Shown: positions 1 through 64,000 of the stretch, piece after piece
Position numbering within the stretch: the stretch's first letter is position 1
Layout of the letters: each line of letters starts with the position of its first letter
Assembly (NCBI GenBank): GCA_029261135.1
Contig: JAJDBX010000046.1
Span: 80,158-144,157, forward strand
Direction of reading: 5' to 3'
From: Nitrospirota bacterium
GTDB taxonomy: Bacteria; Nitrospirota; Nitrospiria; SBBL01; JAADHI01
DNA length: 64,000 nucleotides
Notes under the pieces: generated by a model
The model's input: the letters and a program-made list of their open reading frames with translations, nothing else
Told to the model about the DNA's origin: nothing
Databases searched by the model: none
Translations under genes and position numbers: made by a program

Positions 1-50
1 ATGTCTGCCTTATTTTTTCTTCAAGGAAGTGGGATAACTGCCGACGCGGA

Positions 51-845
51 TCATACCCTTCCGAGTGATAAGTACCAGCTAAAAATTCCGTTTCCCCAAA
101 ATAAAGAGGTCAGCGCACCGAAGGCCAAGTAAGGGCCAAATGGGATCAAGTCTGCCCGGTTTTTTCCGCGAAAGATGATCATCAATATTCCGATGATTGT
201 ACCCGACAAAGAGGCCAGAAAAATGGTGAGCAGAACCCCCTGCCATCCAAGAAAAGCCCCGATCATTGCGATCAATTTAATATCACCCCCTCCCATCCCT
301 TCCTTCTTAAGGAGCTTAAGGGATAAGACGGCAACAAGATAAAATATTCCACCGCCTAAGAAGAGCCCGATGACTGAATTTAAAAATCCTGAAGGAAGAA
401 TTGTTGATCCAGCAAGGACGCCAATGATCATGCCTGGCAAGGTAATCACATCAGGGATAATTTGGTGGGATAAGTCAATAAATATGATTGCAATCAGTGC
501 TGAAAACAAGGGCAAGTAGACTGCAGTCTCGTAAGAAGGTCCAAATTGGCGGAGTATAAAAAGGAAGCCAATCCCATGAAGTAGCTCTACCAGAGGATAC
601 TTCCAATGGATTTTGCCTTTACAAGAATGACATTTACCCAGTAACAACAAAAAGCTGACGATCGGGATATTATGCCAAGGTTTTACCGGTGTCTTGCAAG
701 CGGGACAATGTGAAGAGGGAAAAACGATGGATTCGTTTCTTGGGAGTCGATAAATACAGACATTAACAAAGCTCCCAACAACAAGCCCGAAAAGAAAAAT
801 AGAGAGATCAATCATAGGACTTCCTCCATTAAAAAAGGATAACAC
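51..845 (-). CDS. pilD: Prepilin peptidase (A24 family, PilD-like)
   Basis: N-terminal CPAC...CHSCKGK double CxxC zinc motif, polytopic membrane protein, GMGGGDIKL motif of A24 peptidases. Confidence 0.93.
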   Translation of the reverse strand: MLSFFNGGSPMIDLSIFLFGLVVGSFVNVCIYRLPRNESIVFPSSHCPACKTPVKPWHNIPIVSFLLLLGKCHSCKGKIHWKYPLVELLHGIGFLFILRQFGPSYETAVYLPLFSALIAIIFIDLSHQIIPDVITLPGMIIGVLAGSTILPSGFLNSVIGLFLGGGIFYLVAVLSLKLLKKEGMGGGDIKLIAMIGAFLGWQGVLLTIFLASLSGTIIGILMIIFRGKNRADLIPFGPYLAFGALTSLFWGNGIFSWYLSLGRV

Positions 846-1062
846 AAGAGATTCTCACCAGCAATATGTTCACCTCGCTGGATTTGTTAGGATTGATTGA
901 AGCCTATGATTTATTTTTATGAAGAAAAAAGCGATGTTCCTCAGTTTTCTGGGGGAAATTATGGCAAAAGTTTCACTTCCTAATGCCTTACTGTTGGACT
1001 ATACTTCCGAGAGAAAATGAGATTGCCTCAAATTTAGTTTTGACGCATGTTGGATACCTTTT

Positions 1063-1524
1063 TTGAGGACGACTCCAGGTGCTTTTATTGCACAATTGGC
1101 TCAAATAAGGAGTCTTGTGTCACAAGCTTTTTCAAATGGGAAAATAGAGACGAACCGTCCGGTGCCCTATGACCTGATTTTTTTCGGGGTATTGATGGTC
1201 GTTTCAGGGGTAATGGATATCTACATTATATTCGCGAACCCTGATTACCGTCTTCCCGTTTTTGGAATGAAACTGGAGGGCCCAGAGGGCTGGTACCTCA
1301 ACCTGGTTTTCCCTCTGTTTCATTTTTTTATCGGCTATGGTTTGGTTTTTGCTCGAAAATGGGCATATCGCCTCTTTGTCGGGTTTACCATCTATGGTAT
1401 TTTGAGTGCGTCAGTGAATTTCTTACGACTTCCACCACCTCATAACATCAGAACGATTTTCATCATCATCAGCCTTGCAGTGCTTGGGTATCTTTATGCG
1501 AGAAGGGCGCACTTTAACCGTTGA
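1063..1524 (+). CDS. Hypothetical membrane protein
   Basis: Intact ORF with several hydrophobic segments; TTG start in the ORF track, true start uncertain. Confidence 0.5.
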   Translation: MRTTPGAFIAQLAQIRSLVSQAFSNGKIETNRPVPYDLIFFGVLMVVSGVMDIYIIFANPDYRLPVFGMKLEGPEGWYLNLVFPLFHFFIGYGLVFARKWAYRLFVGFTIYGILSASVNFLRLPPPHNIRTIFIIISLAVLGYLYARRAHFNR

Positions 1525-1628
1525 GAAAGCGCTCCAATTTTTAGAAATAGTCGTTATTTTCATCCATGTTAATCTTTCCCCATAGATTCTTGATTTAAAA
1601 AATAAGATGTGCTAGAAAAAGGGTCTTT

Positions 1629-1711
1629 GGGCGCGTGGCGGAATTGGTAGACGCAGCAGTCTCAAAAACTGCCGGGGTTTCCTCGTGCCAGTTCGATTCT
1701 GGCCGCGCCTA
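1629..1711 (+). tRNA. tRNA-Leu (anticodon CAA)
   Basis: gggcgcg/cgcgcct acceptor stem, GGCGGAATTGGTAGACGC D-arm, anticodon stem gcagt-ctCAAaa-actgc, T-arm gccag-ttcgatt-ctggc, class II long variable arm. Confidence 0.93.
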
Positions 1712-1854
1712 CAAAACATAACTGAGTTACTCGACGGGACTTAAATGTCAGTAAAATAGTAAGATAAATAGGCTTAATTATTGTTTTTAAAGGGTTTATT
1801 GACACTAAAATACCCCTATGGTAGGCTTTTTTAATGGATTTCTGGAGTAATTAA

Positions 1855-2754
1855 ATGGCAAAATCCGGGGCCTCATATACTGTTGTTGTTTTCTCAGGTT
1901 CGAATACTTCAGAACCACGCCGATTTTCCATCAAAAAAAAGGTCTTGAAGTTCTTTTTAGGGGCTTCAGTTGTTTTTTTTGTGGGTCTCACAGGTTTTTC
2001 TGTCCACTACTATCTCATCTCAGAAGAGATGGAGGAATTCCATGTCCTCCGCAAAGAAAACAAAGCACAAAAAATCCAGATACAAAACTTTACCTCGTCC
2101 ATTGACGATCTAAAAGGTCAAGTGGTTCGTCTCGTTGAGTTTGATCGAAAACTACGTGTCATGACTGATATTGACCCTCCTAAAGGAAGTGTCAACTCAT
2201 TTGGGGTTGGGGGAGCAGAAGACCAAAAATCGCTTGCAGCCAACCTTCACTTGCAAGATGCCATGCGGAGAGATTTAGAGTTGCTCCAATCTCATGTAAT
2301 TGAACAAGAAAAGAGCTTTCAAGAACTTGAGGAGGTTGTTCAGGAGAGACATTCACTTTGGGCCTCTACCCCATCGATTTGGCCCACTTCGGGGTGGCTC
2401 AGTTCTAGTTTCGGCAAGCGCGTTTCTCCATTTACGGGGCGCCTTTCAAACCACAACGGCATTGATATTTCGGCACGCCCTGGCACACCTATTATCGCGC
2501 CAGCATCCGGGGTTGTCAGTTCTTCCCGATTCAACGGCGGTTTTGGCCGCTTTCTTAAACTCAACCATGGCTTTGGCATTGTCACCCAATATGGCCATCT
2601 ATCCAAAGTCGCTGTTAAGGTCGGGCAAAAAGTAAACCGAGGAGACATTATCGCTTATGTGGGCAATACTGGACTTTCTACCGGCCCACACCTCCATTAT
2701 GAAGTTTCTGTGAATAAAGTATCGATCGATCCGATGAGATATATACTTAATTGA
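1855..2754 (+). CDS. M23 family metallopeptidase (murein endopeptidase)
   Basis: N-terminal TM, coiled coil, C-terminal LytM motifs HNGIDISARPGTPI and GHLSKVAV...TGLSTGPHLHYE. Confidence 0.93.
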   Translation: MAKSGASYTVVVFSGSNTSEPRRFSIKKKVLKFFLGASVVFFVGLTGFSVHYYLISEEMEEFHVLRKENKAQKIQIQNFTSSIDDLKGQVVRLVEFDRKLRVMTDIDPPKGSVNSFGVGGAEDQKSLAANLHLQDAMRRDLELLQSHVIEQEKSFQELEEVVQERHSLWASTPSIWPTSGWLSSSFGKRVSPFTGRLSNHNGIDISARPGTPIIAPASGVVSSSRFNGGFGRFLKLNHGFGIVTQYGHLSKVAVKVGQKVNRGDIIAYVGNTGLSTGPHLHYEVSVNKVSIDPMRYILN

Positions 2755-2909
2755 AGGAACTGAACTCTGTTCAGGGGAAGTATCCCCTGGTGCAAGACAA
2801 GAGGAAGTTGGGATGGAAGTCTCCGACCTTTCTCTTGAATTATCAACTCTAATATGGCGCACATCAAAGTGGCATGCCATATTTGGGAAAGAGGAGGTTT
2901 GGGGGACAG

Positions 2910-3116
2910 ATGGCGGTCAAAGGGAAAGTAAAGTGGTTTAACGAGAAAAAAGGATTTGGGTTTATCGAGAGAGATGAAGGAGACGACGTCTTTGTCCATT
3001 TCTCGGCGATTTCAGGGGAAGGGTTTAAAACATTAACAGAAGGACAGACGGTTGAGTTCGAGGTAATTAAGGGAGAGAAAGGGCCACAAGCCGCCGATGT
3101 CATTCCGTCCGATTAG
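2910..3116 (+). CDS. Cold-shock protein, CspA family
   Basis: [34 protein letters not shown]; start trimmed from ORF 2874..3116 to the internal Met preceding KGKVKWF. Confidence 0.95.
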
Positions 3117-3142
3117 ATTCCTGAATTGAGTAAATTGCGTTA

Positions 3143-3178
3143 CCCCGGCAAGGTTTAACTTGTCGGGGTTTTTTTTTG
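3143..3178 (+). terminator. Rho-independent terminator after cspA-like gene
   Basis: ccccggcaag-gttta-acttgtcgggg hairpin followed by a T9 tract. Confidence 0.85.
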
Positions 3179-3246
3179 CAATGGCAAGAAGAAATACCCT
3201 ATGTTAAAATAGTTCGATATATCGTGCTTTTATTAAGGGGAAGTCA

Positions 3247-5937
3247 ATGTTAGGCGTTGGAAACATTGTTCGAAAAGTATTTGGCAGTCGAAATGACCGA
3301 GAGCTGAAACGACTTTGGCCTGTTGTGGCACAAGTGAATGACTTGGAAGAAAAGACTTCTAAGCTCTCTGATCAAGAATTGCGCGAGAAAACCTCTGAAT
3401 TTCGACAAAAACTTGGTCTTCCTGAAACAGGAGATCTACCTGAAACCTATGACACAAAAGCCCTTGCTGAGGGCTTGGATGAAATCATTCCGGAGGCTTT
3501 TGCTGTTGTCCGTGAGGCCTCTAAGCGTGTCCTCGGTATGCGCCATTTTGATGTTCAGATTTTAGGGGGCGCAGTTCTTCATGAAGGAAAAATCGCTGAG
3601 ATGAAAACGGGAGAAGGGAAAACCCTTGTCGCGACCTTGCCCGTTTATCTAAACGCATTGACTCGAAGAGGGGTTCATGTCGTAACAGTAAATGATTATC
3701 TTGCGGGTCGCGATTCGGAATGGATGGGGCAACTTTACCGCTTTTTAGGATTAACCGTCGGGATTATTCAACATGATTTATCCGATGAGGATCGGCAACT
3801 CGCCTATAATGCCGATGTGTCTTACGGCACGAATAACGAATTCGGTTTTGATTATCTCCGGGATAATATGAAATTTGACCCCAAAAGTTGGGTTCAGCGG
3901 AAACCTTATTTTGCAATAATTGATGAAGTGGACAGCATCTTAATTGATGAGGCAAGAACCCCGCTTATTATTTCGGGCCCGGCCGAAAATTCTACAGAAC
4001 TCTATTATCGCGTGAATCAGATTATTCCCCGCCTGAAAAAAGAAGTTGATTACACCATTGAAGAAAAAACGAAAACCGCGACCTTAACCGAAGAGGGCAA
4101 TGCAAAAGTCGAGACATTGCTGGAGGTTGATAATCTCTACGATTTGTCCAATTTATCACTTGTGCACCACGTCATGCAGGCGCTAAAGGCGCATGTCCTT
4201 TTCAAACGTGATGTGGATTATGTCGTCAGAGATGGCGAAGTCATTATTATTGATGAGTTCACCGGCCGTATGATGGCAGGAAGGCGTTGGAGTGATGGCC
4301 TTCACCAAGCAACAGAGGCGAAAGAAGGCGTGAAAATTGCCAATGAAAATCAAACCTTGGCTTCAGTCACCTTCCAGAATTATTTTAGACTTTATGAAAA
4401 ATTAGGGGGTATGACCGGAACAGCAGACACCGAGGCGGCAGAGTTTCATAAAATCTATAATCTCGAAGTCATTGTGCTGCCACCCAACCGACCCTTAATG
4501 CGCGTGAATGATCCTGATGTCATTTACAGAACGGAAAAAGAGAAATTTAACGCGATTGTTGAGGAAGTGACTGAACTGAATAAGTCTGGGCACCCCGTTC
4601 TGGTCGGGACAATCTCCATTGAAAAGTCGGAGCAGATTGCAGCTATTTTGAAACGAAACGGAGTACATCATTCCGTTCTGAATGCTAAATATCATGAAAA
4701 AGAAGCGGATATTATTGCGCAGGCTGGAAGAAAAGGCGCAGTCACCATTGCAACAAATATGGCCGGACGAGGCACTGACATTCTCCTGGGGGGAAATGCG
4801 GAATTTTTATTCAAACAATACGAACACCAACATCCTGATGCGACCCCGGAAGCCTTAGAAGAGGCAAAAAGAAAAATTGAAAAGGGAATCGAAACCGAGA
4901 GACAAGAGGTTCTTGATCAAGGTGGCCTTCATATTATTGGAACGGAGCGTCATGAGTCTCGTCGGGTAGATAACCAATTAAGGGGCCGCGCGGGTCGGCA
5001 GGGTGATCCAGGTTCTTCACGCTTTTTTCTGTCGCTTGAGGATGATCTATTACGGATTTTTGGCTCAGATAAAATTTCAAAGCTAATGGCTCGCCTTGGC
5101 ATGGAAGAAGGGGTGCCGATAGAACATGGCATGGTGACCAAGGCCATAGAAAGTGCACAAAAAAGAGTCGAAGGTCACAACTTTGATATTAGAAAACAAT
5201 TACTGGAATATGACGATGTGATGAACAAACAGCGAACAGTGATCTATGATCGTCGTCGCGAAATCCTTTCAAAACCCGAAATTAGCGAAGATATCCAAGA
5301 GAAGATTGAAGAACAAATTGACGAATTGCTTGAGACCTACTGCCCTGAACAGGCGTATTCTGAGGCTTGGAATGGCACAGGCCTTTCTGAGGGACTCTTC
5401 CACCAGTTTACACTGGTGTTTGACAAAGAAGAGGATTGGTTTTCGACGATGGGAAGAGAGGCTCTCAAAGAGGAGATCCAGACTCAAGTTCGAGCGATTT
5501 ATAAAGAAAAGCAAGAAGCGATCGGGGAAGAACTGCTCCATACCCTGGAGAAACAAATTTTTTTGCGCATGATCGACACTCATTGGAAGGATCACCTTTT
5601 AGCGATGGATTCTTTGAAAGAAGGGATCGGCTTACGCGGATATGGTCAAAAAGAACCGCTCAGTGAATATAAAAAGGAAGGCTTCGAAATGTTTTCCATG
5701 ATGATCGATCGCATCAAAAGGGATACGATTGAACAACTTTTTCATGTCCAAGTGGTCAGTCAGGCTGAAAAAGAACACCAGGTTCACTCTGTTTTCCAAA
5801 AAGCACAGTCGATGCAAATGAATCGCGGAGAATCGACCGTGACGCAAACGGTAGCGCGCCAAGAAAAGAAGGTGGGTCGAAATGACCCCTGTTCTTGTGG
5901 TAGTGGGAAAAAATATAAAAAATGTTGCGGCAGATAA
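3247..5937 (+). CDS. secA: Preprotein translocase subunit SecA
   Basis: Full-length 896 aa, [14 protein letters not shown] Walker [21 protein letters not shown]-terminal zinc motif [15 protein letters not shown]. Confidence 0.99.
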
Positions 5938-7073
5938 GTGTGAAAAAAAGAGCTTCAAATCCTAAAGCCTTGAGAAACACTCATCATCAAAGCACACGGT
6001 CTCTACTTCAGCGTGGTAAAGATTTGAAAGAAACGCTGCGCCAAAAAGAATATGAGTTGGATTTTTTTATTAAAACAGGGAAAGCACTGACAGAATCCCT
6101 GGAATTCAAAAAAGTACTCCGTGTGATTTTATCTGCGGCAAGAAGGCTTGTTCGCTGTGAAGACTGGGCCCTTCTTTTACTGGATAATTCTGGAAAATCA
6201 CTGCATTACTCAGTGGGAAAAACCGCCTCACTGAAGGTACTGAAAAAGGTGCGCTACAAAATGGGGGAAGGCCCTGCAGGATGGGTCGCGAAAAATGAAC
6301 AGGCACTCCTCATCCCCGATTTTTCAAAACAGACCCAGTATAAGAAGGAAGAACGCTTTTATCCCCATATCATAGTACGAAACCTTCTTTGTCTGCCCAT
6401 TGTTTGTAATAACCAGGTCATCGGAGTAATCCAAGTCCTCAATCGCATTGGACAAAACCAATTCTCTGAAAATGATTTGGATCTATTAGAAAAACTCCTT
6501 GATCTCTCCTCTTCTGCTATCGCGCGATCAGACCTTTACCAAAAAATGTCTGATCTTGTCACAACTGACGATCTGACACACCTTTATAACCTGCGTTACC
6601 TAGACCATGTGTTAGATGTCGAAATGAAACGAAGTCGCCGCTACAAAAGTTTCCTTTCGCTCATTTTCATTGATTTGGATTTTTTTAAACAGGTGAATGA
6701 TAACCACGGTCATCTCATGGGGAGCAAAGTCCTTGTAGAGATGGCCAGTATCTTGATTGAAAGCCTGCGTGCTGTTGATGTGATTGTGCGCTATGGAGGT
6801 GATGAGTTTGTTGTTCTACTTCCCAATACAGACCTGAAAAAAGCCAGCCGGGTTGCAGAACGTGTCCGTATTGCGATTCATGAATTTGATTTTTTGAAAG
6901 AAGAAGGTTTGTCCTTGAAGATTACGGCCAGTTTTGGGATTGCTTGCTACCCCAAACATGCAAACGCCCGAAATGACTTGATCCACCTGGCCGACCGTGC
7001 AATGTATGTATCTAAGACAAATGGCAGAGATATGATCTCCGTGACAATGAATGACAAATTAAAAACCCTCTGA
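5922..7073 (+). CDS. GAF-GGDEF diguanylate cyclase
   Basis: GAF-like N-terminus, [11 protein letters not shown] active site; true start may lie a few codons downstream of the secA stop. Confidence 0.9.
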
Positions 7074-8519
7074 TGAAACCTTTAATAAGCGACCTTGTAA
7101 GATCTTGGACAATCGGTTTTTTTCAATTTCGAGATAGAGAGTCTTTTCCTGAGAACAGATGACTGAGCCGACCCTTCCTTTTTTAGGCCTCTGGATGTAT
7201 TTTTTGAATGTATACATCGCTTCTCCTTTTCCTTCTTTTTTATAGCGACTAAAATAAAGTGCCAAAGTAGCTGCTTCAAGCAGCGTCTGAGGGGGAATAT
7301 CCTTTCGCTGCGCCATTTTGACTAATACATGTGCACCGGGAACACCGCGTGCGTGAAACCAAAGGTCATTTCCACGGGCGATATGAAAAGTAATCTCCTC
7401 ATTTTCCCGGTCGTTACGTCCAACCAACAATCGCATATCATCGGACGAGAGATAAGTCGCCGGGCTTTTTTGAGCCGATTTTCGGGTTTTTATTTTTTGG
7501 CGTGGATGAAGTGGATAATCGTCCAATTGAATAGACTTTCCTTCCATCACCACTTTTTGTCCTGTTTCGAGTTGAAGCAGCGTGTTTTTTGTTTCTTCCA
7601 TCAGCTTAAGGAGTAAGGGCTTTCCTGATACACTTTTCTTATATTTTTTGAAGAAGTGACCCATGTTTTCGACCGCAGACAATGCAGGATCAAGCCGGAC
7701 AACAGTCCTTTGTGGATCGGAGCCTGTTTGTTCTACTTTAAAGTAGATAAAATGATCGGCTCCCGCTTCGATGGCCTGTAAATGGCATTTCAGATATTCC
7801 CCATATTCCTGATACTTTAAAGATTCCTCTGCCTCACGGACTTGCGCGGTAAACCGCTTAAGCCTCCTTTCCTGACGTCGAATGCTTTCAGAAAACTGAG
7901 CAAGCAGATCTTTTTTTACGGTATTGGCCTCTTCTTCCTTTTCCAACTCAGAGAAATAAATCTCTAAAGAAAGGTTTAATCTAAATGGGCTTGGGCCCGC
8001 TAAAGGGATCTGGGGCTCTTTAAATACGTGTGCCGGCCTTATCTCCGGGAGATGATAGGGATCACCAATTGATAGGGATCGAGAGACTGGGGGACGGGTG
8101 AGTGTACCTAGAATGCACTCTTTTGAATCGATCAGAAAAAAATTAGAGGCCAAACCAGTCAACTCGGCTGAAAAGGTGAGCGGCTTGAGGTCATCTCCTG
8201 ACCATGCAGCGGTAATTTGAATAATGCGATCCCCTTCAAGCGCTTTGATCGACTGAATTCTTTTATAGCGAAGGTGAGACCGCAATAACTGGCAAAAATG
8301 TGGCGGCATTTTGGGGTTGGGGTATTTTTTCTGGATGAGGTGGCAGCGTGAAAATTGCGGGTGCGCTGAAAAAAGAAGGCGTAAACGTTGCCGATTTTTC
8401 TCGATTTCAAAGAGAATCATTTTTGGATGGGGCTGATCAATGCGTCGAATCATGCCTCCAACAAGCTCTATGTTAAATTCTTCAATGACTTGATTCAGTT
8501 GTTTGATGCTTAATCCCAT
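7059..8519 (-). CDS. rqcH: NFACT family protein (RqcH/Rqc2-like ribosome quality control)
   Basis: NFACT-N start (GLSIKQLNQVIEEFN...LVGGMIRRI), GDRI motif, coiled coil, C-terminal NFACT-R block (ITFHIARGNDLWFHARGVPGAHVLVK). Confidence 0.88.
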   Translation of the reverse strand: MGLSIKQLNQVIEEFNIELVGGMIRRIDQPHPKMILFEIEKNRQRLRLLFSAHPQFSRCHLIQKKYPNPKMPPHFCQLLRSHLRYKRIQSIKALEGDRIIQITAAWSGDDLKPLTFSAELTGLASNFFLIDSKECILGTLTRPPVSRSLSIGDPYHLPEIRPAHVFKEPQIPLAGPSPFRLNLSLEIYFSELEKEEEANTVKKDLLAQFSESIRRQERRLKRFTAQVREAEESLKYQEYGEYLKCHLQAIEAGADHFIYFKVEQTGSDPQRTVVRLDPALSAVENMGHFFKKYKKSVSGKPLLLKLMEETKNTLLQLETGQKVVMEGKSIQLDDYPLHPRQKIKTRKSAQKSPATYLSSDDMRLLVGRNDRENEEITFHIARGNDLWFHARGVPGAHVLVKMAQRKDIPPQTLLEAATLALYFSRYKKEGKGEAMYTFKKYIQRPKKGRVGSVICSQEKTLYLEIEKNRLSKILQGRLLKVSSEGF

Positions 8520-8634
8520 TGGACTTGTTTGATCCCTGTCCTTCTGTTATTTTGTCCCCGAATCAAATGGGAATTCTAAACAGACAGCGCAAATTCCGCA
8601 AGTGAGGCTCGGATTGGGCATAGAGGAGTGATAA

Positions 8635-8901
8635 TTGAGCTTGGACGATTTTGAAGCAACGATTGATTTACACGGAGAATTTGTTGAAGAAGCAATTGAG
8701 CGACTGGATCGCTTCCTCGATCAGGCCATATTATCCACTCAAAATGATGTTAAAGTCATTCACGGTCATGGTGGCGGACGCTTGAAATCTGCCGTGCGTG
8801 CCTACCTTAAAACATCACGTTATGTCTCCGATTCACATACTGGTGAGCCATGGGAAGGGGGAGATGGCGTAACAATCGTAACATTGAAGGTAGATCAGTA
8901 A
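8635..8901 (+). CDS. Smr-domain protein (MutS2 C-terminal-like)
   Basis: IDLHGEFVEEAIERLDRFLDQA...VIHGHGGGRLKSAVRAYL Smr motifs; standalone 88 aa. Confidence 0.88.
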   Translation: MSLDDFEATIDLHGEFVEEAIERLDRFLDQAILSTQNDVKVIHGHGGGRLKSAVRAYLKTSRYVSDSHTGEPWEGGDGVTIVTLKVDQ

Positions 8902-8947
8902 CACGTTTCCCCCCTCTTTTGGGGGTGTTGACCATGAAGGTCTCGGC

Positions 8948-9676
8948 TTGTTATCTTTCTCTGATATGAACTGCACAAAAAATAATCAGACACTTATGTC
9001 AATTTTTACCGTTTCTATTGTATTGGCATTGCTATTGGCCTTACACAACGATTTGTCAATTCCCGGGCCCTTACCCGAATCTAAAATTCTCGTTTATCAA
9101 GCGAAAGAAAGGACAAAGGCAGCTAAAAAGAACCGCTTTCGTAAAGAAAATATGTCACAAATTCTTGCGGGCCATCATACGGGTTTACTTCCGACTGAAG
9201 ATCGAAAACTCGTCGATTTTATCGTCCAAGAGAGTCGACAGTATGGGTTTGACCCTGAGTTGATATTGGCCTTGATTTCAACCGAGAGCTCTTTTTATAA
9301 CTGGTCAGTTTCAAACAAAGGGGCGCTTGGCATGATGCAAATTGTTCCCGAAACTGGGAAGGCACTTGCAAAATCGACTCAAATTGCCTGGAATGAACAG
9401 AATCAACGGCTTTTTGATCCTTATGTGAATATCCGACTGGGGATTCATTATCTCCATCGGCTCAAAAAACGTTTTGGGAATATCCATGTTGCACTCGCGG
9501 CCTATAACGTTGGTCCCACTAAAATTCAACGGTGGATTCGACAGGGAAAACCCATGCCCAGACAATATGCGAATAAAGTAATGCGATTCTACAAATCTTA
9601 TCTTGCACTCAATATTGAACGCCAAAAGACCCATAAAGTCACTTCTTCAAGCATTTCTGTCCCAAGCGACACATAA
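8948..9676 (+). CDS. Lytic transglycosylase, SLT family
   Basis: ALISTESSFYNWSVSNKGALGMMQIVPETG and AAYNVGPTKI motifs. Confidence 0.92.
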   Translation: MLSFSDMNCTKNNQTLMSIFTVSIVLALLLALHNDLSIPGPLPESKILVYQAKERTKAAKKNRFRKENMSQILAGHHTGLLPTEDRKLVDFIVQESRQYGFDPELILALISTESSFYNWSVSNKGALGMMQIVPETGKALAKSTQIAWNEQNQRLFDPYVNIRLGIHYLHRLKKRFGNIHVALAAYNVGPTKIQRWIRQGKPMPRQYANKVMRFYKSYLALNIERQKTHKVTSSSISVPSDT

Positions 9677-9688
9677 AACAGGAAAACA

Positions 9689-10753
9689 GTGGCCCTGGAG
9701 CCTCTTCCGCTTGCCCGATTTCCACCTTTTGTCATAGTATATGGGATGCAACTTCCGCATACCCAAGCCCCTCAGTTTAAATTTTCTCAGAAAAAACAAA
9801 ATATGACATCGCCCCATTTTAGTAGCCTCATTCGCCCTTATGAGGGAGGAAAAGTTGACATCGGCCTCTTGGGAGTACCCTCCGACACCGGCGTAATCCA
9901 AGGAGGGGGGCGCGCGGGTGCCGCCCTCGGCCCGGATGCGATCAGAGAAGCCCTAAGCCGGTACGGTACCCGCTATAATATTGAGCGGGATATCGATCTT
10001 TCGTCCCTTAAAATTGCTGACTTTGGCAACCTTGTTTGTGATGCAGGTTCTGTAGAACAGACCCATCAATGCCTTACGGAGGCCGTTTCTGAGTTGATTC
10101 GTCTTGGGGTACTGCCCATTTTATTTGGTGGAGGCCATGACCTGACTTTTGGCGGTGTGCGAGGATTGGCAAAAGCGCGACCATGCCCGATTGGAGGCAT
10201 TACACTCGACGCCCATTTTGATGTGCGCGAGGTCATCGATCGTAAAATTACCAGTGGCACCCCTTTTAGAAATATTTTGGACCATATAGAGGAAGTGCTT
10301 GGGTCAAAATTCGTTGAAATTGGGATCAATGGCCTTATTAATGACAAAAAACACTTAGTCTACCTTGAAAAGAAAGAGGCCTGCATCTTTTCTCTTTCTG
10401 AAACACGCCAAAAGGGAATGGCCACCGTGCTTGAAAAAGGCTTGCAGGTTGCCTCAGATGAAACAGAAAAGATCTTTTGCTCGATAGATCTTGATGCCGT
10501 CGCGCAGGCCTTTGCACCCGGGACTTCAGCGCCCTCTCCCGAAGGACTGACGCCGGAAGAGGTTTCAATGGCGGCCTATCACTTTGGTCTCCACAAAAAA
10601 ACAGCGTATTTTGATATTATGGAGCTGAATCCCAATTTTGATCAGGATGGCCGGACCGCCCGATTGGCGGCCGCGCTTGTACTTCATTTTGTCACGGGCT
10701 TTGCGCAACGGGAAAATAAGCGAGAAAACCCCATCGGATTTCGGATGCTTTAA
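9689..10753 (+). CDS. hutG: Arginase-family hydrolase, probable formimidoylglutamase
   Basis: GGGHDLTFGG, DAHFDVRE and SIDLDAVAQAFAPGTSAPSPEGLTPEE metal-binding motifs; directly abuts hutU; start may be an internal Met (about 9803). Confidence 0.85.
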   Translation: MALEPLPLARFPPFVIVYGMQLPHTQAPQFKFSQKKQNMTSPHFSSLIRPYEGGKVDIGLLGVPSDTGVIQGGGRAGAALGPDAIREALSRYGTRYNIERDIDLSSLKIADFGNLVCDAGSVEQTHQCLTEAVSELIRLGVLPILFGGGHDLTFGGVRGLAKARPCPIGGITLDAHFDVREVIDRKITSGTPFRNILDHIEEVLGSKFVEIGINGLINDKKHLVYLEKKEACIFSLSETRQKGMATVLEKGLQVASDETEKIFCSIDLDAVAQAFAPGTSAPSPEGLTPEEVSMAAYHFGLHKKTAYFDIMELNPNFDQDGRTARLAAALVLHFVTGFAQRENKRENPIGFRML

Positions 10754-12466
10754 GTGCTGAACCCCTCCAACAAACAAACTCAATCTCGACCCCTGTTTGA
10801 AGACTTATGCCCCTTGGAACCAATTCGTCCGCCTTTGGGCAAAAAACGAAGCTGCCGGTCGTGGGATAGCGAAGCCGCGCTGAGGATGTTGCAAAACAAT
10901 CTGGATGATCGAGTCGCCATCGATTGGAAAAATCTCATCGTTTATGGTGGCACAGGCCGAGCCGTACGCAATTGGCAAGAATATCACCGTATTGTTGCCG
11001 CGCTGCGTGATTTAGGCCCAGATGAAACGCTCTGTATACAATCGGGAAAGCCGGTTTATATTGCGAAAACAGACCGGAAATCTCCGCGTGTCATCATTGC
11101 AAATTCCAATCTTGTACCTGCCTGGGCAACCCCTGAACACTTTGACCATCTTGACCGCTTGGGACTCACCATGTACGGCCAAATGACCGCAGGCAGTTGG
11201 ATCTACATCGGAACCCAAGGCATATTACAAGGCACCTATGAAACCTTTGCGGCGGTAGCGCGACAATCCTTTCAGTCTGAATCACTTCGTGGCAAATGGA
11301 TTTTGACTGCGGGCATGGGTGGGATGAGCGGAGCACAACCCCTTGCGGGCGTCATGAATGAAGCGGTCATTTTAGATGTTGAGGCACGGCCAGAGCGAAT
11401 CAAACGTAAAGTAGATGAAGGTTTTTGTGACCGCATGACGAACAGTTTGGATGAGGCTTTGAATTGGCTTAAAACCGCCCTAGGGACGGAAACGCCACTT
11501 TCGATTGGACTCCTTGGGAATGCTGGCGAGATTTTCCCGGAACTGGTGAAACGTGGGGAAGTCCCAGATATTGTGACCGACCAAACCTCAGCACATGATC
11601 TACTATCCTATATTCCACTTGGAAATCTTACTGAGATCGATCAACTTCGTGAGAAAAAACCAGAAATTTACCGGGAAAAATCACTTCAAACAATAAAACG
11701 TCACGTGAATGCGATATTGTCAATGCAGCAGCAGGGAGCAGTCTGCTTTGATTATGGGAACAACCTCAGGGCACAAGCGGCTTTAGCTGGCGTAAAAATC
11801 ACACAAAAAGATGGCAGCTTTAAATATCCAGGGTTTGTCCCGGCCTACCTCCGACCGCTTTTTTGTGAAGGAAAAGGGCCTTTTCGATGGGCGGCACTTT
11901 CCGGTGATCCCAAGGACATTGCCCGGATTGATCAAGCCCTGCTTCGTGCTTTTCCAAAAGATATCGCCCTGAAACGGTGGATTAAACTTGCCCAAAAAAA
12001 AGTGCCCTTCACGGGACTTCCCGCGCGCATTTGCTGGCTGGGTTATGGCGAACGTGCAAAGTTCGGCGCGGTCATTAATGACCTCGTCATGAAAGGCGAG
12101 GTTTCAGCACCCATCGTCATTGGACGAGACCATCTCGATTGTGGATCTGTCGCATCACCACACCGTGAAACAGAAGGGATGGCCGATGGCTCTGACGCGA
12201 TTGCCGATTGGCCCTTGCTTAACTTTGCCCTAAATGCTGTCTCGGGGGCCTCTTGGGTTTCCTTCCATCATGGCGGGGGAGTTGGCATTGGAAATTCACT
12301 CCATGCCGGGATGGTGATTGTTGCCGATGGCACAAAACAAAGGGCCAAGCGGATTGAACGCGTTTTGACCGTTGATCCGGGCATCGGCGTCGCACGCCAT
12401 GTGGATGCCGGTTATGAAAAAGCAAAGAAGACTGCAAAGAAAAAAAAGGTTGCCATCCCTAAATAG
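10754..12466 (+). CDS. hutU: Urocanate hydratase
   Basis: 570 aa urocanase: [59 protein letters not shown]. Confidence 0.97.
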
Positions 12467-12494
12467 ATTCTTTCTGTTCTGGATTGTCTTAAAT

Positions 12495-12818
12495 TTAAAG
12501 ACCTAGTATTTTAAGTAAATACATTCCTTTCGGTTTGTTTAAAATAAGTTGCTCTTTTTTTTGTTTTGACATTTTTTTGATGCAGAACTCTGCCTTTAAG
12601 GCCTTGGCATGACTTCCGATCTTTGTCTGATACACCAAGTCAAAGGGCCCTTTTGAACGTAAGTATTTTGCACCTTTTCCCTTTTCAGTGCTGTGCTCGG
12701 TAAATCGTCGATCGACATCTCTTGTGATACCCGTGTACAAGGTATTCAACCGAGTTCGAATCATATACAAATGCCATTGATCCATACGATGACCTTTTAA
12801 TTTAGACTCACTTAACAT
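12495..12818 (-). CDS. GIY-YIG nuclease family protein (YhbQ/UPF0213-like)
   Basis: WHLYMIRTRLNTLYTGITRDVDRRFTEHSTEKGKGAKYLRSKGPFDLVY; probable start at internal Met (about 12785). Confidence 0.9.
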   Translation of the reverse strand: MLSESKLKGHRMDQWHLYMIRTRLNTLYTGITRDVDRRFTEHSTEKGKGAKYLRSKGPFDLVYQTKIGSHAKALKAEFCIKKMSKQKKEQLILNKPKGMYLLKILGL

Positions 12819-13083
12819 TCATCCCAAAATAGGATGAGTCGTCATTTACGACTGAATAAAAAACCACTGAAAGTGGCATTCAGATTGCCCAAATTGCTCA
12901 AGGCTTCTGCTGACAGAATATTTCGCGTCATCGGGATGGGACAAATATCGAATGCTATTTTTTGAGAAAGAGCGTACTTCCGCTGAATTGATAGAGCCTG
13001 TTGGGTTGTAAATGTTGAGGGCTATGGTTTTGCCTGTCGGATATGGTCGTGAGGAAACGACACCTCCCCCACGACCATATTAA

Positions 13084-13401
13084 TTACAAGCTTGCTTTTA
13101 AGACCGTGGAAGGTTTAAATCGAATTGATTTTGAGGCTTTGATCTTGATGGGTTCACCGGTTTGAGGATTTCTCCCTTTTCTTGCAGAGCGCTTTGTTTT
13201 AGTAAATGTTCCAAAACCGGGATAGCTATAGCGACCTTCTTTTTTTATAGCTTTCCCGATTGTGGCAAAAGCTTCTGAAATCACTGCTTCGACCATTTTT
13301 TTCGTGACCTCACTTTTTGTGCTTTTCGCCACTGACTTTGAGACTTTTTCGATCAGTTCACTCTTTTTCATGTGCTTGTTCTCCCTGTTTGCTTGGCCCA
13401 A
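13084..13401 (-). CDS. HU family DNA-binding protein
   Basis: MKKSELIEKVSKSV...GFGTFTKTKRSARKGRNPQTGEPIKIKASKSIRFKPS. Confidence 0.95.
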   Translation of the reverse strand: MGQANRENKHMKKSELIEKVSKSVAKSTKSEVTKKMVEAVISEAFATIGKAIKKEGRYSYPGFGTFTKTKRSARKGRNPQTGEPIKIKASKSIRFKPSTVLKASL

Positions 13402-13648
13402 TTCGCGAAAGATAAAAAAACTGTAGCCGACTATTCCGAAAATGTCAAAAGTTAAAGCACTTTTTTAGATTATTTTACTGAAAAATAGGAATTTACTTTC
13501 CAGAACCCTGGTGGATGAAAGATTTCGTAGCCCACTTTAAGGCGGATGAATCCGATCAAGAGAATTCCACTTTAGCAATCGTCATGATAATATAGTCGGA
13601 TGATGATCGATCAGTAAAATCATATCCCAATAAGAGATCAAAGTACAA

Positions 13649-14575
13649 ATGCCTTCATTTCCTGAATCCCCTATTATCGTTCCTGATGAAAACAACCCTG
13701 AACGGATTGACCGTTATCTCATTAAAAAAGGCTTCCCGCTCACCCGATCTCGCATTCAGCGCCTGATCGTTGAAGAACAGATTTTGATCAACGGCACACC
13801 GACCCGGGCCAGTTATAAACCCAAAAAAGGGGATAACATTCAGATTACGGTTCCGTCGCCAACGCCACTTGATTTAATCCCAGAAGATATTCCACTCGAT
13901 ATACTGCATGAGGACAAAAGCCTAGTGGTGCTTAACAAAGCGGCGGGCATGGTGGTACACCCCGCTCCGGGGCATTATGATGGAACAATGGTGCATGCCC
14001 TCTTGTTCCATTGCAAAGATCTGACCGGGATCGGAGGACGAGAGCGGCCAGGGATTGTACATCGCTTGGATAAAGACACCTCAGGGGTAATGGTGATTGC
14101 AAAAACAGATGAAGCCCACCGCTTTCTTTCAAAACAGTTTAAAGACCACTCGATCGACCGGGAGTATTTCGCTCTCGTATGCGGAAAGGTCAAAAAAGCC
14201 GACAAGGTAAACCTAGCGATCGGTAGGGATCGCATCCATCGTAAAAAGATTTCTGCCCGGACATCCAGCCCCAGAGCTTCGGAGACACACTATCGGATTA
14301 AGGAACGTTTTAAGATCGCGACGTTTTTAGAAGTCAGACCGAAAACGGGCCGAACCCATCAAATCCGCGTCCATATGGCACATATCGGACACCCCATTGT
14401 CGGAGACAAAGAATATGGGGGTAAAATGTCAAAATCCATCGGTCTCAAAGCCGAGCGACAGATGCTTCATGCCGCCACCCTTGGGTTCATCCACCCGGTC
14501 ACGAAAGAAAACCTTTTTATCTCGACACCTCCGCCGGCAGATATGGCCGCTTTGCTCCAAGCCTTACGTCAATAA
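13649..14575 (+). CDS. rluD: RluD-family 23S rRNA pseudouridine synthase
   Basis: S4 domain then RPGIVHRLDKDTSGVMVIAKT catalytic motif, RTHQIRVHMAHIGHPIVGDKEYG. Confidence 0.95.
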   Translation: MPSFPESPIIVPDENNPERIDRYLIKKGFPLTRSRIQRLIVEEQILINGTPTRASYKPKKGDNIQITVPSPTPLDLIPEDIPLDILHEDKSLVVLNKAAGMVVHPAPGHYDGTMVHALLFHCKDLTGIGGRERPGIVHRLDKDTSGVMVIAKTDEAHRFLSKQFKDHSIDREYFALVCGKVKKADKVNLAIGRDRIHRKKISARTSSPRASETHYRIKERFKIATFLEVRPKTGRTHQIRVHMAHIGHPIVGDKEYGGKMSKSIGLKAERQMLHAATLGFIHPVTKENLFISTPPPADMAALLQALRQ

Positions 14576-14656
14576 AGAATTGACCCTAATTGTCACAGAA
14601 ACATTCCCCGTGTTATGGTTTGAGGTTCAATTCAAAAGGATTTTAAGGTCTTATAA

Positions 14657-17482
14657 ATGAAGGAACAAAGCATTCAGATTAAAGGTGCGCGTGAGCACAA
14701 CCTGAAAAATATCGACTTGGACATTCCGCGCGACAAGCTCGTGGTGATTACCGGCCTTTCCGGTTCGGGGAAGTCGTCCTTGGCTTTTGACACGATTTAC
14801 GCCGAAGGGCAACGACGGTATGTCGAATCGCTCTCAGCCTATGCCCGCCAGTTTTTGGATAAGATGGACAAGCCAGATCTTGACGCGATTGAAGGGCTAT
14901 CCCCTGCGATTTCCATTGAGCAAAAAAAAACGAGCAAAAACCCGCGCTCAACAGTTGCAACCGTGACCGAAATTTACGATTACTTGCGACTCCTATTCGC
15001 CCGTATTGGTCACCCCTACTGTTATCAATGCGGAAAAGAGATTACTTCGCAAACCATCCAACAGATGGTCGATGCCATTATGCAATTTCCACTGGGAGAA
15101 AAAATCCATATCCTGGCCCCGATTGTTCGAGGGCGAAAAGGAGAATATAAAAAAGAGCTGCGCTCGGTTCGGGAAAAAGGATTTATCCGGGTTCGAATTG
15201 ATGGGAAAATCATCGACCTCTCTCAGGAAGAGCAAAACGTCACACTGGAAAAAAACAAAAAACATGACATCGAAGTGGTCATTGATCGTCTCATCGTTAA
15301 AGAAAGCCTCGAACGGCGGCTGGCGGACTCTTTGGAATTGGCTGCAAAAATGGGGGATGGCATTGTCCTGATTCTAAAAGGGGATGAACTCCTTCTTTTT
15401 TCAGAACATCTTGCCTGTATCGACTGTGGGGTCAGTTATCCCAAAATAGAACCACGTTTGTTCTCTTTCAATTCACCGCACGGCGCTTGTCCTATTTGCG
15501 ATGGCCTCGGCACCAAATTGGATGTGGATCCTGATCTCGTCGTGCCTGATAAAACGCTCTCATTACGGGATGGCGCGATCAAACCCTGGGCAAAACGAGG
15601 GTCTTTTTATTACGATCAGATCATGGAAGAAATTTCTGAGCATTATGGCATTGACCGGATTAAAGCATTTAAAAAAATTGCCCCAAAACATCAGAAGGTG
15701 CTGCTTTATGGCTCAGGAAATGAGCGCATTACATTCACCGGGATGCGTGACGGGGAACTCGTTTCCTATCAACGGCCCTTTGAAGGCCTGATCCCGAATT
15801 TGGAGCGCCGATACAAAGAAACCGATTCAAACTATATCCGGCAGGAAATTGAACTTTACATGGCAAAACACCCCTGTCCTACTTGTGAAGGCCGTCGTTT
15901 AAAACCCGAGAGTTTGGCCATCAAGGTGGGTGAACAATCCATCGCTGAGATCACACATCTTTCGATCAAAGCCGCCCTTGAATTTGTGGAAACACTTATA
16001 TTGACAGAGCGTGAGACTTTAATCGGAGAGCGCATTTTAAAAGAGATTCGAGAGCGCCTGGGTTTTTTAGTGAATGTGGGTGTCGATTACCTCACGCTGG
16101 ATCGCACATCCGGCACCCTCTCCGGTGGAGAAGGGCAGCGGATTCGCCTTGCAACACAAATCGGCGCGTCCCTTGTGGGCGTCCTGTATATTTTGGATGA
16201 ACCCAGCATTGGTCTTCACCAGCGAGACAATCTCCGACTTTTAGACACCTTGTGCCATTTACGAGATATTGGCAACACCGTGATCGTGGTCGAACATGAT
16301 GAAGAAACGATTCAAAGCGCAGACTGGGTCATTGATATGGGGCCGGGTGCCGGGATTCATGGGGGCCTTGTCGTTTCTGAAGGGCCTCCGGAGACGATTA
16401 TCGCGGATCCACAATCAGGAACCGGCTTATATCTATCAAAAAAACTTCGAATTACCTTGCCGGAGAGAAAGCGCAAAGCCAAAGGCTTCATTAAAATTAA
16501 GAATGCAGTGGCGCATAATTTAGATGGGATCAATGCCGAATTCCCGCTGGGTCTTTTTACCTGTGTCACAGGCGTTTCGGGTTCCGGAAAATCGACACTG
16601 GTACTCAAAACCCTCTATAAAAACATGGCGCAGCACATTTATAAAAATACTGAAAAACCGGGCGACTGTGAACAAATCACCGGCGTGAACCAGATTGATA
16701 AAGTCATCCACATCGATCAAACGGCCATTGGCCGAACCCCTCGCTCAAATGCGGCCACCTATACAGGGGTCTTTACCTTTATCAGGGAACTATTTTCGCA
16801 ACTGCCAGAATCTCGTGTACGTGGGTACAAAGCGGGGCGTTACTCCTTTAATGTGAAAGGAGGGCGGTGTGAGGCCTGCCAGGGAGACGGGGTCATCAAA
16901 ATTGAGATGCATTTTTTACCAGACGTCTATGTTATGTGTGAGGTCTGTAACGGGAGACGCTACAATCGCGAAACCCTAGATATCCTCTATCGCAGTAAAA
17001 GCATTGCCGATATACTGGACATGACCATCGATGACGGAACTACTTTTTTTAAAGCCATTCCATCGATCTATTCGAAGTTAGTCACGCTTCAAGAAGTGGG
17101 CCTGGGTTATATCAAGCTCGGACAATCGGCCACAACACTTTCAGGCGGAGAAGCGCAACGAATCAAGCTCTCAAAAGAGCTTTCCAAACGGCCAACAGGA
17201 AAAACCCTGTACATTTTGGATGAGCCGACGACGGGACTTCATTTTTCCGATATCCAACGGTTGCTCGATGTCTTAAACCGTTTTGCCGAATCTGGGAATA
17301 CCGTTGTTGTCATCGAACATAATTTGGATGTGATCAGAAATGCCGATTGGCTGATCGACCTCGGCCCCGAAGGCGGAACCGGCGGCGGAAAGATTGTCGC
17401 AACGGGAACCCCGGAAATGGTATCAAAAGTAAAAACATCGTATACAGGGCAATTTTTGAAAAAAATGTTCGCCGATCAATAA
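14657..17482 (+). CDS. uvrA: Excinuclease ABC subunit A
   Basis: Full-length 941 aa, two ABC cassettes with [12 protein letters not shown] and [12 protein letters not shown] signatures, zinc-finger cysteines. Confidence 0.99.
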
Positions 17483-17612
17483 ACCTGCCCCTGATCTCGC
17501 CTCGCTTTCTTCAAGCTTACCGAAGTCAAAGCGTGTTTGGACAGCTCTTTTCATTAATGTTAAAATGTATTGCCCTTTGTTTTGTACAAAATAAACAAGG
17601 TCTTCGGTCACA

Positions 17613-18275
17613 TTGAGGGATGTTTTGAATCACAGAATGTCATTAAGAAAAGATGAGTTTTTGAGCAGATCTTGTCGATACAATATCTGCTCAATCCCTT
17701 CATTCAGAGTACTTTTTTTTGCGATTTTATTCATTTTTGTTCTGGTTCCCTCGGTCAATGCGAGAGGAAGAGGGCGCATTCAAAATGTCACAGTCGACAC
17801 GGTCGATAAAAATGTTTTTGTCTCTGCGAGATTAAACGGTGGATTTAGAAAAGAGATTGTGAACGATATTCACAATGGTATTCCGAAAGAGTTTTATTAT
17901 TACCTTGTACTGAAGCAAAAAGAGAAAAATTGGTTTGATGAAGAGATCCTTTCTAAAACAATCCGATATACCGTGAAATATGACACCCTCAAAAAAAACT
18001 ACCTCGTGACGCAAGGCTCGAATGGAGAATCCGTCGAACAACAGGTCGACGGATTTAAAGCGATGAAAGACATCGTGACGCAGGTTCACAAAATACAAAT
18101 TGTCTCAACGGACAAACTAAAGCGGGGAGAAGAATATTTCGTCAGCGTACAATCTCAGATGCAAGCCGCAAAACGCCCATTTTATTTAGACTACTTTCTC
18201 TTTTTTATTCCTTTCCTTGAAATCGATACCCCTTGGGAAAATTCGCCACAAATCTCTTTTCCCAGTTTAAAATGA
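17613..18275 (+). CDS. DUF4390-like exported protein
   Basis: N-terminal hydrophobic segment, C-terminal FYLDYFLFFIPFLEIDTPW, located directly before NtrY-like kinase; start uncertain. Confidence 0.65.
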   Translation: MRDVLNHRMSLRKDEFLSRSCRYNICSIPSFRVLFFAILFIFVLVPSVNARGRGRIQNVTVDTVDKNVFVSARLNGGFRKEIVNDIHNGIPKEFYYYLVLKQKEKNWFDEEILSKTIRYTVKYDTLKKNYLVTQGSNGESVEQQVDGFKAMKDIVTQVHKIQIVSTDKLKRGEEYFVSVQSQMQAAKRPFYLDYFLFFIPFLEIDTPWENSPQISFPSLK

Positions 18276-18293
18276 GGATTTCACACATTTTAA

Positions 18294-20549
18294 ATGTATC
18301 GATTCTCTCGGTCTGAGCCAATGGAAACATCCCTTCATCATTCCAGCCCGGACACAAAGAACGTAAGACCACAAAGGACCTTTCGTCCTGTATGGATTAC
18401 AGCACTTTGTTTGACACTGTCTATTTCAATTACTTTCCTTCTCTTTCAAGGGATTGAACGCCCCTCACTTTTTTCTACAAATATTCTTGTGGTCACTATG
18501 GTCAACCTGAATATTACACTCGCGATTTTACTCGTCCTATTGCTTTCCAGAAACCTGATTAAGCTTTATTTTGAAAGAAGGCTGGAGCCGAATAAATCAA
18601 GCCTCAGGAGCAAACTGGTTGCCGGATTGATTGGACTTTCGATGATCCCCTCCATTCTTCTGTTTGTTGTCGCAAGCGGACTTCTCACCAGCAGTATTGA
18701 AAACTGGTTTTCAATACAAGTTGAAAAATCACTTGATCAATCTTTAGAAGTCGCCCAATACCATTATGAAGAAGCAGAACAGGATGTTTCTGCCATTTCA
18801 GAACAAATTGCGAATCGCTTAATGAATGGAAATCGTCTGAAAGGCTCTCTTTCTCGATTATCAAAACAGCTTCGTGACCGGAAAGAAGAACATCGACTAC
18901 ATCAGATTTATCTTTTCACACCGAAATACCAAGAGATGGCAGACACACTTGATCAAGATCTGGAAGCATCAAGCGATCCTAATCGCCCCACCCCCCAAGA
19001 CTTACAGCGGGCCTTAGAAAACAACGATGGCATATCGGAAAGGGATACAAAAGAACCGATCTTGTCGATTCAATCGACCCCTCAGGGAGATATTGTCCGA
19101 GGGATTCTCCTTCTCAAAAAACGTGGCCGGACGGAGGCTATCCTCGTAGTGGATCATTTAATCCCTTTACTCTTAGTGAGCAAAATGGAGGGGATTAAAA
19201 AATCGGTTGAAGAATACAAACAGCTCAAAGCCTTTAAAAACCCGATTAAAGGCAGTTATATTATTTCCTTTTTGATTATCGTATTTCTCATCATTTTTTC
19301 AGCAACGTGGTTTGGCTTGTATCTTGCGAAAAATATTACGATTCCCATTCAAAAATTAGCAGAAGGGACACAAGCGGTCGCACATGGAGATCTTAATTTT
19401 CAAATTGACGTCCGTGCAACGGATGAATTAGGTGTTCTGGTGGACTCCTTTAACACGATGACAGCAGACTTAAGGGAAGGTCAAAAAAGGGAACTTGAAG
19501 GGAAAAATTCCCTGGTTGCATCTAATAGAGAACTTGAAGGGGTACTCACCAATATTGCGGCGGGTGTGATCTCGGTGGATGAAGAAGGGGTCATCACCAC
19601 CTTCAACCCCTCGGCAGAAAAAATTTTGGAAGTGAAAGCAGAAGACGCCATTCATGAAAATTACACGGATTTTTTTTCAAATCGAGGGATGAAAACCATC
19701 ACAAGTCCGCTTCAAAAAATCCAGGAGAGCGGAAAAGAGTCCTTAGAAGAAGAGGTGACTTTAGAGGTTCATAGTAAATTTGCAAGCTTGCGCATGGTGC
19801 TTTCGGTCTTACATGGAACCGATGAGCGCTTACTCGGACATGTGATAGTTTTTGATGATTTGTCGGAGCTGATCCGGGCACAAAAATTAGCGACTTGGCA
19901 AGAAGTGGCGCGTCGGATTGCGCACGAAATACGAAATCCGCTGACACCGATTCAACTTTCGACGGAGCGCCTCCGTAAAAAATATGCACAAAAATCGGAG
20001 GATTTTGATCGGATATTTGATGAATCGACTCAAATTGTGATCAATGAAGTCCATGGTCTGAAAACCTTGGTAGATGAATTTTCTGATTTTGCGAGAATGC
20101 CGCCTCCTCGAACCAAACTGCAAGACATTGAGCCGATATTGCAAGAGGTGATCTCACTTTACCAAACCGGTCATCACAAGATCTCGATACGTTCAGACCT
20201 TGATGCATCAGTGCCTGAAATGAGATTAGATCGTGGTCAGATCAAACGCCTTTTGCTAAACCTTTTTGAAAATGCCGTTGAAGCGATGCAGGGGCATGGC
20301 GCGATTTTGGTCACAACGATTTATGATTCCGTCCAAAATAAAGTGCGTGTCGGAGTGGCCGATGAGGGAATCGGTATCCGACCTGAAGATCTTGATAAAC
20401 TCTTCCTCCCCTATTTTTCACGATCAAAAACGGGGACAGGATTGGGCTTGGCTATCGTTAACCGGATTGCGACCGATCACAATGCTCAGATACGTGTAAC
20501 ACCGAGACAACCCAAAGGAACCATTATTACCATAGAGTTTTCTGTATAA
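18294..20549 (+). CDS. NtrY-like sensor histidine kinase (HAMP-PAS-HisKA-HATPase)
   Basis: Four-TM N-terminus, HAMP, PAS, RRIAHEIRNPLTPIQLSTERLRKKY H-box, GTGLGLAIVNRI G-box. Confidence 0.92.
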   Translation: MYRFSRSEPMETSLHHSSPDTKNVRPQRTFRPVWITALCLTLSISITFLLFQGIERPSLFSTNILVVTMVNLNITLAILLVLLLSRNLIKLYFERRLEPNKSSLRSKLVAGLIGLSMIPSILLFVVASGLLTSSIENWFSIQVEKSLDQSLEVAQYHYEEAEQDVSAISEQIANRLMNGNRLKGSLSRLSKQLRDRKEEHRLHQIYLFTPKYQEMADTLDQDLEASSDPNRPTPQDLQRALENNDGISERDTKEPILSIQSTPQGDIVRGILLLKKRGRTEAILVVDHLIPLLLVSKMEGIKKSVEEYKQLKAFKNPIKGSYIISFLIIVFLIIFSATWFGLYLAKNITIPIQKLAEGTQAVAHGDLNFQIDVRATDELGVLVDSFNTMTADLREGQKRELEGKNSLVASNRELEGVLTNIAAGVISVDEEGVITTFNPSAEKILEVKAEDAIHENYTDFFSNRGMKTITSPLQKIQESGKESLEEEVTLEVHSKFASLRMVLSVLHGTDERLLGHVIVFDDLSELIRAQKLATWQEVARRIAHEIRNPLTPIQLSTERLRKKYAQKSEDFDRIFDESTQIVINEVHGLKTLVDEFSDFARMPPPRTKLQDIEPILQEVISLYQTGHHKISIRSDLDASVPEMRLDRGQIKRLLLNLFENAVEAMQGHGAILVTTIYDSVQNKVRVGVADEGIGIRPEDLDKLFLPYFSRSKTGTGLGLAIVNRIATDHNAQIRVTPRQPKGTIITIEFSV

Positions 20550-20557
20550 GGAATCTG

Positions 20558-21952
20558 ATGACTGAAACGATTCTAATTGTAGACGATGAACCGGGCATTT
20601 TAAGCACGCTTTCCGGGATTCTTTCCGATGAAGGCTATGAGGTGCAAACCGCCGAAAGTGGGCTTGAAGTCATTCCCATGGTCCAAGCCAAGCCACCTGC
20701 ACTGGTACTGCTCGATATCTGGATGCCGGAGCCGGACGGGATCGAAACCCTTCAGCGCTTGAAAACCTTCATCCCAGACCTCATTGTCATCATGATGTCA
20801 GGACACGGCTCGATTGAAACTGCCGTCAAAGCCATTAAGTTGGGGGCCTATGACTATATTGAGAAACCCCTTTCGCTTGAAAAAGTCGTCTTGATGGTCG
20901 AACATGCCTTGAATGAATTTCGTCTTCAAGAAGAAAATCGATCACTCAAACGTCTGGTCGAAAAAAAATATGAAATGGTCGGAGCCAGCCGAGCCATAAT
21001 GCACCTGAAAGAAGAAATCCGTCTGGCGGCTCCCTCTCAAAGCCGTGTGCTGATTTCTGGTGAAAATGGTACGGGAAAAGAATTGATTGCGCGAACAATC
21101 CATTCAAGCAGCCCCAGACGCAATGCCCCCTTTTTAGAGGTGAACTGCGCCGCTATCCCTGAAAATCTCATCGAAAGCGAGCTCTTTGGTTATGAAAAAG
21201 GGGCATTTACTGGTGCGGCTCAACGGAAAAAGGGACAGTTTGAACTGGCAACAGGCGGAACCCTCTTTTTGGATGAGATTGGTGATATGACCCTGCAAAC
21301 ACAAGCAAAAGTACTAAGAGCTTTACAGGAACAGGCATTCATGCGCGTGGGGGGGCATGAGCGGGTTCATGTGGATGTTCGTGTACTTGCAGCATCAAAC
21401 AAGGATCTCCCTTCTGAAATTAAAGCAGGACGTTTTAGAGACGATCTTTATTATCGCTTGAATGTGATCCCTTTACACGCTCCACCCTTAAGAGAGCGGA
21501 TTGATGACATCCCGGTACTCATCTCGTATTTTATCAAGGAAGTTTCTGAGGAGCAGGGCATTCGCCCCAAACGCTTGACGCCAGAGGCTTTCGATCTCTT
21601 AAAACAGTATATTTGGCCAGGAAATGTGCGAGAACTCAAAAACATTGCAGAGCGGCTCTTGATTATGGCGCCGACGTCTATTATTTCATCGCATGATCTG
21701 CCAGTCTTCCTTAAAGAAGGGAAATCCATTCCTGAAACACCGTTACCGGCTTTAAGTCACGAAAACAGTCTAGGCTCACAACCCAAACCGCTCAAGGAAG
21801 CGAGAAGTTCATTTGAGCGGGCGCATATACTTGCTGAGCTGGAAGCAAAAGATTGGAATATTTCTCAGACAGCAGATGCCCTGCAAATTGAACGCACACA
21901 TCTCTACCGAAAAATGAAATTGCTTGGTATCAAAGCCCCTTCCGAGGGCTGA
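20558..21952 (+). CDS. NtrX/NtrC-like sigma54-dependent response regulator
   Basis: Receiver domain, AAA+ with ESELFGYEKGAFTGA (GAFTGA loop), C-terminal Fis-like HTH. Confidence 0.95.
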   Translation: MTETILIVDDEPGILSTLSGILSDEGYEVQTAESGLEVIPMVQAKPPALVLLDIWMPEPDGIETLQRLKTFIPDLIVIMMSGHGSIETAVKAIKLGAYDYIEKPLSLEKVVLMVEHALNEFRLQEENRSLKRLVEKKYEMVGASRAIMHLKEEIRLAAPSQSRVLISGENGTGKELIARTIHSSSPRRNAPFLEVNCAAIPENLIESELFGYEKGAFTGAAQRKKGQFELATGGTLFLDEIGDMTLQTQAKVLRALQEQAFMRVGGHERVHVDVRVLAASNKDLPSEIKAGRFRDDLYYRLNVIPLHAPPLRERIDDIPVLISYFIKEVSEEQGIRPKRLTPEAFDLLKQYIWPGNVRELKNIAERLLIMAPTSIISSHDLPVFLKEGKSIPETPLPALSHENSLGSQPKPLKEARSSFERAHILAELEAKDWNISQTADALQIERTHLYRKMKLLGIKAPSEG

Positions 21953-22309
21953 ATGCTAGATTTAATTAAACATAAATATATTTATTACTGTTTCTGTGCC
22001 GTATTCATGTCACATTCTTATTCTATTTATATTGATGCTGGGTTAGCCATTATGATAGCATCTAAAGTTGTTTCGTATTTTCAGCATTCAGAAGACAGCA
22101 TGATTCTGTACGTAATGCCCTTGGTCGAACCGTCAAATTGAGGAATGCGAGGAAGAATAGTCAATTGTTGTGGTCTTACATAAGGATATTCCGATTACAG
22201 CACCATCTCTTCACCTTTACAAGACTCTCCCCCAGAACAGGTAAATAATCTGAACTCCTTTTGGCGCAAAGTTGACCCTTTCCTTTTTAAATTGTCTTGA
22301 GGAAATGCT

Positions 22310-23047
22310 ATGGTCGCCGATCACTTTAACCAAAATTTTGAAATCATTCCGGTCAATACAGATGCATTACTCGAAGAAGTTCTCCGATTACGATACCAAG
22401 TCTATTGCGTCGAAAATCCACTCGCTGATCCAAATAGCTATACAGATTGCAAAGAACACGATTTCTATGACACACACTCCGTTCACCGCCTTATCCGACA
22501 TAAATTAACAGGCATATTTGTCGCTTCGGTTAGATTGATTCTACCGAACCCCGATGATTGGGCAACCTCCTTTCCTATGGAGGCATATTGCGGCGAGTTT
22601 TTTTATCGTGATACGATTCCTTTAAAACAAATTCCCAGGGAATCGTTTGCAGAGGTCTCCCGTTTTCTTGTTTCAAAAAAACGGGAGCGGCAGATAAAGG
22701 ATATATCTGTTCGAAACATGAAGCGGGATGGCTCGGATATTGTTTATACAAAGAGGGATGGTCAGTTCTGTTACCTTCTGCTCTTTGGGCTTTTTTCTGC
22801 AGTCGTGTGCATGACGATACAATATAACACCTCCTATTGGTATGCCGGTGTGGAACCCGCTTTTCATCGATTACTCAAAAGGTTTGGGATCGACTTTCCT
22901 CAGATTGGCCCACTCTTCGAGTATCACGGCAAAAGAATCCCCTGTCTCGGATCAACAGAATCTATTTTGTCAGGCATTCATAAATATCGTCCTGAAGTAT
23001 GGAAATTTATCACTCAAAACGGCAAGCTTGTCCCGTCTAGGAAATAG
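22310..23047 (+). CDS. PEP-CTERM/exosortase-associated acyltransferase-like protein (autoinducer-synthase/GNAT fold)
   Basis: LRLRYQVYCVENP...FAEVSRFLVSKKRE resembles exosortase-associated acyltransferases (TIGR03694-type); assigned from memory of the motif pattern. Confidence 0.7.
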   Translation: MVADHFNQNFEIIPVNTDALLEEVLRLRYQVYCVENPLADPNSYTDCKEHDFYDTHSVHRLIRHKLTGIFVASVRLILPNPDDWATSFPMEAYCGEFFYRDTIPLKQIPRESFAEVSRFLVSKKRERQIKDISVRNMKRDGSDIVYTKRDGQFCYLLLFGLFSAVVCMTIQYNTSYWYAGVEPAFHRLLKRFGIDFPQIGPLFEYHGKRIPCLGSTESILSGIHKYRPEVWKFITQNGKLVPSRK

Positions 23048-23094
23048 TATGGCCTTGAGAGGATGTCAGGGAAAGAGGGAATGATTTCACTGAC

Positions 23095-23517
23095 ATGAAG
23101 TCTTTTTTTATATTCATCATGATGCTCCTATTGATGTTTGGGACGATACTGGGTGTAGAGGCGCAAGAGGTTGTTGTTCACCCCAGTGTCAGCCAAGAGA
23201 CAATCTCAAGGAATACCTTGCGAGCAATCTTTGGCATGCGTCTCCGCCGATGGCCTGACGGAAGTGTCGTTAAGGTTTTTGTGCTTCGGGACGATGCTGA
23301 ACTCCACAAAAAGTTTTCAAAGTCGATTCTCCATTTATTTCCTTATCAACTACGGCGGGCATGGGATCGACAAGTTTTTTCCGGAACAGGTCAGTCGCCA
23401 CAAGAGGTCATCTCATTAGAATCGATGAGAGCAAAGATCACCCATACACCCGGGGCTATTGGCTATTTACCAATTGGAAATACTGAAATAGGGATGAAGA
23501 TCTTAAATGTCCGATAA
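23095..23517 (+). CDS. PstS-like periplasmic substrate-binding domain protein (short)
   Basis: Signal peptide, VVHPSVSQETISRNTLRAIFGMRLRRWPDGS, TPGAIGYLP typical of PBP-like proteins. Confidence 0.8.
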   Translation: MKSFFIFIMMLLLMFGTILGVEAQEVVVHPSVSQETISRNTLRAIFGMRLRRWPDGSVVKVFVLRDDAELHKKFSKSILHLFPYQLRRAWDRQVFSGTGQSPQEVISLESMRAKITHTPGAIGYLPIGNTEIGMKILNVR

Positions 23518-24715
23518 GTTTATTTATGGATTAAAGCTGTTCTTTGTGTTTCTCTGCTTTTTAATAGAAGGTGTGGCTTCTTCTATCTTCGGTGCTGAAT
23601 TGCCAGATTCGCTCCAAATACATGGTTTTGCGACCCAGGGTTTTATCCTAACATCAGATAATAATTTTTTTGGGAAGAGTAAAGATGGAAGTTTCGACTT
23701 CACTGAACTGGGAGTGAATACATCGATTCGTCCCATTCTAGACATGCAAATTTCAGCACAAGTTATTTCACGCCGGGCAGGGGAGGGGAATGACAGAGAC
23801 CCCCAATTAGATTATGGTTTTTTGGATTATAGCCTCATTTCGAATGCATCAAGAAAACTCGGCATCCGACTGGGGAGAGTAAAAAATCCGCTCGGTTTTT
23901 ACAACGACACACGAGATGTTGCCTTTACAAGACCCAGTATATTTTTACCCCAATCGATCTATTTTGGTCGGACGCGGAACCTGGCCCTTTCATCGGACGG
24001 ATTAAACATTTATGCAGAATATCGCAAAGGTTTTGCAAACCTATTTTACGAACTTGAAGTGGGCTACCCGAAAGTTGACGACAGAGAAACAGAGCTCGCT
24101 TTTCTTGGCCAAAAACTCCAAACACAGGGTGGACTTGATGAACGCCTTTCATACATCAGTCGCTTCATCATTGAGCCTACTGGTGGGAGAATTCGTATTG
24201 CTCTGAGCGGAGCGCTTGTCAATATCATATTTGAGCCAAAAACAAGTGCTGTAAAAACAGGCACGATCCGTTTCACCCCTTTAATTTTTTCGGTACAGTA
24301 TAACACCGAATTCTGGAGCCTAAGCTCTGAGTATGCCCTTCGCTATTCCAGATATCGAGACGTTGGACCACTCAGTTTCAACAATACGGGAGAGAGCTAC
24401 TACCTTCAGGGAAGCTATCGCATCTCGGAGCAGTTAGAGGCCGTGCTTCGCTATGATGTTCTCTTTCAAAATCAGGATGATCGATCCGGAACAAAATTTT
24501 CCGCAGCATCCACTACAGGGGCTCTCGCACATACCCGCTTTGCAAAGGATTCGACCGTGGGCTTGCGGTGGGACATCACGAGTGCATGGATGTCGCGCAT
24601 CGAATATCACTATATCGATGGGACTGCCTGGCTTCCACTTTCGGACAATCCTGTGGCATCCGCGACAGAGCGGTACTGGGATCTATTCTCTATTCTCGTC
24701 TCATTTCGTTTTTAA
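23507..24715 (+). CDS. Outer-membrane porin-like beta-barrel protein
   Basis: Signal peptide, alternating aromatic/polar beta strands, terminal Phe (ILVSFRF). Confidence 0.75.
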   Translation: MSDKFIYGLKLFFVFLCFLIEGVASSIFGAELPDSLQIHGFATQGFILTSDNNFFGKSKDGSFDFTELGVNTSIRPILDMQISAQVISRRAGEGNDRDPQLDYGFLDYSLISNASRKLGIRLGRVKNPLGFYNDTRDVAFTRPSIFLPQSIYFGRTRNLALSSDGLNIYAEYRKGFANLFYELEVGYPKVDDRETELAFLGQKLQTQGGLDERLSYISRFIIEPTGGRIRIALSGALVNIIFEPKTSAVKTGTIRFTPLIFSVQYNTEFWSLSSEYALRYSRYRDVGPLSFNNTGESYYLQGSYRISEQLEAVLRYDVLFQNQDDRSGTKFSAASTTGALAHTRFAKDSTVGLRWDITSAWMSRIEYHYIDGTAWLPLSDNPVASATERYWDLFSILVSFRF

Positions 24716-24747
24716 CGATGAGTTTTTAAACTAAAAAGTACTGATAA

Positions 24748-27633
24748 ATGACACTTCTTTCTCATAAAGTTCAGCGATTCTTAAGCTTAAAATGGAAGGC
24801 CTTGATTTTATTTAGTATGGTACTTTTTGTAATCAATGCCTCTTTCCCCTTTTTCAGCCATCAAAACTTAATGGAACATTATGATCAACGTCGAGAAGCT
24901 GAACATGCGCACTTTACAAAAGAGTTTGACGGACTCATGGAACATATGCTTAAACGCTCACTTCAGTTCAGTGAGGTCATTCCCTTGCTTGACGGCGTCG
25001 AAGAATCCTTGGTGAGCGGGAAAAATGAAACGATTCGTTTGGCTTTTGACGGTCATTGGTCTTTGTTGCAACTCGATATGGGTATTGACCTTGTTCGTTT
25101 TCATTCTGTCTCAGGCAGAGAATTGGGTCGCTGGGGTCATTCAACTTTTATTGCAGAGGAGGAACTGCTGATTACAGGTTGGATCGAAGAGGTCATTCGA
25201 AAAGAACGTCCCATCACGGCACTTTCCTGCATCCGTATCTGCACACAATATGTCATGGCACCCCTTCTTTCGGAAGGGGAAAAAATCGGGATCATCTTGT
25301 TGGGTAGTTCTCTGGCCGAAGTCATTATCAACCTTCAGCAGATTTCCGGGCGGGAAATCGGCGTTCTCATTGACAGAAAGGGTGAGGAAATCCATAAGCC
25401 CTCAGAAAATTTGACACAAGGCAGAATGATCTCCTCTTGGAATAAAGAGATTATCGCCTTAACCAATATGAACCTTACCTTGCCACTACTTCGATCCGTC
25501 GTGCAGAAAATACCTTCTTTTGATGACATCATCAAAGGGAAAAAAGTGGGTTTCGAAAACAGAAATTATGAATTAGGCGTCATTCCCTTACAGGGGCTTG
25601 CCAATCCTGGGGCAGGACACCTCATAGTGATTGACGATATTTCCAAGACACTATTAGAAATTCGGAGGGCAACCCGAAAAAGTTTAATCGCCGGAATCAT
25701 TGGGCTTCTGTTTTCTGAAGGGATCTTATTGGCTATTTTATGGACGCCAATCTCACGTCTTCGCCTCATTACAGAAACATTACCCTTGCTCGCCCAGGGT
25801 AAATTTAAGCAGGTAAGGCGCGCGTTCTCAACGAGACCTCAAAGCTTGATGAAGGACGAGATCGACATACTTGATGACGCGGCCATTGCCCTTTCTCATC
25901 AGTTGGAAATGCTGGAAACAGAGGTCAAAATAAGGACTAAGACGCTTGCGGCCAGAATGGAAGATCTGGCCCATGAAAAGGATTTCATCGCGCATTTACT
26001 GGACACGGCCCGTGTGATTATTCTTACACAGGACAAAGATGGAAAGCTCATGATGCTGAACCAACATGCTTGCCATATAACAGGCTACAAGAGAAATGAA
26101 CTCACGGGCATGGGTTTTGCCGATCTTTTTTCTGAGGGAGACTTGACGATTGAAATGATGGATGATTTAGGAAGAATTTGTTCTGGTCAAAGAGAATATG
26201 TCTCACACGAATCGGTGATCACTTGTAAAAATAGATCATTGCGACATATCGTCTGGGTGCATTCTCGCCTGGCGCGAAAAAAAGAAAATGAGCCTGTCAT
26301 CCTGTCGGTGGGTTTAGATTTCACTGCCCGGAAACAGGCAGAATTACGACTTTCGTGGTTGGCCGACCATGATCCACTCACGAGTTTATTTAATCGGCGT
26401 CGTTTTCAAAGTGAACTGGAGAACATACTTGCTAAATCAAAAAAATCCGGGCAGGCTGGCGCTCTTTTTTACTTCGATCTAGATCAATTTAAATATGTGA
26501 ATGATACGCAAGGCCATCATGCGGGAGATACACTGCTGAAGGTAATCGCCAGTCAGCTTTTTCGATTTGTTCGTACAACAGATATTGTGGGTCGTTTGGG
26601 TGGGGATGAATTTGCCATCGTTGTTTCTGAAATAAATGAAACGGGCGCACTTCAGATTGCACATAAAATTACGCAATATTTGGATAATGTTGAAGTTTCA
26701 GTACTTGGACCCGCATTCAAAATTTCTGCCAGCATTGGTATCGTCCTTTTTCCTGCACATGGGGAAACACTGCAAGAACTGCTTTCCAATGCAGACCTTG
26801 CGATGTACCAGGCAAAAGAAAAAGGGCAGGGCTCTTGGCATCTCTTTACAGGATATGAACCCATTCGAGCACGGATGAAAGAGCAGGTATATTGGAAAGA
26901 TCGGATTAAACAAGCACTCGATAACGATCTTTTCGTCATGTATTTTCAACCCGTTCGAAATATTCATAACGGATCCATTTTTTGTTACGAAGCCCTGATC
27001 CGAATGCGTGATCAAGATGAAACCTTGATCTCTCCAGCTGCATTTATTCCTATTGCAGAAGAAAGTGGGCTCATTTATGAAATCGATCACTTGGTGCTCG
27101 ACAAAGTGATTTCCCGTCAGGCGGCACTTTCCGCCCAGGGGATTCATCTGACCTTTACACTGAATCTTTCCGGTTACGCATTCAATGATCCCGCATTATT
27201 GTCTCATCTTAAGCGAACCTTAACAGAAACGGGAGCAAATCCAGAAAACATTGTGATCGAAATAACAGAAACAGCCGCTGTTTCTGATTTGGTTGCAGCC
27301 TGTTGTCTCATGAACGAAATTAAAGATCTAGGTTGTTCTTTTGCACTGGATGATTTCGGAACGGGCTTTGCCTCTTTCAATTATCTGAAGGAGCTTCCAG
27401 TGGATATCGTCAAGATTGGAGACACTTTCATCAAAGAAATAGTGACACGTCCCGACGATCAAATCTTTGTGAAATCTCTGACTGAAGTGACGAAAGGCTT
27501 GGGTAAAAAAACCATCGCAGAAGGGGTGGAAAATGCAGAAATACTATCTTTATTAAAAGAATACGCTGTCGATTTTGCCCAAGGCTGGCATGTGGGAAAA
27601 CCCGTCAGTAAGCTCCTCGAAGAAGGACCTTGA
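24748..27633 (+). CDS. Membrane PAS-GGDEF-EAL protein (c-di-GMP turnover)
   Basis: Periplasmic sensor region, HAMP-like, PAS, LGGDEFAIVV, YEALIRM EAL motif, LDDFGTGFASFNYL. Confidence 0.95.
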   Translation: MTLLSHKVQRFLSLKWKALILFSMVLFVINASFPFFSHQNLMEHYDQRREAEHAHFTKEFDGLMEHMLKRSLQFSEVIPLLDGVEESLVSGKNETIRLAFDGHWSLLQLDMGIDLVRFHSVSGRELGRWGHSTFIAEEELLITGWIEEVIRKERPITALSCIRICTQYVMAPLLSEGEKIGIILLGSSLAEVIINLQQISGREIGVLIDRKGEEIHKPSENLTQGRMISSWNKEIIALTNMNLTLPLLRSVVQKIPSFDDIIKGKKVGFENRNYELGVIPLQGLANPGAGHLIVIDDISKTLLEIRRATRKSLIAGIIGLLFSEGILLAILWTPISRLRLITETLPLLAQGKFKQVRRAFSTRPQSLMKDEIDILDDAAIALSHQLEMLETEVKIRTKTLAARMEDLAHEKDFIAHLLDTARVIILTQDKDGKLMMLNQHACHITGYKRNELTGMGFADLFSEGDLTIEMMDDLGRICSGQREYVSHESVITCKNRSLRHIVWVHSRLARKKENEPVILSVGLDFTARKQAELRLSWLADHDPLTSLFNRRRFQSELENILAKSKKSGQAGALFYFDLDQFKYVNDTQGHHAGDTLLKVIASQLFRFVRTTDIVGRLGGDEFAIVVSEINETGALQIAHKITQYLDNVEVSVLGPAFKISASIGIVLFPAHGETLQELLSNADLAMYQAKEKGQGSWHLFTGYEPIRARMKEQVYWKDRIKQALDNDLFVMYFQPVRNIHNGSIFCYEALIRMRDQDETLISPAAFIPIAEESGLIYEIDHLVLDKVISRQAALSAQGIHLTFTLNLSGYAFNDPALLSHLKRTLTETGANPENIVIEITETAAVSDLVAACCLMNEIKDLGCSFALDDFGTGFASFNYLKELPVDIVKIGDTFIKEIVTRPDDQIFVKSLTEVTKGLGKKTIAEGVENAEILSLLKEYAVDFAQGWHVGKPVSKLLEEGP

Positions 27634-27649
27634 TGGATTAGCTTCATCT

Positions 27650-27806
27650 CTAAGTCTGCTCAATGTACTTGGGCGAGGATTCAGCACCCAAGCGGTGTAA
27701 TCGGACATAAGAATCAGTGTCTTGCAACGCTTGAATTATGGGATCGAACATACGTGCATCCAAAAGAATGAATAAATCCAGAATAGCTCGCTGATGCTCG
27801 AATGCA
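27650..27806 (-). pseudogene. Fragment of HEAT-repeat-like protein
   Basis: Minus-strand translation AFEHQRAILDLFILLDARMFDPIIQALQDTDSYVRLHRLGAESSPKYIEQT*; no full ORF. Confidence 0.4.
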
Positions 27807-28010
27807 CTTTTACTTTATTAAGGACACTAAATACAGATCGAATTTTTCTTTTTCACCCGCGAAGGACTTACTGCCTTGGAAAAATAAAAAGAAAATAACC
27901 AAGATCAAACCCAATAAGATTTTTTTCTCATAAAGACCATGACCTAAGTTAAATTTTGAGAGTCATCATTAATTTGAGTTTCCCCTCCCCACTTGCTAAA
28001 TCCCGGGCAT

Positions 28011-28790
28011 TCAATACGGGAAATACCAGGCTTCCGAATGTTCTGGGATTTCCCAGGTCAGTGGCAAGCGATGGCTCTTTTCACTGAGAAGACCCTCATC
28101 GCGAAGTTGCGCCAAAAAACGGCGCACTGAGCGTTCAGACATTCGACAAAGTTCAAGCGCGAATGAGCGCATCTTGGCTCAACAATCCTCGCCCGTCGTG
28201 ATCTCCTTGCCTCGACACATCTGCAGCTTGCAGCATCGTTTTATACTCCACTGAGGCGCGCACAAGACCACGACTTAAACAGCAAATACCGACACTTACC
28301 ATCCCATTTTTTAAATGACGAATTGGTCAATAAGCGCATCACACGCCCATTCCTATCCGCAAAGGGATGAATCCACGCAAAGCGGTGATGTGTACAGATG
28401 ATCGCGATAACCTTCTGAGGATCAAATGATTAAGGGTGTGGCCCGAATTATTTTTAATGTACGCAGGGACTCGGGAACATGACGATAGAATTCAATATGA
28501 ATTGCTCGAATAAATTCGCGTGAATACAAAGTGTCATGATCTGGAGCCTGATCGGTAAAGCATTGCTGGACTTTAATATGTGCAATCGTTTGAACTAAAA
28601 ATCTCTTTTGGCGAGGTCTTTAGAAAAGTCGCCCCTTTGCGCCGCACGAATTTCATAAGGCTACGTGTGATTTCCTTCGATGAGATTTGTGTAATAGAAA
28701 TTGATGACTTCCATATGACGGGAGATGACATTTCGGATTTCTGGCGAGACACTTCCTACCAGCTTCGCCGTGGCAACAGATAATGAAACA
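28011..28790 (-). pseudogene. Disrupted Fic family protein
   Basis: Minus strand, several frames: NLIEGNHT*PYEIRAAQRGDFSKDLAKRDF*, AHIKVQQCFTDQ...[38 protein letters not shown] (Fic motif), [42 protein letters not shown]...WEIPEHSEAWYFPY*; at least two in-frame stops plus frameshifts. Confidence 0.85.
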
Positions 28791-28846
28791 GCTTTATGCT
28801 GGAAGCATTGAGGTTTTTAGAGAACTGTCATCGGGAATAAAGGGAG

Positions 28847-28905
28847 AACAATTATGGCTTATTGACAGCAGATTAATAATCTGCTGTCAATAAGCCATAA
28901 TTGTT
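28847..28905. repeat. Perfect 59-nt palindrome (29-nt arms, 1-nt centre)
   Basis: aacaattatggcttattgacagcagatta-a-taatctgctgtcaataagccataattgtt. Confidence 0.97.
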
Positions 28906-29117
28906 TTAATAGTTGAATATAAAACATTAAATTAAAATATATGCAAGAAATATTTAAAGTTTGGCCGGTTGAAATCTACCGCAGATTGATATCTCCTCAG
29001 GGATGAAATCAAGGAAGGTATTGGTAAAGGGAAGTCGTCTGTGTGTTTTAAAGGTTCTTGAACCCTCAATGCCAAAACCCCAAGAAAATGACAAGGAATG
29101 CTCAGTTCAGAAAAAAC

Positions 29118-29516
29118 TTAGCGGTTTTGAACCATGCGTTTTGTGCCATTCTCAAAGATAACTTCTACTTTGCTGCGGTTAATAACCGATGAAATAAAAC
29201 CGATGCCAAAAGTCGCATGCTCAATCATCTGATTGGCCTTAAAGTTCCCTTTTATACTATATTTTTTTGCACCGCTAAGACCACCCTCATCGACTTTCGC
29301 CATCAAAATCTGGTATTCCGATTTTTTTGTTTTTCGGGTACCCGGCGTTTTTTTCTCAGGTTCTTTTTCACGGTAGTTATGGTGTCCGTTACAAGTCTTA
29401 CACTTTACTTTTTTAGGAAGCGCATCAACCAGAGCAGAAATCGTATGATCCAACATTAATTTGCATTTTGTGCACCACGATACAATGTCTGTCCCAACTT
29501 CATAAGTATTTTCCAT
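29118..29516 (-). CDS. Conserved hypothetical protein with CxxC pairs (zinc-ribbon-like)
   Basis: WCTKCKLMLDHT...VKCKTCNGHHNYR two CxxC pairs, linker, C-terminal IEHATFGIGFISSVINRSKVEVIFENGTKRMVQ. Confidence 0.6.
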   Translation of the reverse strand: MENTYEVGTDIVSWCTKCKLMLDHTISALVDALPKKVKCKTCNGHHNYREKEPEKKTPGTRKTKKSEYQILMAKVDEGGLSGAKKYSIKGNFKANQMIEHATFGIGFISSVINRSKVEVIFENGTKRMVQNR

Positions 29517-29672
29517 GGATTATCTTCCTAATTTTGTTCTAAAGGGTTGTCTTTACAAGTGTTTCATTATCCGCTATTCGTACTTCGGAGTCAAGAAATC
29601 CTTCTCTTCTCTATAAAACAACAGCAAGAAAGGGCCTTGTGTGATGGAATTTATTGTGGTGATCAGGCAGAC

Positions 29673-32183
29673 TTAGCCATTATTTTCTGCTTCTTGAAGC
29701 ACTTCAATGAGCTGAGGGCCGTCAAACTGAAAAGGGTAGACAGGATCTTCGGCTTCCTTCCACGGATCTTTGTAAGCATCAACGGCCTCTTGCATTTTCG
29801 ATTCAAGATTCAAACAAATGCCCATATTATCGTCGATTAAAATTCCTTTGAGCAGGTCGATTCCGATGCGTTCAACAAATCCATAGGTTCGCTCTAAATA
29901 TTTTGCATGTTCCCGATAATATTCAAGAAAGCGACTCGTGTATTGAATCACGGCTTGAGGGTTGTCTACGGTACAGAGCAGATCTCCCTTTCGAATGGTG
30001 CTTCCTGCCGCACCACCGATGTAAATTTCCCATTGGCCCCCTTCGATCGCCACGACACCCACATCTTTAACCAAAGCTTCTGCACAATTTCGAGGGCAAC
30101 CCGTGACCGCCATTTTCACTTTATGAGGCGCTTCTACGCCTTGAAAACGCATTTCAATTTCTTTTGCCAGAGAGATCGAATCCCCCAGACCAAATCGGCA
30201 AAAATCAGTACCCACACAGCTTTTCACCGTACGAAAGGCCTTGGTATAGGCATGACCGCTCGGCAAACCGATGTCTTTCCAAATATTCGGGAGATCCTCT
30301 TTTTTGATTCCCAAGAGGTCGATCCGTTGTCCCCCGGTAAACTTCACCATTTTTGCTTTATATTTTACGGCGGCTTGCGCAATGCGAAGCAATTCTTCGG
30401 GCGTAGTTACGCCACCGATAATTCTGGGGACGACAGAAAAGGTCCCATCTTTTTGGATATTCGCATGCACGCGATCATTAATGAACCGTGCATCCCGTTC
30501 ATCTTCATATTCTTTCGGCCAAAGTGTTTTAAGCAGAGAGGCCAAGCCTGTCTTCGTGGTAGGATCTTCCTGTCCTCCCCCCAATGTCGCTAAGACCACA
30601 CTGACCGATTTTAAACCGTTGGAACGAATCTCACGAACAAGTTGTGATTTTTCAAAGGGAATACCTGGAACATAATAATGCTCACTGGCATCGTAGGATA
30701 CTTCTCCGACCACGGATTCTATGACCTGCGCAATAAATCCACGGCAGGAACCGCAACCCATGCCTGCCTTTGTTTTTGCCCCGACCGCAGCCACACTACT
30801 ACAATTTCCATTTTCTATGGCGGAAACAATCTCACCTTTACACACACCGTTACATCCACAAATTTGCGCCGAATCGGGTAAGTCTCCCGCATCCAGCAAT
30901 TTTGATCCATCAATAGAACCAAAAAGAATCTCTCCGCGATTTTCTGGGAGCTCTTTTTCGTTCATAAAAAGTTGCATGAGGCTGTCACTTAATCCAGTAT
31001 CCCCGAGTAAAATAGCCCCATGTATTTTATTTTCCCGTACAATCAGTTTTTTATAAATGCCCCGATTGGGATCACGATAAACAAGCACTTCGTCATCATT
31101 CTCATCTGTCTCTTTTTCTCCCATAGAGGCAAGATCAACCCCCATCACTTTTAACTTGGTGCCTGTTTTTGAACCGACATACCGTGTTTCCGAATTGACC
31201 CCGGTTAAAATATCGGCCATCACACCGACCTGCTGCCAGATGGGCTCAACCAGACCATAGGTTAAACCACGATGTTCAATACATTCTCCCACCGCAAAAA
31301 TATGAGGATCTTCTGTTCTCATTTGGTCATCACAAAGGATGCCTTTATTGGTTTTTAAACCACTCTTTTCAGCCACCTCAGTCATCGGAACAATGCCCGC
31401 ACTAATGACCACGATATCGGTCTCTAGAATTCCGCCATCCTTAAAAATGAGACGGGAAACCCGTCCATCCTTTGCGACAATTTGAGAAGTAAAGGTTTTC
31501 GTGAAAACGCGAAGTCCCATCGCACCCATCGCGCGTTCCAAGAGATTGGCCGATTCGAGATCCAGTTGAGAAGGCATGAGTTGGTCTGCGGCTTCGATGA
31601 CAGAAACTTCCAGGTCATGTGTCATGAGTCCCCGTGCGGCTTCAAGACCTAACAAGCCTCCACCAATAACCACTGCTTTCTGGCACCCTTTTGCATAATC
31701 TGCAATCTGATCACAGTCCTCTATCGTCCGGAATAAAAAAACACCAGGCAGTTCACTGCCTTTGATCCGTGGCACGAAGGGTCGTGAGCCTGTCGCAATA
31801 ATGAGCTCATCGTAAGGCACCTCAACAAAATGATCCCCATCAATCCCTTGAATCGCTTTATTGTAAGGAATGTCCTCGGCTGAGAGCTTCAGGGCAAAGA
31901 CTTTTTTCGACACTCTATCGATATGTGTCACCTTCATGCCGACATGCAGCGTAATATTATTTTCTTGATACCATTCCAGTGTATTTAGAAAAATCTCACT
32001 CGGACTTTGGGTCTGATTGAGGACATTGCTCAGCAAAATCCGGTTATAGTTTCCATAAGGCTCTGCGCCAAACATCAGAATATCGAAGGCCTCGGGGTCT
32101 CGTTTTAAAATTTCTTCCACCGCCCTCGCACCCGCCATCCCATTGCCGATAACAACAAGTCTTCTTTTCACATCCACTCCCAC
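29673..32183 (-). CDS. nirB: Nitrite reductase (NADH) large subunit
   Basis: FAD/NAD domain, BFD-like [2Fe-2S] CGCNGVCKGEI...GCGSCRG, sulfite/nitrite reductase motifs TGCPRNCAEALVKDVG. Confidence 0.95.
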   Translation of the reverse strand: MGVDVKRRLVVIGNGMAGARAVEEILKRDPEAFDILMFGAEPYGNYNRILLSNVLNQTQSPSEIFLNTLEWYQENNITLHVGMKVTHIDRVSKKVFALKLSAEDIPYNKAIQGIDGDHFVEVPYDELIIATGSRPFVPRIKGSELPGVFLFRTIEDCDQIADYAKGCQKAVVIGGGLLGLEAARGLMTHDLEVSVIEAADQLMPSQLDLESANLLERAMGAMGLRVFTKTFTSQIVAKDGRVSRLIFKDGGILETDIVVISAGIVPMTEVAEKSGLKTNKGILCDDQMRTEDPHIFAVGECIEHRGLTYGLVEPIWQQVGVMADILTGVNSETRYVGSKTGTKLKVMGVDLASMGEKETDENDDEVLVYRDPNRGIYKKLIVRENKIHGAILLGDTGLSDSLMQLFMNEKELPENRGEILFGSIDGSKLLDAGDLPDSAQICGCNGVCKGEIVSAIENGNCSSVAAVGAKTKAGMGCGSCRGFIAQVIESVVGEVSYDASEHYYVPGIPFEKSQLVREIRSNGLKSVSVVLATLGGGQEDPTTKTGLASLLKTLWPKEYEDERDARFINDRVHANIQKDGTFSVVPRIIGGVTTPEELLRIAQAAVKYKAKMVKFTGGQRIDLLGIKKEDLPNIWKDIGLPSGHAYTKAFRTVKSCVGTDFCRFGLGDSISLAKEIEMRFQGVEAPHKVKMAVTGCPRNCAEALVKDVGVVAIEGGQWEIYIGGAAGSTIRKGDLLCTVDNPQAVIQYTSRFLEYYREHAKYLERTYGFVERIGIDLLKGILIDDNMGICLNLESKMQEAVDAYKDPWKEAEDPVYPFQFDGPQLIEVLQEAENNG

Positions 32184-32216
32184 TTTTTCAAATAAACATG
32201 TCCTGCAATAAGGCGC

Positions 32217-32558
32217 TTATAACACCACTAACTCTGGTGAAGTCGTACTATAGTCAATATAAAGTTCCCCGTTTTCAATCCATGCCGGGAAAGAACGAAC
32301 CGATTCATTTCTATCACAGCCTTTTCCCGTACTCAGATCAAATTGATGCCCATGTAAAGGGCAAACCACCTTCCCTTCGCCAATGATTCCTTCGGCAAGA
32401 GGGCCATTTGCATGTGGACACTTATTTTCAATCGCGCTCACTTCTCCCGCTCTTGATCGAAAAATGGCGATCTCTTCTCCTTCCACAGAAAAACTAAGGC
32501 CTTGCCCCATTGGGACGGCTTCTATTGATCCTAATTTCACTTTAAAGGGTTTATTCAT
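32217..32558 (-). CDS. nirD: Nitrite reductase small subunit, Rieske type
   Basis: CPHANGPLAEGIIGEGKVVCPLHGHQFDLSTG Rieske motif; directly upstream of nirB. Confidence 0.93.
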   Translation of the reverse strand: MNKPFKVKLGSIEAVPMGQGLSFSVEGEEIAIFRSRAGEVSAIENKCPHANGPLAEGIIGEGKVVCPLHGHQFDLSTGKGCDRNESVRSFPAWIENGELYIDYSTTSPELVVL

Positions 32559-32585
32559 GGTGATATCTCCAATGTTATATAAAAA

Positions 32586-32618
32586 AAGGCGCCTAGATCC
32601 ATTCGATCTAGGCGCCTT
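32586..32618 (-). terminator. Intrinsic terminator/attenuator in nirD leader
   Basis: Minus strand AAGGCGCCTAGAT-CGAATGG-ATCTAGGCGCCTTTTTTT, 13-bp perfect stem and U tract ending about 22 nt before nirD ATG. Confidence 0.9.
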
Positions 32619-32661
32619 TGCCTAAAATATCTGCTAGCGCTTCAACTCTCTTCTTAACTTA

Positions 32662-32677
32662 AGCAATCGACATACCA
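32662..32677 (-). promoter_or_regulatory. Sigma54-type -24/-12 promoter of nirDB
   Basis: Minus strand TGGTATGTCGATTGCT; GG and GC separated by exactly 10 nt. Confidence 0.8.
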
Positions 32678-32825
32678 AGAAGTGGAGTCAGGCACAAACA
32701 ATAAAAAACATAAATTTTTCAATATGTTAATGCACTATTCTGGGCTTCACCTCAAAACAAGTCAGCAAAACACCCAACATTATTGTCGTATACTGTACAA
32801 AAAGAGAGATGTATTTAAGGACAGC

Positions 32826-34682
32826 CTAATGGTCTTCGAAAAGAACACCCACTTGAGGCCGCTGGGCCAGTCCCGTTTTTCGTGCGAGATTTTCGAAGCT
32901 TTGGTTTCCCCAAAAGAAAGCACGGGGAACGGTCGTGGGAACAACCGAGACATAAAAGAGCGCACGGCCAATCACTTCATGCATAAGGGCAAGCAAGGTC
33001 ATCAAAATCCAGACCAGGAAGCCCGAATCGCTTACGGGAGGAAAAAAAGAAAACCAGAGGGCTAAAATAATGAGGACTATACTGCTGATCTTCCGGGCAC
33101 TTGTTGTTTTTCCAAAAACCTCTATCATCAACATCTGTGAGACCGCCGCCTCCTCTCCTTTTTTGTTCAAATAGCGAAGATGAGTATAAAGTGCCACGCG
33201 CTGAATAATTAATCCGAATAATAAAAAAAGCGCAAAAAGTGAAAGGAGAGGTCTTGTGTCACTGTCTTTCAAAAGACCCATTGTCGCGCTGACCAATCCA
33301 ATGATACTACTACCTAAGATCAATCCGCTCGAAAAAAAAGCCCCGCCAGAATGCCAATGATCCCAAAAAGGACGTGCCGGAATGCGATAACATCGGTACA
33401 TGCAATAAATCGCAAGTGGACCTAAAAGGGAGGCACTCCAGCCGAAAAGGGCAGGCAGTGGGTTTGAAATAAATTCCGGCAACCACGCGATGAGACCGGG
33501 GAAAATATTGACCACGCTATAGGCTGTGAGTAATCCATAAAATCCCCCCATCGCTGCAATTTCACGACTGACCCAAGAATGACGCAAGTTATTCATGGCG
33601 CGATAGAAATACTGAGGTTTCCCGAGGTGTAAAGTCGATAAAACCAGCGCGAAGGTTTGGAGGCCGATCAAGCTCAGCATTAAACCTGCCATCGTGACAG
33701 GATGGCTTTGAAATGAAAATAGAGAAGCGGCCGGCTCACGCCAAAGTGGGAACAGAAAAATAAAAAGAAAGGCGCCCACAACAAATTGAGAAATGAGTGT
33801 GAACAAAACAAGCGGATCTTCCCGCGACCGAAGCTTGTTCAAACCCCAAGTAATCTTTGAAGGATTCCCTTTTGCTTTGATTTTATAGGAGGATTGAGAC
33901 ACATCCATTTTTCCATCCGAATAATTCTCTTTGGAATTCTCTTTATGATAAGAGAGTGGAACATCATCTATTCTGTGGAATTCGTCTGGAAGACTTTGAT
34001 TAAGCTGAAATCGAATATTGGGCCTGGAGATGCTCGGGTCGGTAAAAGAAGGGATAGTCAGATCTGCTGTTTGCTGTTTTTGGGGAATCTCATCAATAAC
34101 ACCGAAATCCAGTGCGTTGCCAAGACAGGCATCCACACAGGCGGGCTGTAAACCGACTTCGAGCCGGTCAATACACATATTACATTTCTGGACTTGTCCT
34201 TTTTCTGTATCGAGCTGAGGCGCATTGTAGGGACAAACCCATGTACAATATCCACACCCAAAACAGATTTCTGGATCTTGGAGCACAGCGCCGTATTCTA
34301 AATATTTTGTATAGGCCCGTGTCGGACAGCCTTTCAGACAGACGGGATCTTCGCAGTGATTGCAGGCCATCGAAATATTGATGCGCGTGACATCAGGGTA
34401 GGTGCCGCCCTCAATGGCACCCACACGACGGTAGGCCATGTGAGGTGCCAGATCATTTTTTTCAGAACAGGCCGATTCACAGGCATGACAGGCGATACAG
34501 TTGTCTGCATTAAAGTGAAATCCATGTTGTTTGTATCGATTGGGATTTTTATGGTTATTTGAGCCACAAGAATGCGAATTGATCTCCAATGGCATGTCCG
34601 CCAAATTGGGGTAAAGGACATCCAGCGCGATCTCTGTCCCGTGCTGGCTTTGTTGAGGAATTTCAGTATTATTCTCATTCAT
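32826..34682 (-). CDS. Fused [4Fe-4S] ferredoxin (DmsB/NrfC-like) and DmsC-like membrane anchor
   Basis: CIACHACESAC, CNHCEDPVCLKGCP, CFGCGYCTWVCP, CNMCIDRLEVGLQPACVDAC four-cluster domain followed by a polytopic DmsC-like region in one 618 aa ORF. Confidence 0.88.
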   Translation of the reverse strand: MNENNTEIPQQSQHGTEIALDVLYPNLADMPLEINSHSCGSNNHKNPNRYKQHGFHFNADNCIACHACESACSEKNDLAPHMAYRRVGAIEGGTYPDVTRINISMACNHCEDPVCLKGCPTRAYTKYLEYGAVLQDPEICFGCGYCTWVCPYNAPQLDTEKGQVQKCNMCIDRLEVGLQPACVDACLGNALDFGVIDEIPQKQQTADLTIPSFTDPSISRPNIRFQLNQSLPDEFHRIDDVPLSYHKENSKENYSDGKMDVSQSSYKIKAKGNPSKITWGLNKLRSREDPLVLFTLISQFVVGAFLFIFLFPLWREPAASLFSFQSHPVTMAGLMLSLIGLQTFALVLSTLHLGKPQYFYRAMNNLRHSWVSREIAAMGGFYGLLTAYSVVNIFPGLIAWLPEFISNPLPALFGWSASLLGPLAIYCMYRCYRIPARPFWDHWHSGGAFFSSGLILGSSIIGLVSATMGLLKDSDTRPLLSLFALFLLFGLIIQRVALYTHLRYLNKKGEEAAVSQMLMIEVFGKTTSARKISSIVLIILALWFSFFPPVSDSGFLVWILMTLLALMHEVIGRALFYVSVVPTTVPRAFFWGNQSFENLARKTGLAQRPQVGVLFEDH

Positions 34683-34700
34683 ATGCGTTTGTTTCCCTTT

Positions 34701-36881
34701 TTAATAGCTCCGTAATTCCAGAAGACTTTTTTCTGCTTCATCTTGATCCATAAGTTTATCGATGCGAACGGTCGATTGTTTATAGGCCGGTTGCCTTGAA
34801 TAGGGGTCGAGTTCCCCTTTCACAAGCCGATTGACACAGTTGTAATAGTGCATCGGGATAAAAATAGCGTCCTCCGAGACCCTTTCCGTGAGCTGGGCCA
34901 GCACAATTGCTGATGATCGTCGGGAGATCACACGGACAAACTCCATCGCCTGAATACCCAATTTTTTTGCAGTTTTGGGATTAATCTCCATAAAAGGCGT
35001 TGGGCTGAATTTATTCAGATTTCCGATTTTTCCAGTTTTGGTTCGTGTATGCCAATGCTCAACGAGACGCCCGGTATTGAGCCAAAAGGGGTAATCTTCG
35101 TCAGGCATTTCATAATTTTCAACGAAAGGGAGAGGGATGAGTTTCGCTTTGCCATCCGGGAATTGAAATACACCATCAGCATAAATCCGTTGACTCCCGT
35201 TAATATTTTGTTCATTGCAAGGCCATTGAATGCCACGGTTTTTTTCGATTTTTTCGTAGCTCATTCCGGAATAATCACAAAGACGCCCTTTAGAAACGCT
35301 TCGCATTTCATCAAAAACCTCGGCTGGCGATTCCGCAAAGGTCATTCCTTTTGCCCGATCAAAACGCTTGGCTAGTTCAATAAAAATCCATAGATCCGGT
35401 TTCGCATCCCCTGGAGGTTCCACCACTTTTCGAACCACGTTCACACGCCGTTCTGTATTAGTAAAAACCCCTGTTTTTTCACCCCAAAGGGCAGCAGGAA
35501 GATACACATGGGCTGATTCCACCGTTTCAACATTGGCATAGGCATCTTGGACAACGAGAAATTCAAGTTGATTCAGTATTTTTCTAATCTTTGTGCTGTC
35601 GGGCATCGAAGTCATCGGATTGGTTCCAATCAGCCAAAGTCCTTTGATTTCACCCCGCTCAATGGCTGGGAAAATATCCGTCTCAGTCAACCCCCGTTTT
35701 TCAGGAAAGTGATGTGCTTCGACCCCCCAAAACTGAGAAGTAAAAGCGCGATCTTCTGCATTTTCGAGTAAACGATATCCAGGTAATCCCGAACAGGAAG
35801 AGAATTCTCGTGTGCCCATGGCATTGCACTGACCTGTAATCGAAAGGGACGTACCCCCGGGTTTACCGATATTTCCTGTGATTAAATTTAAATTATTAAT
35901 TGCGACGACACCGTCGGAGCCATGGGTCGACTGGTTAATGCCCATGGTCCAAATGGTCATGGCCGCGCCTGCATCGCCATAAATTCGCGCGACTTTCCGA
36001 ATCATCTTAGCGGAAATACCACAAACTTTTTCAGCCATTTCCGGGCTGTATTGGGCCACCAATGACCCAAATGCTTCGAATCCATTTGTGTGGAATTTAA
36101 TATAGTCTTGATCTGCCAAGCCTTCTTCTAAGATAACGTGAGCCATTGCATTGAGCAGAACCAAGTCTGTCCCAGGCTTGATTGGCAGGTGAATATCGGC
36201 CATTTGTGCAAACATCGTGACTCTGGGATCCACCACAATGATAGGAAAACGACGACGATCGTACGCTTCTTTTAAACGATAATAAATAATCGGGTGTTGT
36301 TCCGGTAAATTCGATCCGATAGCAAGCAGACATCCCGTATGCTCAAAATCATCATAACACCCTGGCGGGCCGTCACTGCCAAACGACCTCTTATAACCTG
36401 AGACAGCCGAAGCCATACAAAGGGTCGTATTCCCGTCATAGTTATTTGTTCGAATAACACCCCGAGCGAGCTTACCCAAGGTATAAAATTCTTCTGTATA
36501 GATCTGTCCTGTCGAAACAATGGCAAAGCTGTCGCGTCCGTATAAGGCTTGGATACGACCAATCTCACTGGCTGTTCTATTTAGGGCCTCATCCCAAGTG
36601 GTCTCGGTGAAAAGGTCTGGACGATCTTTACGAAGCAGTGGTGTTGTACCGCGATTCTCTGATTCAAAAACCTCATATTCATAGATCCCTTTCAAACAAA
36701 GCTTCCCTCGATTAACATCGGCATCAGCCACCCCCCGGGCGGTGACGGCCTTACCAGCCTGATTGACTCCAACTTCTATCGAGCAGCCTGTCGAGCAATA
36801 GCCACAGGTCGTATAAACCCATTTCTCAACGGGTTTTACCGGAAGTTGAATCTCATTTTTAAACCGTCGTCCAAATAACAT
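34701..36881 (-). CDS. Molybdopterin oxidoreductase, assimilatory nitrate reductase catalytic subunit (NasC/NarB-like)
   Basis: TTCGYCSTGCSIEVGV...GKLCLKG FeS motif, no evident Tat signal, clustered with nirBD. Confidence 0.88.
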   Translation of the reverse strand: MLFGRRFKNEIQLPVKPVEKWVYTTCGYCSTGCSIEVGVNQAGKAVTARGVADADVNRGKLCLKGIYEYEVFESENRGTTPLLRKDRPDLFTETTWDEALNRTASEIGRIQALYGRDSFAIVSTGQIYTEEFYTLGKLARGVIRTNNYDGNTTLCMASAVSGYKRSFGSDGPPGCYDDFEHTGCLLAIGSNLPEQHPIIYYRLKEAYDRRRFPIIVVDPRVTMFAQMADIHLPIKPGTDLVLLNAMAHVILEEGLADQDYIKFHTNGFEAFGSLVAQYSPEMAEKVCGISAKMIRKVARIYGDAGAAMTIWTMGINQSTHGSDGVVAINNLNLITGNIGKPGGTSLSITGQCNAMGTREFSSCSGLPGYRLLENAEDRAFTSQFWGVEAHHFPEKRGLTETDIFPAIERGEIKGLWLIGTNPMTSMPDSTKIRKILNQLEFLVVQDAYANVETVESAHVYLPAALWGEKTGVFTNTERRVNVVRKVVEPPGDAKPDLWIFIELAKRFDRAKGMTFAESPAEVFDEMRSVSKGRLCDYSGMSYEKIEKNRGIQWPCNEQNINGSQRIYADGVFQFPDGKAKLIPLPFVENYEMPDEDYPFWLNTGRLVEHWHTRTKTGKIGNLNKFSPTPFMEINPKTAKKLGIQAMEFVRVISRRSSAIVLAQLTERVSEDAIFIPMHYYNCVNRLVKGELDPYSRQPAYKQSTVRIDKLMDQDEAEKSLLELRSY

Positions 36882-36900
36882 ATGTACTCACCCATAAAAA

Positions 36901-36932
36901 AAGCGTCTAGACTAAAAAAATCTAGGCGCCTT
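36901..36932 (-). terminator. Intrinsic terminator/attenuator in nitrate reductase leader
   Basis: Minus strand AAGGCGCCTAGA-TTTTTTTAG-TCTAGACGCTTTTTTT (one C-A mismatch), followed within 20 nt by the start codon. Confidence 0.82.
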
Positions 36933-36936
36933 CGCC

Positions 36937-36964
36937 ATTCAACCCACATCCTTGTGTCTTGAAT
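36937..36964 (-). promoter_or_regulatory. Leader hairpin with A1/G4 hexaloop (ANTAR-target-like)
   Basis: Minus strand ATTCAAGACAC-AAGGAT-GTGGGTTGAAT: 3 bp, 2x2 internal loop, 6 bp, hexaloop AAGGAT. Confidence 0.55.
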
Positions 36965-36977
36965 ACTCTCCTAGTTA

Positions 36978-36993
36978 AGCAATCCATATGCCT
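36978..36993 (-). promoter_or_regulatory. Sigma54-type -24/-12 promoter of nitrate reductase operon
   Basis: Minus strand AGGCATATGGATTGCT; GG and GC separated by exactly 10 nt. Confidence 0.78.
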
Positions 36994-37247
36994 TTTCTTA
37001 AAAAGGTGTATTTAGAGAGAATCTACATTAAAAACAGCCTCTTATTATTTAATAAATATTAAAATCATAAAATTAAAATAAGTGAGAGACGACAATTTTG
37101 TTTATATCCCAACGAAAAAGAAAGGATCGAAAATAAAAAGTCCCTGCCCTTTGAATGCTTCTGCATATTCGAATGTGCTTATTTATCATCGATGCAAAAG
37201 ACTCATTATCAAACGAGGAGGTCAATTTAAAGAAGTGTTTCTTGAGT

Positions 37248-38222
37248 CTATTCGACAGGTGTCCCTATTTGTTCAAAAAGATCTAAAAGCGCCGTATTTT
37301 TTATTGTTTTGGCAAATTTAATTCCAAGAACCTGTGAATCCTCAGAATTAAACTGCCTTTTGTAGCGAACAAGCCCAAATATCCGCACCTTAAACTCATG
37401 AATTGCTGCATTCTCATTTTTTGAAAATAGTGAGGGGAGCTCGATATAAACCAAACGGCCGACCTGCGGGGCTTCCTCTCCTTTGGGGATAACGATCGCA
37501 AGACCTGACACCGAGATATCATGGATAAGAACAGCCGTTTTATATTTTGATAAACTCACAACAAAGCGAGTCTCTTCTTCATAATCAAAAACAAGCACAT
37601 CCAGTTCCTGATCAGGTTCCGGCTCCAATTCAACATTCGAACAAGGGATATCTTCTATCGTCAAGATAACCGGCATTTTTTGTTTGACGCCCTTCCCCTT
37701 CTTAAGCTCTTTTGAACGGGCTTCTTCCTCGGGGTTGATCTGTTCGCTTCGCCTGACGAGTTGAAGCTCTCTGTTTCTAAACAGCGTCACCAATACTTCA
37801 GGAACAAGGGAGATAGATACAGGGATCGCCAGATCAATGCGCCAACGCGTCCCGAACCTCGGGTCATAATAGGCCAAAGAAACAAAGGGATGGAGAATTT
37901 TTTTTACAAATCCCTGAATGACATAATCATTCCCTTCGGCAGAAAAAATCACTAAAACATGATCCGCATAACCAATGTTAAAGCAATCTGGCAACCGAAC
38001 CACCAGTTCATTGGCATCCACTCTGACAATATCAGTCATGTGTATTTTTCGATCACCGGTGATAATCTTTATTTTTTTTTCCCGTTGCTCAAATTCTTTC
38101 AGGATTTTCTGGTTAATTTTTTTCGGATGGCTGATTTGATGCACATTATAATCACTCGAAATATTCAGTGCTTGTGCGATGTTGATAAAAAAAGTACATT
38201 GATTGATGCTGAAGCTTTTCAT
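37248..38222 (-). CDS. PilZ/YcgR-like domain protein
   Basis: Two beta-rich domains, VSLSKYKTAVLIHDISVSGLAIVIPKGEEAPQVGRLVYIELPSL typical of PilZ; start reassigned to internal Met (MKSFSINQ) to avoid overlap with the upstream gene. Confidence 0.6.
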   Translation of the reverse strand: MKSFSINQCTFFINIAQALNISSDYNVHQISHPKKINQKILKEFEQREKKIKIITGDRKIHMTDIVRVDANELVVRLPDCFNIGYADHVLVIFSAEGNDYVIQGFVKKILHPFVSLAYYDPRFGTRWRIDLAIPVSISLVPEVLVTLFRNRELQLVRRSEQINPEEEARSKELKKGKGVKQKMPVILTIEDIPCSNVELEPEPDQELDVLVFDYEEETRFVVSLSKYKTAVLIHDISVSGLAIVIPKGEEAPQVGRLVYIELPSLFSKNENAAIHEFKVRIFGLVRYKRQFNSEDSQVLGIKFAKTIKNTALLDLFEQIGTPVE

Positions 38223-38244
38223 ATTGAACGACCGATGGCCCGGA

Positions 38245-40140
38245 TCAAGGGCTTGTGAGTTGAATCTCATAGGAACCCAGCTTTCCCGCAGAGGACGGCG
38301 CATTTGGGGCCTGAGTCACCTCAGCCGTAAAAGTCCCTGTTTCTGTTGCTGTAAAAGTGACAGAGGAAGCAAGGCTCGTTGCATCATTTTTTGGACAAGT
38401 ACTGACACAGGTCAAAAAATTACCATCGCTCGGATTGTCATTCGTATCTACTTCAATTCCGCTCGGATTTTTAATTGTCAAAAAAGTATCAGCCCCATTG
38501 GAGAGGTTTAAAGTACTTACCGTGTAGGTCGTACTAAAAGTCGCAGAAAAAGAGATCACATCAGTATCGTCCGAATGATCGGAGGCATCCAAATAGAGCG
38601 TATGTTTTTGTGTGCTTGTATCGTTCACGATAAGTGGCGTTTCCGAGGTTTCACCCGTATCTTCAAAGAGATTAATCTTACGGGCTTTTAATATGGTTTG
38701 GAAAACACTGTTCGATGAAGAAGTTGTACTTCCGACTGAGAATTGTGTCCAGAAAGTCTCCATTGTGGTCGGTTTGGTCAACGGAAAAGCCAAAACAGTT
38801 TGAAAAATATCCTTGAAGCTCAAATCAAGAGAATCACTTTCACTCACATCAACCGCATCTAATACATCCCATAAAGTCCCGGAGACTGCAATCTCGCTCG
38901 TGGTATAAATGGCAACAGATGAAAGCCCGGAAATCCCTGAATAGGTCTCCATGTCAAAAGAAGCACCGACCCCGCCTTCTATGGTATCCACATAAATGGG
39001 AGACTCTAAAACGGCAAAAGCAAAAAAATTTGCCCATCCTTCTGACCAACTCAGTCGAATGTCTTGATCGTTTTCCAGTATGCTGTGTGTGCCACCGGGT
39101 GAATTGTCCCCTGAAAATTTATCGAGAATAAAATGGCCGTATTCATGCGCAATCACAACATCGTCGTATTCATCGCTATCCAGATCAGAGGTTCCACCGC
39201 CTAAGAGCGTGATGGCATCCACGGTGCCATCAAAAAAAGTGCCTTCCGAACTTCCCGGCTCCCAGTACACTGTAATCAAGGGTGGCACACATCCTGTGTT
39301 GGTGGGATCTGGACAAGGACCTGCCGTTTGGACAAGGGCGCTGGCTTCAGTCAAGACATCAAGAATATTAAAAGCACCACCAATATTTGACGATACTGTC
39401 GCAAGGAGATTTTTTGTTTGCAAAAAAGGATCGGAAGTACTGTCGTCAATGACAGAAGAAGTCGCAGCAAAGAAAGATCGGCTAGAGTTATTGTTGCGAA
39501 TTTCGATTTTTGTATTTGTCGTTGTATCTGTTCTGCTCACCACCCGAAGGTAAACACCCCCTCCGTTTGCACTATTATCGGCTGCCACATTAAAGATCCC
39601 ATCTGAACCTGTAACACCAGTCCCAATCACCTTGAAACCATCAATGGCCACCACTTCAACAATCGCGCCTGGAATGGGTTTTGGATCAAGAACTCCGGTA
39701 AATCCATTTTGATTAAAGGCACGATCCTCGTAAGTAGCGGTTCCAGAAAGCGTAAGACTCGCCGCCCCCGAACTCCCACTCACCACCCCAACCCGGGTGC
39801 TGGCGGAATAGGTTATAGAATCAATCACTGTTGTTGCGGTGATACTCGTCACTTCCACCCCCACACCCGTTGCAAGCCCGGTGGCATCAACAGTCACAAC
39901 AGAAGTATCCACCGACGCCCATGTAAAGGTCGGGTTTTCTACAGTACTCCCATCCGATAAAAATAATGTGGCTGAAAGCTGAACAGCACTTCCTCCCACA
40001 GTGACATTCACTGGACTTGGAGAAATCGAAACCCTGGAAATGGTCGGCGCCGTCGGCGTCGTCGTTGAGCTGCTACTACTATTACAGGCTACAAAAAAAA
40101 GCACAGACAATACCGTGCTGTAAGCGACCCATCTCTGCAT
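38245..40140 (-). CDS. Putative lipoprotein with Big_2-like domain and gluzincin-like HEYGH motif
   Basis: Lipobox FFVAC, Ig-like TVGGSAVQLSATLFLSDGSTVENPTFTWASVDTSVVTVDATGLATGV, VVIAHEYGHFILDKFSG and SWSEGWANFFAF. Confidence 0.75.
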   Translation of the reverse strand: MQRWVAYSTVLSVLFFVACNSSSSSTTTPTAPTISRVSISPSPVNVTVGGSAVQLSATLFLSDGSTVENPTFTWASVDTSVVTVDATGLATGVGVEVTSITATTVIDSITYSASTRVGVVSGSSGAASLTLSGTATYEDRAFNQNGFTGVLDPKPIPGAIVEVVAIDGFKVIGTGVTGSDGIFNVAADNSANGGGVYLRVVSRTDTTTNTKIEIRNNNSSRSFFAATSSVIDDSTSDPFLQTKNLLATVSSNIGGAFNILDVLTEASALVQTAGPCPDPTNTGCVPPLITVYWEPGSSEGTFFDGTVDAITLLGGGTSDLDSDEYDDVVIAHEYGHFILDKFSGDNSPGGTHSILENDQDIRLSWSEGWANFFAFAVLESPIYVDTIEGGVGASFDMETYSGISGLSSVAIYTTSEIAVSGTLWDVLDAVDVSESDSLDLSFKDIFQTVLAFPLTKPTTMETFWTQFSVGSTTSSSNSVFQTILKARKINLFEDTGETSETPLIVNDTSTQKHTLYLDASDHSDDTDVISFSATFSTTYTVSTLNLSNGADTFLTIKNPSGIEVDTNDNPSDGNFLTCVSTCPKNDATSLASSVTFTATETGTFTAEVTQAPNAPSSAGKLGSYEIQLTSP

Positions 40141-40145
40141 CTACG

Positions 40146-40616
40146 CTATTCTCCTCTAAACTCGATCACCGAATCCTGATTTCCTTTCCTCTTGATCGGC
40201 GGGAGGGGCCTCGGTTTTTTTTCAAGGGCTTGATTCAGAATAAATCGCCTTTTTTGTACAAAAACCACGCCATTCGACAAGCGAATAGATGCCTTTCCTT
40301 CAATAAGGGATTGGAATCCTCCGCTGTTCTCGATGACCAGTTCAATGTTGTGTGTTGAGCCGGCTTGAAGTGGCCCTTCCCAGTTTTTTTCACCGCCAAT
40401 GACAAAAACATCAAAGGGTAGATCAATAACAAGTGTCAGCCATTCGGTATCCACATTGACTTTTGCGCTTAGGGTAATGCGTGTTTCATCTTTGGAAAAA
40501 TCCTGTTGCTGAAAAATCAATTGAACAGGCGGACTGGGTTTTATCGCTTTTGCTAAATCAGGCGGTGAAAAAATAAAAAAGATCAGAATAAAAAAGAACC
40601 TTCGTCTGACCAACAC
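40146..40616 (-). CDS. Hypothetical exported protein
   Basis: Signal peptide, beta-rich; 5 nt upstream of the Big_2 protein gene on the same strand. Confidence 0.6.
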   Translation of the reverse strand: MLVRRRFFFILIFFIFSPPDLAKAIKPSPPVQLIFQQQDFSKDETRITLSAKVNVDTEWLTLVIDLPFDVFVIGGEKNWEGPLQAGSTHNIELVIENSGGFQSLIEGKASIRLSNGVVFVQKRRFILNQALEKKPRPLPPIKRKGNQDSVIEFRGE

Positions 40617-40684
40617 TTCACACTCCTTTTTTATTTAAGATGCAAATCGGGGAAGACCCCTGAACATTATTTTATTTCTGGATA

Positions 40685-41647
40685 TTATTCTACCACATTG
40701 GAGGGCATCTGCCCTTTAAAGCACGACAAAAGGTTATCGATAACCATAAATCCCATTTTCACCCGTGTTTCAAAAGATGCCGAACCAATATGAGGAAGCG
40801 TGACCACGTTTTCCATCTGAAGCAGTTGAGGCGAAATTCCCGGCTCTGCTTCAAAGACATCAAGACCGGCACCTGCAATTTCTTTTTCTTCCAGTGCATG
40901 ACATAAGGCCTTTTCGTCAATAATTGCCCCCCGTGAGGTGTTGATCAAAAATGCGCCAGGCTTCATTCTCTGTAGGGCTTTTTGATCAATCAAATGAAGT
41001 GAGTCCTCATTTAATGGCAGGTGGAGAGAAAGGAAATCTGAACCTTCAAGCAGCTCAGAAAACGAGAGATAGGAGACCCCTAGTGCCTCTTCGCTTTTTT
41101 CGGAAAGTCGATGGCGGCAATAATAAAAAATCTGCATCCCGAACCCGGCTGCTCTGCGGGCGACCGCTTGTCCGATTCGACCCATGCCAAGCAGTCCAAG
41201 GGTCTTTCCATAGATATCGGCACCCATCAATTCTGTAGGGGACCAGCCGGCCCATTTCCCGGATTTCACCCACTGATTGGCTTCTGGGATACGCCTCGCC
41301 ACAGCCATAAGCAGCGCCCAAGTGAGATCAGCCGTCGTTTCTGTTAAAACACCCGGGGTATTGGTGATAAGCACTTGTTTTTCTTTTGCGGCGGAAAGAT
41401 CCATATTGTTGTAACCCACAGCATAGTTCGCAACAATTTTGAGTTGAGAAGCGGCTTCCAGAACCTCACGGTCTATTGAATCACTCAACATCGAGATCAT
41501 TCCATCAGCATTTTTTACCCCTTCCATCATTTTAGCGCGGCTCAAAGGGATATCTGCCTCATCAAATTGAAGATCAAATTCAATGTTCAAACGTTCCATC
41601 ACAGGTAAGGGGAGCACACGGGTTAAAAATATACGGGGGAGAGACAT
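40685..41647 (-). CDS. D-2-hydroxyacid dehydrogenase (glyoxylate/hydroxypyruvate reductase-like)
   Basis: GKTLGLLGMGRIGQAVARRAAGFGM Rossmann motif, NTSRGAIIDEKAL, LPHIGSASFETR. Confidence 0.93.
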   Translation of the reverse strand: MSLPRIFLTRVLPLPVMERLNIEFDLQFDEADIPLSRAKMMEGVKNADGMISMLSDSIDREVLEAASQLKIVANYAVGYNNMDLSAAKEKQVLITNTPGVLTETTADLTWALLMAVARRIPEANQWVKSGKWAGWSPTELMGADIYGKTLGLLGMGRIGQAVARRAAGFGMQIFYYCRHRLSEKSEEALGVSYLSFSELLEGSDFLSLHLPLNEDSLHLIDQKALQRMKPGAFLINTSRGAIIDEKALCHALEEKEIAGAGLDVFEAEPGISPQLLQMENVVTLPHIGSASFETRVKMGFMVIDNLLSCFKGQMPSNVVE

Positions 41648-41696
41648 CGAGTCATCCTCATTACCAGGTGGAGGCTGCAGCCCTGTGCTTTGATCG

Positions 41697-43334
41697 TTAT
41701 TTTGCGCTGATCATCTCTTTTGCGTGACGACGTGTAAGGGCTGTAATCTCAACACCACCGAGCATTCGAGCCAATTCTTCAACGCGCTCTGTTTCAGAAA
41801 GTTCCCGAATCGTGGTGACAATACGATCATCAAGCGACTTTTTTTCAACAAAGTAGTGATGATCTGCAAGAGAGGCGATCTGAGGCAAATGGGTGATACA
41901 CAAGACTTGATGGTTCGCAGACAAGGCAAAGAGTCGTCGGCCCACGCGCTCGGCAATCCCGCCACCCACTCCGGCATCGACTTCATCAAACAGGAAAGTT
42001 GGTACCGGATCCACTTCTGCCAATACCACCTTTAAGGCGAGCATGATACGGGACAACTCACCCCCAGAAGCAATTTTGGCTAAGCCACGTGGAATCTCCC
42101 CCTGCAGTGCAATCAAAAATTCGACCTGATCAATGCCAAAAATCGTCGGTAGGCTTGGATGAAGTACCACCTGAAATCGGGTCTTCTCCATCCCAAGCCC
42201 CCTTAATTCCAATTGAACCTTTTCTTGGAGCTTGAGGCTTTGTTTTTTGCGTGCTTCACTCAGTTTTTTGGCCGCAAGGCGTAAATCCTCTTCAAAGGCT
42301 TTCAGAGCGATCTTAATTTCTTCAAGCCTCACTTTATTCTCTGAAGCCCCTGAGAGTAAGGTTTCAAGTTCTTGCTGATAGGCCAAAAGTTCGGAGACCG
42401 TCCGCTGATATTTTCGCTTCAGCTGGTGAATGAGAAAAAGACGAGAGGCCACCTCTTCCAAACGTTCCGGAAAATATTCCTCATCCTGTAATCGCATACG
42501 GAGTCGTGAGGCCAGTTCTTTTAGAGAGATTTGTGATGCTTCCCAAAGGCCCATTTCTTCATCTGCATCTTCAGTCATCCGATTGAGGTCAGAAACAGCG
42601 TGTCCTAAGGCATCCAATTGATTCAAAAACTCCCCCTCATTAGAGAGTTGGGCCTGCGCGATTTGAGTTGTCGAGACGATGCTTTCCCACTGTTTTAGCC
42701 TGCGTTCTTCACCCTCTAAAACCGTTTCTTCGTCTGCATCCAGTTTGGCATCCCGGATTTCTGAAAGTTGAAAAGAAAGCAATTCTGACTGATGGCTTGA
42801 TTCAGACTGTTGTTTTTCTAATAAAGTAGCCTCTTCTTTGAGTCGAGCCCATTTCTGGTAGATCCGCTGGTAGGCTTCAAGTTCATTAGATAATGACCCG
42901 AAGTTATCTAAAAGGGAGCGTTCGTATCCGAGTTGGGTCAAGTGGTGTTGGCCCTGTTGGCCATGCACTTCTATCAAAGCGCGTCCGACACGCTTCAACA
43001 TGCCGAGGGTCGCCATGCTCCCGTTAAGGTAAGCACGGTTTTTTCCGTTTTGACTGAACACCCGCCTGAGGATGATAAGATCAAGATCCTCATCCTCAGG
43101 GTTTAAATCTGGGAAAGAAGAGGGGGGATCAAAAGCAGCTTCGATGATCGCCTCTTCCGATCCCTGGCGAATACCTTCGAGTGAAGACCGCTCTCCAAGT
43201 ACCAATGAAAGCGCCCCGACTAAGACTGATTTCCCAGCCCCGGTTTCGCCAGTAATAACGTTAAAGCCATCAGATAACTCAAGAGAGACTTCATCAATAA
43301 TCGTATAATTCTTGATATGAAGCGCTCTGATCAT
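41697..43334 (-). CDS. recN: DNA repair protein RecN
   Basis: ITGETGAGKSVLVGALSLVLGER Walker A, FDEVDAGVGGGIAERVG, VLCITHLPQIAS. Confidence 0.97.
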   Translation of the reverse strand: MIRALHIKNYTIIDEVSLELSDGFNVITGETGAGKSVLVGALSLVLGERSSLEGIRQGSEEAIIEAAFDPPSSFPDLNPEDEDLDLIILRRVFSQNGKNRAYLNGSMATLGMLKRVGRALIEVHGQQGQHHLTQLGYERSLLDNFGSLSNELEAYQRIYQKWARLKEEATLLEKQQSESSHQSELLSFQLSEIRDAKLDADEETVLEGEERRLKQWESIVSTTQIAQAQLSNEGEFLNQLDALGHAVSDLNRMTEDADEEMGLWEASQISLKELASRLRMRLQDEEYFPERLEEVASRLFLIHQLKRKYQRTVSELLAYQQELETLLSGASENKVRLEEIKIALKAFEEDLRLAAKKLSEARKKQSLKLQEKVQLELRGLGMEKTRFQVVLHPSLPTIFGIDQVEFLIALQGEIPRGLAKIASGGELSRIMLALKVVLAEVDPVPTFLFDEVDAGVGGGIAERVGRRLFALSANHQVLCITHLPQIASLADHHYFVEKKSLDDRIVTTIRELSETERVEELARMLGGVEITALTRRHAKEMISAK

Positions 43335-43350
43335 GAGGCTTCAGTCTCCC

Positions 43351-43680
43351 TTATGTTGAAAGAATGGCGTCAATCTTCTCTTTAAATTGTTTTTTAGACG
43401 CAGCGCCGACAATTTTGTCGATCACTTTACCTTCTTTAAAAAATAAGAGAGAAGGGATGCCCATAATTTGGTGTTGGCTCGCAATATCGGGGCTATCATC
43501 TGTATTCAGTTTACAGACTTTCATTTGCCCATTATATTCTTCCGCAAGCTCTTCAATGGTAGGCGCAATCATCTTGCAGGGTCCACACCAAGCCGCCCAA
43601 AAATCAACCATCACGGGAGTAGAAGAGTTTAAAACTTCCTGATCCCAGCTTTGGCTTGTGACATTCACTGCGTTTCCCAT
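43351..43680 (-). CDS. trxA: Thioredoxin
   Basis: MVDFWAAWCGPCKMIAPTIEELA active site. Confidence 0.97.
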   Translation of the reverse strand: MGNAVNVTSQSWDQEVLNSSTPVMVDFWAAWCGPCKMIAPTIEELAEEYNGQMKVCKLNTDDSPDIASQHQIMGIPSLLFFKEGKVIDKIVGAASKKQFKEKIDAILST

Positions 43681-43814
43681 TCGTACTCCTTATCAAAAAT
43701 GTCGTTTAAAATTAGTTGAAGCCTAATAAAACAGTGCTTTTTTCTATTGTCATTCTAAAAAAGTAATGAAGCGATGTCAATCAATCAGATTAGCATGCGC
43801 TGTCACACTAAATA

Positions 43815-43856
43815 AAAAGGCCCTCCATCTCGATGAAAAAAAGAGGAGGGCCTTTT
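43815..43856 (-). terminator. Intrinsic terminator after groEL
   Basis: aaaaggccctcc...ggagggcctttt hairpin with flanking A/T tracts. Confidence 0.8.
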
Positions 43857-43879
43857 GGATTGAAAAGGGTATGGCTAAT

Positions 43880-45526
<1,647 letters not shown>

Positions 45527-45580
45527 TCATTCCTCCTAAAGTGATTTAACGATCATCTATTCCATCGAGTTGATTGTGTT

Positions 45581-45862
45581 CTACTCGGTGACACCCAAGA
45601 TATCTTCTTCTTTCAGAATCAAGTACTCTTCGTCATCAATGTTAATTTTGCTGCCGGAATACTTGTCGAAAAGAACAGTTTCCCCAACCTTGACGTCCTT
45701 CACTTCGCTTCCAATCGCTTCAATGATGCCTCTTTGTGGTTTTTCTTTGGCGGCGTCAGGAATATAAAGACCACTCGCTGTTTTTTCAGCTTCTGCCTCA
45801 TAGCGAACAAAGACTCGCTCCTTTAAGGGTCTAAATTTAACTGCCGTTTTTGTGTCTGCCAT
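45581..45862 (-). CDS. groES: 10 kDa chaperonin GroES
   Basis: FRPLKERVFVRYEAEAEKTASGLYIPDAAKEKPQRG. Confidence 0.98.
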   Translation of the reverse strand: MADTKTAVKFRPLKERVFVRYEAEAEKTASGLYIPDAAKEKPQRGIIEAIGSEVKDVKVGETVLFDKYSGSKINIDDEEYLILKEEDILGVTE

Positions 45863-45976
45863 TTTATCTTTCCTCCTTCTGTTTCAAATGATGGGCTCTA
45901 TGTTAATACATCTGCGGCTCACCTTGTTTTAAAGCACCTTTGGCAACCCGAATCAGTCAATGAGAGATGCTAGGTC

Positions 45977-46003
45977 TTAGCACTCTCATATCCTGAGTGC
46001 TAA
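45977..46003. promoter_or_regulatory. CIRCE element (HrcA operator) upstream of groESL
   Basis: TTAGCACTC-N9-GAGTGCTAA perfect match; symmetry extends outward 5 bp (AGGTC/GACCT). Confidence 0.97.
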
Positions 46004-46119
46004 GACCTTATATAACAATCAAAATATTTAAATCAAGGGGGAAGCTGATTTTTTTTTTCTTGGATGATAAATGTTTGTTAAAACTGAAGTATTTCGTTGA
46101 GATACTGACTTTATTGCTA

Positions 46120-47502
46120 TTATTTTTGTGCTGAGATGACAGCAGGATCCATCTCTTTAAAGATCTGCCATCCCTTTAAAAGGTCGACTGCTTTTTTCAA
46201 TTGCGTATCAACGGGTGTTTCTAAACTTTCCCGATCTACAGAAGCATCCTCACCCTCCTGAGATGGAACAGGGTCGATCCGATCAGGATCAGGAGTTAAT
46301 TCATTGCTGAGATGACGCGCAAGATCTCTCTCTCTCAATATGGGGGAATTTTTAACTTCCTTGACCGCTTCCGGTCGGATGATAATATCGGGTGCGATAC
46401 CTGTATTTTGGATCGAGCGTCCGCTCGGGGTGTAATATTTTGCAGTGGTTAGACGAACGGCCGAGCCATCTGATAATGGGAGAATCGTTTGAACAGAACC
46501 TTTCCCAAAGGTCTGTGTGCCGACGACAACACCGCGCTTCCAATCCTGCAAGGCACCTGCAACAATTTCTGAGGCACTTGCACTGCCTTCATTGACCAAT
46601 ACGATGATGGGTATTTTCCCTAAACGGCTACTGCGGCTTGCGATAAATTCATCTTCTTTCCCGTCACGTGACTTAATGGAAACAATCAATTGCCCGCTTT
46701 CAAGAAATTGTTCAGAAACTTCTTTCGCAGAAGTCAAAAGCCCCCCCGGATTGTTCCTAAGGTCAAGCACCAAGGAATGGATATTCTCATTGAGGAGTTT
46801 TGTAATCGACCTGGAGAGATCCCTGGCCGTATGTTCTTGAAATTGGGTCAAATGAATGTAACCGATGCCCGGTTCAAGGATCCTCGATTTGACACTTTTA
46901 ATACGAATCACATCTCTAATCATCGTAAGAACCAAAGACTCAGGCTCCGATTTTCGAAAGAGGGTGAGCGTCACGGCTGTCCCTTTTTTCCCACGCATCT
47001 TCTGAACCGCATCCATCAAGGTTGTTTCTTCCGTCACCATATAATCATCAACTTTAAGCACAATATCACCCGGTTTGATCCCCACTTTTGCTGCAGGGGT
47101 ATCGGCAATCGGAGCAACTACAACAAGTTTTTTATCTCGAATACCGATCTGAAGACCCAGTCCACCAAACTCACCTCTCGTGTCCACCTGCATCTCTTTA
47201 TAAACTTCCGGCGGCATGAAGGCAGAATGGGCATCCAAAGTATTCAGCATGCCTTTGATCGCACCATAGACCAACTCCTTGGTGTCAACCGTTTCAACAT
47301 AACTTTTATTCAGTGCCGCAAGGACTTCCGAAAAAATCTTGAGGTCTTTATAACCATCTGTTTCCGCAGAAACTTTTGTCTCTAAACCGCGACCCACAAA
47401 AACAATGACACCTAAAAAACCAAACATCGCCATGAGTAAAAAGGCCAGTCGCATTTTTTTCTTAAATAACATTGCTAAAATCCCCCAAAACGGCTTGGCC
47501 AA
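46120..47502 (-). CDS. ctpA: C-terminal processing peptidase (S41, CtpA)
   Basis: PDZ domain, GSASASEIVAGALQDWKRGVVVGTQTFGKGSVQ catalytic region. Confidence 0.96.
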   Translation of the reverse strand: MAKPFWGILAMLFKKKMRLAFLLMAMFGFLGVIVFVGRGLETKVSAETDGYKDLKIFSEVLAALNKSYVETVDTKELVYGAIKGMLNTLDAHSAFMPPEVYKEMQVDTRGEFGGLGLQIGIRDKKLVVVAPIADTPAAKVGIKPGDIVLKVDDYMVTEETTLMDAVQKMRGKKGTAVTLTLFRKSEPESLVLTMIRDVIRIKSVKSRILEPGIGYIHLTQFQEHTARDLSRSITKLLNENIHSLVLDLRNNPGGLLTSAKEVSEQFLESGQLIVSIKSRDGKEDEFIASRSSRLGKIPIIVLVNEGSASASEIVAGALQDWKRGVVVGTQTFGKGSVQTILPLSDGSAVRLTTAKYYTPSGRSIQNTGIAPDIIIRPEAVKEVKNSPILRERDLARHLSNELTPDPDRIDPVPSQEGEDASVDRESLETPVDTQLKKAVDLLKGWQIFKEMDPAVISAQK

Positions 47503-47618
47503 ACGCGTGTAAAAAAAAAGTGTTGGTCATAAAAAAGATACTCTACTTAAATGGTTCACCACAATTATAATAATAATTCTACCACAGTGTTACAAAGGTT
47601 GACAGAGTGTAACATGGC

Positions 47619-48818
47619 TCACCGTCTTTTTTGAAGCCAGGCGAGCGGATTTGTGGGTGCTCCCTGGTGTCTGATTTCAAAATAGAGTTTCGGTTTGTGG
47701 GAGAGGCCTGTTAAACCGACTTCACCAACCATCCGGCCTTTTTTCACGAGGTCTCCCACACCCACCAACAACTTCCCTAAGTGGGCGTAAAGGGAGTAAT
47801 AATTTTCGCCATGGTCGATCATGACCATCATCCCATACCCACGAAACCAGTCGGCGTAGACAACAGTTCCATCAAAAATACTCCTGACTTCTCCCGCTCC
47901 GGCAGGAATGATTTCAATCCCTTTTCGATAAATGGTTTCATTAAATTTCGGGTGTTTTTGACGCCCAAACAGCGCAGCGACTTTTCCATTATTTGGCCAG
48001 ACCAATTGGCCTTTTGTCGTCGAGAACTTCTTTAAAATAATGGTGCTGAGCGCTTCTTTCTTATTCTCCAATGTTTTAAGAAGAGCCTGGATTTCCTTTG
48101 AGGCTTCTGTCATTTCTACAATGGCCCTTTTATACAATGTCCGATCTTTTCGAATCCGGGCAAGTAAGCGATCTTTTTTCTTTCGTTCAGTTCGGCTTTG
48201 CACTAGTTTTTTTGCCAGAGCCTCACGATCATCCATCATACGTTCGACCACTTCATTCAATAATATATTCTTATTCTCAAGTTCTTTTTGCTGCGCTTTG
48301 AACTGAATCAGGATCTCCTCCTCTTTCTGCGCAACCGTCCGAACATATTGAATTTTTCGTAGGAGATCAGGATAGTCTCTAGAGGCAAACAATATTTTTA
48401 ACGAAGCACCCTGTTTCTCTTTGTAAAGCGATTTCACCCGTCCGAGAATTATCTTTTTCCCTTTTTTAATGTCTAAGGTGACTTCTTTAATCCTTGCAGT
48501 CAGTGATTTTTCTTCTTTTTCTTTTTTATTGATTTCTAATTCGAGTAAGGTCGCTTCCTTTTTGAGCAGGCTATAGCGTCGGTCTACGATTTCCATATCG
48601 GTTAGCAGTGAACGTTCTTTTTTTTCAGAAGCAATTGTTTCTTTTACATTTTTTTCGATCTCCGCTTCTATTTGTTCGAGCGCCTTTTTCTCCTGTTGAA
48701 TTTGTTGATCCATTTCAAAAGCAGTCTCTGCATTTGAAATGTGAATCCCAGTGAAAAATACCGGAATTAAAGTTAGAAAAAACAATCCTGTCGATTGAAA
48801 ATACGTTCTATTTTTCAT
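47619..48818 (-). CDS. envC: Murein hydrolase activator EnvC-like (M23 domain)
   Basis: Signal peptide, long coiled coil, LytM-like C-terminus; linked to ftsX/ftsE. Confidence 0.88.
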   Translation of the reverse strand: MKNRTYFQSTGLFFLTLIPVFFTGIHISNAETAFEMDQQIQQEKKALEQIEAEIEKNVKETIASEKKERSLLTDMEIVDRRYSLLKKEATLLELEINKKEKEEKSLTARIKEVTLDIKKGKKIILGRVKSLYKEKQGASLKILFASRDYPDLLRKIQYVRTVAQKEEEILIQFKAQQKELENKNILLNEVVERMMDDREALAKKLVQSRTERKKKDRLLARIRKDRTLYKRAIVEMTEASKEIQALLKTLENKKEALSTIILKKFSTTKGQLVWPNNGKVAALFGRQKHPKFNETIYRKGIEIIPAGAGEVRSIFDGTVVYADWFRGYGMMVMIDHGENYYSLYAHLGKLLVGVGDLVKKGRMVGEVGLTGLSHKPKLYFEIRHQGAPTNPLAWLQKRR

Positions 48819-49717
48819 CCTGAATTACGGAGCCTCAAAAGATGTTTCATCGAAAGGTAACTTCCTATTCCTCCCAGGGCACTGCCGCCGATCAGTAAAG
48901 CACATAAAATATTGAGGGGTAAAAACTGCAATCCTTCTAAAGATCCCATCGTTCCTAAAAAACCTTCAATATGTTCTTTAGTGTAGTAAAAAATCAAAAA
49001 AAGCAGAACAATAGAAAATCCACTACTGATGATCCCCATGAGGATGCCTTCAATGAAGAATGGAATTTTAATAAATCCATGCGTTGCACCCATCAGCTTC
49101 ATGATTTCAATCTCATCACGTCGATTGTAAAAATGGAGTCGAATGGTATTCGCAATATTCGTCATAATGGCCACGACCAAAAATCCTCCGATCCCCACAC
49201 CAATGACCTGAAGCAACTTTAAAAATAGGTTCAAATTCTCCAGCCATTCAGAGCCATACTGGACTTCTTCGACACCACCGAGCCCCTTAAAGTCATTAAT
49301 GATTTCTTCGAGTAATACCACTTTTTGAAAATCGTTTTTAACCACCACCTCAAATGAAGCCGGCAAGGGATTTTCTCCAAGACGGTCAATGAGGGTCTTG
49401 TCCTGAAATGACTCGTTAAATATTTCTAAGGCCGCCTCTTTCGAAATATAGGTCGCAGAAAAAATACGCGTATCCCCATTAAGGGTGTCTTTGATCGTTT
49501 GGAGCGATTTTGCATCAATTCTTTCTTCCAGGTAGATACTAAACTGAACACTTTCCCGCATTTTCTGAGCAAAGCCTTGCATGTTGTTATAAAAAAGGAG
49601 AAAGACACCAAAAATCATCAGGGTTAAACTCAAAGAAAACAAAGAAAAGAAACCCATCATTTTATTGATTTGAATATTTTCAATCGCTGATTTAAAGTGG
49701 TAAAAAAATTGTCTCAT
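48815..49717 (-). CDS. ftsX: Cell division protein FtsX
   Basis: Permease topology, overlaps ftsE (ATGA-type). Confidence 0.92.
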   Translation of the reverse strand: MRQFFYHFKSAIENIQINKMMGFFSLFSLSLTLMIFGVFLLFYNNMQGFAQKMRESVQFSIYLEERIDAKSLQTIKDTLNGDTRIFSATYISKEAALEIFNESFQDKTLIDRLGENPLPASFEVVVKNDFQKVVLLEEIINDFKGLGGVEEVQYGSEWLENLNLFLKLLQVIGVGIGGFLVVAIMTNIANTIRLHFYNRRDEIEIMKLMGATHGFIKIPFFIEGILMGIISSGFSIVLLFLIFYYTKEHIEGFLGTMGSLEGLQFLPLNILCALLIGGSALGGIGSYLSMKHLLRLRNSG

Positions 49718-50382
49718 TCCGGCATTCCATCAGAGACAATTTTGCCATTGTGCAAAATCAATTTTCGCCTTGATATTTTAGAAAAAAGGTGGCGGTCATG
49801 TGTCGCCACAATCACAGTCGTTCCAGCCGTTTGAATATTCCGCAATAAATCAACAATATCCAGTGCGAGGTCTTCATCCAAATTCCCAGTGGGTTCATCT
49901 GCGAGCAAGATTGAAGGCCGATTCACGAGGGCACGCGCGATAGCAACACGTTGCTGCTCTCCTCCCGAAAGAAAAGAAGGGCGTTGATTTTTCCGATGTT
50001 CAATGCGCACATTTTTCATCACTTCGTGGACTCTTTTTTTGATATCGCTACGTGAAGTCCCGATAATTTCTAGAGGTAAGGCAACATTCTCAAAAACAGT
50101 TTTACGCTGAATCAGTTTGAAATCTTGAAAAACAAAACCGATATCTCGTCGAATGAATGGAATCTGAGCCTCCTTCAAGCGAGAAATATTTTTTCCACCA
50201 ATCAGAATTTGTCCTTGGTCTGCGCGTTCCTCACAGAACAACAATCTAAGCAATGTGGATTTTCCAGCTCCGCTTGATCCGGTCACAAAAACAAACTCAC
50301 CTTTTTCGACCTTCAGGTTGATATCTTCTAAGGCGAGAAAATCATTCCGGTAATATTTATAAACATGAAACAGTTGTATCAT
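49714..50382 (-). CDS. ftsE: Cell division ATP-binding protein FtsE
   Basis: [44 protein letters not shown]. Confidence 0.96.
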
Positions 50383-50508
50383 GACTTATATTAAAAACCT
50401 CTGATGAGAGTAAGCACAATTTGTTCGGGAAGATTGATTTCGATTCAAAAGAAAAATCTTAAGGGTTCTTCAGCAATGGCTTATACCTACCCTGCCGAAT
50501 CTTCGGGG

Positions 50509-50892
50509 TTAAACGTGTACAACATCCTTTTTAGAAAGATAATCAGAAATTAAACGGTCAAGCCTTTCATTTTTGGGAAACGCGCTTGTTGGGTGAAGCG
50601 TTTCTTTCGCTTCCATCTTTTGCTCCTGAGGCTGAGCTGAGCCTATTTCAACTTTCCCACCCACCAATTCACGGAGCATTTGTTTATGTTGCTCTTGCAT
50701 CATCTCTTTCACTGTTTCTTCATAGGAAGCCGATTTAGATATCTCGAGATAGCTACTTTTTTTTGAAGAAAGGATCGCACCATTTTTAAATAAGATGGTT
50801 GTGAGTGTGTGTTGATCTAAACCACCATCTTCTGTCTGAACATGGAAGGTCTCACCTTTATGCTGTATGTTTGTATTGATCCCGATAATCAT
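50509..50892 (-). CDS. Conserved hypothetical protein
   Basis: Intact 127 aa ORF, GINTNIQHKGETFHVQTEDGG...TTILFKNGAILSSKKSSY. Confidence 0.6.
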   Translation of the reverse strand: MIIGINTNIQHKGETFHVQTEDGGLDQHTLTTILFKNGAILSSKKSSYLEISKSASYEETVKEMMQEQHKQMLRELVGGKVEIGSAQPQEQKMEAKETLHPTSAFPKNERLDRLISDYLSKKDVVHV

Positions 50893-50913
50893 GAAATTCA
50901 GTATACCGCTTTT

Positions 50914-51309
50914 TTAAAAATTTATCGCCATTTCAAAAGCATTTCGGATCAATTCCACATGATACCCTTTAAGGTTTTTCTTTACGGCAACCACATCAAA
51001 ACGACATAGGGCGGGTGCTGATTTTAAATCGCTGAGATAACTCAGGGCCACACGCGTAATTTTTGATTGTTTTTTAAAATCAACCGCTTCTTGAGGGAGA
51101 CCAAAGTCGTATCCCGTTCTTGTCTTGACTTCAATAAAAACAAGGGCCTCTCCTTCAAGCGCAATAAGATCGATTTCCCCCAAAGACGTCCGGTAGTTTT
51201 GTGAAACAATCTTGTATCCTTCTTTTTTTAGAAAACGTGCCGCAATGGCTTCTCCTTTTTCTCCCGTGATTAGATGACGCCGCGAAACGTTTTTCGGTGC
51301 AAACGACAT
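50914..51309 (-). CDS. yraN: YraN/UPF0102 family endonuclease-like protein
   Basis: GEAIAARFLKKEGYKIVSQNYRTSLGEIDLIALEGEALVFIEVKTR. Confidence 0.95.
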   Translation of the reverse strand: MSFAPKNVSRRHLITGEKGEAIAARFLKKEGYKIVSQNYRTSLGEIDLIALEGEALVFIEVKTRTGYDFGLPQEAVDFKKQSKITRVALSYLSDLKSAPALCRFDVVAVKKNLKGYHVELIRNAFEMAINF

Positions 51310-51875
51310 GAGCCAAACTCCTTAATATTGTTTAAATGTTCTCGCGTGCCGTACCCTTTATGGCGAAAGAAATTATATTGAGGAAAGTCTTCATGATACT
51401 GACACATCAAAGCGTCTCGTGTCACCTTTGCGATCACAGAGGCTGCAGCAATACTGATCGAAAGATCATCACCATGAATGATCCCTTTTTGAGGAATTGA
51501 AAGATCCGGCAGTGTTAAGGCATCGATTAAGAGATAGTCTGGCTGGACAGCAAGTGTATCAAGGGCTTGACGCATTGCAAGTAAGCTGGCCTGTAAAATA
51601 TTGATCTGGTCAATGGTTTCATTGTCAACAATGCCGACCGACGTTGCATAGGCAAGCTGTTTAATCTGACTAAAAAAGATTTGACGGCGTTTTGGGGACA
51701 GTTTCTTTGAATCGCGCAGACCTTCAATAAAACAGCCCCGAGGTAAAATAACCGCAGCCGCCACAACGGGTCCCGCAAGCGAACCACGACCTACTTCGTC
51801 AATCCCGCAAATGGATTGATACCCCGCAACAGAAAGGGCGCGTTCAAAGGAAGTCATTTTCACTCGAAATGACAC
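51270..51875 (-). CDS. rnhB: Ribonuclease HII
   Basis: ICGIDEVGRGSLAGPVVAAAVILP, AAASVIAKVTRD. Confidence 0.97.
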   Translation of the reverse strand: MSFRVKMTSFERALSVAGYQSICGIDEVGRGSLAGPVVAAAVILPRGCFIEGLRDSKKLSPKRRQIFFSQIKQLAYATSVGIVDNETIDQINILQASLLAMRQALDTLAVQPDYLLIDALTLPDLSIPQKGIIHGDDLSISIAAASVIAKVTRDALMCQYHEDFPQYNFFRHKGYGTREHLNNIKEFGSCRLHRKTFRGVI

Positions 51876-51892
51876 ATGTCCCGATGGCCTAT

Positions 51893-52318
51893 TTAATTAT
51901 TTTTCGGTTGAGCCTCTGAGTCCGTCGGAGTGACTTCTTTCGACGCCTGCACGGGTTTCTTTTTGGTGGGGTAGACCCGTTCCTTTTCAGAAATACGGGC
52001 AGCACGCCCTGTTCTTGAACGGAGATAGTAAAGCTTCGCCCCTCGAACCTTGCCCTTCTTCAGCGTTTCTACTTTATCAATAAAGGGAGAACTGAAAGGG
52101 AAAATTCTTTCGACCCCTATCCCAAAAGATGTTTTACGCACCGTGAATGTTTTTCGATTGCTCGACCCTTTAATCCGAATGACAATCCCTTCATAGACCT
52201 GGATGCGCTCTTTTTCCCCTTCTTTAATCCGAACATGGACACGCACTGTTTCACCAATATTTATTTCTGGGGCATCCTTTTTTTTCAGGCCCTCTTCTAA
52301 TCGTTCTAAACGGTTCAT
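51893..52318 (-). CDS. rplS: 50S ribosomal protein L19
   Basis: [30 protein letters not shown]...[17 protein letters not shown]. Confidence 0.98.
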
Positions 52319-52388
52319 CTTGTCTACTCCCTTTTTTCTAGCTTGGCACGAAGAAAACAGTAGTGCGCTTTGCTCGGCTGTTCTTTTC

Positions 52389-53135
52389 TTAAGCTATTTC
52401 ACTCTCATTTAATAAATTAAGTTGCTCTCGTTCACCAAAAGTCAAAACCGCATCTGACAATAAATCCGGCCTTTTTTGGTGGGTATTGATAATGGCATGT
52501 CTTCTTCTCCAGGCTTTGATTTCAGCATGATTTCCCGAAACGAGCACTTCAGGAACCTGCATGCCCTTAAACTCGAAGGGTCTCGTATAATGGGGATATT
52601 CTAAAAGTGAATCCTCAAAAGACTCCTCTTCAATAGATGCGGCGGAACCGAGTACCCCTGGAAGGAGTCTGGCTGCAGCATCAATCATCGCAATGGCAGG
52701 GAGCTCACCCCCCGTGAGTACAAAATCACCAACAGAAACTTCTTCGAGAAAGAGCCCTTCGTTGACACGTGCATCAATTCCTTCGTAATGACCACAGATA
52801 AAAACCAAGGCTCGGCTTTCTCTCGAAAATTCTTCTGCCAAGCGCTGGTCAAAAGGCTTTCCCTGCGGCGTGGGCATTATAATGCGGATGTCATTCCCTC
52901 GTAATGCATTCACCTTTTCAATCGCAGCAAAGATGGGTTCAGGTTTAAGCAACATCCCTCCGCCCCCGCCATAAGGCACATCATCTGTCATATGATGTTT
53001 ATCATGTGTAAAATCTCTCAGTTGATGGGTCATCACCTCTAAAAACTGACGCTCTTGCGCCCGCTTTAGAATGCTCTCCCCTAATACAGCCTTTACCATC
53101 TCCGGAAATAAGGAGATGACATCGCATCGCATCAT
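52389..53135 (-). CDS. trmD: tRNA (guanine-N1)-methyltransferase TrmD
   Basis: [30 protein letters not shown]. Confidence 0.98.
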
Positions 53136-53653
53136 AAATCTAACAAGCCTTCAATGGGATCAATCCAAATCAGGTTCTGATCAAGATCCACCTTTTTTAC
53201 AAATCTTTTTATTGCGGGGATGAGGGATTCTCCTCCGTCCCTTTTCACAACAAGAATATCATTGCTTCCTGTTTCAAGAATTTCAATGACCTCTCCTAGG
53301 GCACCATCCCCTTCGATACACACATTCATCCCAATTAAATCAGAGTGAAAATAGCTCCCTTCCGGAAGCTCAACCCGCTCTGACTCCGGGATCAAGAGAA
53401 GACCACCCCTTAAAAATTCAACACCACTTCGATCTGTAAATGTCTCAAAAGTCAGATAAACATATGCCGATGCAAATCGTCGCTTTTTGATATTACACTT
53501 TAAGACTTCTCCCTGACTTGTTTTGACCATAACCTCCTGAAGGTCGTTAAATCGCTCAGGAAAATCAGTCAGGAGTGTGACCTTGACCTCCCCGTGAAGC
53601 CCAATCGGTTTGATAATCTTCCCGATTGTAATGAGATCTTCCTCAAGGGACAC
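53132..53653 (-). CDS. rimM: Ribosome maturation factor RimM
   Basis: GKIIKPIGLHGEVKVTLLTDFPERF. Confidence 0.96.
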   Translation of the reverse strand: MSLEEDLITIGKIIKPIGLHGEVKVTLLTDFPERFNDLQEVMVKTSQGEVLKCNIKKRRFASAYVYLTFETFTDRSGVEFLRGGLLLIPESERVELPEGSYFHSDLIGMNVCIEGDGALGEVIEILETGSNDILVVKRDGGESLIPAIKRFVKKVDLDQNLIWIDPIEGLLDL

Positions 53654-53884
53654 CTATTCGAGTATCTCAAGCACGCATCTTTTTCCTATTTTTGTTCCCG
53701 CGGCATTCAAAATAGTCCGCATCGCCCTTGCAGTACGACCTTGTTTCCCAATTACCTTGCCTAAGTCTTCTTGAGCAACCCTCAGTTCAATGATCGTTGT
53801 TTTCTCACCTGCAGTATCTTTAACAACAACACTTTCTGGTCGATCCACTAACGATTTCGCAATATACTCAATCAAATCTTTCAT
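53654..53884 (-). CDS. khpA: KH-domain RNA-binding protein (KhpA)
   Basis: [30 protein letters not shown]; 76 aa between rimM and rpsP. Confidence 0.94.
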
Positions 53885-53953
53885 CGACGCTACCTCCGTT
53901 GGAGTCTCAGGAGAGAGGGATCTTTATGGGATAAAACCCACCTTACCCGATGG

Positions 53954-54223
53954 TTACGATGCTTTCTGTTCTGACGCCAGTTTAAATAATTGCGATTTTT
54001 TGAAAATTGATTTTACAGTATCTGACGGTAGGGCCCCTTTATTTAACCAATGCACTGCTCGCTCTGTATTGATTTTAACTGCAGCTTCTTCAACAAGCGG
54101 ATCATAAGTTCCTAATATCTCAATGAACTTTCCATCTCTTGGTGCCTCCGAATCCGCAACGACCATCCGATAAAATGGGCGTTTATGCCGTCCTATCCGC
54201 GTTAATCTAATTCTAACTGCCAT
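53954..54223 (-). CDS. rpsP: 30S ribosomal protein S16
   Basis: [31 protein letters not shown]. Confidence 0.98.
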
Positions 54224-54342
54224 TTAAACATCCTCAATGTTATAGATAATACCTTCAATTGTTTTTAGACTTTGTACAAGCTACAGTACCCTTTAATTTG
54301 GTCTTAATCTACTTGAAAAGTAAGCAAAACCTCATTTTTGGC

Positions 54343-55731
54343 TTAAAAAGGCATCATACCTTGACCCATACCCCCCCTTTTCCCTTTACCGGACGACATG
54401 CGCTTCATCATTTTCTTCGCCTGATAGAATTGCTTTAATAGGCGGTTGAGCTCTTGGACAGATGTCCCGCTTCCTCTTGAAATTCGTTTTCTCCGACTCG
54501 CAGCAATGATGCCTGGATCTCGCCGTTCCCGAAAGGTCATCGACGAAATCATCGCTTGAACTGATTTCATTTCCCGATCAATTTTTTCTTGATCTGGAAG
54601 GGCTTTCATCCGCTGCATCCCTGGGATCATCCCCATCAATTTTGCGGCACCCCCCATCTTTTTCATCTGTTTGATTTGATCGCTAAAATCATCCAGCGTA
54701 AATTGATCCTTCCGCAACTTTTGACTTAACTGGACGGCTTCCTCTTTGTCCACATTTTGTTCTGCAAGCTCGACCAAAGAAAGCACATCCCCCATGCCAA
54801 GAATTCGGGAAGCCATCCGATCGGGGTAAAAAAGTTCAAGCGCATCTAATTTTTCACCCGTACCAATAAAACGAACGGGTGCTCCCGTTACCGCACGAAT
54901 CGACAAAATAGCGCCGCCACGGGCATCCCCTTCTGTTTTTGTTAAAACCACGCCAGTCAGACTCAGTTTTTTATGGAAGGTTTCAGCCACATTAACTGCA
55001 ACTTGGCCTGTCATGGCATCTGCAACCAACAAAATTTCATCGGGGGAAATTTCGTCCTTCATGCGAGAAAGTTCATCCATCAAGGCTTCATCGACTTCAA
55101 GACGTCCTGCCGTATCAATGACAACGACATCAAAGCCATGTTCTATTCCGTAGGAGATTCCTTTTTTTGCTGCTTCTACAGGGTTTTTCTCATGCATTGG
55201 CAGGACAACAGGAACCTCTATTGATTTTCCGAGGGTCTCCAATTGATCTACCGCAGCAGGACGCTGAAGGTCTGCGGCAACCAACACAACGCGCTTTTCT
55301 TTTTCACGAAAAAATCGTGCGATTTTACCGGCAGTGGTTGTTTTTCCTGAACCCTGCAAGCCAACCAGCATGACGACAGTTGGCGGTTTGGAGGCCAAAG
55401 CAATGCCTTTTCCCTTGCCTCCCATGAGTTCGGTCAGCTCTTCGGATACGATCTTTACAACTTGCTGACCTGGCGTCAGACTCTCTAATACAGCCTTTCC
55501 GACCGCCTTCTTTCTTACCCCTTCACAGAAAGATCTCGCCACTTTAAAGTGAACATCCGACTCTAAAAGTGCAAGCCGCACCTCACGGAGCGTTTCGTCA
55601 ATATTCTCTTCAGTGAGGAGACCCCGACCCCGGATTTTCTTAAAAAGTTTATCGAATCGTTTCGTAATATTTTCTAACATCTTAAGGCGCAACACCCCCG
55701 CGAAAAATTGGAAAATTATAGAGGATCTCAA
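54343..55731 (-). CDS. ffh: Signal recognition particle protein Ffh
   Basis: GLQGSGKTTTAGKIA, DTAGRLEVDEALM, M-domain GMIPGMQRM; start probably at MLENITKRF. Confidence 0.98.
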   Translation of the reverse strand: MRSSIIFQFFAGVLRLKMLENITKRFDKLFKKIRGRGLLTEENIDETLREVRLALLESDVHFKVARSFCEGVRKKAVGKAVLESLTPGQQVVKIVSEELTELMGGKGKGIALASKPPTVVMLVGLQGSGKTTTAGKIARFFREKEKRVVLVAADLQRPAAVDQLETLGKSIEVPVVLPMHEKNPVEAAKKGISYGIEHGFDVVVIDTAGRLEVDEALMDELSRMKDEISPDEILLVADAMTGQVAVNVAETFHKKLSLTGVVLTKTEGDARGGAILSIRAVTGAPVRFIGTGEKLDALELFYPDRMASRILGMGDVLSLVELAEQNVDKEEAVQLSQKLRKDQFTLDDFSDQIKQMKKMGGAAKLMGMIPGMQRMKALPDQEKIDREMKSVQAMISSMTFRERRDPGIIAASRRKRISRGSGTSVQELNRLLKQFYQAKKMMKRMSSGKGKRGGMGQGMMPF

Positions 55732-55847
55732 AGTCTAAAGTCAAGAAAACCACAGCGCCTTTCTTTCTGGATCAAATTGTCAAAATCTTGTATGATATGT
55801 TCTACTTCAAATGTGGGAAATCTGTTTTCTTGAAATAGAGCTGATCT

Positions 55848-56606
55848 ATGTCAGATCCACAACTGAAACAGTTACCTAAAGACAAGAAATATCCCCTGAG
55901 CAATATCGATCTTACAGAAGCAATCCACCTCATTTGCCACGCAGGTTATCCGGATCCCAGTTTAGAAATTCCAGAGAATGACAGGGAAAAACTACTGCAA
56001 CGGGTCGTTGATGACTTATGCGCCTTATCCATGCACGATGGTCTGACCGGCCTCAGCAATCTTCGATATTTTCAAATCGCCCTAAAACGAGAAGCCCATC
56101 GCTCTGCTCGGGATGGAACCCCTTGTTCGCTGCTCATGTTGGACATCGACCACTTTAAGTCCATCAATGACAACTACGGACATCCTGCCGGCGACAGGGC
56201 ACTTCAGACAGTGGCTCAGCACCTCAAAAAAGAGTTAAGACCGGGCGATACCTTGTCCCGTTACGGCGGAGAAGAATTTACGGTCATATTGCCCAATTGT
56301 GCATTGGGATATGCCATTCAAGCGGCAGAGCGACTGAGGTTAGCTATCTCTGAAAAGCCGATCGCCATCACAGAAGAAACCCAGAGAACAATTACAATAA
56401 GTATTGGCATCGCCGAAACAAGATCCTCTTCGGAGCCGGATCTAATTGGCTTTGTCAAAATGGCCGATGAAAACCTCTACAAAGCCAAAGCATTGGGCCG
56501 AAACCAAGTCTGTTACATCCCTTCAATTACGACAGAAGTCTCTTCCAAAGAAAAGGCCGCGCTTTTCAAGAAACAAAGAAAAACAAAAGCCAAGAACAAA
56601 AAGTAA
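55848..56606 (+). CDS. GGDEF diguanylate cyclase
   Basis: YGGEEFTVILP active site. Confidence 0.93.
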   Translation: MSDPQLKQLPKDKKYPLSNIDLTEAIHLICHAGYPDPSLEIPENDREKLLQRVVDDLCALSMHDGLTGLSNLRYFQIALKREAHRSARDGTPCSLLMLDIDHFKSINDNYGHPAGDRALQTVAQHLKKELRPGDTLSRYGGEEFTVILPNCALGYAIQAAERLRLAISEKPIAITEETQRTITISIGIAETRSSSEPDLIGFVKMADENLYKAKALGRNQVCYIPSITTEVSSKEKAALFKKQRKTKAKNKK

Positions 56607-56611
56607 AGATT

Positions 56612-57736
56612 CTAAAATAAGATGCTTTGTTCTTCTCCCTGAGGGAGTCCAGATATAATCTTTTGATGCGCTGACGAAAAAGCATATCCTGAAAGTGATG
56701 TTTTACTCACCCACTTTAGAGGGGGTTTAACGCTCACTGGCTTTTTAAGATGAAAAGAAAAAACATGTAAGGTCATTTTGAAGTGAGTAAAGGCATGACG
56801 AATAGTCATGTAGTGCCGAGGGTTCGGCACATCCGTATCGATCTGCCTGCGAAGAAACTGTTCGCAGGATGCAGCGACTGAAGATAACGCAGTTTCCACA
56901 CGTTCTCCAGGAAACTCCCACAAGCCCGCCAATAACCCTTTCAGCGGTCTACGCTGAATTAAAACAGTATCATCACATTTGATCACTGCAGCAAAATAAT
57001 CAAAATGAGGGACTTTTTTCCGTGGCGTTTTGACTGGTAAAATATGCTGGAGATCTTTTTTAAATGCCTCACAGGATCTCGCCACAGGACAGGGAGTACA
57101 GCTGGGTTGTTTGGGCGTACAGACCGTCGCACCAAAATCCATAATGGCCTGCAAATATGTTGCAGCATCTCGATGGGGTAAAAGGGTCTCAGATGTATGC
57201 CAAAGCCAATCCTTCACCCATTTTTCGCGAGGATCTTTCGTTATCCCAAAAAATCGGCAGAGTACCCGGCGAACATTGCCATCTAAAATAGGATATCGTT
57301 TTTTATGGGCGATGGTTAAAATCGCGCCAGCCGTCGATCGACCAATACCGGGCAAAGCATTCAATTCCTGATATGTCGAGGGGACTTTTCCGGAAAATCG
57401 TACAAGCACCTCTCCAGCTGCTTTGTGGAGATGACGTGCTCGCGCATAATAACCGAGTCCTTGCCACAATTTTAAAACCCTCTCCAGATCTGAAAGGGCA
57501 AGTGCTTGAATGGTTGGAAAAATTTTTAAAAACCGATGATAATAGGGAAGTACAGTCGCAACCTGCGTTTGCTGCAACATAATTTCCGAGACCCAAATCG
57601 CATAAGGATCACAGGTTAAGCGCCAGGGAAGATCGCGGCCTGCGGAACGGTACCATTGAAGGAGTGGACGAGTAAATCGTGGCCGTGTCTTATCATCAAT
57701 GTTTTTTTTCGTCATCGGGTTCCGACATGGGGACAA
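56612..57736 (-). CDS. mutY: A/G-specific adenine glycosylase MutY
   Basis: [48 protein letters not shown] FeS loop. Confidence 0.96.
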
Positions 57737-58370
57737 CTTTTTTCGGATGTATTTTGTGGACTTCGTGCTTTAATTCCAAGAGTTGAATCTCGAGTATTTT
57801 GAAACGGTCGGCAATAGGATCTCTCATCTTGGCATGATCCAGATCATCCTCTTCACTTTTTCTCCGGACAACCCTTCCCGGAATCCCCACAACAGTTGAA
57901 TGATCCGGTATCGCTTTCAATACCACAGAATTCGCACCAATGCGAACATGGGATCCCACAACAATGGCCCCCAGTACTTTTGCCCCTGCTCCGACAATCA
58001 CATGATCTCCGAGCGTGGGATGTCGCTTTCCCACTTCCCTGCCCGTCCCACCCAAGGTCACCCCTTGATAAAGGGTCACATGATCTCCTATTTCTGTGGT
58101 CTCTCCAATCACAACGCCCATGCCATGATCAATAAAAAATCCGTGGCCAATGACCGCCGCCGGATGAATTTCTATCCCCGTCACAAAACGGGAAAAATGC
58201 GAAAGGAGTCGGGGCAATACAGGGATATGCAAAAAATGAAGGAGGTGCGCCACACGATGAAGCAAAACCGCATGCAACCCTGGATAGGCCAGAAATATTT
58301 CAAGAAGACTTCTCGCGGCAGGATCGCGTTCCCTGACAGCCTGAATATCTCCTCTAACCGTTTTGAACAT
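57696..58370 (-). CDS. cysE: Serine O-acetyltransferase
   Basis: [46 protein letters not shown]. Confidence 0.97.
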
Positions 58371-58854
58371 CTTCTTTCAATGCTGAATGAAGTAGACAGA
58401 CCGCCTGCGCAGCAATGCCTTCTTCCCGACCGACAAAACCAATCTTCTCATTGGTGGATCCCTTGATATTGATATCCTCAGGGCGCATTGCCAGCGCATG
58501 GGAAATTTTTTGCTGCATTTTTTCAACATAAGGGAATATTTTTGGTGCTTCTGCAATCACGACACAATCACAATTGATCACACGATACCCTTTTTCAGAA
58601 AGCATCTTAGAAACAATTTCAAGGAGTTTCAAGCTTGAAATTCCTTTCCAACGTGGATCTCCTTCACGAAAATGACGACCGATATCACCTCCACCCAGCG
58701 CACCAAGAATTGCATCAGAAATAGCATGGGTCAAGACATCGCCATCAGAATATCCTTTTAAGCCTTTTTCATGTGGGATTTTAACCCCGCCGATAATACA
58801 AGGGATGCCGGGTTCAAGCGGGTGAACATCATAACCCATTCCCACTCTCATCAT
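58354..58854 (-). CDS. ispF: 2-C-methyl-D-erythritol 2,4-cyclodiphosphate synthase
   Basis: [43 protein letters not shown]. Confidence 0.98.
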
Positions 58855-59558
58855 GGTTTTACCCCTTCAACAGTCTGTTTTTTCAGAAAATATTCTGCCC
58901 AAGACAAATCTAAGGCCTCTGTAATCTTGATGTTTTCAGGAGGACCTTCAATACACGTAATCGAGACACCTAAACGTTCGACCAACATCGCGTCATCACT
59001 CGCAATAAAGTGATCGGAAGCGCCTCTTCGGTAAGCCTTCGCTAAAATCGAAAGCCGAAAAACTTGCGGGGTTTGCATAGCCCAAATCCTATCTCGTGGC
59101 ACACTGTTTTGTATCACACCTTCTCTAGAAACGACTTTAAGTGAATCCGTCACATACCGACCCGCCACAGCCCCGCCACTGACTTTCGCTTGTTGAACCA
59201 AGATTGAAATCAAGGTTGTCGTAAGTAAAGGTCTCGCCGCATCATGAACCAAAACGATGTTATCAGGGGATTGTTTATTTTCAAGATAATTAATCGCCGC
59301 CGCAGCGGAATCTTGACGTTCCTTGCCTCCAACCAACACTTTCTTCACTTTGCTTAAGCAATATTCAGAGATTAAATCTTCAGTAAAACGCTGATCTTCC
59401 TTTGGAATCACACAATAGACATCGTCTACACAAGCCGCCTCTTGAAAAGAGACTAGGCTATGGACGAGAATCGGCTTACCTGCAAGATCTAAAAACTGTT
59501 TTTTCCCCCCAAAACGTTGACCTGAACCCGCAGCAAGGACGATGGCATGAACCGTCAA
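58851..59558 (-). CDS. ispD: 2-C-methyl-D-erythritol 4-phosphate cytidylyltransferase
   Basis: IVLAAGSGQRFGGKKQFLDLAGKPIL, VHDAARPLL. Confidence 0.97.
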   Translation of the reverse strand: MTVHAIVLAAGSGQRFGGKKQFLDLAGKPILVHSLVSFQEAACVDDVYCVIPKEDQRFTEDLISEYCLSKVKKVLVGGKERQDSAAAAINYLENKQSPDNIVLVHDAARPLLTTTLISILVQQAKVSGGAVAGRYVTDSLKVVSREGVIQNSVPRDRIWAMQTPQVFRLSILAKAYRRGASDHFIASDDAMLVERLGVSITCIEGPPENIKITEALDLSWAEYFLKKQTVEGVKP

Positions 59559-60670
59559 CGATTTTCTGCCATTCGGCTTTCTGACTCTGGATTGACTTCG
59601 TGTGTCGGAAAGTTGGAAGAAGAAATCGATCCTCCATTTGTTTCGCCATTCAAACTAGAACGAAACCGACTGAAAATCATCCGTCCAGCAGGGGTTTGAA
59701 GTACGCTCGTTACCGTAATCTGAATTGTTTTTCCGAGCGACTTACGCGCGTCATCGATCACAATCATTGTCCCGTCGTCCAGATAAGCAATGCCTTGCCC
59801 CATCTCTTTTCCTTCCTTCAAGACAAAAACACGCATCACTTCTCCAGGGAGGACGACAGGTTTTAAAGCGTTGCAAAGCTGATTGATATTGAGTACCCGA
59901 ACTCCCTGCAATTCTGCCACTTTGTTGAGGTTCAAATCATTTGTAATGACCTTTGCATTGATCGCTTTTCCGAGCGCAACAATTTTAGAATCCACTTCTC
60001 GAATTTTTGGAAAATCGGTCTCTACAATCTGAATTTTGATATCAGGCATCTGCTGCAATCGATGTAGGACATCCAAGCCCCGACGCCCTCGTGCCCGTTT
60101 CATTGAATCAGAAGAATCGGCAATATGTTGTAGTTCCAAAAGAATAAACTGAGGGGTGATAAAAACACCCTCTAAAAAGCCAGTCTCGCAGAGATCGGCA
60201 ATTCTTCCATCAATAATCACACTGGTATCCAGTATTTTAAGGCTTTCAGGAGCGGTTTCCGAAGGAAGGCTCTCTTGAGCATTTTTCAAGAAAAACCCCG
60301 AATCGACTTCAACCCTTAAACCCACCAAGGTTCCCACATAAGAGAAAAAGAGCAGTGAAAGCCCTTTTAGAGCAAAAGAAGCCATGGGTGCAACCCCAAG
60401 AAAAGGCTCAATGGATGTATTCACCAGCGTACCGGCAAGCAATCCGCCGACAAAACCGATCGCACCCCAACACAAGCGTTTTATATTGTTTTTCTTTAAG
60501 AAAATAGAAAAATAAATCAGTCCAAACCCTACAACAAGACCAAGCCCGGCCCCGGGATACGCCAAATGTTCCCCATATTCGGAAGAAACCGCATATCCTG
60601 AAAACGTACTCGCAAGTAATAAACTCAAGTAAATAATAAAATCTATCTTCATTCTCATGCCCCCTTGCAA
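59555..60670 (-). CDS. PIN/TRAM domain membrane protein (YacL-like)
   Basis: N-terminal TM helices, KILDTSVIIDGRIADLCETGFLEG PIN motif, C-terminal TRAM-like domain. Confidence 0.93.
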   Translation of the reverse strand: MQGGMRMKIDFIIYLSLLLASTFSGYAVSSEYGEHLAYPGAGLGLVVGFGLIYFSIFLKKNNIKRLCWGAIGFVGGLLAGTLVNTSIEPFLGVAPMASFALKGLSLLFFSYVGTLVGLRVEVDSGFFLKNAQESLPSETAPESLKILDTSVIIDGRIADLCETGFLEGVFITPQFILLELQHIADSSDSMKRARGRRGLDVLHRLQQMPDIKIQIVETDFPKIREVDSKIVALGKAINAKVITNDLNLNKVAELQGVRVLNINQLCNALKPVVLPGEVMRVFVLKEGKEMGQGIAYLDDGTMIVIDDARKSLGKTIQITVTSVLQTPAGRMIFSRFRSSLNGETNGGSISSSNFPTHEVNPESESRMAENR

Positions 60671-60750
60671 TTAAAATGAAAAGATAAGATCCCGAATTGT
60701 GCTTTTATGAAAATCATTGCTCTACTACCTTTCTAAAACTCATGCCACTT

Positions 60751-62262
60751 TCATGGTGATACTGTTAAAAATAATGTTCGATCTTGTCGCCGAATCAAAA
60801 GAAGGATCGGCATGTCTTTATCCGCATGTGAAATCTGTTGCTCATAGTCATCAATATTGTCAACAGACTCCCGATTGACCTCAATGATCAGATCTCCACG
60901 CTGAAGACCCGATTCTGCGGACTTGCTTCCCCGCTCAACCGTCATCACCACCACACCTTTCAAGTCCGCCTCAAGATTCAGCTCTTGAGCCAGGTTTTCG
61001 GTTAAGGTGCTGACGGTAATGCCTCCTAATAACGCACTTGTATTTCGTTCCGATTCCTGTGAGCGGCTTCGTTTTACAAATAGATCTTTCGGCTGTACCT
61101 CAATAATCACTTTCAGGGTGATCATTTTACGCTCTCGGATCACTTGCACTTTGAGATGATCTCCCGCCAAGGCCTTAGCAACAATATGCCGCAATTGGTT
61201 TGTATCTTTTACCGCTTGCCCGTTAAAAGACAGGATCACATCTCCTGTTTGGAAGCCCGCTTTTTCAGCAGGGCTACCGGCCATCACTTCGCTCACCAGA
61301 GCACCTTTGGCCTCCTGTAAACCCAGCCCTTTTGCGATTTGAGGCGTAACCTCTTGAATGGCGACACCCAGCCAGCCCCGAACCACCTTGCCCGATTTCA
61401 CTAAACTCCCGACAACAGATTGCACCATGTCGCTGGGAACGGCAAAGCCGATCCCCATATATCCGCCGCTTCGTGTAAAGATGGCCGTATTAATACCGAC
61501 CAGCTCACCCTGAATATTTACCATCGCGCCACCAGAATTTCCCGGATTAATCGCTGCATCCGTTTGAATAAAGTCTTCATATTCTGCCAGTCCGATATTT
61601 GCCCGACCAACCGCAGAGACAATCCCCATTGTCACAGTCTGCGTTAAGCCAAAAGGGTTACCCACGGCGAGGATATACTCACCCACCTGAAGCCTTGAAG
61701 AAATACCCCAGGGAATTGTGGGTAATCCGCTTGCATTAATCCTCACAACGGCCAAGTCTGTTTTTGGATCGGTGCCGACCACCGTTCCAATAAATTCCCT
61801 CTTATCTGAAAGGAGGACTTTTATTGAATCGGCATCTTCAATCACGTGATTGTTTGTCACAATCAATCCATCAGACTGAATGATCACCCCGGAGCCGGAA
61901 CCATCTCCCTTTCGGTCGTGCGGTCTTCCAAATTTATCACCAAAAAACCGGCGCAGCGGCCCCTGAAATGGAAAATCAGAGGAGTCCTTCTCCTCGGTTT
62001 TGGTACGGCGGGTTATCGAAATATTGACGACTACTGGCGTCACCGCTTTAGCAACGGTGACAAAGGCCTGCTCACTCTTGACCACGCCATTGGGTTTTGG
62101 CGAAAGGCTTTGTTTTCCGACCGCTTCACCCGAAGGGACAATACGAAAATTAGAACTCAGCACGACACCGAAAACGATACCCGCTAATAATAAAAAAGCG
62201 GAAAAGACAAATCGCCTCATTCCGCTCCGATCCTGTTTCGGCACGCCCCCCCTTTTAATCAA
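60751..62262 (-). CDS. Do-like periplasmic serine protease (DegP/HtrA) with two PDZ domains
   Basis: TNNHVIEDAD, TDLAVVRI, QTDAAINPGNSGGAMVN catalytic triad motifs. Confidence 0.97.
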   Translation of the reverse strand: MIKRGGVPKQDRSGMRRFVFSAFLLLAGIVFGVVLSSNFRIVPSGEAVGKQSLSPKPNGVVKSEQAFVTVAKAVTPVVVNISITRRTKTEEKDSSDFPFQGPLRRFFGDKFGRPHDRKGDGSGSGVIIQSDGLIVTNNHVIEDADSIKVLLSDKREFIGTVVGTDPKTDLAVVRINASGLPTIPWGISSRLQVGEYILAVGNPFGLTQTVTMGIVSAVGRANIGLAEYEDFIQTDAAINPGNSGGAMVNIQGELVGINTAIFTRSGGYMGIGFAVPSDMVQSVVGSLVKSGKVVRGWLGVAIQEVTPQIAKGLGLQEAKGALVSEVMAGSPAEKAGFQTGDVILSFNGQAVKDTNQLRHIVAKALAGDHLKVQVIRERKMITLKVIIEVQPKDLFVKRSRSQESERNTSALLGGITVSTLTENLAQELNLEADLKGVVVMTVERGSKSAESGLQRGDLIIEVNRESVDNIDDYEQQISHADKDMPILLLIRRQDRTLFLTVSP

Positions 62263-62323
62263 TTTGTTTTGGGATTATACTACAGCCTTTTTCTTATTGT
62301 AAAGTACAGGAATAACAAGCCTT

Positions 62324-63709
62324 ATGCCCGACAAACTTGAAGAACCCCTTAATATCAAAAAAAAAGACCAGCACTTCATCTGGCATCCCTTCACCCAAAT
62401 GAAAGAATGGGAACAAGAACCACCCACCATCATTGTAAAGGGAGACGGGGTAACCCTCACCGACATCGAAGGAAAGCACTACCTCGATGGGACCTCTTCC
62501 TTATGGGTCAATATTCACGGGCACCGGCATCCGCATATCGATCAAGCATTGCTTGCGCAGATCAATCAAATTTCACACTCGACGCTCTTAGGGCTTGCCA
62601 ACCTCCCCTCAATAACGCTGGCAGAAAAACTCCTTCAAATCGCGCCAACTTCCGAATCGCCCCCTGAAAAACTCGCAAAAGTGTTTTACTCCGATAACGG
62701 CTCTACGGCGGTGGAGGTTGCTCTGAAAATCGCCTTCGGTTTTTGGCAATACCAAGGAAAGAATGAAAGGAGAAAAAAGCTTTTCATTTCCTTCGAGAAT
62801 GCCTATCACGGCGATACCATTGGCTCAGTCAGTTTGGGCGGCATTGACCTTTTCCACCAAACTTATGGCCCCCTTTTATTTGAGACGATTAAAGTCCCCG
62901 CGCCGACCTGCTATCGCTGCCCGATTGGGCTTCAATATCCTTCGTGCAACATGGCTTGCATTGATGAGGTCGAAAAAACCATGCAAGCGCATCAGCATCA
63001 ATGTGCCGGCCTCATCATCGAGCCCCTCATTCAGGCCGCCGCAGGCATGTTGACTGCGCCGCCCGGCTACCTCAAAAAGATCCGTGCGCTCTGTACCCGA
63101 TACAACATACTCATGATCGCCGACGAGGTCGCCACCGGATTTGGACGCACCGGCAAAATGTTCGCCTGCGAACATGAAGGGGTCGTGCCCGACCTCATGG
63201 CACTTTCCAAGGGGATTACAGGGGGATATCTTCCGCTCGCGGCAACACTCACCACCCAGCGTATTTATGATGCTTATCTCGGAGAATACGCTGAATTTAA
63301 AACCTTTTTTCATGGCCACAGCTACACGGGGAACCCTTTGGGCTGTGCCGCCGCCATCGCCAATTTGGAGGTCTTTGAAAAAGAAGAGACCCTAAAAAAC
63401 CTTCAAGCTAAAATTCAATTTGTGAAAGAAACAATCGATCCCTGGAAACACTGGACGCATGTCGGAGAAATCCGGCAGGCCGGGTTCATGATCGCCATTG
63501 AACTCGTTTCTGACAAAAGGACAAAACAGCCCTATGCTTTAGAAAAAAGAATGGGTGGCTTGGTGTGTCAGGAAGCAAAAGAACGTGGACTGATCTTACG
63601 TCCCCTCGGCAATGTCGTGGTCTTGATGCCCCCTTTATCCATTGAAATGGCTGATTTAGAAACGATGGTTTCAATTGTGGGGGACGCGATTAAAAAAGTG
63701 ACGGCTTGA
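62324..63709 (+). CDS. bioA: Adenosylmethionine-8-amino-7-oxononanoate aminotransferase
   Basis: HFIWHPFTQMKEW, SSLWVNIHGHRHPHID, MIADEVATGFGRTGKMFACEHEGV PLP-enzyme motifs. Confidence 0.96.
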   Translation: MPDKLEEPLNIKKKDQHFIWHPFTQMKEWEQEPPTIIVKGDGVTLTDIEGKHYLDGTSSLWVNIHGHRHPHIDQALLAQINQISHSTLLGLANLPSITLAEKLLQIAPTSESPPEKLAKVFYSDNGSTAVEVALKIAFGFWQYQGKNERRKKLFISFENAYHGDTIGSVSLGGIDLFHQTYGPLLFETIKVPAPTCYRCPIGLQYPSCNMACIDEVEKTMQAHQHQCAGLIIEPLIQAAAGMLTAPPGYLKKIRALCTRYNILMIADEVATGFGRTGKMFACEHEGVVPDLMALSKGITGGYLPLAATLTTQRIYDAYLGEYAEFKTFFHGHSYTGNPLGCAAAIANLEVFEKEETLKNLQAKIQFVKETIDPWKHWTHVGEIRQAGFMIAIELVSDKRTKQPYALEKRMGGLVCQEAKERGLILRPLGNVVVLMPPLSIEMADLETMVSIVGDAIKKVTA

Positions 63710-63831
63710 GGAAGAAGAAACACGAATACTTATTCGCTCTATTCCAATTCCACAGACAATCTTTTCTTTTCCCCGTGCTCAATTGAAAATCTTAGAGGCG
63801 AAAAAGAAATAGCTTTCTCCCTAAACCCTTG

Positions 63832-63859
63832 TCAGGAACCGATTAAAATCGGTTCCTGA
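63832..63859. repeat. Perfect inverted repeat downstream of bioA
   Basis: tcaggaaccgat-taaa-atcggttcctga, 12-bp stem, no clear T tract. Confidence 0.85.
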
Positions 63860-64000
63860 GTTGCAATAATAAAAGTCAAACAAAAACTTGATCCCTATTA
63901 CTCAGGGAAATTACTTACGCTACAGCTGTAAATCTAGTGGGCTTATCTTCTAATTTCTAAACTTGATAATAAACAGATACCTGCAATTTCTTTATTGACA

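Follow-up and report, generated by a model that had tools for sequence, protein, structure and literature searches.

A putative ANTAR-type transcription attenuator with a single hexaloop ahead of nirDB in an uncultivated Nitrospirota bacterium

The window, a 64,000-nt stretch of DNA, is part of contig C41 of genome G000, from an uncultivated Nitrospirota bacterium of the class Nitrospiria, and was compared with four sister species (G001 to G004). These congeners are Nitrospirota metagenome assemblies, and the order takes in Candidatus Manganitrophaceae. On the minus strand a gene for a NasC-like nitrate reductase is followed by one for an Fe-S/DmsC fusion protein, a 267-nt gap, nirD and nirB. 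The features of this region are:

34701..36881, minus strand: molybdopterin oxidoreductase, 726 aa, a NasC-like assimilatory nitrate reductase judged by context
32826..34682, minus strand: Fe-S/DmsC-type membrane-anchor fusion protein of 618 aa; its gene separates nasC from the nirD leader
32775..32788, minus strand: putative upstream activator site CGACAATAATGTTG, palindrome CGACA-N4-TGTCG with one mismatch, 111 nt 5' of the sigma54 GG
32662..32677, minus strand: sigma54-type promoter TGGTATGTCGATTGCT (GG-N10-GC)
32643..32648, minus strand: GAGTTG, at about +4 to +9 of the predicted transcript, identical in all three nirD leaders found (G000, G001 and G003)
32607..32626, minus strand: P2-type antiterminator hairpin UUUAGGC-AAAGGC-GCCUAGA, 7 pairs including one G-U
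32585..32619, minus strand: intrinsic terminator, whose stem has 12 pairs (GGCGCCTAGATC/GATCTAGGCGCC) and a further three A-U pairs, loop GAATG
32217..32558, minus strand: nirD-like Rieske subunit of an assimilatory nitrite reductase, 113 aa (TIGR02378, 8.7e-19, slightly under the cut-off)
29673..32183, minus strand: nirB, nitrite reductase large subunit, 836 aa, directly 3' of nirD (TIGR02374, 1e-250)

For the NasC-like protein, the choice among the Fdh, NasC and NapA family models was not decisive. Beyond nirB, an inverted repeat (28853-28899) that is perfect over 20 bp and has a short A/T loop lies between a GGDEF/EAL gene and the ORF at 29118, and scores as a terminator in both directions.

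An earlier note on this DNA had described a sigma54 site, a hexaloop hairpin and a terminator before nirD, and each was located on the minus strand as it had described. The promoter has the GG-N10-GC spacing with TTGC, and GG-N10-GC is kept ahead of nirD in G001 and G003. From its position, transcription would start near 32651. A copy of the upstream palindrome with at most two mismatches was found 110-114 nt from the sigma54 GG before nirD in G000, G001 and G003, and before nasC in G000, G002, G003 and G004. This suggested a candidate site of one enhancer-binding protein common to nirD and nasC. The nasC copy in the window is at 37103-37090, and the palindrome also occurs close to some other leaders.

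The hairpin agreed with the 7-bp stem that had been claimed, with one G-U pair and an A1/G4 hexaloop (TTTAGGC-AAAGGC-GCCTAGA, at 32626-32607; loop AAAGGC at 32619-32614). The terminator had been given a 13-bp stem; we found 12 pairs and three A-U pairs, so that the figure of 13 counts in one of the A-U pairs. Its run of seven T residues (32587-32581) ends 22 nt ahead of the nirD ATG (32558). The first 13 bases of the terminator 5' arm are the loop and 3' arm of P2. P2 and the terminator are therefore mutually exclusive, in the terminator/antiterminator geometry that had been proposed.

RNA folding, which had been put forward as a check, gave -7.6 kcal/mol for the P2 hairpin alone and -27.3 kcal/mol for the terminator alone. 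Termination would thus be expected as the default. The whole leader had a z of -4.75 against shuffled sequences. When the 5' flank was shuffled, the observed stem length was matched in 0.03% of the trials for G000, 1.2% for G001 (with a 4-pair stem) and 0.4% for G003. Among 22 terminators in the window and its flanks (about 100 kb of G000), only two carried an overlapping G4-hexaloop hairpin, those of nirD and nasC. Leader-peptide attenuation was rejected on inspection, as no start codon opens a plausible ORF between the predicted start and the terminator.

Strong terminators commonly end operons, and this one is located between two cistrons. It might accordingly do no more than end the transcript of nasC and the Fe-S/DmsC fusion gene, with no part in the regulation of nirD. 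This was judged highly improbable, since the terminator lies about 207 nt past the upstream stop codon, behind a conserved sigma54 site and with only 22 nt left to the start codon of nirD, and carries an exact conserved hairpin common to leaders elsewhere.

The nirD proteins of G001 and G003 are 64% and 63% identical, respectively, to that of G000. Their leaders contain GG-N10-GC, then TTTTAGGC-AAAGGC-GCCT, and then a strong terminator. The element TTTTAGGC-AAAGGC-GCCT is identical in the three species, while the flanking leader sequence has drifted. In G001, the terminator stem is altered on both sides (CCTTGATG/CATCAAGG) with pairing restored, and the P2 5' arm, which lies outside the terminator, is unchanged. 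The P2 stem of G001 consists of 4 pairs only, the fifth position being U.U. Orthologous leaders that kept the terminator and lost the hairpin, which the earlier note had named as evidence against its proposal, were not seen; G001 and G003 keep both. No nirD leader was found in G002 and G004, where nirD closely follows the upstream gene. The only further block of at least six identical positions in the alignment of the three leaders is GAGTTG, for which no pairing partner or role was found in them.

A related first leader had also been mentioned, and we took it to be that of nasC (36993-36900), which has a P1 hairpin. Its features are:

36978..36993, minus strand: sigma54-type site AGGCATATGGATTGCT
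36938..36963, minus strand: P1 hairpin, core CAC-AAGGAT-GTG, A1/G4 hexaloop at 36953-36948
36925..36936, minus strand: P2 hairpin GGC-GAAGGC-GCC, with G at loop positions 1 and 4
36900..36932, minus strand: terminator with one C.A mismatch, overlapping P2

In the nasC leaders of G000 to G004, P1 is placed 14 nt ahead of the P2 loop. The P1 loops (AAGGAT, AAGGAA, AAGGAC, AATGTC and AGCGTC) have A1 and G4 constant and are otherwise variable. These leaders are like that of nirD in the placing of P2 on the terminator, the GGC...GCC core, and the sigma54 site and palindrome (both absent in G001). They are unlike it in having P1 with A1/G4, and in a P2 loop that begins with G or U instead of A. No credible Rfam family was found at either leader at gathering or permissive thresholds.

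Across the class Nitrospiria, P2 (GGC-NANGGC-GCC) with a terminator was found before nasC, genes for a molybdopterin/P-II fusion, porin genes and a NifA-like activator gene, usually with P1 upstream. In G005, a P1-P2-terminator leader precedes a P-II gene alone. Matches in G000 (C77), G008 (C59), G012 (C120) and G065 were rejected, as they had no terminator, and no attenuator was found at the orthologous molybdopterin(/P-II) genes of G019, G028, G031, G034 and others. Covariation, also put forward as a check, was examined over this wider set of leaders. The GGC/GCC pairs of P2 are kept across 22 leaders, with two G-U exceptions at one pair. Covariation of P2 alone was weak (0.207 versus 0.142 in shuffles), as expected of a helix that is also constrained by the terminator. 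In the P1 stems of 14 leaders, 90.8% of the cells are paired versus 69.0% in shuffles, and two-sided changes occur at five of the seven pairs. The closing pairs A-U and C-G (AC/GU) and the loop G4 are invariant in these. Both the AC/GU closing pairs and the bases at loop positions 1 and 4 are needed by EutV (PMC3369931).

A covariance model, R1, was built from 12 leaders, and the nasC leader of G000 was in its training set, which applies to the values for that leader (E 7.7e-8 in its own genome; 43.9 bits, E 3.6e-9 in the window). The nirD leader scored 17.1 bits in the window, carried by P2. The search of the G000 genome gave nothing else convincing beyond the nasC leader. From these results the recognisable regulon of G000 was taken to be nasC and nirD. 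A 7-bp stem TAAATTC/GAATTTA before nirD of G001, with a loop starting AAGGAG, scored 24 bits with R1; it was taken as chance, because most of its 5' arm precedes the predicted start and neither G000 nor G003 has it.

The G000 genome has a single ANTAR-domain protein, 420 aa long, with the architecture GAF-GAF-ANTAR (E 2.8e-23). Its gene lies about 42 kb from the nirD leader and adjoins an oligoribonuclease-like gene, named from reading its sequence. A stand-alone sulfite-oxidase-like molybdopterin protein, also recognised by reading, is encoded nearby (L062:6343-7386).

The ANTAR domain aligns with those of Rv1626, EutV and NasR. In the numbering of PMC8934654, the EutV contacts R142, K143, K149, E160, M172, N173 and R175 are kept without change. 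K147 and Y164 have given way conservatively to R and F, respectively; R168 is replaced by Q and R177 by T. Pfam detected two GAF domains and no NIT domain, which sets the protein apart from NasR-type regulators. Of the GAF domains, the first is similar to the one in PtsP and the second to the one in NifA. GAF domains of the PtsP and NifA types read nitrogen status, and the signal here may likewise be nitrogen status more than nitrate. GAF-linked ANTAR proteins were uncharacterised as of 2012 (PMC3369931), and no later characterisation was found in the literature searched. Of 76 relatives searched, 59 have an ANTAR protein, one in each genome, and some of these genomes have none of the leaders; co-occurrence of the protein with the leaders is thus weak evidence.

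We interpreted the nirD leader as an ANTAR-type transcription attenuator, by which nirDB would be controlled through antitermination, and put the probability of this at 0.62. In the eutP leader of Enterococcus faecalis (regulator EutV), the nasF leader of Klebsiella (NasR) and the amiE leader of Pseudomonas (AmiR) (PMC3369931), the 3' arm of an A1/G4 P2 lies within the terminator 5' arm, as it does at nirD. A nitrogen-metabolism gene downstream and an ANTAR protein in the genome are common to them all. The nirD leader differs from these in having no P1 and in its phylum, and the regulator would be GAF-GAF-ANTAR instead of REC-ANTAR (EutV) or NIT-ANTAR (NasR). ANTAR antitermination over nitrate/nitrite assimilation, as proposed here, is also exerted by NasS-NasT at nas/nir genes of Proteobacteria (e.g. 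Paracoccus, PMC3795266); the sole ANTAR match in G000, in contrast, carries GAF domains and no receiver domain. Counted against the ANTAR reading were the missing nirD P1, the weak covariation of P2 alone, the 4-pair stem of G001, the leaderless nirD of G002 and G004, the distance of the ANTAR gene, and its presence in relatives that have none of the leaders.

From the analogy with these systems we infer ANTAR binding and antitermination at nirD, where a single hexaloop would suffice. An enhancer-binding protein at the upstream palindrome would fire the sigma54 promoter, from which a short leader would be transcribed. Unless the regulator intervenes, the very stable terminator would form, and RNA polymerase would halt ahead of nirDB. 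When active, the GAF-GAF-ANTAR protein would capture the AAAGGC hexaloop of P2 as it emerges from the polymerase. The captured P2 would keep the terminator's 5' arm from pairing, and nirD and nirB would be transcribed. At nasC this would be achieved through the customary pair of hairpins, at nirD through the P2 hexaloop alone. The inducing signal is probably nitrogen status or nitrate/nitrite.

P2 might instead be recognised by some other RNA-binding regulator or a ligand. Nothing direct was found in favour of this, no Rfam family reached the gathering score in the leader, and the loop, closing pairs, spacing in the companion leaders and terminator overlap all match ANTAR targets. We gave it almost no weight.

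The missing P1 bears on how an ANTAR-type attenuator would work at nirD. The earlier note had seen no convincing P1 with an A1/G4 loop before nirD, and our search gave the same picture: the P1 signature ACnnnGnnGT is absent from the nirD leaders of G000, G001 and G003, and none of them has a G4 hexaloop with a stem of at least 4 pairs between the predicted start and P2. The leader shares with dual-hexaloop ANTAR RNAs the A1/G4 hexaloop of P2, the terminator overlap, the ANTAR protein in the genome and, as a usual though not obligatory trait, nitrogen-metabolism genes (nirD and nirB) downstream. It does not have an upstream P1 at a short linker (roughly 2-25 nt between P1 and P2 in published sets), which the nasC leader does have. 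It falls outside the dual-hexaloop definition and is best described, from its sequence, as a single-hexaloop variant.

A P1 could still be hidden in the leader if it were weak and non-canonical, starting at the conserved GAGTTG after the predicted start, in which case the leader would be an ordinary dual-hairpin one. In each orthologue GAGTTG can take part in a weak hairpin, and weak mini-P1s occur in other leaders, such as those of the molybdopterin/P-II genes of G015 and G013. Against this, the loops (AAGCGC, GAAACG and TTGTT/GTTGTTC) have no common A1 or G4, the stems are rich in G-U, and a G4 hexaloop on a stem of at least 4 pairs is lacking in all three. We regarded a hidden P1 as quite unlikely.

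P1 is also lacking from the nasC leader of G006 and from the molybdopterin/P-II gene leaders of G007 and G016. The loop is exactly AAAGGC in all six P1-less leaders versus 3 of the 16 with P1 (P about 0.001, calculated by hand, uncorrected for kinship, and for an association partly biased by the search pattern). A loop that begins with G1, such as GAAGGC, can form a G-C pair across itself, as in the fold of the nasC leader; a loop with A1 cannot. It has been suggested that A1 may serve to hold the hexaloop open (PMC8934654).

The same comparison bears on whether the nirD leader is a relic of an ANTAR leader that once had both hairpins. After the loss of P1 it would now act as a fixed attenuator that keeps nirDB expression down, and the sigma54 promoter would be the sole point of control. 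In favour of this, the only system tested well needs P1, whose deletion abolished induction of eutP by EutV (PMC3369931), and the leader has been wholly lost in G002 and G004, leaving nirD directly after the upstream gene. A relic does not readily account for TTTTAGGC, which is identical in three species even though the P2 5' arm is outside the terminator and the 5' leader has otherwise drifted, nor for the AAAGGC loop of the P1-less leaders. We considered a relic unlikely.

The P1-less leaders (nirD, nasC of G006, molybdopterin/P-II of G007 and G016) may instead make up a naturally occurring class, ANTAR antiterminators with a single hexaloop, whose P2 alone would override the terminator by means of the GAF-GAF-ANTAR protein. 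We put this forward tentatively, at somewhat less than even odds. EutV shows similar affinities for the P1 and P2 hexaloops taken in isolation, and the definition of its minimal site has been changed to one hexaloop; in the EutV-RNA structure one hexaloop is contacted at a time, with G4 as the sole base-specific contact (PMC8934654). The nirD P2, which keeps A1 and G4, fits such a site in sequence, and most EutV contact residues are kept in the G000 ANTAR protein. The authors of the structure left open the extent to which single-hexaloop targets are used, and proposed them for cases in which no moving polymerase limits the time available (PMC8934654), whereas that of nirD would have to work co-transcriptionally.

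ANTAR antiterminators have been described as needing two hexaloops in vivo, and a P1-less leader overlapping a terminator bears on that. The nasC and nirD cluster, with one leader of each kind and apparently a common regulator, offers a natural setting in which to ask whether P1 can be dispensed with. ANTAR leaders before nitrite reductase and P-II genes are known from other bacteria (PMC3369931), so that the general idea has precedents. None was found, in the literature searched, for the phylum, for the GAF-GAF-ANTAR setting or for the P1-less form. The leaders suggested that Nitrospirota have an ANTAR regulon under the control of a GAF-GAF-ANTAR protein.

A GTDB-wide pattern scan gave 118 stretches, many of which look like chance terminators, and no distribution was drawn from it. 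Among the matches listed (80 of 118), stretches from Pseudomonas and Geobacteraceae look like ANTAR leaders with P1.

Several minor observations were made on the wider set of leaders. Genes in which a molybdopterin oxidoreductase domain (PF00174) is fused with a P-II domain (PF00543) mostly stand behind a sigma54/ANTAR-type leader (L124, L125, L127, L128 and L255-L264), and were not found in the window's own genus. The promoters showed turnover: before nasC of G001 the attenuator is kept and the sigma54 site is gone (L033), and before the P-II gene of G005 a sigma70-like site replaces sigma54 (L276).

Two P1-P2-terminator leaders in tandem were found before one BBP2 porin gene (L126 in G013, L130 in G015); the porin gene was seen in G013, and the G015 contig ends shortly after the leaders. 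An ANTAR-type leader was also found before a gene for a NifA-like AAA+ sigma54 activator, with an ANTAR gene on the same contig (L123 in G061, L315 in G041). This arrangement suggested a feed-forward loop in Nitrospiraceae-like genomes.

Follow-up and report, generated by a model that had tools for sequence, protein, structure and literature searches.

In Klebsiella oxytoca the transcription of nasF is started at low nitrogen by NtrC and sigma-54 and is then antiterminated by the NIT-ANTAR protein NasR, acting on a two-hairpin leader before the nitrate assimilation genes (PMC5424462, PMC7496416). The NasS-NasT leaders of Paracoccus, Azotobacter and Pseudomonas likewise combine an ANTAR protein and attenuation before the nas genes with general nitrogen control on top. 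In Enterococcus faecalis the eutP leader, a target of EutV, contains two hexaloop hairpins of the A1/G4 type (A at loop position 1, G at position 4), which are separated by a linker of several nucleotides and the second of which (P2) overlaps the terminator (PMC3369931, PMC8934654). Nitrogen ANTAR regulons have been predicted for Desulfotomaculum and Pelobacter, with leaders before P-II, ammonium transporter, nitrite reductase and comparable genes, and with more than one leader in a transcription unit (Ramesh et al. 2012, PMC3369931). That 2012 paper, which defined the ANTAR RNA motif, remarked that GAF-ANTAR proteins were still uncharacterised (PMC3369931), and our literature search found nothing on ANTAR in Nitrospira or on nitrogen regulation in Manganitrophaceae. 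The leader analysed here shares the general plan of these systems. It belongs to a genome whose closest company is Candidatus Manganitrophaceae together with related MAGs of the Nitrospirota.

The leaders before nasC and nirD

The leader lies on the minus strand between a PilZ-like gene (37248-38303) and a nitrate reductase gene (34701-36881). All positions refer to the window, that is the whole 64-kb stretch of DNA that was analysed. The parts of the leader and the genes of the cluster are as follows.

37090..37102, minus: palindrome AACAAAATTGTCG, candidate activator site, ~110 nt 5' of the -24 element
36979..36992, minus: sigma-54 (-24/-12) promoter GGCATATGGATTGC, read directly and conserved
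~36967, minus: predicted +1, placed from the promoter 12 nt past the -12 GC
36937..36964, minus: P1 hairpin, hexaloop AAGGAT at 36953-36948, closing C:G
36925..36936, minus: P2 hairpin GGC-GAAGGC-GCC, candidate antiterminator, 3' half common to the terminator
36896..36932, minus: intrinsic terminator, stem 36932-36901, U tract 36902-36896
34701..36881, minus: nasC-type nitrate reductase catalytic subunit, 726 aa, with molybdopterin oxidoreductase domains
32826..34682, minus: fusion of a DmsB-like Fe-S part with a DmsC-like membrane anchor, 618 aa, downstream partner of nasC
32217..32558, minus: nirD-like Rieske nitrite reductase small subunit
29673..32183, minus: nirB nitrite reductase large subunit, above the cut-off of the NirB model

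Among the NCBIfam models the nasC product matches Fdh-alpha best and the assimilatory NasC second best, both below cut-off. The position of the Fe-S/DmsC-like fusion beside an assimilatory-type nitrate reductase suggests, judging from the gene content, that quinol is the electron donor.

On the minus strand the promoter reads GG (36992-36991), N10, GC (36980-36979) in a GGCAY-N5-TTGC context. The predicted +1 is only a few bases 5' of P1, so that the transcript ahead of the ribosome site would consist almost entirely of P1, P2 and the terminator. From the loop outward the stem of P1 comprises 3 bp (CAC/GTG, with the closing C:G), a GA/GG internal loop and ATTCAA/TTGAAT, and P1 thereby shows the features of ANTAR leaders: at least 3 bp, a hexaloop with A1 and G4, and a closing C:G pair. 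P2 has the stem, the closing C:G and the G4 of this rule, with G instead of A at position 1, and it overlaps and excludes the terminator as is demanded of an ANTAR leader. Between the capping 3-bp stems there are 8 nt, inside the usual range of about 5-12 nt. In one fold G1 and C6 of the P2 loop could pair and leave a tetraloop, and the residues G4-G5-C6 are also dictated by the terminator stem. In RNA folding the full-length leader adopts P1 and the terminator, a transcript ending before the 3' arm of the terminator adopts P1 and P2, and the leader is more stable than its shuffled versions (z -3.1). The sequence-only reading had proposed a sigma-54 promoter and an ANTAR-like attenuation leader here, with a hairpin carrying AAGGAT followed by a terminator, and these parts are where it had seen them; the U tract of seven T, which it let end about 20 nt before the start codon, ends 14 nt 5' of the nasC ATG (36881-36879).

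Scanning the window for a P1 (A1, G4), a P2 (G4) and an overlapping terminator returned a single place, the nasC leader. Because dinucleotide shuffles contain 0.2 such dual motifs per 64-kb window (at most 2), the anatomy alone is suggestive and not decisive, and the case therefore rests on conservation. Standard terminator and sigma-70 scans of the window did not report the nasC leader, and an Rfam search gave over it no family at gathering score and no ANTAR family match.

A second leader, which was absent from the sequence-only reading, stands before nirD (32581-32676).

32775..32787, minus: palindrome GACAATAATGTTG, 111 nt before the -24 element of the nirD promoter
32663..32676, minus: second sigma-54 promoter, GGTATGTCGATTGC, before nirD
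32607..32626, minus: P2-type hairpin TTTAGGC-AAAGGC-GCCTAGA (A1, G4) of the nirD leader
32581..32616, minus: terminator before nirD, its 12 base pairs unbroken and followed by 7 T

No clear P1 was found in this leader. The same layout precedes nirD in G001 and G003, and the loop is AAAGGC in all three cases. Genome-wide matches to GGCNANGGCGCC beyond nasC and nirD look coding, and the total of all matches equals the control count.

Conservation, targets and covariation

The dual hairpin precedes nasC in all four congeners (P1 loops AAGGAA, AAGGAC, AATGTC and AGCGTC), and the P1-P2 linker is constant at 8 nt in all five g1 nasC leaders. The nasC leaders of a sister genus keep the sigma-54 site, P2 (AAAGGC, AATGGC) and the terminator and show no clear P1. 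The terminator of the G004 nasC leader is weak. In gammaproteobacterial nasC relatives, for instance L049, L101 and L113, there is a sigma-54-like site near the start codon and no leader. In G001 (L003/L043) the nasC leader is kept without a recognisable sigma-54 site.

A covariance model made from five leaders only, those of this genome and its four congeners (R1), matches G013, a member of another family, with E 1.2e-5 before a SUOX-type gene. This leader has a sigma-54 site, an upstream ACAAAAATGTCGT, P1 with AATGTT, P2 with GATGGC and a terminator. Low R1 matches in the genome of the window (E >0.3) are without terminator and were set aside. A second covariance model, R2, was run over 273 genomes of the class and has matches in 23 of them. 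Two of these matches (L257, L259) look like chance matches in coding sequence and were discarded, and a reverse-strand match at L209 is the palindrome of a real one. The targets after these discards are SUOX-type, P-II, sigma-54 activator, nadE and porin(-amtB) genes, with independent copies in further families of the class and leaders before nitrogen genes in about 20 Nitrospiria genomes. Several leaders lie close to ANTAR genes: the distance from the stop codon of the GAF-GAF-ANTAR gene to the leader core is 29-34 nt in G153 and G129, and in G032 and G035 the ANTAR gene lies a few kb upstream of the leader, the order in G032 being ANTAR, nadE-like, leader, sigma-54 activator, SUOX-type and nirB-like. 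In G014 (L260:2713-2975) porin and amtB stand behind two ANTAR-type leaders in tandem, which come after a sigma-54 site; in the genome of the window none could be made out immediately before porin-amtB.

Some further observations concern single loci. G005 encodes behind an ANTAR-type leader a SUOX-type molybdopterin domain (PF00174) fused with a P-II domain (PF00543; L238:3813-4916, minus). A nitrate transporter gene in L200 (431-846) is preceded by a sigma-54 site, a small DUF2292 gene and a strong 15-bp terminator, and a similar terminator lies before the porin leader of G003 (L221). The L200 terminator (G000:C63), which stands before the second nitrate transporter, shows no A1/G4 hexaloops and was not counted as an ANTAR leader.

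In the five leaders of this genome and its congeners alone, covariation is not significant against shuffles; it becomes significant only once independent leaders are added. With nine leaders 95.5% of the cells are paired versus 86.8% in shuffles and there are 9 two-sided changes versus 2.4; none of 500 shuffles reached either value, and the pairing is lost when the 3' partner is shifted. The wider leader set has 37 two-sided changes versus 11.4 in shuffles, in an alignment (A5) that had been fitted to the structure model and in which a few rows are weak. The 5' arm of P2 covaries with the arm shared with the terminator (GGC/GCC and GAC/GTC). In the loop sets, which were compiled by hand from the leaders found, P1 has G4 in 24 of 24 and A1 in 20 of 24 cases; positions 2, 3, 5 and 6 vary more and the closing C:G is invariant. 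P2 has G4 in 27 of 28 loops, and at its first position there are 18 G, eight A and two T. Going by these loops, G at position 1 of P2 is a trait of the lineage. The sequence-only reading had named the 3 bp of P2 and its G at this position as a caveat; both details are correct, and G1 is typical here and probably no defect. EutV targets require A at position 1 of P2 (PMC3369931). In the EutV-RNA structure G4 is specifically contacted by the protein and A1 is not (PMC8934654), and for this reason G1 need not abolish recognition. EutV needs both hairpins, whereas the nirD and g2 nasC leaders have no clear P1.

The GAF-GAF-ANTAR protein and a candidate sigma-54 activator

The sequence-only reading depended on an ANTAR protein in the genome and on covariation in homologous leaders. 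The covariance search of related genomes supplied such leaders with covarying stems, and one ANTAR gene is encoded, with E 2.8e-23, above the Pfam cut-off, and on the same contig as the nasC leader. Its product of 420 aa consists of two GAF domains followed by ANTAR. The GAF stretches match the models of PtsP and NifA, both of which are nitrogen-linked regulators, and this similarity may be taken as a hint to the signal class. In a phmmer alignment the RNA-contact residues R142, K143, K149, E160, M172, N173 and R175 of EutV, as named in PMC8934654, are kept, and three are altered (Y164 to F, K147 to R, R177 to T). This sole ANTAR protein has no NIT domain, and neither an NMT1_2 (NasS-type) protein nor a separate NasT was found in the genome, which is 95% complete. 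The sequence-only reading had cited NasR, NasT and EutV as ANTAR proteins; the one encoded here is of the GAF-GAF-ANTAR kind and none of these three, so that nitrate need not be its signal.

ANTAR is present in 31 of the 41 relatives examined. Leaders occur in 18 of these 31 genomes and in none of the ten ANTAR-negative ones (p 0.001, uncorrected for kinship). The nasC orthologues of the ANTAR-positive G006, G010, G024 and G029 are without such a leader.

Initiation by sigma-54, the other half of the original proposal, is supported by the genome data: RpoN is encoded, GG-N10-GC is conserved before six of the seven leader-bearing nasC orthologues, and a palindrome is conserved upstream of several of them. 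The sigma-54 pattern occurs 33 times in the genome versus 10 times for a reversed-pattern control. In this genome and its relatives, palindromes of the GACAAAAATGTCG type stand before the sigma-54 sites of nasC, nirD and nitrate-transporter genes, at a distance of 110-134 nt, and the GACAAAAATGTC type was seen at this distance in several genomes; genome-wide the palindrome pattern is about as frequent as its reversed control. One GACA-N4-TGTC match, which falls within trxA (window ~43407), is due to chance.

The likeliest activator of the nasC promoter may be a 332-aa AAA+/Fis protein without sensor domain, whose gene precedes porin-amtB-glnB on contig C10 and which is 69% identical to the activator of G014 that stands behind an ANTAR leader. 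A third leader precedes its gene as well (L262, G000:C10, ~C10:117534, minus), with a sigma-70-like promoter, P2 (GAC-GATGGC-GTC) and a terminator. The gene behind this leader is likely a sigma-54 activator gene.

Proposed mechanism, alternatives and known systems

We regard it as highly probable that nitrate assimilation passes a two-step gate here, initiation by sigma-54 and then antitermination by the GAF-GAF-ANTAR protein. In the first step sigma-54 RNA polymerase would start at ~36967, activated by a protein of the NtrC/NifA family bound near 37096, for which the C10 AAA+/Fis protein is a plausible candidate. By default the nascent leader would form the terminator, and transcription would stop before nasC. 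The active GAF-GAF-ANTAR protein would bind the P1 hexaloop as a recruitment site and stabilise P2, and since the terminator cannot form without the 3' half of P2, polymerase would then read on into nasC. Nitrogen status sensed via the GAF domains is a likelier signal than direct sensing of nitrate.

The terminator is clear, P1 could be a mere 5' stabilising hairpin, and the terminator stem by itself accounts for residues 4-6 of the P2 loop; an attenuator that works without ANTAR protein, by trimming a fixed fraction of transcripts, by folding kinetics or through another ligand, could therefore be imagined. We consider this improbable, because in P1 G4 and mostly A1 are kept while other loop positions vary more and the closing C:G does not change, because there is covariation between the 5' arm of P2 and the arm in common with the terminator, and because the motif is found next to ANTAR genes and ahead of nitrogen genes. 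A PyrR binding site, i.e. a pyrimidine attenuator, is the best weak Rfam match (25.9 bits, E 0.22) and has hardly any probability at all: its bits fall well short of the gathering score of 54, several positions do not pair, the gene context is wrong, and the orthologous leaders fit the ANTAR pattern.

A further alternative keeps the ANTAR control and differs in the signal. A classical nitrate-specific switch, in which nitrate is sensed as in NasR or NasT through an undetected partner, would agree with nitrate and nitrite reductases as targets and with the well-studied nas ANTAR systems, which respond to nitrate or nitrite (PMC5424462). Such a switch appears unlikely, given the missing NasS-type protein in a 95% complete genome, the missing NIT domain, and the motif before P-II, amt and nadE genes of relatives, which suggests general nitrogen status. 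Beyond the two-step gate at nasC, we tentatively put forward a class-wide Nitrospirota RNA regulon of the GAF-GAF-ANTAR protein, which is conceivable rather than probable: in a coherent feed-forward the protein would open the attenuator of the sensor-less sigma-54 activator and then those of this activator's own sigma-54 targets (nasC, nirD, porin-amtB), would sense general nitrogen status and not nitrate, and would act on asymmetric loops (P1 A1-G4, P2 usually G1-G4).

The GAF-GAF-ANTAR family is widespread in Nitrospiria, and both its gene neighbourhoods and its co-occurrence with the leaders link it to RNA targets before nitrogen genes. Nitrifiers and manganese oxidisers belong to this phylum, the present genome being a relative of the latter. 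The leaders provide ready test substrates and a probable signal class, and the documented G at position 1 of P2 bears on how strict the A1/G4 rule for ANTAR loops is.

In comparison with nasF of Klebsiella, the regulator here is a GAF-GAF-ANTAR protein without NIT domain that is encoded away from the operon, the P2 loop usually starts with G, and a further leader is found inside the cluster before nirD. The NasS-NasT systems differ by their NasS-type NMT1_2 protein and separate NasT, both missing here. EutV is a REC-ANTAR protein activated by phosphorylation, and A1 is kept in both loops of its targets. The regulons of Desulfotomaculum and Pelobacter belong to other phyla, and the main text of PMC3369931 does not mention Nitrospirota. 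Taken at the level of sequence, these comparisons support that the nasC leader joins the known kind of ANTAR attenuation, with an unusual sensor and a variant of P2.
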